Virus record (IMG/VR): IMGVR_UViG_3300010160_000221
Coordinates: 1 to 24,117 of that record
Origin: a virus
Length of the DNA stretch: 24,117 bases
Strand: one strand, 5' to 3'
Positions 1-24,117 of this stretch are shown piece by piece. The notes beneath the pieces are model-generated. The model was not told the DNA's origin and searched no databases. It worked only from the letters and a program-made list of their open reading frames with translations. A program made the position numbers and the translations under genes. Position 1 is the first letter of the stretch. Every line of letters starts with the position of its first letter.

Positions 1-68
1 ACTTGACCACCGATAAGATTAACGGGCTTAAATCCATATGCGGCTGATATTGTAGGATAAGCTGCCAT
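1..68 (-). CDS. Major capsid (coat) protein, N-terminal fragment
   Basis: Only the first 22 codons are inside the window, so the gene is cut by the left edge. The peptide begins MAAYPTISAAYGFKPVNLIG, which I recognise as the usual opening of coat proteins in podoviruses with a P22-type portal. A GGAG ribosome-binding site sits a few bases upstream of the ATG. It is the last visible gene of the packaging and head operon, after scaffold and one small protein, which is the expected place for the coat gene. The identification rests on the N-terminal pattern plus gene order, since no fold can be judged from 22 residues. Confidence 0.68.
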   Translation of the reverse strand, partial: MAAYPTISAAYGFKPVNLIGGQ

Positions 69-93
69 TTAAATCTCCATTAAAAAGTTAAGT

Positions 94-534
94 TCATTTA
101 CCTAAGCTACTTGAGGATTTATTCTCTTTGAAGAGGGGCATCCTTGGGTCGCTTTGGCGCATTAAATTATTGTCTACAGCATCCGTTTGAGCTTGTGTTT
201 GCTTATCGTAATATTCGGCACGTTGAGCAACAAATTCACTCGGAGTCTTGCAAAGCAATAACCCGCCAATTTCGATGTTGTCTTTAAACTTTCCATCGCC
301 AGTGGCTAACAGTTTATATTTTGGCTGTTCCTCAAGAGTAACTGGCTCCCATCCTTCTCTCAGTTTCGCTGAGATATTACGGGGATCAGCTGCATTTAAT
401 GTAGAAACACGAATCCAACGATAAGCAAACCCAGCCTGTTTGTCTGGCTCTGGGAGAAGTTCTGGAGGCATCCACTGTTTAGGACGCTCTGTCATTTCAC
501 GAGTTTGTATTTCTCTAGGTGTTTTTTCAGCCAT
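94..534 (-). CDS. Conserved phage structural-module protein, unknown function
   Basis: 146 residues between scaffold and coat genes. The core (about residues 35-110) contains a Tyr-Arg-Trp-Ile-Arg-Val stretch, then Asn-Ala-Ala-Asp-Pro-Arg-Asn and Glu-Gly-Trp-Glu-Pro-Val. That layout recurs in small proteins of this position in podovirus head operons. N-terminal and C-terminal tails are polar and look disordered. No transmembrane segment or enzyme motif is visible. A GGAG site precedes the ATG and lies inside the end of the scaffold gene, with one base between the two genes, so translation is probably coupled. A minor virion or assembly protein is likely, but this is inference from location. 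Confidence 0.8.
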   Translation of the reverse strand: MAEKTPREIQTREMTERPKQWMPPELLPEPDKQAGFAYRWIRVSTLNAADPRNISAKLREGWEPVTLEEQPKYKLLATGDGKFKDNIEIGGLLLCKTPSEFVAQRAEYYDKQTQAQTDAVDNNLMRQSDPRMPLFKENKSSSSLGK

Positions 535-535
535 T

Positions 536-1435
536 TTAATTCTCCAATTTAGTTAATTCACGAGCATATTGCTCTGGTGTAAGTTTGAATTTCTTTGCCA
601 AAGCGAGTTGAGTCTGATTAAGCTTTACCTTTTTGGGGGCAGTAGACCTAGTAGCAGAAGCAACAACAGTGCTTGTTTTTGCAGAGGGTTTGGACTCTGA
701 GTCAGTTCCCAATCTATCTGGGAATCTTTTTTGCATTTCGGCATCGATTACTTGATAGTAATAGTCAGAGCCTAGTGGGACTCCTTCTTTCTCTAGCCGT
801 CTATGAACACCCATTGCTAGGTAGCTCATATCTTCATCAACACCGTACCACTTGTTTTTGTCAAGCCAAGATTGAGTTTTTGGGTCCAATCGTTGTTGCG
901 GTTGTTGAGTAGAATAACTCTCTTCTACAGGATTGTCAAACTCATTTCTGTAATTTTCCATTTGTTGTGACTTAAACTTCACATCTGCCAGTTTTTCTTG
1001 GGCATCTGCTAGTCTTTCACCATCACCGGAATCATACGCTTCTTTAAATTCCTTCTTTGCTTCGTCTAAATCCCTAGTAATGTTACTTTTAACACTGGTT
1101 ACTAAGACTTTTTCGCCTTCAGAAAGCCTGCCTTTTAAACGTCTATTCTCTTCAATTAACTGCTGGGCAACATTAATAGCTTCTTGTTGCTCCCGTAAGG
1201 CTTGATCTTTAGCTCTACGTTCATCATTCCAAACTTTTTTAAGCTGGTGCAGTTTTGTTTTTGCTTCGTTGGAATACGACTCTAAATCATCTTCTTCCAG
1301 TTGTTTGACTATATCTTCTGGCATAGGAGTTAGATTTGCCCTGTCTTCTGCTGGCATATCATCTTCTATTTCAATCTCAATATTGTCTTCTATTTCATCT
1401 GGAAACTTAAACTGCTGTTTTTCATATTCTGCCAT
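536..1435 (-). CDS. Head scaffolding protein
   Basis: 299 residues, very acidic at the start with an Ile-Glu repeat (about residues 19-25), then a long charged helical region (about 53-170) typical of a coiled coil. Next come a Gln/Pro linker, a short globular patch around Trp189-Tyr210, and a basic C-terminal helix (about 270-297, rich in Lys, Leu and Gln). In scaffolding proteins of P22-like and T7-like heads the basic C-terminal helix is the part that binds coat subunits. The gene lies between portal and coat, the standard position. AGGAG precedes the ATG at good spacing. Composition and order support the call; there is no catalytic motif to confirm it. Confidence 0.85.
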   Translation of the reverse strand: MAEYEKQQFKFPDEIEDNIEIEIEDDMPAEDRANLTPMPEDIVKQLEEDDLESYSNEAKTKLHQLKKVWNDERRAKDQALREQQEAINVAQQLIEENRRLKGRLSEGEKVLVTSVKSNITRDLDEAKKEFKEAYDSGDGERLADAQEKLADVKFKSQQMENYRNEFDNPVEESYSTQQPQQRLDPKTQSWLDKNKWYGVDEDMSYLAMGVHRRLEKEGVPLGSDYYYQVIDAEMQKRFPDRLGTDSESKPSAKTSTVVASATRSTAPKKVKLNQTQLALAKKFKLTPEQYARELTKLEN

Positions 1436-1446
1436 TTTGGGGCTCC

Positions 1447-1866
1447 TTAATATACTTTACGAGTAATTCCACGAGGATCTTCAACTACACCCTCAACAGA
1501 ATCTTCGTTAATTAATCTGAATTCTCTGCCATGTATAACCAATCTTGTTCCGGCATTTGGTCGGACTAAGATAAAATCACCTTTTTTACACCACGCACCT
1601 GTTGGGTATCTGTCTTTGTCCAGATAACAATCAGGTCCTAGGTCAACCACAAAAAGAACAGTAGTTAGAATCTCTTCGTTCCGCATTGTCTCTGCGGACT
1701 TTATTAATTCTGAACCATCAATTTTTTCATCGGCTTCGGGTATAGCGCATAGAATTTTATACCCAGCTGGTTTTGGCAATTGGGTGGCTTTTTCTTGCAT
1801 TGTTGCTTGATACATTCCTACTATTTGTGGATTATCGGGGTTTGATCCGATAAGGATTTCATTCAT
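1447..1866 (-). CDS. Phage GroES-like co-chaperonin
   Basis: 139 residues from the ATG chosen here. A longer in-frame reading upstream only overlaps the previous gene, while this ATG has GGAG about seven bases before it and overlaps the preceding stop by eight bases. The C-terminal half has the GroES pattern: a Lys-Lys-Gly-Asp-Phe-Ile-Leu-Val-Arg stretch, Gly-Thr-Arg-Leu, His-Gly-Arg-Glu-Phe-Arg-Leu, then an acidic turn and Val-Glu-Gly-Val-Val. The segment between the first strand (Tyr-Lys-Ile-Leu) and this region, rich in Glu and Ile-Leu, would be the mobile loop that docks on GroEL. Phage GroES homologues help the host GroEL fold the coat protein, which suits the neighbours. It is longer than bacterial GroES (about 97 residues). 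Confidence 0.78.
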   Translation of the reverse strand: MNEILIGSNPDNPQIVGMYQATMQEKATQLPKPAGYKILCAIPEADEKIDGSELIKSAETMRNEEILTTVLFVVDLGPDCYLDKDRYPTGAWCKKGDFILVRPNAGTRLVIHGREFRLINEDSVEGVVEDPRGITRKVY

Positions 1867-2047
1867 CTGAATGCTCCATTCTTTGCTTGAGGTCTGCAAT
1901 AAGGGCACATGCAGCTTCCAGACCTCTAATCTGACCGCATGTGTAGCGATACTCTTCAAAATTTGTACAGTTTCCTTGAGATAATGCTGTTTGGAGCATT
2001 CCTATGCGGTCTTTATACTCACTTAAAAGATAATCAATTTCACTCAT
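1859..2047 (-). CDS. Small conserved head-operon protein
   Basis: 62 residues, almost entirely predicted helical, with two cysteines and a central Tyr-Arg-Tyr-Thr-Cys-Gly-Gln-Ile-Arg-Gly-Leu stretch. I recognise this pattern from small proteins that follow the portal gene in many podoviruses; no function is known to me. The ATG overlaps the portal stop by four bases (ATGA), and the 3' end overlaps the GroES-like start by eight. This three-gene overlap indicates translational coupling. Confidence 0.82.
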   Translation of the reverse strand: MSEIDYLLSEYKDRIGMLQTALSQGNCTNFEEYRYTCGQIRGLEAACALIADLKQRMEHSDE

Positions 2048-4551
2048 TTATTGTCCTTGTTTGAAGGTTTCATTACATTTGCTAAAATCTGCTTATTGGT
2101 TAATCTATTTTTATTCTTAATATCATTAGAATGTTTAATTAAATCAACACCAAGCGTATTTTCACGGTCTTCTTTTCTCATCTTTAAGTCCATGACTTTT
2201 TCTGCCAAGTTAATACCTTGCGTCTTAATTGCCATTCTTTCTTGCGAAGCAATTCTTTCTTTCTCAATTGCCTGTTGCTGAACTCTGAGCATTGTGTCAG
2301 CCTCATCTTTCTTGGCCTTTCTCTGCAATTCAGCTTCTTTAATGGCTAGATCTTTTTGTTGCATTTGTACTATAGGATCTTGGGCTGCCTGTTGAGCTTG
2401 TTGTGCAGCCATTTCAGTCTTATTACGATTAAGCAACAGATCAGAAGCCTGTGCAGCCATTGCAGAAATCTTAACTTCCATTTCTCTAGGGATGCCTTCA
2501 TTGTCTTCTTCCTTATAGTCTGGCAACTGAACGCCCAATATATCTTCCATGTGTCTGCGATAGGCAAAGGCTAGGTGTTCATTAATATGTGCTAATGCTG
2601 CCGAATGAATTGCCTGTGCCTGTGGGTTTTGGGATAACATTTGCGCTATCTTTGGATCTTGAATAGCATTCATATGCACTTTAATATGTGCTTCATGGTC
2701 TTGATACATAAAAGCCTTAACAGGTTTCATGTTCATAATGTTCATGTTTTCTGTTATTGGATCGGCTGGCTTTCTGTCATCCGGCAACGGCACTAGCTTA
2801 TCCGCATTTTTGATGCCGAGAATATTAATCATCTGTCGGTGTAAGTACGGTAAGTTATATAACTGTGGCGCTGTTTGCGACAACTGAATCACTGCCTGAT
2901 ACTGCACAATCTTCTGTGACATAGTAGCGGCATTTGGATCGCTAACAGGGATAACGTCAATATCGTCATAATCCGATTTTTTAGCAAAACGAGTACCTTC
3001 TACTGGCTCGTAAGAATATTCAGGTGGCGTGTCTTCCTTAATAATATCCCGTAACAACTGTAACTCTTGCTTCATCGAGTAATGTACACGAGCCTGTACT
3101 GCGCTCATTACTTTTAATGTCCGTTCTAATATTGCCAGAGTCGTACCAACTGGGGTGTTAGCAGACATATCGGCAATTTTCATATCTGAAGCCGAGGCAA
3201 ACCTTCTACCTTCTTCTACAATATTACCGAGTAAGGTATATAAGACTTGACTTGGCTCTTTGTACGGCAAAGGTAGGATATTGTCTTTGAGTGCGCCACT
3301 TGGTACGTCTACATCCCTAAATTCCCCCGGACTTATGGGCGTGTCGTCACCTTTGATTCGCAATCCACGGGTTTTAAAGCCACCCGGCAAGTTGGATAGT
3401 GTGCCTGCGTCCACCAGTTGACGTATAAGGGAAGTACCAGACTTGGCAAAAGAGCCAACAAGATGAATAAGACCAAAACAGTAGAAACCAAAGCCCGGAA
3501 CATAGCCGTAATGGACGAAATGCTGCCTTTTAAGTTTTCTTTTATCATCGGGTTTCCAATTTCTACGAATTGCCAGAACATTACAGGTATTTTTTTCTAC
3601 AGTCACCACATATGGCAACGCTATACCTGTTAGTTCTCCGTCTTCGTCTTTATCTTCGTAACCTTCTAGGTCTAAGTTAACGTGAATTTCTAGAATCTTA
3701 AATCTATCGTCTTCTGTTGCAGAAAAACCCATCTTTTCGGCAATTTTCTTTTCTACTTCGTCATACGATTTAGTTGGAGCACCCAAATCAATGTCCAAAT
3801 AGAACCCAGCTACCTGTAATTTGCGTATTTCGTTCTCTGTCTTACGCATGACATGGGTAACTCGCTCAGAAGTTTCTAAACTACTAGCCCCGTAAGGCAC
3901 AATAATGTCTTCGGCTGGTACATACATTGAGACTTGGCGGTTTAAGCTTGGATCAAAATAGACTTTTTTAAACGCATTGCCAGAAAGTCCTAGTCCCCAA
4001 CACATTCTTTCGTGTTCTGGTCGGTATTCTGGCATTTTTTGCATGATCTGGTAGTTCATGTCCTGTTGAACACGCTCAGCTGCGTCCAGTTTTTCAGGAG
4101 TCTCCTTTCCGATTATCTGGGTTTTGACTGGTCCAGCTGGGGGCAGAGTCTCCATGACTGTTTCTGCTTGGAACTTGACAAGAGCTTCACTTAACAGTGG
4201 ATGGTAAACCCCACAAGCACCCTCCCAAGGCTCACTTCTTTCTTCAATTTTAAGACCTAACAGCTCTAAGCCATCTACATAAGTCTGAATCCAGTCCTTG
4301 CGAGAGGCAATGTCCATTTCAATATCACCCAAAAGCTCAGATGCTAAGGTCTGCATCACTGACTCATCCATATCTTCGGCTAAGTTTTTAGAAAACTCTT
4401 CGTCTTCTTCTCTTTTTAACTCAATCTCTAAGTCGCCAATGCCAATAGTTACCGCCTCTGGATCCTCAATTTCAATCTCAATATCAGGCTCTGACTCATT
4501 ATTTATGCCGGCTATTCCCTGTGGGGCTGCGTATAGTGCCTTATCTAACAT
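2044..4551 (-). CDS. Portal protein, P22-type
   Basis: 835 residues, longer than P22 portal (725). After an acidic Ile-Glu-rich N-terminal tail (about 22-48) comes the portal body. It has the motifs Arg-Ser-Glu-Pro-Trp-Glu-Gly-Ala-Cys-Gly-Val-Tyr-His-Pro-Leu-Leu (about 104-119), Trp-Gly-Leu-Gly-Leu-Ser-Gly-Asn-Ala-Phe-Lys-Lys and Val-Pro-Ala-Glu-Asp-Ile-Ile-Val-Pro. A later Leu-Val-Asp-Ala-Gly-Thr-Leu-Ser-Asn-Leu-Pro-Gly-Gly-Phe is the conserved stem/clip region of this family. The last 140 residues are Gln/Ala/Lys-rich and strongly coiled-coil, matching the long C-terminal barrel of P22-like portals. Twelve copies form the DNA channel and terminase dock. The start has AAGGAT upstream and lies nine bases after terL. 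Confidence 0.95.
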   Translation of the reverse strand: MLDKALYAAPQGIAGINNESEPDIEIEIEDPEAVTIGIGDLEIELKREEDEEFSKNLAEDMDESVMQTLASELLGDIEMDIASRKDWIQTYVDGLELLGLKIEERSEPWEGACGVYHPLLSEALVKFQAETVMETLPPAGPVKTQIIGKETPEKLDAAERVQQDMNYQIMQKMPEYRPEHERMCWGLGLSGNAFKKVYFDPSLNRQVSMYVPAEDIIVPYGASSLETSERVTHVMRKTENEIRKLQVAGFYLDIDLGAPTKSYDEVEKKIAEKMGFSATEDDRFKILEIHVNLDLEGYEDKDEDGELTGIALPYVVTVEKNTCNVLAIRRNWKPDDKRKLKRQHFVHYGYVPGFGFYCFGLIHLVGSFAKSGTSLIRQLVDAGTLSNLPGGFKTRGLRIKGDDTPISPGEFRDVDVPSGALKDNILPLPYKEPSQVLYTLLGNIVEEGRRFASASDMKIADMSANTPVGTTLAILERTLKVMSAVQARVHYSMKQELQLLRDIIKEDTPPEYSYEPVEGTRFAKKSDYDDIDVIPVSDPNAATMSQKIVQYQAVIQLSQTAPQLYNLPYLHRQMINILGIKNADKLVPLPDDRKPADPITENMNIMNMKPVKAFMYQDHEAHIKVHMNAIQDPKIAQMLSQNPQAQAIHSAALAHINEHLAFAYRRHMEDILGVQLPDYKEEDNEGIPREMEVKISAMAAQASDLLLNRNKTEMAAQQAQQAAQDPIVQMQQKDLAIKEAELQRKAKKDEADTMLRVQQQAIEKERIASQERMAIKTQGINLAEKVMDLKMRKEDRENTLGVDLIKHSNDIKNKNRLTNKQILANVMKPSNKDNK

Positions 4552-4560
4552 AATTTATCC

Positions 4561-6045
4561 TTAATAATATGCTGCTCTTTTGCGGTAAATCGGCTCATCG
4601 TCTTCATCACTGTCTAACTTAATAAACCCACCCCTTCTAAATCGCAATAAAGCCTGAGTTGTGCTATCAACCAAGTCATCGTGATCGGAGTTTGGAAACG
4701 CTGCCAATTCTTCAATTACCTCTTCTGCCCATCTAGTGGGTGGTGCCCATATCTTCCCACTAGCAAATAAATCTGCCACTGAATTAACACGGCTAATCTT
4801 ATCATTACCCCTTGTCGGTGTAAACTCTTGCACCGGTATTCCCATCCTTCTTAACTCAAATATCAATGGCGCACCGGACGCTTTTGCCTCTACTATACAC
4901 GCATCTGGCTGCCATTCTTTAAACATTTCAAACGCTTTAGTCTTTAACTCCGGAAATTCTAGCCGAGCTTTATAAGCATCTAACAAAATAATATTTGGGT
5001 TATTCCGGTCTTCATCCTTATAAAACACGCCCCAAGTTGTACATGCTGAATAGTCAGCCCGTTCTGATTTAGTAAAAGCGGTATCCCAGCTTTGGATAAT
5101 AAACTCACATGGCGGGGCTCTCTCATCCCAAACTTGCCACCATTCCCTTTTAACTAAAGCACCCTGCTCACTGGTTGGATCCTGCTGATACTGGGCTTGC
5201 CATTTAGATAAAGGTAACTCAATCCGTAACTTACTTAATTCCTCATAACTCCAGAACTGAGGCCATAATGGTTTCTCGTTCCTTTTAATCGCTGGCAGAC
5301 TAATAATCTCCCACTCATCACCATCCCTCTCGATGATGGCTTTCATAATCTTACCGGTTAAATCTCTCTTCGACCACCTTGTCATTACGATTACTATGCT
5401 TCCGCCCGGCTGCAATCGCTGTCTTGGTCCTGACGTATACCACTCATACACCTTATCAAAGACTGATGGATCACCAGCGGCTAACGCTGCTTCCTGTTCC
5501 GAATGAGGGTCGTCAATAATAAGTAAGTCAGCTCCTTTACCAGTAACAGTCCCGCCCACACCAATAGCAAAATACTCCCCATTAGCATTAGTGGACCAAC
5601 GACCAGCAGCCTTGCTATCAGACCGCAAACTGACATTGGGGAATACCTTACCATATCTATCTCCGTCAACTAAGTTCCTAACCTTCCTACCAAATCCTAC
5701 CGCCAGTTCTGCCGTGTTCGAACACTGGATAATCTTCTTATTCGGATACTTTCCTAAAAACCATGCCGGCAAAAGATAACTGGCAAACTCTGACTTCGTA
5801 TGTCTTGGTGGCATGTTAATAATCAACCGTTTTACCTTGCCACTGGCTATCTGTTCAAATTTTTTAGCCATTAACTCATGGTGATCGCCATGTATAAATT
5901 CCGGCCACATCGTCTTTACAAACTCCATAAAGTCCGATTCACCCTCTTCCCGCTGTAGAGATTGCTGATATGCCGTAGCTAAAGGACCAAGCGCATCCTG
6001 CTCCTCCTTCGGTAACAGCTTAATAATCTCTAACAGATCATCCAT
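4561..6045 (-). CDS. terL: Terminase large subunit (packaging ATPase and nuclease)
   Basis: 494 residues with both terminase domains. ATPase: a variant Walker A Met-Pro-Pro-Arg-His-Thr-Lys-Ser at 78-85, Walker B Leu-Leu-Ile-Ile-Asp-Asp-Pro at 174-180, coupling motif Met-Thr-Arg-Trp at 221-224. RNase H-like nuclease: Asp321 in Trp-Asp-Thr-Ala-Phe, Glu386 in Val-Glu-Ala-Lys, and the Asp pair in His-Asp-Asp-Leu-Val-Asp (455-460). The enzyme translocates DNA into the prohead through the portal and cuts the concatemer. The ATG overlaps the end of the upstream winged-helix gene by eight bases and lacks a clear Shine-Dalgarno of its own, so it is probably translated by coupling. Confidence 0.97.
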   Translation of the reverse strand: MDDLLEIIKLLPKEEQDALGPLATAYQQSLQREEGESDFMEFVKTMWPEFIHGDHHELMAKKFEQIASGKVKRLIINMPPRHTKSEFASYLLPAWFLGKYPNKKIIQCSNTAELAVGFGRKVRNLVDGDRYGKVFPNVSLRSDSKAAGRWSTNANGEYFAIGVGGTVTGKGADLLIIDDPHSEQEAALAAGDPSVFDKVYEWYTSGPRQRLQPGGSIVIVMTRWSKRDLTGKIMKAIIERDGDEWEIISLPAIKRNEKPLWPQFWSYEELSKLRIELPLSKWQAQYQQDPTSEQGALVKREWWQVWDERAPPCEFIIQSWDTAFTKSERADYSACTTWGVFYKDEDRNNPNIILLDAYKARLEFPELKTKAFEMFKEWQPDACIVEAKASGAPLIFELRRMGIPVQEFTPTRGNDKISRVNSVADLFASGKIWAPPTRWAEEVIEELAAFPNSDHDDLVDSTTQALLRFRRGGFIKLDSDEDDEPIYRKRAAYY

Positions 6046-6265
6046 GTAGATTCTTTAACCTTAAATTAGCCGGACGAATGCTCCTAGGAAACTTGGTACT
6101 GCCCTTACATATGCCAATATCAATTAGTCTACGCATCTTGCGATTGACATTACCCCGACCTTTTTCGCCAGTTAAGTGCATAATATCCTCAATAGTAGGA
6201 CCAAAACCAAAGTTAGCCCACCACTGTTCGATTACCAAGTACGTTTCTTTTTGCGCTGGTGTCAC
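6038..6265 (-). CDS. LexA-type winged-helix DNA-binding protein
   Basis: 75 residues starting at GTG with GAGGAG nine bases upstream. The whole protein matches the LexA N-terminal DNA-binding domain layout: a first helix Thr-Pro-Ala-Gln-Lys-Glu-Thr-Tyr, Gly-Phe-Gly-Pro-Thr-Ile-Glu-Asp-Ile as the turn into helix two, then Gly-Asn-Val-Asn-Arg-Lys-Met-Arg-Arg-Leu as recognition helix, and Ile-Arg-Pro at the wing end. No LexA protease domain is present. It sits between the terminases, so it could be a packaging accessory that binds DNA or an autoregulator of the late operon; the sequence does not decide. Confidence 0.8.
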   Translation of the reverse strand: MTPAQKETYLVIEQWWANFGFGPTIEDIMHLTGEKGRGNVNRKMRRLIDIGICKGSTKFPRSIRPANLRLKNLHG

Positions 6266-6312
6266 GTTCTAACTCCTCTACTTTCTCTTCAAAAGACATT
6301 CTATTCCACCGA

Positions 6313-6513
6313 CTAAACATCAGTATCATTTCTTTTGTCCATTCTCTCTGCACTTTGTCCATGCCGTAACCTTTTCATTAAATTAACATATACCTTATGC
6401 TCTTCATTTTGAATGATCATCCTACGGATATACCTAATTAACTCATTTAACTTAATTTGATCATTTTCTACCAAGTACCTGATATATAAAGCCACGTCCT
6501 CGTCCTGTATCAT
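6313..6513 (-). CDS. Small protein of unknown function in the terminase operon
   Basis: 66 residues, helical, with an Arg/Ile-rich centre and a highly charged C terminus. Not recognised. The ATG overlaps the terS stop by four bases and is preceded by a long purine run (GGAG followed by G residues) inside the terS coding region, so expression is coupled to terS. The location between terS and terL suggests a packaging-related role, but nothing in the sequence shows it. Confidence 0.7.
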   Translation of the reverse strand: MIQDEDVALYIRYLVENDQIKLNELIRYIRRMIIQNEEHKVYVNLMKRLRHGQSAERMDKRNDTDV

Positions 6514-7445
6514 ATACCCCCCTCCCCTTTTTTCTTAATAAAATCAAGGGGGTGGGTGTCCGTAGAATTATTTTTTTCCAACAGTTTAACAGTGTTAAAC
6601 CCTTGGGGGGTATTTTCTGGGGATTCGATGTGTGGAATACTATGCAAGACTAGCTGGTCATGCGTGGGCGTATCGAGGGGTGTGGGGGCGTGTGCCTCCC
6701 CGTTTCCCCCGTCCAGATCACCATCCCCCGTCAGAATTCGCTGCGCTTCTGCTTCTGTGTGCGCAACTGGATGCGCTTCTGCATCTGTGTGTGCGTGTGT
6801 GTCATCACATATGGCAAGCTGTGTGTCTGTGCCATCGTCATGGTCAACATAGTTAACATCGATAGGCTCGTCTACATTGTTGATCTCATCCAGTAACTCT
6901 TGTGCGCTTCGCTTGGTCTTCACATGAATGCTCTGTGATCTTTGGATCGCAACTTGGATGGCTTCCATCAACTTCACTCGCAGTGAGTTCGAGTCCACTG
7001 TGTGTATCACCTCTGCCCTGTGGGTAAACAAGGACACCTCACTCATCTTCCCGATTAGCTCCAGCGCTTTCAACTGTTGTGCCGGTGGTAAGTCATCATT
7101 CAAGGCCATGTTACTTAGCTTATGGATTGCCATCGTCCTTAAACGAGAGGGTAATAGATACTCCTCTACCTCTTTTGCCACTGTCAACGCCTGAACATAG
7201 GTTTGCACATTGGTAGACTTAGCGATAGTGTGAGCATTCCTACTGGCAGTCTCTCTCTTACCCTTAGCATCATACGATCTTCGGTAGGCTTCTGTCTTAT
7301 TCCCAGTCTTCACTAGTTCTTCTGCGAATGTCTTTTGTTTCTTGGTTAGTCTGATGTTACTGGGGTTACTTGCGCCAAGCATGATTCTCTCAATAGGGAC
7401 ACTTTTGAGTCCTTCCTGTATTTCTTTCCTTGATAGTTTCTTCAT
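6510..7445 (-). CDS. terS: Terminase small subunit
   Basis: 311 residues. Residues about 31-85 hold the terminase small-subunit helix-turn-helix pattern: Leu-Thr-Lys-Lys-Gln-Lys-Thr-Phe-Ala-Glu-Glu-Leu, Gly-Asn-Lys-Thr-Glu-Ala-Tyr-Arg-Arg-Ser-Tyr, then Ala-Ser-Arg-Asn-Ala. A helical oligomerisation region follows (about 86-185). This part recognises the packaging start site on phage DNA. The C-terminal 110 residues (about 200-311) are low complexity, rich in His, Asp, Thr, Ala and Glu with Ala-His-Thr-(Asp/Glu)-Ala-Glu-Ala repeats, and unlike the rest of the operon in composition. It is first in the leftward late operon, with its own promoter candidate upstream. A copy of a 20-bp palindrome-containing repeat lies inside its 3' end. 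Confidence 0.87.
   Translation of the reverse strand: MKKLSRKEIQEGLKSVPIERIMLGASNPSNIRLTKKQKTFAEELVKTGNKTEAYRRSYDAKGKRETASRNAHTIAKSTNVQTYVQALTVAKEVEEYLLPSRLRTMAIHKLSNMALNDDLPPAQQLKALELIGKMSEVSLFTHRAEVIHTVDSNSLRVKLMEAIQVAIQRSQSIHVKTKRSAQELLDEINNVDEPIDVNYVDHDDGTDTQLAICDDTHAHTDAEAHPVAHTEAEAQRILTGDGDLDGGNGEAHAPTPLDTPTHDQLVLHSIPHIESPENTPQGFNTVKLLEKNNSTDTHPLDFIKKKGEGGI
6584..6605 (+). repeat. 20-bp inverted-repeat element, copy 1 (inside terS)
   Basis: The stretch 6586-6605 reads TTAACAGTGTTAAACCCTTG and recurs exactly on the opposite strand at 7537-7556. It contains a perfect palindrome at 6584-6600 with 8-bp arms around one base (GTTTAACA-G-TGTTAAAC). This copy is within the terS 3' coding end. 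Confidence 0.85.
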
Positions 7446-7474
7446 GTTATATCCCTAGGTATATCTTCGGTATT

Positions 7475-7504
7475 ATTCTATCTTATATCTTTACTTGATG
7501 TCGA
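7475..7504 (-). promoter_or_regulatory. Sigma70-like promoter for the leftward packaging/head operon
   Basis: On the minus strand: -35 TCGACA (7504-7499), 18-bp spacer, -10 TAGAAT (7480-7475), each 5 of 6 to consensus. The start would fall near 7468, about 23 bases before the terS ATG. Candidate from sequence only. Confidence 0.6.
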
Positions 7505-7536
7505 TCTCACACTGTTTCGCTTCGCTATCTTCAAGT

Positions 7537-7556
7537 CAAGGGTTTAACACTGTTAA
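7537..7556 (-). repeat. 20-bp inverted-repeat element, copy 2 (divergent control region)
   Basis: On the minus strand this is identical over 20 bases to 6586-6605. The palindromic core TTAACA-C-TGTTAA occupies 7544-7556. It lies between the two divergent promoter candidates, 32 bp from the leftward -35 and 49 bp from the rightward -35, a natural place for an operator that could act on both. Confidence 0.85.
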
Positions 7557-7605
7557 CCTGTTGCTCGGTCTTTTAAAAATATTTCATCTTTTATGCAAAT
7601 AATGC

Positions 7606-7634
7606 TTGACAAGCAAATAGCACATATCGACAAT
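7606..7634 (+). promoter_or_regulatory. Sigma70-like promoter for the rightward small-gene operon
   Basis: Perfect -35 TTGACA at 7606-7611, 17-bp spacer, -10 GACAAT at 7629-7634 (4 of 6). Transcription would begin near 7641, about 47 bases before the first gene, and run into the ribozyme-bearing operon. Confidence 0.6.
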
Positions 7635-7687
7635 GGAGTTGTTGTATGTAGATGAATTAATTATTAACCACCTAATAGGAGAAGCAA

Positions 7688-7882
7688 ATGACTGTAACCC
7701 TAGGTTGTATATACGCCAAGAGGACTAGCAAGACTAGGACTGGTAACACCAAAAGCTACTGGGAGACTACTCTCAATGGTGAAGTAATAAAAGCCCAAAG
7801 CTTAAAGAAGTGTAAGGATTTGGTAGCAATCAAACAAGCACAGTCAATAGACTTCATGGCAGAGTTCTTTCCAATTAACTAA
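7688..7882 (+). CDS. Small basic protein, unknown function
   Basis: 64 residues, first gene of the rightward operon, with AGGAG eight bases upstream. Rich in Lys, Thr and Ser at the N terminus. The pattern Ser-Tyr-Trp-Glu-Thr-Thr-Leu-Asn-Gly suggests a small beta structure. Not recognised. The segment AGGAGAAGCAAATGA at its start is repeated at the start of the next gene. Confidence 0.72.
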   Translation: MTVTLGCIYAKRTSKTRTGNTKSYWETTLNGEVIKAQSLKKCKDLVAIKQAQSIDFMAEFFPIN

Positions 7883-7892
7883 GGAGAAGCAA

Positions 7893-8135
7893 ATGATCAA
7901 CGAACAAGACGCAATACAAGAGATTCGCAAACACGCTAACGCCAATTACAACAAGGGTTGGGATTACATCGTGGAATGTTGGGGTGATGGAGATATCCTA
8001 GAAGCTTTATCCGAGAACAAAATGGATCTTAGAAAAACAATCAAATACATTCAGGAGTCAGTCAATATGTATGTTCAGAAGCGTGAGGAACAACGAGCAG
8101 ATGTGTCAGACTGGGGAGAAGTTCCAAGCTTCTAG
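7893..8135 (+). CDS. Small protein, unknown function
   Basis: 80 residues, acidic and mostly helical, with Trp-Asp-Tyr-Ile-Val-Glu-Cys-Trp-Gly-Asp-Gly-Asp-Ile in the middle. Not assigned to a family. AAGGAG precedes the ATG. The last base of its TAG stop is the first base of stem I of the hammerhead ribozyme that follows, so self-cleavage would release its message with an intact stop codon and a 3' hairpin. Confidence 0.75.
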   Translation: MINEQDAIQEIRKHANANYNKGWDYIVECWGDGDILEALSENKMDLRKTIKYIQESVNMYVQKREEQRADVSDWGEVPSF

Positions 8136-8187
8136 GTAATCTGATGATGGGGTTAATCCCCGAAACATTCGAGAGGATGTCATTACC
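8135..8187 (+). ncRNA. Hammerhead ribozyme, type I (first of three)
   Basis: Stem I pairs 8135-8140 (GGTAAT) with 8182-8187 (ATTACC). Core CTGATGA is at 8141-8147. Stem II GGGG/CCCC (8149-8152 with 8158-8161) has loop TTAAT. GAAA is at 8162-8165. Stem III ACATTC/GGATGT (8165-8170 with 8175-8180, one G-U) has a GNRA loop GAGA. The cleavage triplet is GTC, cut after 8181. One extra T (8148) sits between the core and stem II, which is not canonical and may slow cleavage. Both open ends are in stem I, hence type I. Cleavage would leave a 26-nt leader with TGCTAGGAG before the ATG at 8208. Confidence 0.87.
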
Positions 8188-8207
8188 AACTCTGCTAGGA
8201 GAATTAA

Positions 8208-8483
8208 ATGTTACCAACTGATACAGGAAATTTAGTCACCATCAAGAAACACGGCAAGGGCAATACGAAATACTATGCCGTTTCTATCGCTTCACCAGTG
8301 ATCAATGAAGACAAGCAATACTTCTTTCGTGATTACACCAGTGCTTTCACTTATCGCAAGGATGGCGTTGCAAGCTTGACTTCGCAAGTAAAACACAACA
8401 GTCCTGAATTGCGCTTATCTGCGCCAATGTCAGAAGTCTCAAACAAGTCCGAATACAACGCTGATCATTTTAGGGGGATTTAA
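8208..8483 (+). CDS. Small basic protein, unknown function
   Basis: 91 residues, Lys/Ser/Thr-rich, with an N-terminal beta-like part (Leu-Val-Thr-Ile-Lys-Lys-His-Gly-Lys-Gly and Tyr-Tyr-Ala-Val-Ser-Ile). Not recognised. Its ribosome-binding site is the shared motif TGCTAGGAG (8193-8201), six bases before the ATG and just downstream of the first ribozyme's cut site. This site has the longest match (12 nt) to the small RNA near 18.2 kb, so it is the strongest candidate target. Confidence 0.75.
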   Translation: MLPTDTGNLVTIKKHGKGNTKYYAVSIASPVINEDKQYFFRDYTSAFTYRKDGVASLTSQVKHNSPELRLSAPMSEVSNKSEYNADHFRGI

Positions 8484-8484
8484 T

Positions 8485-8577
8485 ATGAAATTCTACGAAA
8501 TAGGAATGTTCTTCATCTGTGCCGTATTTATTGCCTTAATGATTGCACTATGTCTTGCAGTGGAGGGTGGACTATGA
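8485..8577 (+). CDS. Tiny single-span membrane protein
   Basis: 30 residues: a short polar start, then an uninterrupted hydrophobic helix (about 7-26, Met-Phe-Phe-Ile-Cys-Ala-Val-Phe-Ile-Ala-Leu) and an acidic Gly-rich end. GGGGG lies upstream of the ATG, two bases after the previous stop. The stop overlaps the next ATG (ATGA). Clean overlaps on both sides and the membrane helix support a real gene. A regulatory or lysis-related role is possible but not shown. Confidence 0.65.
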   Translation: MKFYEIGMFFICAVFIALMIALCLAVEGGL

Positions 8578-8741
8578 TTGCCGTTATCGTCAATACCAAC
8601 AGTCAGCGAGTAGCTGAACACCAGTGTCAATCTTGGGCGCAGTGTATGGAATGGATTGATTCTTACCTTACCTACAACGATCTCAAAAGGGCGTGTTCTG
8701 ATCATATTGCTCATGGTCAACACACTGTTTGGGTGCGCTAG
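8574..8741 (+). CDS. Small protein, unknown function
   Basis: 55 residues from the ATG that overlaps the previous stop by four bases and follows GGAGG. A longer reading from an earlier in-frame codon would lie inside the preceding gene and is less likely. Starts with a beta-like Met-Ile-Ala-Val-Ile-Val-Asn-Thr and contains Cys-Gln-Ser-Trp-Ala-Gln-Cys. The pattern suggests a small alpha/beta fold seen in phage hypothetical proteins; no function assigned. Confidence 0.7.
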   Translation: MIAVIVNTNSQRVAEHQCQSWAQCMEWIDSYLTYNDLKRACSDHIAHGQHTVWVR

Positions 8742-8848
8742 TGAAGTGGATTAATGCGTTCTACGATCTGTTACTGGTTGCCAGTATCGTGATCGTGCTT
8801 TATATAATTTTGGGTTCAATTTATCTTTACTTAGGAGGAAGTTTATGA
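8741..8848 (+). CDS. Tiny membrane protein, GTG start
   Basis: 35 residues, start GTG overlapping the TAG stop of the previous gene by one base. Its end overlaps the next ATG by four bases. A hydrophobic helix runs from about residue 7 to 32 (Leu-Leu-Leu-Val-Ala-Ser-Ile-Val-Ile-Val-Leu-Tyr-Ile-Ile-Leu). There is no Shine-Dalgarno, so translation would rely on coupling. It is the second tiny membrane protein within 300 bases. Confidence 0.58.
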   Translation: MKWINAFYDLLLVASIVIVLYIILGSIYLYLGGSL

Positions 8849-9030
8849 ATTACGCAGAACAAGAAATGATGGCAGTAATGCCTTACCCAGTAGAAAGCAA
8901 ATACTACAAAACAGTGATCATTCAATTGCGATCCGAATATGGTTACACCAAGTGGATGAATATCACGCCTGAACAATTTCGCAAGATTGATTTAATTTTA
9001 ACTGGAGAAGAATATGCTCAATACGCCTAA
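8845..9030 (+). CDS. Small protein, unknown function
   Basis: 61 residues with AGGAGG upstream of the ATG, a strong site. Contains Val-Ile-Ile-Gln-Leu-Arg-Ser-Glu-Tyr-Gly-Tyr-Thr-Lys-Trp-Met-Asn-Ile-Thr and ends acidic. Not recognised. Its 3' end overlaps the next gene by 17 bases. Confidence 0.72.
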   Translation: MNYAEQEMMAVMPYPVESKYYKTVIIQLRSEYGYTKWMNITPEQFRKIDLILTGEEYAQYA

Positions 9031-9205
9031 TCAAATAGAACACTTTCGTTTGCTTACACTGCGCCAAATGCTCAAGCTTGAGTTGCTAGGTATGAAGCGT
9101 AGTGGGCGATCAGCTTACGCCATCATCAAAGGTGAATTAGGTCTAAAGGGCAATAAGAAGTCCGTCTTTGATCAGCTATCGGAAATGTTGGGCAAGTCAA
9201 ACTGA
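9014..9205 (+). CDS. Small conserved phage protein, stop codon inside ribozyme
   Basis: 63 residues, basic and helical: Leu-Thr-Leu-Arg-Gln-Met-Leu-Lys-Leu-Glu, Arg-Ser-Gly-Arg-Ser-Ala-Tyr-Ala-Ile-Ile-Lys, then Leu-Gly-Leu-Lys-Gly-Asn-Lys-Lys. I recognise this pattern from small proteins of unknown function common in tailed phages; its basic character would allow nucleic-acid binding. GGAG precedes the ATG. The TGA stop at 9203-9205 is part of the CTGAAGA core of the second hammerhead ribozyme, and codons for its last residues form stem I. Confidence 0.78.
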   Translation: MLNTPNQIEHFRLLTLRQMLKLELLGMKRSGRSAYAIIKGELGLKGNKKSVFDQLSEMLGKSN

Positions 9206-9247
9206 AGAGTCTTTAATAGACGAAACTGGTGCGAACCAGTCTTTGAC
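9196..9247 (+). ncRNA. Hammerhead ribozyme, type I (second of three)
   Basis: Every conserved element is present. Stem I is GTCAAA/TTTGAC (9196-9201 with 9242-9247). The core CTGAAGA at 9202-9208 is consensus CUGANGA. Stem II is GTCT/AGAC (9209-9212 with 9218-9221), loop TTAAT. GAAA is at 9222-9225. Stem III is ACTGGT/ACCAGT (9225-9230 with 9235-9240), GNRA loop GCGA. The cleavage triplet is GTC, cut after 9241. The cut leaves a 25-nt leader before the ATG at 9267, carrying TGCTAGGAG. Stem III differs from that of the third ribozyme by a compensatory pair change, direct evidence for a conserved RNA fold. Confidence 0.94.
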
Positions 9248-9266
9248 AAACTGCTAGGAGTTAAAA

Positions 9267-9611
9267 ATGGAAACACAATTAGATTTGAATAGCTTTACTG
9301 GGACTGAGAGTTATTATAAGACTTGTTTGTTTGCACCGAAGCTAGTGCATACGGATGGCGTTCAATACTTTGCTGACCATGCAAGTGCCTACTGGTTCTT
9401 AGATATCGTTGCTACCGAGTATTTTAACGGCTTAGCTGACGATTTCTTGAGTATCAAACTGGTCGTTCACAGTGGTCGTGCAAACATTACTGTTGAGGAT
9501 GGTGATTGCAACATCATCAAGAGCCGAGAGATAGAGTTTACGGATTGCCCTGAGGGGATCTACAAATTCTTTTTGACCAACAATGTATTGATGTTGACTT
9601 CTGAATACTAA
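9267..9611 (+). CDS. Protein of unknown function
   Basis: 114 residues, acidic, aromatic-rich, with no transmembrane helix. Segments such as Tyr-Phe-Ala-Asp-His-Ala-Ser-Ala-Tyr-Trp-Phe-Leu-Asp-Ile-Val-Ala and Ile-Lys-Leu-Val-Val-His-Ser-Gly suggest an alpha/beta fold. Not recognised. The start is set by TGCTAGGAG at 9252-9260, six bases upstream and 11 nt after the second ribozyme's cut site. Eleven bases of this site are complementary to the small RNA near 18.2 kb. Confidence 0.77.
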   Translation: METQLDLNSFTGTESYYKTCLFAPKLVHTDGVQYFADHASAYWFLDIVATEYFNGLADDFLSIKLVVHSGRANITVEDGDCNIIKSREIEFTDCPEGIYKFFLTNNVLMLTSEY

Positions 9612-9612
9612 C

Positions 9613-9637
9613 AAAGGGAAAGGGGGAAACCCCTTTT
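9613..9637 (+). promoter_or_regulatory. GNRA-capped hairpin between ribosome-binding site and start codon
   Basis: AAAGGGG-GAAA-CCCCTTT (9619-9625, loop 9626-9629, 9630-9636) is a perfect 7-bp stem with a GAAA tetraloop, extendable by a G-U pair. The purine run AAAGGG at 9613-9618 lies just before it and the ATG at 9645 lies eight bases after. Looping out the hairpin would give the purine run normal Shine-Dalgarno spacing. A weak terminator is the alternative, but only four T follow. Confidence 0.6.
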
Positions 9638-9644
9638 AAAAATA

Positions 9645-9860
9645 ATGGACTTAGACGGCAAAAAAGGTTTGGTAAGGGACATATCCCAGTATGGCTATCA
9701 CGAACACAAAGGCTATGCTTGGGATGAATACGATGCCCAAGGCATTTTCTTAACAAGGGTTTGTGAAAGTTGTGTAGCAGAAAAATTAGCAGTTTATCGT
9801 CCTGAGATTCTTTCAGGATATTCCCAAGCTGATGTAGACGAACAGATCGAGGAGAATTAA
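9645..9860 (+). CDS. Small conserved phage protein with Cys pair
   Basis: 71 residues, acidic. The centre has Val-Cys-Glu-Ser-Cys-Val-Ala-Glu-Lys-Leu followed by Tyr-Arg-Pro-Glu-Ile-Leu, a pattern I know from small phage proteins of unknown function; the CxxC could bind zinc with a partner pair elsewhere. No Shine-Dalgarno lies at the usual distance. The hairpin at 9619-9636 appears to bridge an upstream purine run to this ATG. Confidence 0.76.
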   Translation: MDLDGKKGLVRDISQYGYHEHKGYAWDEYDAQGIFLTRVCESCVAEKLAVYRPEILSGYSQADVDEQIEEN

Positions 9861-9862
9861 TT

Positions 9863-10048
9863 ATGGGTAAATTTACACTGGAAATTAACACCGATAACGA
9901 TGCATTCAGTGGCGAAGATATGCACATTGAATTGCTAAAAAAATTAACAGATGTTGGTTATCGAGTAAGCGTATTGCGTGAGTTAAATGGGATCATTGTT
10001 GATTCCAATGGCAATACTGTTGGCGTTCATCAATTTTTTGGAGATTAA
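9863..10048 (+). CDS. Small acidic protein, unknown function
   Basis: 61 residues with GAGGAG upstream. Begins Met-Gly-Lys-Phe-Thr-Leu-Glu-Ile-Asn-Thr-Asp-Asn, a beta strand followed by an Asp-rich turn, then a helix with Leu-Leu-Lys-Lys-Leu and a second beta part Gly-Ile-Ile-Val-Asp-Ser-Asn-Gly-Asn-Thr-Val-Gly. A compact alpha/beta fold is likely. This kind of small protein is frequent in phage early regions; no function is known to me. Confidence 0.75.
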   Translation: MGKFTLEINTDNDAFSGEDMHIELLKKLTDVGYRVSVLRELNGIIVDSNGNTVGVHQFFGD

Positions 10049-10049
10049 C

Positions 10050-10310
10050 ATGGATATTAAATTTTTTGCAGATCCGGCACATGGTTGGGGTGAAGTGCCG
10101 ATTAGCCTGATTCAAGAATTGGGCATAGCTGACAAGATAAGCCAGTATTCCTACATGAAAGGGGATAAGGCATATCTTGAGGAAGACTGTGATCTATCAG
10201 TCCTTATGAACGCCTTAGAAGCGCAAGGGATTACTGCCAATTTTGTTGAAGTATGGACAAACAACGATAGCCCAGTGCGTAGGTATCAAAGCTTTAAATT
10301 ATCAAACTGA
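10050..10310 (+). CDS. Conserved phage protein, stop codon inside ribozyme
   Basis: 86 residues from the ATG with GGAG seven bases upstream. An in-frame earlier start would lie inside the previous gene and lacks a ribosome-binding site. Conserved-looking core: Phe-Phe-Ala-Asp-Pro-Ala-His-Gly-Trp-Gly-Glu-Val-Pro, Tyr-Leu-Glu-Glu-Asp-Cys-Asp-Leu, and Arg-Arg-Tyr-Gln-Ser-Phe near the end. I recognise it as a recurring hypothetical protein of phages. Its TGA stop (10308-10310) is part of the CTGATGA core of the third ribozyme. Confidence 0.8.
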   Translation: MDIKFFADPAHGWGEVPISLIQELGIADKISQYSYMKGDKAYLEEDCDLSVLMNALEAQGITANFVEVWTNNDSPVRRYQSFKLSN

Positions 10311-10351
10311 TGAGCCTGTAAGGGCGAAACTGGCGTGAGCCAGTCTTTGAT
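10301..10351 (+). ncRNA. Hammerhead ribozyme, type I (third of three)
   Basis: Fully canonical. Stem I is ATCAAA/TTTGAT (10301-10306 with 10346-10351). Core CTGATGA is at 10307-10313. Stem II is GCCT/GGGC (10314-10317 with 10322-10325, closing G-U), GNRA loop GTAA. GAAA is at 10326-10329. Stem III is ACTGGC/GCCAGT (10329-10334 with 10339-10344), GNRA loop GTGA. The GTC triplet is cut after 10345. Leader left on the downstream message: 28 nt with TGCTAGGAG before the ATG at 10374. Compared with the second ribozyme, stem I and stem III carry paired substitutions that keep both helices. Confidence 0.96.
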
Positions 10352-10373
10352 TAACTTGCTAGGAGAATTTATT

Positions 10374-10904
10374 ATGCCAAATTGGTGCTATAACAATTTA
10401 AAAATTGATGGAACGACAGTGGGTGGAAAAATACTTGCTGAAGCTTTTAAACCGAAATATCCAATGGATGATGGAACACTGGATGCGAATCCTTTCCAAG
10501 ACTTGATGCCGATCCCTGAAGATTTACAAATCACAGCCGGATGGTTTGGCGATGGGACTGACAAACAGAATGAAATGCAAAAGCTATACGAAGCCAATAA
10601 GGAAAAGTATGGTTACGAGAATTGGTATCACTGGTGCATAGCAAAGTGGGGAACGAAGTGGGATGCTCATGTTGAAGATTTTAACGACACCGATATCAAT
10701 GATATTTCTGTTTATTTTGAAACGGCTTGGAGTCCACCATTGGACTTTTTGAGTTGGTTCTGCGAACAACATCCTGATACAGTTTTTACCCTTAACTACG
10801 ATGAAGAGGGTTGTTCTTTTGAGGGTGAAGCTACCCATAATCCTGAAGATGGTTTTGTTGACAATTGTTGGACTCCTGAATTGGCATTGGAGGATGCAGA
10901 ATGA
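10374..10904 (+). CDS. Api92/YubB-like ferredoxin-fold protein (DUF1281 type)
   Basis: 176 residues from the ATG with TGCTAGGAG at 10357-10365; an earlier in-frame start would lie within the ribozyme and is rejected. Begins Met-Pro-Asn-Trp-Cys-Tyr-Asn-Asn-Leu, the hallmark opening of this family. It continues with Trp-Tyr-His-Trp-Cys-Ile-Ala-Lys-Trp-Gly-Thr-Lys-Trp-Asp-Ala and Phe-Glu-Thr-Ala-Trp-Ser-Pro-Pro. The family is widespread in phages and plasmids, with a ferredoxin-like domain and unknown biochemical role. It is the largest recognised protein of the small-gene operon and immediately follows the third ribozyme. Confidence 0.88.
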   Translation: MPNWCYNNLKIDGTTVGGKILAEAFKPKYPMDDGTLDANPFQDLMPIPEDLQITAGWFGDGTDKQNEMQKLYEANKEKYGYENWYHWCIAKWGTKWDAHVEDFNDTDINDISVYFETAWSPPLDFLSWFCEQHPDTVFTLNYDEEGCSFEGEATHNPEDGFVDNCWTPELALEDAE

Positions 10905-11188
10905 ATATTTGCGAAGATGGTTATTCAGGTAATCACGATCCGTTCTTTCAAGAAATATCAGATGATTACGATGAAATTCAAATGAATCCCGATACTCTTG
11001 ACGATGGTTCAGTGGTGGTTAATTTCGATGTTTACGACAAAGAAAATAACGAAGTAATCAAGACTGGTGGATATGTTCTCATTCGCAAGGAAGAGGATCT
11101 GAAAGATTTTTACATTTGTGTATTTAACAAAGATGGTGATCAAATGTCTCAAACCCGATTGCCGTTTGACTGGTTAAGTCTTGACTAG
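10901..11188 (+). CDS. Acidic protein, unknown function
   Basis: 95 residues, strongly acidic, with an Asp/Glu-rich first half and a beta-rich second half (Gly-Gly-Tyr-Val-Leu-Ile-Arg, Phe-Tyr-Ile-Cys-Val-Phe-Asn). The ATG overlaps the previous stop by four bases, and the GGAGG inside the end of the Api92-like gene serves as its site. Not recognised. Confidence 0.75.
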   Translation: MNICEDGYSGNHDPFFQEISDDYDEIQMNPDTLDDGSVVVNFDVYDKENNEVIKTGGYVLIRKEEDLKDFYICVFNKDGDQMSQTRLPFDWLSLD

Positions 11189-11192
11189 TGCA

Positions 11193-11226
11193 GTAATCCT
11201 GATGCCCAGTTGGGCATTGGGATTGC
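11193..11226 (+). other. 16-bp RNA hairpin at a gene junction
   Basis: 11193-11208 pairs with 11211-11226 over 16 positions, three of them G-U, apart from the tight turn at the tip. It lies in the 73-bp gap between two genes and is followed by TGCTAGGAG (11247-11255). It takes the same place as the three ribozymes but has no GAAA and no closing stem I. No T run follows, so it is not a typical terminator. An RNase III site or a message-stabilising hairpin is possible. Confidence 0.75.
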
Positions 11227-11261
11227 CATTGGGGTGATCATATAACTGCTAGGAGATTAGT

Positions 11262-11573
11262 ATGGATTTTCAAAGAAATTTAAAGTGTGGCGAGTATATT
11301 CTGATGGGTTGTGGCACAGATTCCAACGGCAAAAGAGATCAAATTTCGACCTTATGTTATTGGCAAGACAATCCTGAAAGAGCCAAAAAACATATGCATT
11401 CGATTTGGGAAAAAAATAAAGGCGATGTGTATTATCTGTTAAGGGTTGAACGAGTAGTATGTTCGGGCAGTTACCCGATGGTTATTGATCTTCCCAAGCC
11501 TGTTGAAAGGGTAAATTTAACACTGGAAAAAGCTGAAGGCGATGACTGGAATGTTTACCAAGGGGAAGAGTAA
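11262..11573 (+). CDS. Protein of unknown function
   Basis: 103 residues, starting six bases after TGCTAGGAG. Segments Glu-Tyr-Ile-Leu-Met-Gly-Cys-Gly-Thr-Asp-Ser and Asp-Val-Tyr-Tyr-Leu-Leu-Arg-Val-Glu-Arg-Val-Val suggest a small beta-rich domain. Not assigned. It is the fourth rightward gene with the shared ribosome-binding motif, here preceded by a plain hairpin instead of a ribozyme. Its TAA shares its last base with the next ATG. Confidence 0.76.
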   Translation: MDFQRNLKCGEYILMGCGTDSNGKRDQISTLCYWQDNPERAKKHMHSIWEKNKGDVYYLLRVERVVCSGSYPMVIDLPKPVERVNLTLEKAEGDDWNVYQGEE

Positions 11574-11791
11574 TGGCTTTTGAAGTTCAACACTATACCC
11601 TTTGTGACGGATGGATTAACTGTTGGTCAACAGTGGAAGACGGCAAGGAAATGCCGTCTATTTATAACACATACATGGATGCATTGAATGCCCTGTCGGA
11701 CTTTATATCGCAAGAGCATGAAGCGTATAGAGAGGGCGCAATTGATTCTATGTATGATGCCAGTGAATTTCGAATAATGGAGATTATATGA
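11573..11791 (+). CDS. Small conserved phage protein
   Basis: 72 residues starting Met-Ala-Phe-Glu-Val-Gln-His-Tyr-Thr-Leu-Cys-Asp-Gly-Trp-Ile-Asn-Cys-Trp, a pattern I have seen in short phage proteins of unknown function. It is followed by a helix with Tyr-Met-Asp-Ala-Leu-Asn-Ala-Leu. GGGGAAG precedes the start, which is coupled to the previous stop (TAATG). Confidence 0.77.
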   Translation: MAFEVQHYTLCDGWINCWSTVEDGKEMPSIYNTYMDALNALSDFISQEHEAYREGAIDSMYDASEFRIMEII

Positions 11792-12096
11792 GCATTAGAG
11801 AAAAGGTAATTTCAGCATTGGTTAAAAACGATTTAGAGGATTGGTATTCCAAAGAAGATATGCATGATTACTTTTCGCATTTATTGAAAAGTGGTTTTGT
11901 TGGATATGAAAATCAAGAATCTATCGATTTAATTCAAGAAATAAAAGATCGGTGCATAGTCAATACAAAGCCAAGCGCAGAATGCAATACTTGTAATTCT
12001 GATGGTCGTTATATTTGTATTGAATGCGAACATAACCAAGTAATTGAACATTTTGAAAAAGAGGAAGTATGGTCATGGTTAAAGGAGAGCATATGA
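11788..12096 (+). CDS. Small protein with CxxC-CxxC zinc-binding pattern
   Basis: 102 residues. Cysteines 66, 69, 77 and 80 form CxxC-7-CxxC, suggestive of a small zinc knuckle, after a helical N-terminal half. The ATG overlaps the previous stop by four bases. Not recognised; nucleic-acid or protein binding is a reasonable guess only. Confidence 0.74.
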   Translation: MSIREKVISALVKNDLEDWYSKEDMHDYFSHLLKSGFVGYENQESIDLIQEIKDRCIVNTKPSAECNTCNSDGRYICIECEHNQVIEHFEKEEVWSWLKESI

Positions 12097-12422
12097 AGAC
12101 AAATGAACCAAGAAAAACTTACTTTACTACTGATGGTTTTAAGCCATTAGTTTGGTTTTCGGGATTGTCTTATGATGAAAGATGGAACGGATGGGCAATT
12201 CCCTACTTCACAAAGGAAGTGGCATTGGAAATTGTGGCGCAGATGCCGAGTAATTTACGATATTCCGAAGATATTGATTCCTTTATTTACAACGATCTTG
12301 AAGCCACTAGCGATGAAGATTACAACGAATATTTTGGCGCAGATTATATCGATGGACAGAAATACTATTCCATTGGTGGGTGCAGTTGGTGTTGGGATGA
12401 AGTTGTTGAGGAGGAAGTATGA
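12093..12422 (+). CDS. Acidic protein, unknown function
   Basis: 109 residues from the ATG overlapping the previous stop and preceded by AAGGAG; an in-frame start 24 bases earlier has no better site. Acidic and aromatic, with Phe-Trp/Tyr-rich stretches (Val-Trp-Phe-Ser-Gly-Leu-Ser-Tyr-Asp) and Cys-Ser-Trp-Cys-Trp near the C terminus. No known family. Confidence 0.73.
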   Translation: MKTNEPRKTYFTTDGFKPLVWFSGLSYDERWNGWAIPYFTKEVALEIVAQMPSNLRYSEDIDSFIYNDLEATSDEDYNEYFGADYIDGQKYYSIGGCSWCWDEVVEEEV

Positions 12423-12595
12423 CGCACACTGAACTGTTAGAAAAGCTAGAGATAGCACAGGATTTACTGTCCGATGTTTACCATTGGGCATGTAAAGAAA
12501 AGAAAGAAGATATTGAATCGTTAATGAGTGTCGCTGATGGTTGTGTTTGTCAGGCTATGGGCGAATTAGATCAATTAATTAGGGAGAAAGCATGA
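12419..12595 (+). CDS. Small helical protein, unknown function
   Basis: 58 residues, start overlapping the previous stop by four bases, with GAGGAGG just upstream, an excellent site. Predicted helical, with Cys25, Cys42 and Cys44. Its end overlaps the next ATG. Good site and overlaps on both sides support it as real. Confidence 0.72.
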   Translation: MTHTELLEKLEIAQDLLSDVYHWACKEKKEDIESLMSVADGCVCQAMGELDQLIREKA

Positions 12596-12729
12596 ACATT
12601 AACTTAGAGCATTTAACTATTAAAGAATTAAAAGTCTTATTAAAAGAGATATCGCTAGTAAGTATTGGTGTAAAAGATATTTTCGTAAAACACGCAATTT
12701 TAGATGAACTTGAATGGAGAAAAGCATGA
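12592..12729 (+). CDS. Small helical protein, unknown function
   Basis: 45 residues, rich in Leu, Lys and Ile. ATGA overlaps on both sides, with AGGGAG upstream. It ends Leu-Asp-Glu-Leu-Glu-Trp-Arg-Lys-Ala. Residues 9-20 and 29-44 look like amphipathic helices. Not recognised. Confidence 0.66.
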   Translation: MNINLEHLTIKELKVLLKEISLVSIGVKDIFVKHAILDELEWRKA

Positions 12730-12923
12730 AAGCATTTCAATGGGTTGACAAGAGCAATACTTGTAGGCGTAAACCACCTTACCTACAAGGATACGAAGAT
12801 GGTTATATGCAATTCGATATGCGTGATGGTGAATTTTATGAAAATGATAAAGACAAAATTATGTATGGCGAAGGTTATGACGATGGAACTTGGGGTAAGC
12901 CTAATCAACTGGAGAAAGAATGA
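12726..12923 (+). CDS. Small Gly/Tyr/Asp-rich protein, unknown function
   Basis: 65 residues from the ATG overlapping the previous stop. Contains two similar short segments, Gly-Tyr-Glu-Asp-Gly-Tyr and Gly-Glu-Gly-Tyr-Asp-Asp-Gly, that look like an internal repeat. No cysteine pattern or membrane helix. Function unknown. Confidence 0.7.
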   Translation: MKAFQWVDKSNTCRRKPPYLQGYEDGYMQFDMRDGEFYENDKDKIMYGEGYDDGTWGKPNQLEKE

Positions 12924-13102
12924 AGGAATACACAAAGCATAGAAGGTCGAAGCGAGAACGAGAAGCTATTGCTAATTCGTTATTGAGTCGGGTTTTATCT
13001 AGCGACACATTTGCACAGAAGATTGAAGCGATACGAAAAACTAATCCGTATTTTTATTTATTAACACCAAAGAAGGAGAGTGATGATGAAAGTAATGATT
13101 GA
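12920..13102 (+). CDS. Small basic protein, unknown function
   Basis: 60 residues. The first 17 are very basic (Lys-His-Arg-Arg-Ser-Lys-Arg-Glu-Arg-Glu), as in small nucleic-acid-binding proteins, and the tail is acidic. The ATG overlaps the previous stop and GGAG lies upstream. It overlaps the next gene by about 17 bases. Confidence 0.7.
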   Translation: MKEYTKHRRSKREREAIANSLLSRVLSSDTFAQKIEAIRKTNPYFYLLTPKKESDDESND

Positions 13103-13349
13103 AATAGACTTGCCTAATGGACAGGCAATACCAAGAGCAGATGATATCAAGCGTTTGACGAGTCCTGATTGGATTGCATCATGGTGGCATATAGATGATG
13201 TAAAAGGGTTAAACAAAAAATTAACTAAGCAAGAATGTAGGGATGTGCTCGACATAGTTAATCATAAACATGATGCCAATGTAGGGATTAATTGGGATGT
13301 AATCAGCTATTACATTGATCAAATTATTGAAGAAAAGGAAAATGCATGA
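13086..13349 (+). CDS. Conserved hypothetical phage protein
   Basis: 87 residues from the third of three consecutive start codons (GTG-ATG-ATG at 13080-13088); this one has the best distance (seven bases) to AGGAG. Conserved-looking core Leu-Thr-Ser-Pro-Asp-Trp-Ile-Ala-Ser-Trp-Trp-His-Ile-Asp-Asp-Val, then Asp-Ala-Asn-Val-Gly-Ile-Asn-Trp-Asp-Val-Ile, recurrent in phage hypothetical proteins. Function unknown. Confidence 0.78.
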   Translation: MKVMIEIDLPNGQAIPRADDIKRLTSPDWIASWWHIDDVKGLNKKLTKQECRDVLDIVNHKHDANVGINWDVISYYIDQIIEEKENA

Positions 13350-13531
13350 TTACGGAAAAAGAAGTAAAGAAGGGTGGCTACACTTTGTTGCCCGAAGGTG
13401 GGTGGATTCGGATTGATCCTGAAACAATGCCACATGATTGGGAAAACATTTGTTCAGGATTTGGCATTGATCCTGAGTGCAAAAGCGCAATTCTGTGCGT
13501 AGTTGGTGTTAAAGAAGAGTGGGAGAAATAA
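13346..13531 (+). CDS. Small conserved protein, unknown function
   Basis: 61 residues, ATGA overlap with the previous gene. Contains Gly-Gly-Trp-Ile-Arg-Ile-Asp-Pro-Glu-Thr-Met-Pro-His-Asp-Trp and two cysteines near the end. A small beta-rich fold is likely. I cannot assign a family with confidence. Confidence 0.73.
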   Translation: MITEKEVKKGGYTLLPEGGWIRIDPETMPHDWENICSGFGIDPECKSAILCVVGVKEEWEK

Positions 13532-13821
13532 TGTATAAAGCAAAACCTACATTCTTTGGCAATCCTGATCGTGGGCAAGATCCCAAGCGTAGACCGTATG
13601 GCGTAGAGATCAGGACTTTACAAGGGGAAACTATATCTGAACTGCTTGATGATTTTGACAGGTGGAGAATGGATAACCCCAATATTGGTGGTGGTAACTG
13701 GGGGACTTGCAAAGTCTACAAGGACACTAAGCTTTTTGGTTACATGAGTTGGAACGGACGCATTTGGGATCGAGATATTTGGTCAGAACAAGCAAAGGAA
13801 CTTAAAGATGAAACGATATGA
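13531..13821 (+). CDS. Protein of unknown function
   Basis: 96 residues from the ATG that shares a base with the previous stop (TAATG) and has GGGAG upstream. Basic N-terminal half with Asn-Pro-Asp-Arg-Gly-Gln-Asp-Pro-Lys-Arg-Arg-Pro-Tyr, then Asn-Ile-Gly-Gly-Gly-Asn-Trp-Gly-Thr-Cys and several Trp. Not recognised. Confidence 0.74.
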   Translation: MYKAKPTFFGNPDRGQDPKRRPYGVEIRTLQGETISELLDDFDRWRMDNPNIGGGNWGTCKVYKDTKLFGYMSWNGRIWDRDIWSEQAKELKDETI

Positions 13822-13975
13822 AGTAGTATTTTATTTAACACGCAAAGTGATGGTAACAGTGGATGTGCCTAATGGCGAAGATCCGGTTGAGTATGCTTGG
13901 GATGAAGTGGAGTTTGCGCCAAACGAAGAAGTGGTTGACTCTGATGTTTGTGAGGTAGATCCTAATGAATCTTAA
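13808..13975 (+). CDS. Small acidic protein, unknown function
   Basis: 55 residues, strongly acidic after a beta-like start (Tyr-Glu-Val-Val-Phe-Tyr-Leu-Thr-Arg-Lys-Val-Met-Val-Thr-Val). The ATG overlaps the previous gene by 14 bases and its Shine-Dalgarno is poor, but the frame fills the gap exactly and overlaps the next start by 11 bases. Possibly a small single-domain protein of the beta-grasp size range; no assignment. Confidence 0.62.
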   Translation: MKRYEVVFYLTRKVMVTVDVPNGEDPVEYAWDEVEFAPNEEVVDSDVCEVDPNES

Positions 13976-14246
13976 AGAATGCCAAGGCAGAGTGCCTGTT
14001 TTCGTTGGTGGGGATTCCCCTTTTCAAATAGTTGATTTCCCTACTAGGAAGCAGTTTGACGAACTTTACAGAACGAGTAACGATGAGTTTAGGGATAGGT
14101 ATTGGAATGTTCTTAAAATGCGAACAAAGGGGTATAGTTTGACTGATGTAGGCAAAAAATACCTTTTGACTCGTGAGAGGATTAGACAGATAGAAGCTAA
14201 GTTTTTAAGGAAAGTAGCAACTTCTTTAAGGACTGAGACGCTTTGA
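13965..14246 (+). CDS. Sigma70 region-4-like DNA-binding protein
   Basis: 93 residues. The C-terminal third (about 54-86) matches sigma70 region 4.2: Gly-Tyr-Ser-Leu-Thr-Asp-Val-Gly-Lys-Lys-Tyr, then Leu-Thr-Arg-Glu-Arg-Ile-Arg-Gln-Ile-Glu-Ala-Lys-Phe-Leu-Arg-Lys. In host sigma factors these residues bind the -35 element. Regions 2 and 3 are absent, so it is not a complete sigma factor. It more likely redirects host RNA polymerase or acts as a repressor or co-activator. It is the last gene of the rightward operon and its end overlaps the convergent Toprim gene by 50 bases. GAGG lies upstream of the ATG. Confidence 0.85.
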   Translation: MNLKECQGRVPVFVGGDSPFQIVDFPTRKQFDELYRTSNDEFRDRYWNVLKMRTKGYSLTDVGKKYLLTRERIRQIEAKFLRKVATSLRTETL

Positions 14247-15021
14247 AATTGCCGACTCTTCTATGATAATCATTGAAATCTTCCCCGACTGTTTCGGAGA
14301 GCCAATACGGTTTGCCTGTTTCTTTGGCAGTAGTTTCTCCGACACCGTTGGGGTCATTATCAGCAACAATGATCCCTTGCCCGATGTTCCCCGATACGAA
14401 CTTCATATTACTTGCACTAAAGCACACATAGATTGTGTAAGGAATATTAGTTTGACTCATGGACTGCCGAATAGACAATCCAGTAGCATACCCCTCGCAA
14501 AGTATGGAAGTCCCTTTTGTGCCGATAACAAAGGTTGCGCCTTTGCTTGTTTGTCCATAGAGGAACTTTTTACCCCCCTCGTCATTTATGAGTTGGCATC
14601 CTACCAGTCTGCCATCAATGCGCATGGGAATTACTAAAGTTTTAGTATCACCATCTATTAATACATTCCCTTCTTCGTTGACGAAGCCTTTTTTAATCAA
14701 ATAGGAATGCGTATCAAGGTAAGTCTGTGATAGCAAGTCTTCAGCTTTTTTGGCAGCCTTTTGCGCTTCGTCATTCCTTTTTTGCATAGACTCTTTGATA
14801 CGGCTTCTTACTTCTGTTGACGAAGACTCACCATTGGAAAACCAAGTGACTGGTTTCTCCATCGTTGCCCAGTTTTGAACCCATCCCACATTACCTAGAA
14901 ACTTATACCTACCGTTTCTCGATCTTGGGTGGTCTTCTGTTGGTGTTGCTACCCATTTGTCATAGACAAGACTGCTCATTATTAAGCCATGTTGTCTTGC
15001 AAATTCTTCAAATATCATCAT
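14197..15021 (-). CDS. Toprim-domain primase-like protein
   Basis: 274 residues. Toprim signature: Leu-Cys-Glu-Gly-Tyr-Ala-Thr-Gly-Leu-Ser (174-183, catalytic Glu176), Ile-Ile-Val-Ala-Asp-Asn-Asp (217-223, Asp221 and Asp223), and Gly-Glu-Asp-Phe-Asn-Asp (247-252). This metal-binding fold makes primers in phage primases. The N-terminal zinc ribbon of full primases is missing, but the preceding helicase carries a zinc finger. The ATG overlaps the helicase stop by four bases, so the two are co-translated and probably work together at the fork. It converges on the sigma-like gene with a 50-base overlap. A Toprim nuclease is the alternative. Confidence 0.85.
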   Translation of the reverse strand: MMIFEEFARQHGLIMSSLVYDKWVATPTEDHPRSRNGRYKFLGNVGWVQNWATMEKPVTWFSNGESSSTEVRSRIKESMQKRNDEAQKAAKKAEDLLSQTYLDTHSYLIKKGFVNEEGNVLIDGDTKTLVIPMRIDGRLVGCQLINDEGGKKFLYGQTSKGATFVIGTKGTSILCEGYATGLSIRQSMSQTNIPYTIYVCFSASNMKFVSGNIGQGIIVADNDPNGVGETTAKETGKPYWLSETVGEDFNDYHRRVGNFKASQSLKKLLLSLKT

Positions 15022-16502
15022 CTTTTCCCCATTTTGTTTTGGCGTTTACTCCATATAATGTTTCTGTGCTTAATCCATTTTTGAGTAGCTTCAGAAGGTA
15101 TCTTTGTTATCTCTCGCAGTCCACGAGGCCATACACCAAACCTATCTCGATACTTGTTACTTGCCCAATATAGGTTGTATTCCTTTTGTTTGGCTATGTG
15201 CAATAACTCTGAATAGAACTCTTGTTTGATTTCTTTTGGGACTTTGTTGTCAAAGCCAAGCTCGATCAGCTCACCTTCAACGGCTTCTATCTGCTTTCTT
15301 TGTTTGACATAGCCACAGATTACACAAGAAAGACTATTCCTTGCCCATAGAGCAGAGCATTTTGGGCATTTTGACTCGGCTTTGATAGTTTCTGACGGCT
15401 CTTTCTTTGCTTTTTCAATATGTTCATCAAGAGTTTTAACACCATTAGCAAATATTTCTTCCCATTCTTCCCTGAATCGTAGGTAATTGCCTGAATGATC
15501 GAGCCACAAAGCATATTCTTTTGTCGGATAGCTACGCATAACTCTGCCTAATTGTTGTATATGACTTGACAAAGACTTGGCAAATGGACGAGCCGACACT
15601 CCTATCATTACATCGGGAACATCAAACCCCCTTGTCAGAATGTCAGTAGCAATTAAGCCATGAATTTCTGTATCAGGCTTTGAAAAATCCTCGATTACTT
15701 CTTGCTTGTATTCAGAGTTATCCAAGTAGGATATGCTAATAAAGTTATAGCCTTTCCTTGCAAACTGTTCTACCAAGTCCTGTCCATGCGCTACTCCGGC
15801 ACAGAAAACAATCGTCTTTCTTGGTCTCCCGAAGATTTCATGGGTTTTTTTCTCCCATTCAGCCACAATATCACCAGTAATCTTCATGCCACGCTCAGTT
15901 ACTTGGTCAGGACTCCACTCTCCAGCCACCTTTTTAACACCTGTCATGTCTATTTCTTTTGAAATGAACACTCGTAGTGGCGCTAACCAGTTGCCGTTGA
16001 CCAAGCTTTCCGTTGTTGCACCACAAACCACATTCGAATAGATGTTACCCAAACCCTTGGTAAATGGTGTTGCAGTCAGCCCGATTACTTTAATCTTTTC
16101 ATTGGCTTTAATGATATTTGTTATCTGTTGACGAGTAATGTGGCATTCATCAACAATCAATAAATCAATGTCAGGAAAGTTTTGCCGCCTTTCCAGTGTT
16201 TGCGAAGAGCAAATTTGTATCTTTTTGGTAATATCTTTCTTGTAATGGTCAGCCTGTAGTACCCCATGATCTAAGTTATATTTCGTTAGACGAAGACTTG
16301 TTTGATCAATCAGGACAATACGGTCTAGGATCATCGCAGAACGCTTGTATTTGTCTGAAGTAGCCTTCATCAGGTAAATGGCCACCTCTGTCTTGCCAAA
16401 GCCTGTAGGAGCGTATAGCAACTGTGTTCTATGCCCATCCTTAAACCCTTGGCGCAATGCATCAACTACACCGATTTGGTGTTCACGCAATTCTAGTTCC
16501 AT
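15018..16502 (-). CDS. SF2 DEAD/DEAH-type helicase with C-terminal zinc finger
   Basis: 494 residues. Motif I Ala-Pro-Thr-Gly-Phe-Gly-Lys-Thr (31-38), motif II Asp-Glu-Cys-His (118-121), motif III Thr-Ala-Thr (143-145), motif VI Gln-Gln-Leu-Gly-Arg-Val-Met-Arg (316-323). The layout is that of the type III restriction/UvsW-like SF2 helicases. A zinc finger follows: Cys379, Cys382, Cys393, Cys396. Such phage helicases remodel forks or D-loops using ATP. It sits between the ParB-like gene (three bases away) and the Toprim gene (overlapping). The GroES, RusA and DnaB-like neighbours fit a self-contained replication and recombination set. Confidence 0.93.
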   Translation of the reverse strand: MELELREHQIGVVDALRQGFKDGHRTQLLYAPTGFGKTEVAIYLMKATSDKYKRSAMILDRIVLIDQTSLRLTKYNLDHGVLQADHYKKDITKKIQICSSQTLERRQNFPDIDLLIVDECHITRQQITNIIKANEKIKVIGLTATPFTKGLGNIYSNVVCGATTESLVNGNWLAPLRVFISKEIDMTGVKKVAGEWSPDQVTERGMKITGDIVAEWEKKTHEIFGRPRKTIVFCAGVAHGQDLVEQFARKGYNFISISYLDNSEYKQEVIEDFSKPDTEIHGLIATDILTRGFDVPDVMIGVSARPFAKSLSSHIQQLGRVMRSYPTKEYALWLDHSGNYLRFREEWEEIFANGVKTLDEHIEKAKKEPSETIKAESKCPKCSALWARNSLSCVICGYVKQRKQIEAVEGELIELGFDNKVPKEIKQEFYSELLHIAKQKEYNLYWASNKYRDRFGVWPRGLREITKIPSEATQKWIKHRNIIWSKRQNKMGKR

Positions 16503-16505
16503 AGC

Positions 16506-17327
16506 TTACTTCTTTTTTTGCAAAGATTTAACTTGACGAATCAATTCAGCATTTCTTGATTGATACATGTCTCTGCTATCTCTTAGAGTTTTGTTTTCCA
16601 TTTCTAAGATCTTAATTGTCTCTCGTAACTCTTTTAATGTGTCTTGTATGTCCTCGATTTCAATGTCAGTGGCATCTTCCCATCGATTAGAAGCGATAAT
16701 ATCTTTTAGCTTGGCATTCTCATCATCCAAGTTCTCTATCGTTGTAGACAGTTCTTTTAACTGGTCTTCAGTTTCATCATAGACTGGCTTTTCTTCAACA
16801 ACTTTCTTTTTAAATAATTCTGTATTTATTTTTATCTCTTTTTTGTTCTTATCAAAATATGTTTTTTGAGGAGAAAATTCTTTTAACTTTTTAGCTTCAA
16901 TCATTGCCAACTTAACACGACCAACAGTCATTGATGTAACACCTATTTCTTTGGCAATCATTGTGTTGGTATATTTACCCCATACAGGATGGTTCAACAT
17001 AATCTCAATGGCATAACGATTGTCAGCATGAGTTGGTCTCATGCCGTTATCTTTGTTGGCAGTTAACGAAAAGCGTAAGGCATCTTCTTTTGTTCCTTGA
17101 CGAAGATCAACATCTACAGAGACAGTACCGTTTTTCTTATTGGCAAAATACCTGTGAAAGCCTGATGAGAGCCAGTAATCAGAGCCGTCATGGAAGACAA
17201 CCATTAAAGGAAACTGATGCCCTTCCTTCATTAATTCAGCGTACTCATCTACAGCTTGTGTGTTTAATTCTTTACGAGTTTGTGTGCCACCGTCTATGCG
17301 AATGGCTAATAAATTTAAAGTTTTCAT
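16506..17327 (-). CDS. ParB-like protein with HTH and coiled coil
   Basis: 273 residues. The N-terminal ParB/Srx-like domain includes Gln-Thr-Arg near residue 16 and Ser-Gly-Phe-His-Arg-Tyr-Phe-Ala (about 55-62, the ParB box position). A helix-turn-helix follows (about 120-145, Met-Ile-Ala-Lys-Glu-Ile-Gly-Val-Thr-Ser-Met-Thr-Val-Gly-Arg-Val), then a long coiled coil (about 185-273). ParB proteins bind DNA and CTP, and phage versions act in replication, transcription or nicking. This is the only leftward gene here with the TGCTAGGAG site (minus strand, 17341-17333), so it may share regulation by the small RNA with the rightward genes. Confidence 0.83.
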   Translation of the reverse strand: MKTLNLLAIRIDGGTQTRKELNTQAVDEYAELMKEGHQFPLMVVFHDGSDYWLSSGFHRYFANKKNGTVSVDVDLRQGTKEDALRFSLTANKDNGMRPTHADNRYAIEIMLNHPVWGKYTNTMIAKEIGVTSMTVGRVKLAMIEAKKLKEFSPQKTYFDKNKKEIKINTELFKKKVVEEKPVYDETEDQLKELSTTIENLDDENAKLKDIIASNRWEDATDIEIEDIQDTLKELRETIKILEMENKTLRDSRDMYQSRNAELIRQVKSLQKKK

Positions 17328-17373
17328 TTTCTCTCCTAGCAGTTGGAAATTCCAGTTTATTAAAAATTACAAA

Positions 17374-17799
17374 TTAAAGCAAGACTATTTCAACAAATTT
17401 GTCCTTGGGTACATCATAAAAATATTCTCCGTCAGCTATCCTCCTGTTTGGTATTTCCATCAATGGGCTTATCAGTATTTCTTTAACATTGATATACCAA
17501 GCCTTTGATAGACTCTTGTTGATGACAAAGTAAACCGTTGGCATATCGTTGTCGAATAACTTTTTCTTCCGTTGAGGAATATGTATTGTCCTGAATGGGC
17601 AATCTTCCCAATCCCGCATTTCAACCTCGGCATAACCGATTGGCACAGAGAACTCATTCTCAATTAATAAATCCACCTTGTATTTGTCATATGGCAGAGC
17701 CGTATAGTCCCATTTGTTCTTGAGATAAGTTGTCAATGCTTCCCTTGCCGGTGGATCGCATTGATCATGGATGTATTGGTCGAATGGTTTAATTTTCAT
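17374..17799 (-). CDS. Unknown protein, possible PD-(D/E)XK-type nuclease
   Basis: 141 residues from the ATG chosen here; an in-frame ATG 42 bases upstream also exists and neither has a good Shine-Dalgarno. Residues 41-60 read like a PD-(D/E)XK core: a strand with Lys41-Val-Asp43, then Tyr-Ala-Glu58-Val-Glu60, with Arg/Lys-rich 76-80 behind and a later strand Thr-Val-Tyr-Phe-Val-Ile-Asn. The usual Lys of ExK is Glu here, an ExE form known in BamHI. That makes nuclease activity plausible but unproven. It precedes the ParB-like gene by 46 bases. Confidence 0.68.
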   Translation of the reverse strand: MKIKPFDQYIHDQCDPPAREALTTYLKNKWDYTALPYDKYKVDLLIENEFSVPIGYAEVEMRDWEDCPFRTIHIPQRKKKLFDNDMPTVYFVINKSLSKAWYINVKEILISPLMEIPNRRIADGEYFYDVPKDKFVEIVLL

Positions 17800-18127
17800 A
17801 AGTAAAAAACAATAGTTTCCCCAAGGGTGATAAGCCCCCATCCATTACGAAGTAACTATCGCAACTAATGCTCCCTAAGGTAATGTTCAATCGTCATAGT
17901 AGTTGTCTCACCTCTGTCCACTATAACTTGTGTGATACCCATTTAAGTCCACGAGGCACGCTATCGGGTGAAGGATCAGCCTATGTTCTATTCCACGCAA
18001 CCCATGTAGGTTCTTGATATCGTTTGGAGTACGGCAGAGGATAAAAGATAGAATGAAATAAATTCATTTTTTCTTAATCACCCCTAGCCATAGTAGGTTA
18101 AACCAAAATAAAACATTTTGCAACAAA
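17800..18127. other. Non-coding stretch, about 330 bp, possible structured RNA or leader
   Basis: No open frame above about 15 codons and no tRNA cloverleaf found on either strand. Base composition is more even than the AT-rich spacers elsewhere. It contains several short complementary pieces, for example GAATGAA/TTCATT followed by T at 18051-18070, and TTAC-GAA-GTAA near 17847. It lies upstream of the ParB/helicase/primase genes on the minus strand, so a long 5' leader, promoter region or replication origin is possible. I found no convincing -35/-10 pair inside it. Confidence 0.5.
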
Positions 18128-18167
18128 TAAAAAGAAAGAACCCCAAATTGTTTAGATCTGGGGTTCT
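18125..18167 (-). terminator. Strong intrinsic terminator on the minus strand
   Basis: Stem AGAACCCC/GGGGTTCT (18167-18160 with 18144-18137 on the minus strand), extendable by three pairs including one G-U, followed by TTCTTTTTATTT (18136-18125). It would end the leftward operon that includes the HNH gene and also the short transcript from the promoter at 18229-18258. Confidence 0.88.
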
Positions 18168-18222
18168 GTGCTCATTGAGCTCTGCTAGGAGTGAATGAGA
18201 AGTGAATGTCAGTGGGTCTGAC
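18129..18222 (-). ncRNA. Candidate small RNA with anti-Shine-Dalgarno seed
   Basis: From the predicted start near 18222 the minus-strand RNA opens with a hairpin GUCAG-ACCCA-CUGAC (18222-18208). Then comes an unpaired stretch ending in CUCCUAGCAG (18191-18182), a small stem GCUC-AAU-GAGC (18180-18170), and the terminator. This is the layout of a bacterial trans-acting small RNA, about 94 nt long. The seed is complementary to TGCTAGGAG upstream of genes at 8208, 9267, 10374, 11262 and the ParB-like gene, over 12, 11, 9, 10 and 10 bases. Expression and targets are inferred. An old rightward gene start left at this place is the alternative. Confidence 0.62.
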
Positions 18223-18228
18223 ACACTA

Positions 18229-18258
18229 AGTATAGTGTATTTTTAAATATTGTGTCAA
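18229..18258 (-). promoter_or_regulatory. Near-consensus sigma70 promoter for the small RNA
   Basis: On the minus strand: -35 TTGACA (18258-18253), 18-bp spacer, -10 TATACT (18234-18229). The -35 overlaps the HNH stop codon. A palindrome ACACTA-AGTA-TAGTGT (18223-18238) straddles the -10 and could be an operator. On the plus strand the same palindrome followed by ATTTTT is a weak terminator. Confidence 0.75.
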
Positions 18259-18545
18259 CATATTGTACCTATGTGGTTATTTTCAAACAACCAGCCAATT
18301 GTTTTTCTATGGCATTCATCCCATAACTCGACTCTTTCTTGCTTGGAAAGCTTCATTCCTTGATCTAATTCCATATGGCAAGAGTAACAAAGTGCGCCAA
18401 TTCTGTAGTCATGGGCTTTGATGCCACGGCCTTTGCCGTCCCGTAGCTGGTTAGAATGCGCAGCCACTACCGTCCCATCGTTTCTGCCACAGTGTTGACA
18501 GGGCGATTGACGGACAATTTCTAGTAATTTCTTATTTCGATACAT
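18255..18545 (-). CDS. HNH-like zinc nuclease family protein (DUF1364-like)
   Basis: 96 residues. Zinc-site pattern Cys16-x2-Cys19, His30, Cys53-x2-Cys56-His57, with Ala-Ala-His-Ser and Gly-Arg-Gly-Ile-Lys-Ala-His-Asp-Tyr between. This matches phage proteins near recombination genes that belong to the HNH/treble-clef group. A nuclease acting in recombination or DNA processing is likely but the catalytic details are not certain. AAGGA precedes the ATG. It is separated from the next upstream gene by about 160 bp of non-coding DNA containing an inverted repeat. Confidence 0.8.
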   Translation of the reverse strand: MYRNKKLLEIVRQSPCQHCGRNDGTVVAAHSNQLRDGKGRGIKAHDYRIGALCYSCHMELDQGMKLSKQERVELWDECHRKTIGWLFENNHIGTIC

Positions 18546-18607
18546 GAAATCCTTTGAGTTGGGTGGATGTGTAGATTACTTGCCACCCCCAAGTTCGGAA
18601 AAGCCGA

Positions 18608-18641
18608 TTAGGTGCATTAAATTTTAAGGGGAGACACCTAA
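18608..18641. repeat. Inverted repeat upstream of the HNH gene
   Basis: TTAGGTG (18608-18614) and CACCTAA (18635-18641) are 7-bp inverted arms around 20 bases, in the 159-bp gap between the HNH gene and the next upstream gene. Possible operator or leader hairpin; too short to be sure. Confidence 0.45.
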
Positions 18642-18704
18642 CCGTAAATTGGTAATTTCGTATCTACAAGACTAGAAAACCAAGCATGAATAACCTCCCC
18701 CCAA

Positions 18705-18893
18705 TTAGCATCTACCATCGGGATCAAAATTTTCCCAATGATTTTTTAAATTTAAAGTATCGTTTAACTTTCTTATTTGATACTCCAAATCCTTAATTTT
18801 GTACTCCATATCGGCTATACGCCTGTCTTTGTCAATGCATTCTTTGATAATACTATCGTAGTCTGCCTGTAGTTTCCTTTGGTAAACATCCAT
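18705..18893 (-). CDS. Small coiled-coil protein, unknown function
   Basis: 62 residues, nearly all one charged helix with heptad-like Ile/Leu spacing (about 10-50). AAAGG upstream of the ATG. It lies ten bases after the sigma-like gene. Coiled coils this short often mediate dimerisation; no function is visible. Confidence 0.7.
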   Translation of the reverse strand: MDVYQRKLQADYDSIIKECIDKDRRIADMEYKIKDLEYQIRKLNDTLNLKNHWENFDPDGRC

Positions 18894-18902
18894 AATAAAC
18901 CT

Positions 18903-19085
18903 TTATATGTCTTCTCTTTTATATTTCTTTAACAAAAAATACTTAAATTTTCTAAGCGCTTTCTTTTCAACCTCGCTAACTCTGCTTCTTGACATACCCA
19001 AAATTTCTGCTACTTCCTCTTGGCTCATATGCCCTTCATCGTTTCTTGGTAGCTTACTTTTTGGCATATCTTCCTCTTCATGCAT
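18903..19085 (-). CDS. Second sigma70 region-4-like DNA-binding protein
   Basis: 60 residues, mostly one helix-turn-helix: Met-Ser-Gln-Glu-Glu-Val-Ala-Glu-Ile-Leu-Gly-Met-Ser-Arg-Ser-Arg-Val-Ser-Glu-Val-Glu-Lys-Lys-Ala (about 20-43). This matches the sigma region 4.2 pattern (acidic helix, Gly-Met-Ser turn, Arg-rich recognition helix, Glu-x-Lys-Ala). Smaller than the one at 14 kb. AGGAAAA precedes this ATG; an internal ATG at 19067 with GAGGAAG is an alternative start. It is in the leftward early region, so it may switch transcription between early and late programmes. Confidence 0.8.
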   Translation of the reverse strand: MHEEEDMPKSKLPRNDEGHMSQEEVAEILGMSRSRVSEVEKKALRKFKYFLLKKYKREDI

Positions 19086-19094
19086 TTAATTTTC

Positions 19095-19307
19095 CTATTT
19101 AGCTTTGAGTGCGTTCATAACCACCGCAATCTTGTGCTTTAAAGCAGAAATCTCAACCTCGTCTCTTCTTCGTTGCTCCCTGATGCCAATGTTCCACGCC
19201 CTTTGCCATGCAGACCAAGCAACCTGAGCGCTTGTGTTGGCAAAAGAATTCTCATGGCGAACTAATGAAATCTTTCCCTCTGCCCATTCCTCAAATTCTT
19301 GTTTCAT
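19095..19307 (-). CDS. Small protein with Trp-rich centre, unknown function
   Basis: 70 residues. The N-terminal Glu-Phe-Glu-Glu-Trp-Ala and central Val-Ala-Trp-Ser-Ala-Trp-Gln-Arg-Ala-Trp are typical of a phage small-protein group often found near replication genes. AAGGAG precedes the ATG. Helical C terminus, no enzyme motif. Confidence 0.76.
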   Translation of the reverse strand: MKQEFEEWAEGKISLVRHENSFANTSAQVAWSAWQRAWNIGIREQRRRDEVEISALKHKIAVVMNALKAK

Positions 19308-19316
19308 TTTATCTCC

Positions 19317-19460
19317 TTAAATATCGTCACAGCATCTAGTTTCACATTCTTCGCAGCAATTACACAGACTTTCTTCGTCCCCATGTATCTCTTCGGCAAA
19401 AGGGCAAGTATGCATATCTTGAGCTGGTTTCTTTTCGCAACAGCCACATAACTCTTTCAT
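19317..19460 (-). CDS. Cysteine-rich conserved small phage protein
   Basis: 47 residues with ten cysteines. It holds Leu-Cys-Gly-Cys-Cys, then His-Thr-Cys-Pro-Phe-Ala-Glu-Glu-Ile-His-Gly-Asp, then Leu-Cys-Asn-Cys-Cys-Glu-Glu-Cys. I recognise the second and third blocks from short proteins common in environmental tailed phages. Zinc binding is likely, role unknown. A strong AAGGAGG lies seven bases upstream, in the end of the gene before it. Confidence 0.85.
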   Translation of the reverse strand: MKELCGCCEKKPAQDMHTCPFAEEIHGDEESLCNCCEECETRCCDDI

Positions 19461-19469
19461 TATTCCTCC

Positions 19470-19547
19470 TTATTTACGGCAGTACGGACACTTGACCAGT
19501 ATGGTTATTATCTTTGATTTACAGTGTACGCAAATGTAATGGGTCAT
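19470..19547 (-). CDS. Tiny zinc-ribbon-like protein
   Basis: 25 residues with two CxxC pairs: Cys6-Val-His-Cys9 and Cys20-Pro-Tyr-Cys23. The start overlaps the stop of the preceding gene (ATGA), and the gene ends ten bases before the next. Its size and both Cys pairs fit a minimal zinc ribbon. The purine-rich GAGAAAG upstream is weak. Confidence 0.62.
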   Translation of the reverse strand: MTHYICVHCKSKIITILVKCPYCRK

Positions 19548-19696
19548 TTCTTTCTCTTTCCATAAAACATTTGATTAGACCAGCTATTTAAAATAACAGC
19601 CTTGACCTCTTCTCGCTTATCTTCGGGTAAGTCGGCAACAGAATCTTCAAGGCATTTTAAAACTTCTTTGACCATTTGTTGTGGGGTAATAATCAT
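19544..19696 (-). CDS. Small protein, unknown function
   Basis: 50 residues, helical, acidic centre, with a basic C-terminal tail (Gly-Lys-Arg-Lys-Lys). Its stop overlaps the next start and GGTGAG precedes the ATG. Not recognised. Confidence 0.68.
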   Translation of the reverse strand: MIITPQQMVKEVLKCLEDSVADLPEDKREEVKAVILNSWSNQMFYGKRKK

Positions 19697-19699
19697 TTC

Positions 19700-19894
19700 T
19701 CACCTGCTCTCTAATATTTCCCTGATACATTGCAAATGCAACCAGTCACAATTTTTTGCATCAAAGTACTTGCCATATACTTGTTTTATGTCATCATCGG
19801 TTAGTTCACGCTGTTGCTTAACCATTGCGCAAATTAATCTCCACTCTTTTTGTGTAGGCAAGATGTCAGGGTTCATAATAATTTCTTTATTCAT
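19700..19894 (-). CDS. Small protein, unknown function
   Basis: 64 residues. Contains Trp-Arg-Leu-Ile-Cys-Ala-Met-Val-Lys-Gln-Gln and Tyr-Gly-Lys-Tyr-Phe-Asp-Ala-Lys-Asn-Cys-Asp-Trp-Leu. A mixed helical fold is likely. GAGAA upstream of the ATG, which overlaps the previous stop by four bases. No known function. Confidence 0.7.
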   Translation of the reverse strand: MNKEIIMNPDILPTQKEWRLICAMVKQQRELTDDDIKQVYGKYFDAKNCDWLHLQCIREILESR

Positions 19895-20169
19895 TTCTCA
19901 TGCCTCCACGCTACAAAATGTTCACGCAAGTTTTGTTCCTGTAAATACTTTTGCATTAGTGTCACCTCTTCTCGTAGCAAAACTATTAAGTCTGTCTGTG
20001 GGTCACTCCAATGTTGTTTCAACGCTTCTATTTCAGCCTGTTGTTGCCGTAGCATAGCGGATGCTTGTTCTTTAAAATACTTATCGTTGTCATGTTGTTC
20101 ATGGGTGCAACTACCCCAAGACACAGAATTGCTTTCCACTAATTTATCAGCCAGTTCATTCGCAGTCAT
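19891..20169 (-). CDS. Small helical protein of a common phage type
   Basis: 92 residues starting Met-Thr-Ala-Asn-Glu-Leu-Ala-Asp-Lys-Leu and holding Ala-Ser-Ala-Met-Leu-Arg-Gln-Gln-Gln-Ala-Glu-Ile-Glu-Ala-Leu, the pattern of a coiled-coil hypothetical protein frequent in podoviruses. Related in style to the gene at 20277. GTGAG upstream. Confidence 0.77.
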   Translation of the reverse strand: MTANELADKLVESNSVSWGSCTHEQHDNDKYFKEQASAMLRQQQAEIEALKQHWSDPQTDLIVLLREEVTLMQKYLQEQNLREHFVAWRHEK

Positions 20170-20273
20170 TTCTCACTCACTTTCTTATCAAAATAATAAT
20201 CAATCCAAGGCAAAGTTATTACCCCTAAACAGTAAAAAATTAATGTCTCAACAAAATAATCTAAAGTTATCAT
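20166..20273 (-). CDS. Tiny membrane protein
   Basis: 35 residues with one hydrophobic helix (about 6-24, Phe-Val-Glu-Thr-Leu-Ile-Phe-Tyr-Cys-Leu-Gly-Val-Ile-Thr-Leu) and a basic tail ending Val-Ser-Glu-Lys. The stop overlaps the next start (ATGA) and GAGTGAG lies upstream. Confidence 0.62.
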   Translation of the reverse strand: MITLDYFVETLIFYCLGVITLPWIDYYFDKKVSEK

Positions 20274-20276
20274 TTC

Positions 20277-20498
20277 TCACTCGCTTTCTTCTGAAAGCCA
20301 TTTAACCATAGCTTTTCTTGATTTCATTTGATTTTTAAATAGTTTCAACTCTTCTATCTCAGCCTGTTGCTCTTCAACTAAGTTATGCAACGTTTGTATT
20401 TCTGCTGACGTATACAGTGCGTTTAAACTCAGTATCGAATCAGGTGGTGACTCTTTAAACAATATACCGCCATCTGATATATATGCACTTGGTTTCAT
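20277..20498 (-). CDS. Small coiled-coil protein, unknown function
   Basis: 73 residues. The N-terminal part has Tyr-Ile-Ser-Asp-Gly-Gly-Ile-Leu-Phe. The second half is a Gln/Glu-rich coiled coil with Glu-Glu-Gln-Gln-Ala-Glu-Ile-Glu-Glu-Leu-Lys, similar to the motif in the gene at 19891, so the two may be distant paralogues. The ATG overlaps the previous stop and GAGGGAG lies upstream. Confidence 0.72.
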   Translation of the reverse strand: MKPSAYISDGGILFKESPPDSILSLNALYTSAEIQTLHNLVEEQQAEIEELKLFKNQMKSRKAMVKWLSEESE

Positions 20499-20671
20499 TT
20501 CTCCCTCGCTTTCAGCATAATGTCCGCCAGTCTGTAAGATGTTTTAAATGTCTCTAACGCATCAAACTGGTCATCCTTTATTAGTTCAATTTGTGACTGT
20601 GCAAAACGAATAGCAAAGTAATCCCTTAAATCCATAAATCTGCCGTCAGAGTCTTGTGGGTATGCTTTCAT
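20495..20671 (-). CDS. Duplicated small protein, copy B
   Basis: 58 residues. The first 18 (Met-Lys-Ala-Tyr-Pro-Gln-Asp-Ser-Asp-Gly-Arg-Phe-Met-Asp-Leu-Arg-Asp-Tyr) are identical to copy A immediately upstream, and the ends are similar (Ala-Asp-x-Met-x-Lys-Ala-Arg-Glu). It overlaps copy A by four bases and the next gene by four. The middle has diverged and is ten residues shorter. Unknown function. Confidence 0.75.
   Translation of the reverse strand: MKAYPQDSDGRFMDLRDYFAIRFAQSQIELIKDDQFDALETFKTSYRLADIMLKAREK
20618..20671 (-). repeat. 54-bp direct repeat, unit B
   Basis: 53 of 54 bases identical to 20821-20874, covering the first 18 codons of each paralogue. It marks a recent tandem duplication or gene conversion. 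Confidence 0.95.
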
Positions 20672-20874
20672 TGCTCCCTCGCTTTCATCATGGCATCTGC
20701 ATATTTATAAGATACTTTTGCCACTCTTGATGCGCAATCACTTCCGTTCACTTCTTCTTTTGTAACTACTTGTAAAAACTCAGGATTGGATAACATCCCT
20801 TGCATTGCATTTGTTGCTATGTAATCCCTTAAATCCATAAATCTGCCGTCAGAATCTTGTGGGTATGCTTTCAT
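20668..20874 (-). CDS. Duplicated small protein, copy A
   Basis: 68 residues, the likely parent of copy B by its position upstream. After the shared start it has Ile-Ala-Thr-Asn-Ala-Met-Gln-Gly-Met-Leu, an insert relative to copy B, and ends Tyr-Lys-Tyr-Ala-Asp-Ala-Met-Met-Lys-Ala-Arg-Glu. The start overlaps the previous stop by four bases, with GGAG nearby. This short helical protein type is frequent in phages of this group; function unknown. Confidence 0.78.
   Translation of the reverse strand: MKAYPQDSDGRFMDLRDYIATNAMQGMLSNPEFLQVVTKEEVNGSDCASRVAKVSYKYADAMMKAREQ
20821..20874 (-). repeat. 54-bp direct repeat, unit A
   Basis: Partner of 20618-20671, one mismatch in 54 bases. Confidence 0.95.
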
Positions 20875-21071
20875 CTATCGCTCCTCATTGTTCGTTTAGC
20901 CTCTTCACAAAATTTGGCAAATTCTTTTGGTATGTCAGGATGCCAGCCGCCCATCAATAATTCACAGTTCAGCTTATAAACTTCCTCTTTGCGACTAAGT
21001 TCTGTCAAATAAATAAGAAACCCGCAGAACACAATCCACATTGCTATACACCAAAGCATTTGTTTTCTCAT
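20871..21071 (-). CDS. Small membrane-anchored protein
   Basis: 66 residues. One N-terminal hydrophobic helix (about 5-22, Leu-Trp-Cys-Ile-Ala-Met-Trp-Ile-Val-Phe-Cys-Gly-Phe-Leu), then a soluble part with Cys-Glu-Leu-Leu-Met-Gly-Gly-Trp-His-Pro-Asp-Ile-Pro, a pattern I know from small phage membrane proteins. The soluble part should face the periplasm or cytoplasm; orientation is not decided. Two cysteines in it could form a disulfide if periplasmic. A spanin-like lysis role cannot be excluded. Confidence 0.75.
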   Translation of the reverse strand: MRKQMLWCIAMWIVFCGFLIYLTELSRKEEVYKLNCELLMGGWHPDIPKEFAKFCEEAKRTMRSDR

Positions 21072-21077
21072 AGTTTT

Positions 21078-21449
21078 TCAGTCATTGATTTCTTTTAATC
21101 CCTCTTGACGTCGACCTGCATCAAACCCTGCAAGGTATGCACGTCGCTCGATAGAATATTGGTTTGGTTGATGGCTATGCTCCCAAGCATTAAAAGATTG
21201 AATACTGGCTCCCAATACAATAGGGTGGGTCTTACGCAAGTCCTCAGCGTCTCTGGCCTCCTGCTCCCTTGCAATACGCTCAAACTCCTCATCTTCTGGT
21301 GTCTTCATAATCATTCTCCAAAGTGAATAAAACATAAAAAAAAGTGCCATACCAAACAATACATGGTTATGAAGTACCCATCCATCAGCCAAGCAAACTA
21401 CCCAAGACAGACCGTGGACGATGCCCCAATGAAAATTATTAAAACGCAT
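21078..21449 (-). CDS. Membrane protein with two helices and soluble tail
   Basis: 123 residues from the ATG at 21449. A longer frame exists upstream but would overlap the lipoprotein gene by 59 bases, whereas this start overlaps by 11. Two hydrophobic stretches lie near the N terminus (about 8-23 and 25-47), then a charged helix Glu-Asp-Glu-Glu-Phe-Glu-Arg-Ile-Ala-Arg-Glu, and a tail with Arg-Arg-Ala-Tyr-Leu-Ala-Gly-Phe-Asp-Ala-Gly-Arg. The tail resembles common small phage proteins, so this may be a fusion of a membrane part and a soluble part. Shine-Dalgarno weak. Confidence 0.68.
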   Translation of the reverse strand: MRFNNFHWGIVHGLSWVVCLADGWVLHNHVLFGMALFFMFYSLWRMIMKTPEDEEFERIAREQEARDAEDLRKTHPIVLGASIQSFNAWEHSHQPNQYSIERRAYLAGFDAGRRQEGLKEIND

Positions 21450-21702
21450 ATCTATTGGCGCAGATAACGTCAATGACGGTCTCAGCGGTATAACCATTGA
21501 CTAACCTCTTGCCGTACACCAAACGTGGTCGTAAACCCACCTCTTGGCAATCTTTGATGGCATCAATCTGCTCACCGCGAGTCAGTGGTTGGATATTCCT
21601 ATCCATCACTAAGTTCTGCGTTGTGTAGATTGGGACTTCAACTACTCTTGGGCTTGAACACCCAACCAATAAACCTACGACTAAAATTAAAATTGTTTTC
21701 AT
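21439..21702 (-). CDS. Small lipoprotein
   Basis: 87 residues with a signal peptide and lipobox: Leu-Ile-Leu-Val-Val-Gly-Leu-Leu-Val-Gly-Cys15, followed by Ser-Ser-Pro. After lipidation at Cys15 the mature protein has about 73 residues in the periplasm, with cysteines in Lys-Asp-Cys-Gln and Val-Ile-Cys-Ala. This argues for a Gram-negative host. Its start overlaps the previous stop by four bases. Location next to membrane proteins would fit a lysis or exclusion role, but it lacks the proline-rich sequence of Rz1 spanins. Confidence 0.8.
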   Translation of the reverse strand: MKTILILVVGLLVGCSSPRVVEVPIYTTQNLVMDRNIQPLTRGEQIDAIKDCQEVGLRPRLVYGKRLVNGYTAETVIDVICANRYAF

Positions 21703-22031
21703 AGCGTTGCCTTTCCTTCTGCTCTATTATTTGCCTGCTCAGTACGCCAGATTTCTACACGGGCTTGAGCGCCTAGTAAATCCCAATGCAACTTTTCTTC
21801 TACTTCAATGGCCTCACGCAACCCTTCGAGTAGTTGCACATACTCAGGATGCGCGTATGCTTCGCGCTCTTGCGCCCCTATGGCGTTCTCCATACTTCGC
21901 TTCATTAGTATTGCCTTGAGCGATTTACGGTACTCCTCGATATAACGCCGCTCCGCTTTTGCTTTAGCAAACTTCTTTCCGTTGAGTAAAATGTAATCCA
22001 CCGCATCATGCGGATTTCTATCTTCACTCAT
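21699..22031 (-). CDS. Conserved phage helical protein, unknown function
   Basis: 110 residues, almost fully helical: Tyr-Ile-Glu-Glu-Tyr-Arg-Lys-Ser-Leu-Lys-Ala-Ile-Leu-Met-Lys, then Gly-Ala-Gln-Glu-Arg-Glu-Ala-Tyr-Ala-His-Pro-Glu-Tyr, and Leu-Leu-Gly-Ala-Gln-Ala-Arg-Val-Glu-Ile-Trp-Arg. I recognise this combination from hypothetical proteins widespread in tailed phages near recombination genes. It may be a DNA- or protein-binding accessory. The start overlaps a tiny membrane gene by eight bases. Confidence 0.84.
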   Translation of the reverse strand: MSEDRNPHDAVDYILLNGKKFAKAKAERRYIEEYRKSLKAILMKRSMENAIGAQEREAYAHPEYVQLLEGLREAIEVEEKLHWDLLGAQARVEIWRTEQANNRAEGKATL

Positions 22032-22158
22032 AGTAAGCCTTTCTTTTTGCGCGATTACGTTTAATTATCATTGCAATAAAACCTACCATACAAATCCAAA
22101 ACATAAAACCAGACATTGCCATGAATGCCCAAAAAAATTCACCAAATGTATTAAACAT
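22024..22158 (-). CDS. Tiny membrane protein with basic tail
   Basis: 44 residues. Hydrophobic, Phe/Met-rich helix (about 8-32), then a very basic tail Lys-Arg-Asn-Arg-Ala-Lys-Arg-Lys, which by the positive-inside rule should stay in the cytoplasm. AAGGAG lies at normal spacing. Overlaps the next start by eight bases. Confidence 0.72.
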   Translation of the reverse strand: MFNTFGEFFWAFMAMSGFMFWICMVGFIAMIIKRNRAKRKAYYE

Positions 22159-22191
22159 TTATTTCTCCTTATAAAATATTAAAAAAATCAA

Positions 22192-22356
22192 TTACTCACT
22201 CCTCTTCTTGATGAAGTCTTCTCGCACCTCCATCATTGCCTGCGCCTGCTCATAAGCCTCATACGCAACATCTATCTTTGACATTCCCTTGACTGGCTTT
22301 AGCCTATCCAAAGCAAACATAGCAAAGATGTCAATTAGTTCTGGTTCTGTTTTCAT
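22192..22356 (-). CDS. Small helical protein, unknown function
   Basis: 54 residues: Leu-Ile-Asp-Ile-Phe-Ala-Met-Phe-Ala-Leu-Asp, then Ala-Tyr-Glu-Ala-Tyr-Glu-Gln-Ala-Gln-Ala-Met-Met. Resembles short phage proteins of unknown function. The ATG overlaps the previous stop (ATGA); no strong ribosome-binding site, so coupled translation. Confidence 0.72.
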   Translation of the reverse strand: MKTEPELIDIFAMFALDRLKPVKGMSKIDVAYEAYEQAQAMMEVREDFIKKRSE

Positions 22357-22475
22357 TTACGACTCTTTTCTTTTTCAACAACGTAATGCGTAACGCGGTC
22401 ATGTAATAAGTCAATCAAAGGAGGCTCCCCTGAAAACAAAAAATACACAACCACCAACGAAATAATCCAATTCAT
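22353..22475 (-). CDS. Tiny membrane-anchored protein
   Basis: 40 residues. N-terminal hydrophobic helix (about 3-15, Trp-Ile-Ile-Ser-Leu-Val-Val-Val-Tyr-Phe-Leu-Phe), then a soluble tail with Glu-Pro-Pro-Leu and a basic end. Overlaps of four bases with rusA and the following gene support it. Confidence 0.65.
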   Translation of the reverse strand: MNWIISLVVVYFLFSGEPPLIDLLHDRVTHYVVEKEKSRK

Positions 22476-22819
22476 AAAATACCCTCTATGGTTATCTTTA
22501 CCATACCCCCTACCTCGTCTGCCCAATACACCCGCAAGTCTTCAATCAAGGCATCGTCCTGCATCACCCCCGCGTAGGTCATAGAGTCAAGCAAAGCCTT
22601 TAAAAGATTATCCAAGTCGCGTCGTCGACGGTCTGGCCTAAAACATTGAATCTCTACCTTTACCGCGTAGTCAATGTGCTTGGCGGCGTGTTGAATCAAG
22701 ACTTGGTCAGCAACAGCCTTGCGATAACTGCGCCCCCTTGCACTGACAATTGTTCGACCATTAAAGTTACGCCAATAAGTGTTGACCGTGGGAGGCCACG
22801 GCAGTGTTAGTTCAATCAT
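22472..22819 (-). CDS. rusA: RusA-family Holliday junction resolvase
   Basis: 115 residues, usual family length about 120. N-terminal Pro-Trp-Pro-Pro-Thr-Val-Asn-Thr-Tyr-Trp-Arg is the family opening. The catalytic region Pro-Asp-Arg-Arg-Arg-Arg-Asp68-Leu-Asp70-Asn-Leu-Leu-Lys is followed by Val-Met-Gln-Asp-Asp89, giving the three aspartates that bind metal, and Lys74. The enzyme resolves four-way junctions made during phage replication and recombination. AAAGGA precedes the ATG. The neighbouring helicases and methyltransferase fit this role. Confidence 0.95.
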   Translation of the reverse strand: MIELTLPWPPTVNTYWRNFNGRTIVSARGRSYRKAVADQVLIQHAAKHIDYAVKVEIQCFRPDRRRRDLDNLLKALLDSMTYAGVMQDDALIEDLRVYWADEVGGMVKITIEGIL

Positions 22820-22846
22820 TTTTATTCCTTTGTGTTGATTGGTTGT

Positions 22847-23506
22847 TCATCTATTTCTTACTCCCGTGTAATCGGTTGCTTTGACTTTTTTAACGCTAAA
22901 AGCAAATCGCCAAACGCTGTCACAATCCATAGAATTAATTAATTCCACTTGTCTCCAATGACATAATCCCCAAACAACAAACTTTTCAACAATCGTATCT
23001 ACGTCTGGGTTTGGCTCACCAAAGTAGCTAATCAAATGAGTTTGCGTAATACCGTTCAATATGTTTACATATGGTTTTGGCATAGTCGCAAACATAATTC
23101 CGTCATCTATTAATAAATAAACATCTGGGAAAAACCTATTTGGAAATCCATAGGGGTCAATATCAATAACAGTAAATTTTCTTTTTTCATATATCAATTT
23201 ATGAAACAACAAAAAACTATCCCCAGTTTGCAAATATTTACGGTCGCAAGCAGTAACATTTCCATATTGTTCATAAACTTTAGTTAAGTTACCTCTGCCA
23301 GCAAACAGTTCAAGAATGTCGTGTCCACGTTGAACATTTAAATTGTTCATAACAAATTCTATTTGTTTAGTTTTCTGATTAGGATGGTGAACCTCTATAG
23401 AATTTTCTGATTGCTTTTCCCGAACAACATCATGGCGTATTGCCCTATATGTTTTTTTTTGAACTTCAGGAAAATCAAACAAGAACCCTTGTTTCATGTC
23501 GTTCAT
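22847..23506 (-). CDS. SAM-dependent methyltransferase with Trm1-like DPYG motif
   Basis: 219 residues from the ATG at 23506, which overlaps the previous stop by four bases with GGGGA six bases upstream; an in-frame ATG at 23512 is the alternative. Counting from the 23512 start, SAM-binding motif I is Glu-Leu-Phe-Ala-Gly-Arg-Gly-Asn-Leu-Thr (68-77), with acidic Asp90 after the second strand. Asp119-Pro-Tyr-Gly122 takes the place of the usual (N/D)PPY. DP(F/Y)G is typical of Trm1-type tRNA N2-guanine methyltransferases. The substrate could thus be RNA; DNA modification against restriction is the alternative. Confidence 0.82.
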   Translation of the reverse strand: MNDMKQGFLFDFPEVQKKTYRAIRHDVVREKQSENSIEVHHPNQKTKQIEFVMNNLNVQRGHDILELFAGRGNLTKVYEQYGNVTACDRKYLQTGDSFLLFHKLIYEKRKFTVIDIDPYGFPNRFFPDVYLLIDDGIMFATMPKPYVNILNGITQTHLISYFGEPNPDVDTIVEKFVVWGLCHWRQVELINSMDCDSVWRFAFSVKKVKATDYTGVRNR

Positions 23507-23766
23507 TTCCATTCCCCATCACTGCCACGATTACCCTTAGACCATTGGTCTTTTATGTCCTCTATTAATCGTGAATCAGGGTGCAATGCATTCCACCCTT
23601 TAAAATACTTGCCATCTTTACCCATTCCACCAAAAAGCCAAACGTGCGCTTCTTGACGGTCTTTTACTCGCATCTTAATAATTCCTCGAACAAGACAACG
23701 ATGCCTGTACTCATCGTCGCCCTCGCCCTCGTTCCAAACTCGCTTTCCCGAAATAAGGCCAGTCAA
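23503..23766 (-). CDS. Small conserved phage protein, unknown function
   Basis: 87 residues, charged, with Tyr-Arg-His-Arg-Cys-Leu-Val-Arg-Gly-Ile-Ile-Lys-Met-Arg, then His-Val-Trp-Leu-Phe-Gly-Gly and Lys-Gly-Trp-Asn-Ala-Leu-His-Pro-Asp-Ser-Arg. It lies between the helicase and the methyltransferase with four-base overlaps on both sides, so it belongs to the replication operon. No family assigned. Confidence 0.75.
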   Translation of the reverse strand: MTGLISGKRVWNEGEGDDEYRHRCLVRGIIKMRVKDRQEAHVWLFGGMGKDGKYFKGWNALHPDSRLIEDIKDQWSKGNRGSDGEWK

Positions 23767-24117
23767 AATGCACCCCCATTGTCAAAAGACATTGGCACAG
23801 AATCATTGTTCTCAACAAATTGCTGACTTTCTTTGAGATACCAAAGGGAATACCAATCCTCAGACTCACCGTTACGTTGCTTCTCGCACATCAGGTAAGC
23901 ATCTGGAATCATTGGGTCAACAGAACCATTCTGAGCATCGTGTTCTTTTTTCTTGTTACGCCATACCATCAAGACGTTATCTACTTGGTCACTGATTGAG
24001 CCTGAGCCTTTGATGTCATTTTTATTTGGCTTAATCTCTTCACTTGCCAACTTACGAATATGGTGGATTAAATGCACATGGACATTGTGGTCACGCGCCA
24101 ATGATGTCAACTCATCA
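23763..24117 (-). CDS. DnaB-like replicative helicase, C-terminal fragment
   Basis: The frame is open to the right edge, so the N-terminal part is outside. The visible 117 residues cover the end of the RecA-like ATPase: His-Val-His-Leu-Ile-His-His-Ile-Arg-Lys, then Ile-Lys-Gly-Ser-Gly-Ser-Ile-Ser-Asp-Gln-Val-Asp-Asn-Val, and Lys-Gln-Arg-Asn-Gly-Glu. These are motif H3, the DNA-binding loop and the arginine-finger region of DnaB/T7 gp4-type helicases (compare Lys-Gly-Ser-Gly and Lys-Gln-Arg-Asn-Gly). It unwinds DNA as a hexameric ring at the fork. With the Toprim protein at 14-15 kb it would complete a primase-helicase pair. Confidence 0.9.
   Translation of the reverse strand, partial: DELTSLARDHNVHVHLIHHIRKLASEEIKPNKNDIKGSGSISDQVDNVLMVWRNKKKEHDAQNGSVDPMIPDAYLMCEKQRNGESEDWYSLWYLKESQQFVENNDSVPMSFDNGGAF

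Follow-up and report, generated by a model that had tools for sequence, protein, structure and literature searches.

The locus analysed here raises the question of whether three elements of hammerhead form, lying one after another at gene junctions of a single phage operon, are ribozymes that cut the operon transcript, and what such cutting would serve. The function of bacterial and phage hammerheads has been a question of long standing. Prophage clusters of type I, II and III hammerheads near genes, with examples such as the A. tumefaciens ardA triple, PaP3 and Bcep176, were described together with an mRNA-processing proposal by Perreault et al. (2011; PMC3088659), where cleavage of tandem phage hammerheads from other species was also reported, in E. 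coli as well as in vitro. Tandem hammerheads in phages, like the idea that they process mRNA, have been in the literature since 2011. The DNA examined is the whole 24,117-nt stretch of the viral record IMGVR_UViG_3300010160_000221, hereafter the window.

A sequence-only reading of the window had claimed three complete type I hammerheads in the sense of the operon, and all three (HH1, HH2 and HH3) lie where it placed them, with their parts in the order it gave and in gene sense (Table 1), separated by 1.06 and 1.10 kb. Our own scanner, run on both strands of the window, returned exactly these elements; 300 windows shuffled by dinucleotides gave 2 matches in total (0.007 per window). In each of them it found the core C3U4G5A6-N7-G8A9, G12A13A14, the A15.1-U16.1 pair and H17, in a type I topology with stem I open and stems II and III capped, the stem III caps being all of the GNRA type, as had been claimed. 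The claim of a complete order needs one qualification for HH1, which is not perfectly canonical: an inserted, unpaired U, missed at first reading, separates the catalytic A9 from stem II. Because the same insertion is present in 21 of 130 distinct relatives, it is, on comparative grounds, an inherited subclass and not a sequencing slip.

Table 1. Putative hammerheads, upstream stop codons, predicted leaders and motif B in the window.
Feature	Position	Strand	Details	Basis
HH1, type I hammerhead	8135-8187	+	stem I 8135-8140/8182-8187; core CUGAUGA 8141-8147; inserted U 8148; stem II 8149-8161; GAA 8162-8164; stem III 8165-8180, GAGA cap; predicted cut 3' of C8181	own scanner; model R1; no Rfam match
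HH2, type I hammerhead	9196-9247	+	stem I 9196-9201/9242-9247; core CUGAAGA 9202-9208; stem II 9209-9221; GAA 9222-9224; stem III 9225-9240, GCGA cap; predicted cut 3' of C9241	own scanner; Rfam RF00163 sub-threshold; model R1
HH3, type I hammerhead	10301-10351	+	stem I 10301-10306/10346-10351; core CUGAUGA 10307-10313; stem II 10314-10325; GAA 10326-10328; stem III 10329-10344, GUGA cap; predicted cut 3' of C10345	own scanner; Rfam RF00163 sub-threshold; model R1
UAG stop of upstream gene 7893-8135	8133-8135	+	A = conserved unpaired A before stem I; G = first stem I base (HH1)	
UGA stop of upstream gene 9014-9205	9203-9205	+	core U4-G5-A6 of HH2	
UGA stop of upstream gene 10050-10310	10308-10310	+	core U4-G5-A6 of HH3	
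Predicted 26-nt 5'-OH leader	8182-8207	+	CTAGGAG 8195-8201; ATG 8208	
Predicted 25-nt 5'-OH leader	9242-9266	+	CTAGGAG 9254-9260; ATG 9267 of DUF6876 gene	
Predicted 28-nt 5'-OH leader	10346-10373	+	CTAGGAG 10359-10365; ATG 10374 of gene with DUF1281_C domain	
Motif B, non-hammerhead two-hairpin element	11176-11255	+	before AACTGCTAGGAG leader of gene 11262-11573	

The proposed search with the Rfam type I model (RF00163, Hammerhead_1) did not recover the elements at the curated level: HH2 (28.2 bits) and HH3 (23.4 bits) score below the gathering cut-off of 34 bits, which is a detection rule and not a biochemical definition, and HH1 has no match at all. Nor was any match obtained at this cut-off in a set of 20 relative contigs, of which at least 14 carry elements. 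The family is nevertheless alike in its core, three-helix layout and 6-bp stem I, and HH2 aligns to it end to end. With model R1, a hammerhead model built in this analysis with HH1 in its training set, the scores are 63.8 bits (E 1.5e-13) for HH1, 75.4 bits for HH2 and 62.4 bits for HH3. The model built here also recovered the published, in-vitro-tested PaP3 phage hammerhead (E 8e-6), and it finds elements that the Rfam cut-off and standard annotation miss. The minimum-energy fold of the isolated element is the hammerhead for HH1 and HH2 and a competing hairpin for HH3.

A search of related phage genomes, which had likewise been proposed, showed that the device recurs in many contigs and always in gene sense: 135 model matches, three of them the window's own, were obtained in two contig sets that had been retrieved by protein, not hammerhead, queries, all with E <1e-6 and none borderline. 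Many contigs have one copy and several have two to four (maximum four), and cultured Flavobacterium elemo phages are among the carriers. As judged from sequence, the same tightly conserved device is shared by dozens of phages, both related and unrelated. The genome parts examined of the cultured terminase relatives 023Pt_psg01, DSL-LC04 and HTVC027P contain no hammerhead, and partial blastn matches in Streptomyces phage R4 and Klebsiella phage KLPN1 proved not to be hammerheads. In named phages, the operon DNA gave a 46-base match only and DUF6876 gave none. An internal loop, TGAGTCCGCAAA, repeated in some stem III inserts, was considered as an aptamer family and set aside, its pattern occurring in 54 contigs, by a rough estimate mostly by chance.

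Loss of the stems in relatives without compensation had been named beforehand as refuting the hammerhead claim, and the opposite was found. Across 56 aligned elements, each of the 14 variable stem pairs has changed on either side, paired cells amount to 99.3% (65% when shuffled) and the covariation score is 0.823, compared with at most 0.115 when slid, counts that ignore shared ancestry. The scanner used to select the alignment demanded at least 4, 3 and 4 pairs in stems I, II and III; pairs beyond these minima are unbiased and are likewise kept. Three helices round the core are therefore maintained by compensatory change. With up to 2 core letters left free, the exact core was found in 73 of 76 distinct elements, the exceptions being U4C in two elements (L180 and L200) and C3U/G8A in one (L015). 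The latter is a compensatory pair known to be active.

Of 127 distinct elements, 125 have a stem I of exactly 6 bp; the helix ends at an A-A mismatch (or U-U, A-C, C-U). Covariation joins the base directly 3' of stem I to the last base of loop II (A-U in 94 elements, U-A in 16, C-G in 4, others in 16) and predicts a tertiary contact in which this loop II base pairs with the 3' flank, the flank taking the place of a stem I loop. In the full-length hammerheads of Schistosoma mansoni Sm-alpha and sTRSV, a loop II base touches a non-helical base of stem I, and the only contact that the two classes share is an A-U Hoogsteen pair (PMC2553840). The U-A subclass, to which HH3 belongs with a U after stem I and GUAA as loop II, is compatible with this contact. 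By contrast, the stem I described here lacks an outer helix as well as any closed or internal loop, so that the stem I loop or bulge by which full-length hammerheads touch loop II is absent, and further covarying types, A-U and C-G, occur. The covariation would predict a new form of loop II contact.

On these grounds, HH1, HH2 and HH3 are probably genuine type I hammerheads that cut the operon transcript at the sites in Table 1. Each predicted cut would split off a block of about 1 kb with 4-5 small genes. The upstream piece would carry the hairpins of stems II and III and terminate in a 2',3'-cyclic phosphate a little beyond a stop codon. The downstream piece would have a 5'-OH and open with a leader, short and fixed, that contains the ribosome-binding site. 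The predicted pair between loop II and the base after the 6-bp stem I would allow fast folding at cellular magnesium. A likely benefit is that the fragment ends would be ill-suited to 5'-monophosphate-sensing and 3'-exonuclease decay; with ends so protected, the blocks may be free to differ in lifetime and expression. Points that weigh against this reading are the insertion beside A9 in HH1, the non-hammerhead best fold of isolated HH3 and the dispensability of the element at the DUF6876 junction (see below).

The predicted cuts fall 26, 25 and 28 nt upstream of the next ATG, in agreement with the distance of 25-28 nt originally given, and across relatives the leader measures 26 nt (IQR 25-27) before 78 gene clusters. 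A fixed partner gene was rejected, since the largest of these clusters, DUF6876, has only 12 members. That the same ribosome-binding motif follows each ribozyme holds in the window and in close relatives; it is, however, a general leader of the family, also found after non-hammerhead junctions, and other phages have other leaders. The idea that cleavage frees the ribosome-binding site was rejected as well: its mean predicted unpaired probability in 100 elements is 0.464 before and 0.483 after the cut, and a translational benefit is not visible because the predicted accessibility is the same in both states.

The position of the stop codons suggests a possible, still tentative extension of operon processing, not opposed to it, in which a terminating ribosome would hold the ribozyme unfolded and cutting would take place only once upstream translation has stopped or thinned, coupling processing to translation. 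Upstream genes could be scored for 72 elements: the UGA stop coincides with core U4-G5-A6 in 29 of them, and in 53 the stop lies between -9 and +1, counted from C3; in the window, the stops before HH2 and HH3 are inside the core and that before HH1 uses the conserved A and the first G. On the other hand, stops at junctions are expected in compact genomes, UGA is necessarily contained in CUGANGA, and in 19 of the 72 genes the stop lies elsewhere.

At some orthologous junctions of relatives the hammerhead is replaced by motif B, whose sites in five contigs matched nothing in Rfam at E values up to 5. Many relatives have motif B or neither element at the DUF6876 junction, and cleavage there is therefore dispensable. 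It is doubtful, if conceivable, that the hammerhead with a stop codon in its core is a translation-gated cutter and that motif B is, in addition, a second mRNA-processing element of another class, possibly self-cleaving. The interchange also lends itself to a structural account, in which both elements are stable hairpin leaders or 3' protectors and cleavage is incidental: in near-identical phages (L164/L168 vs L166/L209) hammerhead and motif B are swapped at the DUF6876 junction, with AACTGCTAGGAG after both. We consider this unlikely, as a hairpin role needs neither the invariant core (kept in the 73 elements above), the A15.1-U16.1 pair and C17, nor the 6-bp limit and the covariation between loop II and flank.

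The tandem spacing, and the several contigs that have two to four copies, would also suit ribozyme pairs that excise and circularise the intervening RNA, or mobile elements like retrozymes. This is very improbable: many contigs have a single copy, the intervening segments are ordinary protein-coding genes, and circles are described in PMC3088659 as looked for in similar arrays and not found. Chance resemblance or decayed relics, to which the scores under the Rfam cut-off and the HH1 insertion might point, are scarcely credible given 0.007 expected matches, compensatory changes throughout and recurrence in many contigs, and for the hammerhead class as a whole they are refuted by the comparative data.

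Of the dedicated mRNA-processing scheme proposed at the outset, the comparative evidence supports operon-sense type I hammerheads at junctions, positioned for cuts of a polycistronic transcript shortly before ribosome-binding sites. A given junction can do without the element, and phage clusters and the processing idea were already published in PMC3088659. The three hammerheads of the window form a tandem array of sense elements round phage genes and resemble those arrays in ribozyme class, intergenic location and proposed function. They differ in that the contacts in the main text of that paper are made by a stem I loop or bulge or by a pseudoknot, while here stem I is open at 6 bp and the contact is predicted for a 3' flank base, and in that a stop codon and a fixed leader are built in here, though its supplementary alignments may contain such elements. 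The 6-bp limit of stem I, the covariation of flank and loop II, the UGA stop in the core and the 26-nt leader are apparently new, and together the set presents a recurrent, standardised architecture of stop codon, ribozyme and 26-nt leader across many phages. The theta ribozymes of gut phages (PMC10879173) are alike in being self-cleaving and in that the phage processes its own transcripts with them, but they have an HDV-like fold and are placed at the 3' ends of tRNAs instead of at gene junctions in mRNA.

The three type I hammerheads claimed in the sequence-only reading (HH1, HH2 and HH3) are the sole matches of our hammerhead pattern search (scanner) on both strands of the window, a phage contig of 24,117 bases, and 300 dinucleotide shuffles of the window gave 2 matches. 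In Rfam, HH2 is matched by Hammerhead_1, at 28.2 bits versus a cut-off of 34, HH3 is matched weakly, and HH1 has no match. What separates the elements is not single genes but about 1 kb at a time, holding 4-5 genes.

Features of the window and of related contigs (motif B, a conserved two-hairpin RNA element, is found in many others); hammerheads are written as stem I, core, stem II, GAA, stem III, C17, stem I
Feature	Contig	Position	Composition
Portal	window	2044-4551	
Large terminase	window	4561-6045	
HH1	window	8135-8187 (+)	GGTAAT CTGATGA T-GGGGTTAATCCCC GAA ACATTCGAGAGGATGT C ATTACC
HH2	window	9196-9247 (+)	GTCAAA CTGAAGA GTCTTTAATAGAC GAA ACTGGTGCGAACCAGT C TTTGAC
HH3	window	10301-10351 (+)	ATCAAA CTGATGA GCCTGTAAGGGC GAA ACTGGCGTGAGCCAGT C TTTGAT
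Motif B	window	11176-11255	
Helicase	window	15018-16502	
Motif B	L166	3917-3994	
Motif B	L202	3634-3711	
Motif B	L018		

Relatives were collected by protein queries (the terminase, the DUF6876 gene lying 3' of HH2, and the gene 3' of HH3), and were thus sampled without selecting for hammerheads. One to three elements are present in 21 of the 26 virus records searched whole; the DNA pattern scan gave 76 contigs, and the maximum is four elements on one contig (L045). R1, a covariance model built from an alignment of 56 diverse elements, also detects the known hammerhead of phage PaP3. In the terminase set together with the window it found 29 elements, all in the operon sense, which is the + strand in the window and, in relatives, the strand opposite to the terminase. 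In the DUF6876 set it found 106, all of them in the sense of the gene. Neither set has a tail of doubtful scores. Cultured carriers are Pelagibacter phage Jormungand and the Flavobacterium elemo phages, of which blastn gave nine records and R1 was run on two. At L314 11964-12071 (Flavobacterium phage elemoA_7-9A), a deposited hypothetical protein, probably a spurious gene call, lies on the opposite strand directly over the hammerhead. The Jormungand hammerhead (L315 14995-15064; 38216-38285 of the record) has MarR-family and integrase genes close by and two ArdA genes on its upstream side, a setting that recalls the ardA/marR/integrase order described for A. tumefaciens in PMC3088659.

Among the 16 stem pairs of the alignment 14 are variable, and all 14 show changes on both sides. 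As the scanner imposed a minimum pair number, the unbiased evidence comes from the pairs beyond this minimum, which are equally well kept. With the stems fixed and up to two core letters left free, the core was perfect in 70 distinct elements and the same in three further ones, where a U insertion was read in another register; variants, with the rest of the element intact, were U4C in two (L180 3925-3983, L200 2415-2473) and C3U/G8A in one (L015 782-842, - strand), the latter being a natural covariation of the C3-G8 pair, reported as active in PMC3088659. Variable stems around a fixed core are what selection for cleavage predicts, and a role as plain hairpins does not predict them. HH1 has a single U between A9 and stem II (window 8148), a variant of the core; this insertion, nearly always followed by GG where it recurs, is also present in L019, L031, L035, L081, L092, L102, L106, L160, L161, L166 and L222. 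One element each in L002, L081, L094, L129 and L144 has a long stem III, short at the equivalent site in other phages, holding a symmetric internal loop made of two copies of about TGAGTCCGCAAA, which could serve to bind a protein or a ligand.

Of 127 distinct elements, 125 have a stem I of exactly 6 bp, and the two bases beyond it are opposed (A-A 105, U-U 13, A-C 4, C-U 3). The first base after stem I covaries with the last base of loop II (A-U 94, U-A 16, C-G 4; 16 exceptions, 12 of them A with G), with a mutual information of 0.53 bits, 37 standard deviations above shuffles, and the pairing persists after collapse to distinct combinations (42 A-U, 10 U-A and 4 C-G of 66). Two more positions, the one preceding stem I and the first of loop II, belong to the same network, and bases further out show little covariation. 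From this covariation, counted irrespective of ancestry, we predict a new form of tertiary contact between the 3' flank base and loop II. The one contact common to the published structures is a Hoogsteen pair that joins an A of loop II to a U of stem I, in its non-helical part (PMC2553840). The U-A subclass, including HH3, is compatible with it; A-U and C-G would be replacements.

For 72 of 75 distinct elements, taken from the window and from contigs fetched independently, an open frame of 45 codons or more lies upstream and stops nearby. The stop is the UGA inside the core in 29 of the 72; in 14 it starts 8 bases before C3, as in HH1, whose UAG combines the unpaired A with the first G of stem I; altogether 53 stops lie at -9 to +1. 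The predicted cut precedes the ATG by 26 nt (IQR 25-27, 95 elements), and the genes 3' of the elements fall into 78 clusters. The best supported reading is that the hammerheads cut the operon mRNA. Hammerhead cleavage leaves 5'-OH and 2',3'-cyclic phosphate ends; such ends may delay degradation by 3' exonucleases and by the 5'-monophosphate-dependent action of RNase E. Since the predicted exposure of the ribosome-binding site is unchanged by cleavage, a direct translational effect is not claimed; that translation gates cleavage through the stop codon built into the element is an attractive hypothesis. PMC3088659 describes hammerhead clusters around prophage genes, proposes mRNA processing and shows, for phages other than these, that the ribozymes cleave in vitro and in E. 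coli. A 2017 review still called the prokaryotic role open and noted the persistent phage link (PMC6155905). No prior description of the present architecture was found in the literature searched, mostly open-access papers and the main text of PMC3088659.

The leader AACTGCTAGGAG has motif B as an alternative 5' neighbour. It has no Rfam match and no hammerhead core, both its hairpins show compensatory changes, and its model found 75 copies in one set and 23 in another. Where the DUF6876 gene gives the orientation of the set, all copies are on the gene strand. In close relatives motif B takes the place of the hammerhead at the DUF6876 junction (orthologous junctions), an exchange that suggests a common job, such as defined or protected mRNA ends. 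Elsewhere in the window (13965-14246), a small protein (phrog_351, E 2.6e-6) matches profiles of RNA polymerase sigma factors at their end, and it might direct how the operons of the phage are transcribed.
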